This document shows positions 1 through 6,035 of a stretch of DNA of 6,035 bases, in pieces; the stretch's first letter is position 1; each line of letters opens with the position of its first letter. Position numbers and translations under genes: made by a program. The stretch is from assembly GCA_017963875.1 (NCBI GenBank), contig JAGCTA010000154.1:1-6035 (forward strand), given 5' to 3'. The notes under the pieces were generated by a model that saw only the letters and a program-made list of their open reading frames with translations, searched no databases and was not told where the DNA came from. The DNA is from Victivallales bacterium. Its GTDB lineage: Bacteria; Verrucomicrobiota; Lentisphaeria; Oligosphaerales; Oligosphaeraceae.

Positions 1-435
1 GCTCCTGTAGCAGAAGCACCTGCAGCAGAAGCGTCTTCTGAGGAATCACCAATTGCAAGCGATGCACATTCAGGCAATAAACCATCACAGGAAAGCACTG
101 GAGACACATCATCGGCTAGTGAGATGACGGGAATGGTTCTTCCTGAAGGTCAGTCGCTAAAACATCCACCGCACCCTCTGAAACGCGTCTCGCCGCGTTA
201 TCCAGAGCGTTGCCGAAGGCTCAATATCGAGGGCTTTGTCGTCCTGCGTTTTACTATTGACGCCCATGGAATTGTAACTGAACCTTCCGTTCATCAGTCC
301 ACCCCGCCTGAAGTATTTGACAACGCGGCGCTTCGTGCAATCAGACAATGGCGTTTCGAGCCTGGGCGCGACGATACTGGCAAGCCCATCCCATGCCGTC
401 TTCAATTGCGCATCGATTTCAAAATGGAAGATTGA
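1..435 (+). CDS. TonB-family energy transducer, C-terminal part (5' truncated by window edge)
   Basis: The reading frame is open from base 1 and ends at TGA 433-435, giving 144 visible residues with no start codon in view. The first 45 or so residues are a low-complexity stretch rich in Ala, Glu, Pro and Ser, as expected for the periplasmic linker of TonB. From about residue 60 the sequence matches the TonB C-terminal domain: a SPRYPERCRR segment, then IEGFVVLRFTID, an HGIV turn, and the ALRAIRQWRFEPG block that is the family hallmark, ending in a beta strand LQLRIDF. Proteins of this family are anchored in the inner membrane and pass proton-motive-force energy from ExbB/ExbD to outer-membrane receptors. 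The membrane anchor lies outside the window, so the partner system and receptor are unknown. The ATG at 124 is internal and not a credible start, because the compositionally typical linker continues upstream of it. The gene converges on thiD with 42 bp between stops. Confidence 0.88.
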   Translation, partial: APVAEAPAAEASSEESPIASDAHSGNKPSQESTGDTSSASEMTGMVLPEGQSLKHPPHPLKRVSPRYPERCRRLNIEGFVVLRFTIDAHGIVTEPSVHQSTPPEVFDNAALRAIRQWRFEPGRDDTGKPIPCRLQLRIDFKMED

Positions 436-477
436 CTGCGTGTAACCATCAAAGACAGGCCGTTAGGAAATGCTTTT

Positions 478-1257
478 TCACAGCCTGGCTGCAAAGTGAT
501 TCAACGGTCCATTGCCATGCCCCAACTGTGGGTCGTGGCGCAGAATTTCCGTAATGTATTTTTTTGCCATGGCGACCGCCTGAACGACATCATATCCCAT
601 CGCAAGCCCCGCCGCAATTGCCGATGACAGCGTGCAACCAGTTCCATGCGTATTGCGCACATCAATACGTTCCATTCGAAACCAGTGGCATTCGTCATTG
701 ACATACAGCAAATCATCCGCCACATCTGCCAAATGACCGCCTTTGACAAGCACCGCGGCATCGCATGACAAAGCCTTTGCGGCAGTCACCATGCCGTTCT
801 GGTCATGAATTTCATGCACGCCAGAAAGATACGCGACCTCTGGGAGATTTGGCGTAACGATTTCAGCCAAGGGCAGCAATTCCTCCCGCAATGCCTGAAC
901 ACCGTTTGCATCCAACAATTCCCGCCCAGATGTTGACAATATCACGGTATCAAGCACGACATGTTGTGCTTGATAATACTTCAGCCGTTCTGCAATTGTC
1001 CTAACGATTCCCTCATTGCACAACATGCCGATTTTTACGGCGTCTGGCCGTATATCGGAAAAAACGCTGTCAATTTGCTGCGCGACCATCTCTGGAGAAA
1101 CTGCCTGGACTCCTTGGACGCCAAGGGTATTCTGCGCAGTTATCGCCGTAATGGCACTCATGGCATAGACACCCAACGCGGACATTGTCTTGATATCCGC
1201 TTGAATCCCCGCGCCACCACTGGAATCTGACCCTGCAATGCTTAATGCCGTTTTCAT
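478..1257 (-). CDS. thiD: ThiD, hydroxymethylpyrimidine / phosphomethylpyrimidine kinase
   Basis: This 259-residue protein has the usual ThiD length of about 260-270. ThiD is a cytoplasmic ribokinase-fold enzyme that phosphorylates HMP to HMP-P and HMP-P to HMP-PP, the pyrimidine donor for thiamine phosphate synthase. Visible motifs in order are the N-terminal GSDSSGGAGIQAD (9-21), AITAQNT (38-44) with the Gln of the pyrimidine site, KIGML (75-79), a VLDTVILSTSG segment (101-111), TPNLPE (135-140), KGGH (172-175), the anion-hole HGTGC with the proposed catalytic Cys208 (204-208), and the C-terminal GHGNGPLNH (247-254). The usual LDP of the middle motif reads LDT here. The ATG overlaps the upstream HAD stop as ATGA (1254-1257) and has no strong ribosome binding site close by. 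Translation probably depends on coupling to the HAD gene. It is the last gene of the riboswitch-controlled operon, and no convincing terminator follows it. Confidence 0.96.
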   Translation of the reverse strand: MKTALSIAGSDSSGGAGIQADIKTMSALGVYAMSAITAITAQNTLGVQGVQAVSPEMVAQQIDSVFSDIRPDAVKIGMLCNEGIVRTIAERLKYYQAQHVVLDTVILSTSGRELLDANGVQALREELLPLAEIVTPNLPEVAYLSGVHEIHDQNGMVTAAKALSCDAAVLVKGGHLADVADDLLYVNDECHWFRMERIDVRNTHGTGCTLSSAIAAGLAMGYDVVQAVAMAKKYITEILRHDPQLGHGNGPLNHFAARL

Positions 1258-1850
1258 ATCATATTCGGTGTAATGACCTTCATTCCCGTGAGTTGCGCCC
1301 CTGCGACAGCATACGGAGCATCCTCGTAAACTGTCGTCTCATCCAATGCGGTCCCCAATAATTTCAGAACATGCAAATACGCTTCAGGGGTTGACTTATC
1401 CACGCCAGTCCCGACAGTCGAAACAATGCAATCAAAATACTGTCTGATACCTGTTCGAACAAGTGCCGCTGTTGCGGCAGAGTCCTCAGTCGAAGTAAAA
1501 AGCGCAATCCGAGTGCCCGCATCATGCAGTTTTACAAGCAAAGCCTTGCTATACGGAAACAACGGTGCATCATCTGTATAGACATGACGAATGTCGGCAA
1601 GAAGTTCATCTCGAATTGCAAGAACGTCCTCATCCAGACCGTATGCCTTTTTCAGATATGCGGCGGCTTCATCCATTTCCATGGAATCCAAATGTTGCTG
1701 CAATCCTTGTTCAGGCTTCTTTCCCTTGCGCTGAAGGTAATTTTCCCCAAGATGTTCCCAATATGGCAGGCTATCAAGGATTGTCCCGTCCAAATCCACG
1801 ATGGCACCACGACCTTTGCCCACGGCATCATCTGGCCTTCCATCATCCAT
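1254..1850 (-). CDS. HAD-superfamily phosphatase embedded in the thiamine operon (candidate thiamine-pathway phosphatase)
   Basis: From the ATG at 1850 this is a 198-residue HAD hydrolase of the beta-phosphoglucomutase/phosphatase-like type. All four HAD motifs are present: motif I DLDGT with nucleophile Asp19 and acid/base Asp21, motif II LFTST (117-121), motif III Lys152 in DKSTPEAY, and motif IV YEDAPYAV with Glu176-Asp177. The segment between motifs I and II (about 27-95) is a helical cap. The frame stays open upstream to 2171, but that part lies inside the thiC coding region in another frame and is not HAD-like, so the start must be near 1850. A GAAGG sequence lies 11 nt before this ATG. 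GTG at 1859 or at 1823 is an alternative. The gene begins 28 bp after the thiC stop, and its own stop overlaps thiD as ATGA. Known HAD enzymes act on thiamine phosphate or HMP phosphates, so such a role is likely here, but the substrate is inferred from context only. Confidence 0.87.
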   Translation of the reverse strand: MDDGRPDDAVGKGRGAIVDLDGTILDSLPYWEHLGENYLQRKGKKPEQGLQQHLDSMEMDEAAAYLKKAYGLDEDVLAIRDELLADIRHVYTDDAPLFPYSKALLVKLHDAGTRIALFTSTEDSAATAALVRTGIRQYFDCIVSTVGTGVDKSTPEAYLHVLKLLGTALDETTVYEDAPYAVAGAQLTGMKVITPNMI

Positions 1851-1878
1851 TGATTGCACCGCCTTCGCCGTCAAAACA

Positions 1879-3189
1879 TCAGATTTCCTTGCTGACGCGA
1901 ATCGAGCAGAATTTAGCACCGCACATGGAGCAGAAGTGCTCACCATTGCGTGACCCTTGAAGCGGCGTGGGAGAATTGCGTTCGTTGATTGCCTCCTGAC
2001 GCATGGCACGCGCCTTCTCTGGATCAAGCGCCAAATCGAATTGCCGTTCCCAGTCGAATACTGCACGTGCGTCAGAAATGGCGTCATCCTTTTCCCTGGC
2101 ACCTGGAATATGCTTGGCGATATCGGCCACATGAGCCGCGATCTTGTATGCGATAACCCCTTGATGGACATCCTCTGCGTTTGGCAGACCGATATGCTCC
2201 TTTGGCGTCACATAGCACAGCATGGCGGCACCATGCCATGCGCCAACCGCCGCGCCAATGGCACTGGTGATGTGGTCATAGCCAGGAGCGCAATCCATGG
2301 TGACTGGTCCAAGAACGTAAAACGGCGCATCATGGCACCATAATTGCTCCAGTTTCATGTTCATTTCGACTTCATCCAGCGGAATGTGGCCTGGACCTTC
2401 AATCATGACCTGGACATGGGCCTCGCGACAACGCAATGCGAGTTCACCCAACTGTGCCAACTCGCCGAACTGCGCCTGGTCTGACGCGTCTGCCAGACAT
2501 CCTGGGCGCAAACCATCCCCAAGGGAGATGGTCACGTCGTATTTACGGCAAATTTCAAGAATATCATCGAAGAACTCATAATAGGGGTTGTCGTGCCCTG
2601 TCTGCGCCATGTATCTTGCAATCAAGGCACCGCCACGCGAAACAATGCGCATCTTGCGTTTTCTGGCGGCAGGAAGCATCGATGGACGAATTCCGCAATG
2701 CATCGTCATATAATCGACCCCCTGCTCCGCCTGGTCACGGATGACCGCAAGCACGGCGTCCTTTGAAAAATCAATTGAATCATCGTTTCCGCAACGGCAG
2801 GCTAGTTCATAGATTGGCACGGTTCCAACAGGAATGATGGAATGTTCGATAATCATCCGCCGAGTCTGTTCAAGATTGTCACCCGTTGACAAATCCATGA
2901 CCGTATCAGAGCCGTAGGCAATGGCCGCATCCAACTTCTTCAGTTCCTGCGAAATGCAACTCGACGTCGGCGAAGTCCCGATATTGGCGTTGATTTTTGT
3001 CTTCAGTTCACGCCCTATGCCCATGGGCTTCAAACTCGTGTGCAGTTTATTCGCTGGAATGACAATTCGCCCGTCAGCGACACGTTCACGAATCCATTCA
3101 GGCTCACGACGTTCACTTTCAGCGACAGCCCTCATTTCCGCAGTCACTTCGCCGCGCAGCGCGGCATCCATCTGATTCGTCTTTTCCAT
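1879..3189 (-). CDS. thiC: ThiC, phosphomethylpyrimidine synthase (radical SAM)
   Basis: ThiC converts 5-aminoimidazole ribotide into hydroxymethylpyrimidine phosphate, a radical-SAM rearrangement that starts the pyrimidine branch of thiamine synthesis. The 436-residue protein is the short form of the family, without the long N-terminal extension of the enterobacterial and plant enzymes. Visible landmarks are INANIGTSP (66-74), DTVMDLSTG (95-103), MHCGIRP (163-169), SLGDGLRPG (222-230), EGPGHIP with His268 and GYDHIT with His306 (the two His residues expected to hold the metal), and the C-terminal CX2CX4C cluster motif at Cys420, Cys423 and Cys428. That is the non-canonical spacing typical of ThiC. 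The chosen ATG has GGAG 10 nt upstream. An in-frame ATG six codons in (3171) is the only close alternative. It is the first gene of the operon, downstream of a TPP riboswitch, so expression should fall when TPP is plentiful. Confidence 0.97.
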
Positions 3190-3197
3190 GCTTGTCC

Positions 3198-3221
3198 GAC
3201 TCCATTGACACTTCGGGAGCC
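3198..3221 (-). promoter_or_regulatory. Riboswitch expression platform: thiC ribosome binding site with its sequestering partner
   Basis: In the thiC leader RNA, GGAGUC (3203 down to 3198) contains the Shine-Dalgarno sequence, 10 nt before the ATG. The upstream GGCUCC (3221 down to 3216) can pair with it over six base pairs, including one G-U, around a 12-nt loop. The overlapping CUCCC (3219 to 3215) is instead complementary to GGGAG at 3266 to 3262, in the conserved 3' end of the TPP aptamer. The two pairings exclude each other. This fits a translational switch in which TPP binding frees the sequester to hide the ribosome site. The pairings are read from the sequence. The mechanism is inferred. 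Confidence 0.6.
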
Positions 3222-3257
3222 ATGACGCCCTGCAACAACTGCACCGTTGGCATACGC

Positions 3258-3342
3258 TTGTCTCCCTACGCTGACATTACTCAGTTCAGGTTCACGGGTT
3301 TGTTCTCAGCCTCGGCAATCGCTCGAAGCACCCCGGCTTTCA
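3258..3342 (-). ncRNA. TPP riboswitch (THI element) in the thiC leader
   Basis: Read on the minus strand, the conserved TPP aptamer elements occur in order and at normal spacing: GGGGUGC (3334-3328), a P3 hairpin made by CUUCG and CGAGG, the invariant CUGAGA (3308-3303), ACCCGUGAACCUGA, and AGCGUAGGGA at the 3' end. The terminal small helix is CUGA-GUAAUG-UCAG, where the textbook thiM aptamer has CUGG and CCAG. This is a paired change that keeps the stem. The closing P1 helix is not obvious from inspection, so the outer limits are approximate. The element lies about 70 nt upstream of the thiC ATG and directly downstream of a promoter candidate. No poly-U terminator follows the aptamer, so control of translation rather than transcription is the likelier mode. 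Confidence 0.95.
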
Positions 3343-3356
3343 ATGTGATTTCATAT

Positions 3357-3384
3357 ACTATAATTTACAATTGGCACAAGGCAA
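3357..3384 (-). promoter_or_regulatory. Candidate sigma-70 promoter of the thiC-HAD-thiD operon
   Basis: On the minus strand TTGCCT (3384-3379) and TATAGT (3362-3357) are separated by 16 bp. The -10 matches the consensus at five of six positions and the -35 at four of six. The predicted transcript start, near 3350, falls just upstream of the riboswitch aptamer, which is where a riboswitch promoter should be. The leader would be about 160 nt. Confidence 0.55.
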
Positions 3385-3447
3385 GAAAACAACGCTTTCC
3401 TGTTGAATTGTTTTTCATGTCGCCTGCATCGAATCAACAACGCAACA

Positions 3448-3476
3448 TTTACAACCCATCATCCAAATGATATAGT
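3448..3476 (+). promoter_or_regulatory. Candidate sigma-70 promoter of the capA-like operon
   Basis: TTTACA (3448-3453) and TATAGT (3471-3476) are separated by the ideal 17 bp, and each hexamer matches the consensus at five of six positions. The predicted start near 3483 leaves a leader of about 39 nt before the ATG at 3522. That leader is A/T-rich and holds no recognisable Shine-Dalgarno sequence. No operator-like repeat is evident around it. Confidence 0.6.
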
Positions 3477-3521
3477 ATTGATTGTTTTTTCATAAACTGA
3501 CAGCAAACAACGACTGAACGC

Positions 3522-4700
3522 ATGACTACGAAACCATTTGAACTATTGATAACTGGCGACCTGGCCCCCATCAGGCATTTTGCGACAATTATTGAAAAGG
3601 AGCCTATGAAGGTCTATGGCGACCTTCTTCCTATCATCTGCCACGCGGACTACCGCATCGCCAACCTTGAATCAACGCTTGTCGGCCAAGATTTCATTGT
3701 CAAAAGCGGTGCGGCTTTCGCAGGAAAGCCATTGCATCTGCCTGTATTGACGCAAGTTCCCTTTGATGCTGTCACTCTCGCCAACAACCACACACTGGAC
3801 ACAGGAAGAGAACATCTCGGAGAGTTTCTACAGTTGTTACATAATGCAGGATTATCCACCGTTGGAGCGGGTTTGACACAACGTGCCGCTGAAACTCCGT
3901 TGGTAATTCATCATGGTGATTTGTCCATCATTGTCTTCAACATGTCGGAGGGCGAAGACATGATGGCTGCCACAGGAAAAACAAGCGGTGTTGCGGGGTG
4001 GGATGTCCAACGGCTTTGTGCTAAAATCCGCCATGCAAAAGCCTCTGGGAAGTTCAATGCCATCATTGTCATCGTCCATTGCGGCCTTGAATACTATCCC
4101 TTTCCCCCGATGTATGTCTATGACGCATTCAAATGCATTGCCGAAGCAGGTGCGGACGTTATTGCAGGCCATCATGTCCATGTTCCCCAAGGCATGGCGA
4201 AATTTGGGAAAACTCCTGCCTATTTCAGCCTTGGCAATTTTGTTTTCTATCAGGAAAACCAACTTCTTCATCGTAAAACTGGCTATATGCTGAAAATCCG
4301 CATTGGCTCCAAAGGCGTTCTCGGCACGGAAATCATCCCCTATCGAATCGGCTCAGACAATCTTCGGCTGCTTTCTGAACCAGAAGCCAAAGCATTTCAG
4401 CGAGTCTTTTCAAAACTGTCCACGCCCTTGGCATCACGGCAAGCCGCAGAACTCGCTTGGCACGCCTGCCTGAAATGGTATGGCGTGGAAGGATTCAGAA
4501 AAGAACTGCAAACCATACTCGACAAATTTGACAGCGAGCCGCAGAAAGGGGCAGCGATGCTTAGAAACCGAGTCAACTGCATGCAACATCGAATGCAATG
4601 GACTGACGGTCTAAGTGACATTGTTTCGCAAAACAAACTGGATATCCCAAAAGAATATCTTACTCTTGTCAATGACTACTTCACGGAGACCCTTTCATGA
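3522..4700 (+). CDS. CapA-family protein (PGA_cap metallophosphoesterase-like), apparently cytoplasmic
   Basis: This 392-residue protein shows the CapA/PgsA (PGA_cap) signature, related to metallophosphoesterases. Motifs in order are TGDLAP (11-16, metal-ligand Asp13), NLES (48-51), LANNHTLD (86-93), VHCGLEY (185-191, where many relatives have HWG), GHHVHVPQGM (216-225) and SLGNFVF (236-242). CapA proteins are known from poly-gamma-glutamate capsule export or processing, where they are normally anchored outside the membrane. Here the catalytic fold begins about eight residues from the start, with no signal peptide or membrane segment, so the protein should stay in the cytoplasm. After about residue 280 comes a tail of roughly 110 residues that I do not recognise. 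The start is fixed by the first beta strand and by the promoter at 3448-3476. No Shine-Dalgarno is visible. It is the first gene of an operon, overlapping the racemase gene as ATGA. No capsule polymerase (capB/capC) is present in the window, so a capsule role is unproven. Confidence 0.85.
   Translation: MTTKPFELLITGDLAPIRHFATIIEKEPMKVYGDLLPIICHADYRIANLESTLVGQDFIVKSGAAFAGKPLHLPVLTQVPFDAVTLANNHTLDTGREHLGEFLQLLHNAGLSTVGAGLTQRAAETPLVIHHGDLSIIVFNMSEGEDMMAATGKTSGVAGWDVQRLCAKIRHAKASGKFNAIIVIVHCGLEYYPFPPMYVYDAFKCIAEAGADVIAGHHVHVPQGMAKFGKTPAYFSLGNFVFYQENQLLHRKTGYMLKIRIGSKGVLGTEIIPYRIGSDNLRLLSEPEAKAFQRVFSKLSTPLASRQAAELAWHACLKWYGVEGFRKELQTILDKFDSEPQKGAAMLRNRVNCMQHRMQWTDGLSDIVSQNKLDIPKEYLTLVNDYFTETLS
4685..4688 (+). 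promoter_or_regulatory. Ribosome binding site of the racemase gene
   Basis: GGAG lies 8 nt before the ATG at 4697, inside the 3' end of the capA-like gene. It supports this start and shows that the racemase can be initiated directly as well as by coupling through the ATGA overlap. Confidence 0.6.
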
Positions 4701-5521
4701 TTCCTCTAGTTGTCTGTGATTCAGGTCTGGGAGGCCTTGATGTCGCCGCTCATTTCTTCTCACCAAACGCAGGCGAGAAGAAATGGGACATCATCTATGT
4801 CAATGCCTACCCGTCAAGGGAATGGGGGTACAATGATCTGCCAACGTTAAGGGCACAGGAAGACCTCTTCCAATCCGTTCTAGAAGACATGCGGCAATAC
4901 TCACCTGCCCAATGTCTGATTGCCTGCAATACCTTGTCCATCATCTGGCAACGGCTCTCAACACGCTATAAGCCTCCATTTCCCGTCACTGGCATCATTG
5001 ATGCGGCAGTGAATCAAATGTCCGAATACATGCTTTCCAACCCGCAGTCCGAATTGCTGCTGTTGGGGACCAAATCAACCATTGAGTCTGGCATTTATCC
5101 AAAACTGCTGGAACAACGCGGCATTTCACCAGAAAGGTTGCATTCCATGGCATGTCCGCGCCTGGCGACACTTATCGAACAGGGACCGAAAGACTCTGCC
5201 GTCTCAACACGAATATCCGAATATGCAATCAAGGCCCAGGCGATGTTCCATTGCGCTCCCAAGCGCCTTGCCTTGGCTTTTTGCTGCACGCATTATGGCT
5301 ATGCAACGGCTTATTGGCGTGCGGCCTTTCAGCCACTGTTCGGAGACATCAATGTCCTTAACCCCAATGATGCGATGACCTTGCCTGGCGCAGGAGCAAG
5401 TTTCAAATATGTCACCAAAACGGCAATGACAGAGTCTCAACAATCCGCCATGGCTAAATGGTTTGATAATTCCGCATACGAAATTGCCGAGCTACTTCGC
5501 CTTGCGCCAGTCATCAAATGA
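4697..5521 (+). CDS. Glutamate/aspartate racemase family protein (MurI-like), divergent
   Basis: The 274-residue protein has the two-cysteine architecture of cofactor-independent amino acid racemases. The N-terminal DSGLGG (8-13) matches the MurI DSGxGG loop, ACNTLS (76-81) carries the first catalytic Cys77, and CCTHY (196-200) the second, Cys197 (MurI has GCTHY). A MACPRLATLIEQG segment (151-163) corresponds to the MurI region before the second cysteine. In MurI these two cysteines remove and replace the alpha proton of glutamate. The length is close to MurI. However, the MurI DxxRxPYG loop reads N-A-Y-P-S-R-E-W-G here (36-44), so the substrate may not be glutamate. A housekeeping MurI for peptidoglycan is possible, but the setting next to capA-like and ligase genes argues for a specialised racemase. 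The start is supported by GGAG 8 nt upstream and the ATGA overlap. The ligase gene begins 43 bp after the stop. Confidence 0.83.
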   Translation: MIPLVVCDSGLGGLDVAAHFFSPNAGEKKWDIIYVNAYPSREWGYNDLPTLRAQEDLFQSVLEDMRQYSPAQCLIACNTLSIIWQRLSTRYKPPFPVTGIIDAAVNQMSEYMLSNPQSELLLLGTKSTIESGIYPKLLEQRGISPERLHSMACPRLATLIEQGPKDSAVSTRISEYAIKAQAMFHCAPKRLALAFCCTHYGYATAYWRAAFQPLFGDINVLNPNDAMTLPGAGASFKYVTKTAMTESQQSAMAKWFDNSAYEIAELLRLAPVIK

Positions 5522-5547
5522 AATTACATATATCCAAATTACATTCC

Positions 5548-5553
5548 GAGGAG
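5548..5553 (+). promoter_or_regulatory. Ribosome binding site of the ATP-grasp ligase gene
   Basis: GAGGAG is the strongest Shine-Dalgarno match in the window and lies 11 nt before the ATG at 5565, which supports that start. It sits in a 43-bp gap with no terminator or clear promoter, so the ligase is probably read from the same transcript as the two genes before it. Confidence 0.65.
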
Positions 5554-5564
5554 TCCTTTGAATC

Positions 5565-6035
5565 ATGTCTAAAAAAGTTGCGCTGATTACAGGAGAGGCT
5601 GGAGATGCCCAGGGTTGGGGCAACATGCACGTCACGGAGGAAGTCTGCAAAGCGATACAGACCAATGGATTTGAATGCGAAATCGTCTGTGCGGAGTCCC
5701 CCGAGGAACTGCAAAGCGGCCTACAAAAAGTCAAGCCAGACCTTGCCTGGAGTTCACTGTATTTTTTCTCCGACAAATCGGAAATCATTGGCTCCATGGA
5801 CGGCAATGTTTGGATTGCAGACCTGCTGGACGATTGGCGCATTCCATACGTTGGGCCATCCGCAGAAACGATGAAAAACCTCATCAGTAAGTTCAAAACG
5901 CATGAAGTTCTTTCGGCGGCGGGCGTTCGTGTCCCAAGACATACACTCTGCCCCCCTGGAACCGCAGATGACATCGACTATTTTCCAGCGTTTGTCAAGC
6001 CAAACGGCGAATCACGCTCCATTGGCATTAGCGAC
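5565..6035 (+). CDS. ATP-grasp ligase, D-alanine-D-alanine ligase-like (3' truncated by window edge)
   Basis: The first 157 residues are visible. D-Ala-D-Ala ligases are usually 300-370 residues, so about half is missing. The N-terminal domain begins KKVALITGEAGD. It is followed by RIPYVGPSAETMKNLISK (92-109), which corresponds to the IPYTG...DK region of D-Ala-D-Ala ligases, then VLSAAGVRVP (115-124) and AFVKPNGESRSIGIS (142-156), with the ATP-binding Lys145 and the phosphate-covering loop before GIS. Enzymes of this family join an acyl-phosphate to an amine with ATP. Two family hallmarks are altered: the N-terminal GGxSxE substrate loop reads GEAGDAQGWG, and the HGxxGEDG block is replaced by a segment around SDKSEIIGSMDG (69-80). 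The substrates therefore probably differ from two D-alanines. The C-terminal metal-binding residues lie beyond the window. Its position after a racemase suggests that it uses a D-amino acid. Confidence 0.82.
   Translation, partial: MSKKVALITGEAGDAQGWGNMHVTEEVCKAIQTNGFECEIVCAESPEELQSGLQKVKPDLAWSSLYFFSDKSEIIGSMDGNVWIADLLDDWRIPYVGPSAETMKNLISKFKTHEVLSAAGVRVPRHTLCPPGTADDIDYFPAFVKPNGESRSIGISD

Follow-up and report, generated by a model that had tools for sequence, protein, structure and literature searches.

A conserved CapA–racemase–ligase module in Lentisphaeria and its possible role in the metabolism of a small D-amino-acid amide

The window analysed here (the whole 6,035-nucleotide stretch of contig JAGCTA010000154.1, from a Victivallales bacterium) carries three plus-strand genes at its downstream end, delimited by the open reading frame list and Pfam matches: a CapA-like gene (3522–4700; 392 aa), a racemase gene (4697–5521; 274 aa), and a gene for a predicted Ddl-fold ATP-grasp ligase (5565 to beyond 6035), of which the first 157 aa are encoded before the window ends. 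The TGA of the CapA-like gene and the ATG of the racemase gene overlap as ATGA (4697–4700, plus strand), and the ligase gene begins 43 bp after the racemase gene, with a plus-strand GAGGAG ribosome-binding site (5548–5553) located 11 nt upstream of its ATG. These genes form an operon, as the initial annotation had proposed; the common strand, the overlap, the 43-bp gap, and the ribosome-binding site were all verified in the sequence. The strong promoter claimed to precede them corresponds to an identifiable plus-strand site (TTTACA-17-TATAGT, with TG before the -10 element; 3448–3476); its strength was not upheld, since the window contains many promoter-like sequences (10, versus 5.7 ± 2.2 in shuffled sequences), and the promoter evidence is therefore weak. 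The operon is preceded by a divergent thiC-HAD-thiD block. The remaining Pfam matches in the window are to a TonB C-terminus, a thiD-type kinase, a HAD hydrolase, and thiC, which agrees with the earlier statement that no mur/fts or capsule-polymerase gene lies within the window.

The CapA-like protein comprises a PGA_cap domain (PF09587; 158.1 bits, cut-off 27) and a conserved C-terminal region, with no hydrophobic or membrane segment along its length (maximum KD19 1.12) and a mean column identity of 63% in an alignment of 31 sequences. To our knowledge, the chemical role of CapA/PgsA proteins is unsettled. The lasso-peptide tryptophan epimerase MslH is a PGA_cap relative that scores 76.3 bits with the profile of the CapA family described here, and eight functional residues of MslH are named in its published description (PMC10406935). 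MslH Glu44, Asn87, His88, Asp91, His259, and His295 align with invariant residues of the CapA family; the Ca ligand His261 is replaced by Gly188, and Asp11 falls outside the aligned stretch, Asp13 of the CapA-like protein being its likely match by position. The protein scores far below the cut-off of the MslH model (NF038314; 39.2 bits, cut-off 700), and no lasso genes were seen in the scanned neighbourhoods.

The racemase matches Asp_Glu_race (PF01177) at 34.2 bits (cut-off 31) and scores below the cut-off of the MurI model (TIGR00067; 56.1 versus 146.65 bits), as do its relatives (44–70 bits). It retains Cys77 and Cys197, a pair that is invariant in 39 relatives (mean column identity 49%), as well as the DSG, CNT, and CTH motifs, as judged by alignment with 10 MurI proteins of the class. 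In place of the VPYG loop of MurI, it has a longer loop, YPSxxxG(Y/F)N; in MurI, the PYG loop binds the substrate side chain. On its AlphaFold model (pLDDT 95.6), the protein is predicted to have a MurI-like fold: Foldseek matches 1–47 are glutamate racemases, with TM scores of about 0.6–0.72 by query length.

The 157-aa ligase fragment in the window was matched by no Pfam model and scored weakly (24 bits, cut-off 243) against the NCBIfam D-Ala-D-Ala ligase models, and a full-length relative (L008) reached 65.7 bits against the Ddl model, below its cut-off of 245.65. The structure predicted for this relative (pLDDT 88.6) identifies the ligase as an ATP-grasp enzyme with a Ddl-like fold, all 50 Foldseek matches listed being Ddl or D-Ala:D-Lac ligases. 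Alignment with seven Ddl proteins of genomes carrying the module (hereafter, carriers) shows that the metal motifs R-x-D and E-x-N are kept, whereas four other motifs are altered: SxEHE/SSEREVS to DAQGWGNMxVT, HGxxGEDG to YFFSxREDIIG, GSSxG to SRSxG (placing Arg152 at the GSS position), and NTxPGxT to NGIPGLKP (with Lys288 after PG). In Ddl, Ser150 and Glu15 bind the substrate. Of the three proteins, the ligase shows the highest conservation, with a mean identity of 72% across 22 sequences. An ordinary ddl (TIGR01205) is encoded elsewhere, over the cut-off, in 14 of the 23 genomes searched and just below it in five more (231.8–242.6 bits); a full match is absent from the remaining four (G009, G014, G019, and G023). 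The presence of ddl elsewhere in most carriers, together with the replaced substrate motifs, rules out the ligase as the housekeeping Ddl. The claim that these proteins deviate from housekeeping enzymes is accordingly sustained for the ligase by the replaced substrate motifs, and for the racemase by the replaced PYG loop and the missed TIGR00067 cut-off.

Named protein relatives derive from Victivallales, Victivallaceae, or Lentisphaeria MAGs. A single-sequence scan of genome contigs gave no matches, and a tblastn search of plasmids with the racemase likewise returned none; a scan with a profile, covering a single genome for each species, identified 23 related loci, in which genes were called by codon score. 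These loci belong mostly to Lentisphaeria, Lentisphaerae, or Victivallales (one to Oligosphaeraceae), and many originate from rumen, colon, cecum, or faeces, with exceptions that include L020, L021, and L023. The CapA and racemase genes adjoin in 22 of the 23 (exception L014), with a median gap of -4 over 32 neighbour pairs, the window included. The ATP-grasp gene lies within the same locus in 22 of the 23 (exception L001), including L017, where an MFS gene intervenes.

To establish co-occurrence, profiles were searched against 197 genomes of Lentisphaeria, the class to which G008 belongs. The CapA subfamily was found in 32 genomes at E <= 1e-70, a count that leaves aside weaker CapA paralogues, and the ATP-grasp ligase in 32 at 264 bits or more, the next match scoring 122 bits; the two lists contain the same 32 genomes (Fisher p = 1e-37, for genomes that are not phylogenetically independent). 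The racemase reached at least 149 bits in 36 genomes, namely 31 of the 32 carriers and five others. Its absence from the 32nd carrier (G166) is attributable to a contig that ends inside CapA, towards the expected position of the racemase. The five others (G063, G083, G143, G144, and G180) encode a more distant racemase (150–223 bits) in the absence of CapA or ligase, an occurrence that counts against the glutamyl-amide reading discussed below. In nine of the 32 carriers (G001, G014, G051, G052, G162, G166, G171, G173, and G178) the set is partly unlinked yet still co-occurs, and in G169 it may be split or may instead be interrupted by a contig break. As it was the racemase scan that brought 23 of the 32 carriers into the set, and most of the ligase profile derives from these 23, the other nine carriers and the 165 absences provide the cleaner evidence. 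The pairwise distances of the three proteins are correlated (Spearman 0.87–0.90 across 30 genomes, calculated without species-tree control), and in G297, a genome outside the 197, genes for CapA, racemase, ligase, and an FGase-type protein are consecutive. It is thus well supported that the three subfamilies are present or absent jointly, as a module, and the expectation that related genomes would retain the three genes together is borne out by the adjacency of CapA and racemase and the presence of the ligase in the same locus, each in 22 of 23 loci, and by their shared presence across 32 of 197 genomes.

A C26 hydrolase gene (PF07722) adjoins the set in 16 of the 23 loci, downstream of the ligase in 15 and upstream of the racemase in L014; together with the ligase frame that is open at the window end, this accords with the earlier claim that the operon continues beyond the window. 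The genome of L001 encodes the ligase and C26 together on another contig (L069), where an M19 dipeptidase gene also adjoins the ligase. In a search of carriers and control genomes, 29 of the 32 carriers proved to encode a full-length C26 protein of gamma-glutamyl-hydrolase type (136 bits at least), mostly within the operon or adjoining it, although the family is broad and all 14 control genomes also match. In three loci (L058, L077, and L078) the ligase adjoins a gene for an N-formylglutamate-amidohydrolase-type protein (PF05013). Upstream of CapA the partners are variable and include a D-aminoacylase-like amidohydrolase (PF07969; 8 of 23 loci), a PIG-L deacetylase (L017 and L019), a ribulokinase, and a LacI regulator; in the genome of L014, CapA is preceded by a protein 79–80% identical to these PIG-L deacetylases. 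This variety is itself an observation against a glutamyl-amide reading. The best solved-structure matches of the amidohydrolase include carbohydrate deacetylases, with which a sugar theme would fit equally.

We infer, tentatively and with a probability of about 0.4, that the operon encodes a cytosolic three-enzyme module, usually accompanied by C26, that makes and trims a small D-amino-acid amide, most likely a (gamma-)glutamyl amide. A D-amino-acid product is plausible. The suggestion of a glutamyl amide with a D-centre is drawn from the changed side-chain loop of the racemase, the replacement of the amine-side serine of the ligase by arginine, and the recurring gamma-glutamyl-type hydrolase; the partners PF07722, PF05013, PF07969, and M19 act on glutamyl or N-acyl amino-acid amides, which favours the same reading. 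The racemase would invert glutamate or a side-chain-substituted relative, and the ligase would activate a carboxyl group as an acyl phosphate and join it to an amine. CapA, as a putative metal-dependent protein of calcineurin-like fold related to MslH, could epimerise or otherwise tailor the amide, and C26 or the N-formylglutamate-amidohydrolase-type neighbour would cleave the glutamyl amide, allowing it to be released or turned over. In a more roundabout route, which we regard as improbable and which would lead to D-glutamate or D-glutamyl compounds, the ligase would conjugate the side-chain carboxyl of glutamate, the racemase and/or CapA would invert the conjugate, and C26 would free the D-product; the loss of the PYG loop and the MslH-like character of CapA would then be explained by inversion of a conjugated residue.

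A different and somewhat doubtful explanation is that the racemase supplies D-glutamate for peptidoglycan in those Lentisphaeria that lack MurI, with the other two enzymes serving or regulating that supply. The initial annotation had held that a genome without another murI would mark this gene as the housekeeping copy, and here its view of the racemase is in doubt: canonical murI is missing from 30 of the 32 carriers, so the racemase could be the D-glutamate enzyme of the cell. Canonical murI was found over the cut-off in 64 of the 197 genomes, comprising 2 of the 32 carriers versus 62 of the 165 others (Fisher p about 3e-4, uncorrected for kinship); the two carriers are G005 (a contig-edge fragment) and G006. 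A D-amino-acid transaminase was found over the cut-off in none of the 197 genomes. DapF is a known D-glutamate racemase in Chlamydia, according to PMC5885031; it was searched for in the carriers and exceeded the cut-off in 15 of the 32, which leaves 17 carriers without murI, D-amino-acid transaminase, or DapF, and in these the searches revealed no candidate other than the module racemase. The murF-type gene that precedes CapA in L020 is also in keeping with a role in peptidoglycan supply. However, 98 of the 197 genomes encode neither canonical murI (at least 139 bits) nor the module racemase, so that absence of MurI does not in itself call for the module racemase, and the same paper (PMC5885031) states that MurI is missing from most PVC bacteria, which may rely on DapF. 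Moreover, G006 possesses both the module and a canonical murI (the latter 2.7 kb from ddl), the substrate loop of the racemase is changed, and the strict link with CapA and the ligase would be left unexplained.

The hydrolases that neighbour the module (C26, FGase, D-aminoacylase-like, and M19) would also suit a salvage function, in which amidases split gamma-D-glutamyl or other D-amino-acid peptides such as cell-wall stem peptides, the racemase converts the D- to the L-form, and the ligase remakes a peptide to be used again; L069 further encodes a GH3 beta-N-acetylhexosaminidase-like protein (145 bits, cut-off 207) along with a solute symporter, which would also suit this function. We nevertheless consider salvage unlikely, as these hydrolases vary between loci whereas the ATP-using ligase is present in all carriers and is conserved above CapA and the racemase, which would be odd for a purely catabolic pathway. 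The combination of a PGA_cap domain and a glutamate-racemase-like partner might also be taken to indicate a poly-gamma-glutamate capsule system, and a capsule unit had been raised in the initial annotation. This idea found no support: PgsB (TIGR04012) exceeded the cut-off in none of 38 carrier and near-carrier genomes, whereas the Bacillus subtilis control was matched, and the CapA-like protein has no hydrophobic stretch, so that a capsule system is nearly excluded.

All three proteins are divergent offshoots of known families, and it is their combination that appears to be new; a search of openly accessible papers found nothing on a CapA–racemase–ligase set, which is no proof of novelty. Known enzyme folds are tied into a strict and seemingly undescribed module. 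Because this CapA is soluble and has two fixed partner enzymes, its reaction would be testable in a small reconstituted system. Should the product be D-glutamate or a D-glutamyl amide, the module would give gut and rumen bacteria a further D-amino-acid pathway, one that is non-ribosomal and NRPS-free, and would bear on the source of D-glutamate in PVC bacteria that lack MurI. If the route through a side-chain conjugate were correct, the module would provide a stand-in for MurI in Lentisphaeria without this enzyme, and CapA-type proteins would acquire a defined epimerase role.

Among known systems, MurI/RacE racemases have the DSG, CNT, and CTH motifs and the two cysteines in common with the module racemase. 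The PGA_cap domain is common to the module CapA and to the PgsA/CapA proteins of poly-gamma-glutamate capsules, as these are described in PMC3815933; unlike in those systems, the carriers lack PgsB and the CapA protein lacks a membrane segment. Stand-alone ligase and epimerase routes to peptides with D-residues, as outlined in PMC13338154, resemble the module in pairing an amide ligase with an epimerase without an NRPS; the route described there, unlike the module in Lentisphaeria, is an assembled cascade towards penicillins.

Divergent from the CapA-racemase-ligase operon, the window carries a minus-strand block of three consecutive genes (478-3189) encoding ThiC, a HAD hydrolase and a ThiD-type kinase, which probably represents the pyrimidine branch of thiamine biosynthesis; the HAD enzyme may act as a phosphatase. 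Positions 1-435 (plus strand) code for the C-terminal portion of a TonB-type protein, matching PF03544 at 79.7 bits.

At six loci in related genomes (L054-L057, L060, and L101), the CapA gene lies in an operon of different make-up, which includes genes for an RNB-type ribonuclease, a DUF2059 protein, and a ureidoglycolate-lyase-like protein. The racemase accompanies CapA in L054-L057 and L060, where a DUF362 iron-sulfur protein is an additional member of the operon, and is missing only at L101, whose contig ends inside CapA. A phosphoglycerate kinase gene precedes or adjoins the module ligase in three of the genomes with the alternative operon (L070, L071, and L074).

In genome G001 the module ligase occurs twice; the second copy (L077) is flanked upstream by an N-formylglutamate-amidohydrolase-type gene (PF05013) and downstream by an outer-membrane efflux gene. 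Additional CapA-subfamily paralogs (308-386 bits) were identified in G007 (three) and G011 (one). A second, more distant racemase is encoded in G019 (L067) and G017 (L068) (227-232 bits), and in G180 (L059; 222 bits). This racemase gene adjoins that of a LacI-type regulator (the regulator family being seen in L059), and genes for LpxC, FabA-like, and FtsA-like proteins are close by at these loci.

The ordinary Ddl of the carriers (L105-L108, L110, and L112-L116) forms the end part of an extended open frame, which in many carriers spans 617-709 aa, as if it were fused to another protein; a conserved 127-aa gene is located upstream of this frame.
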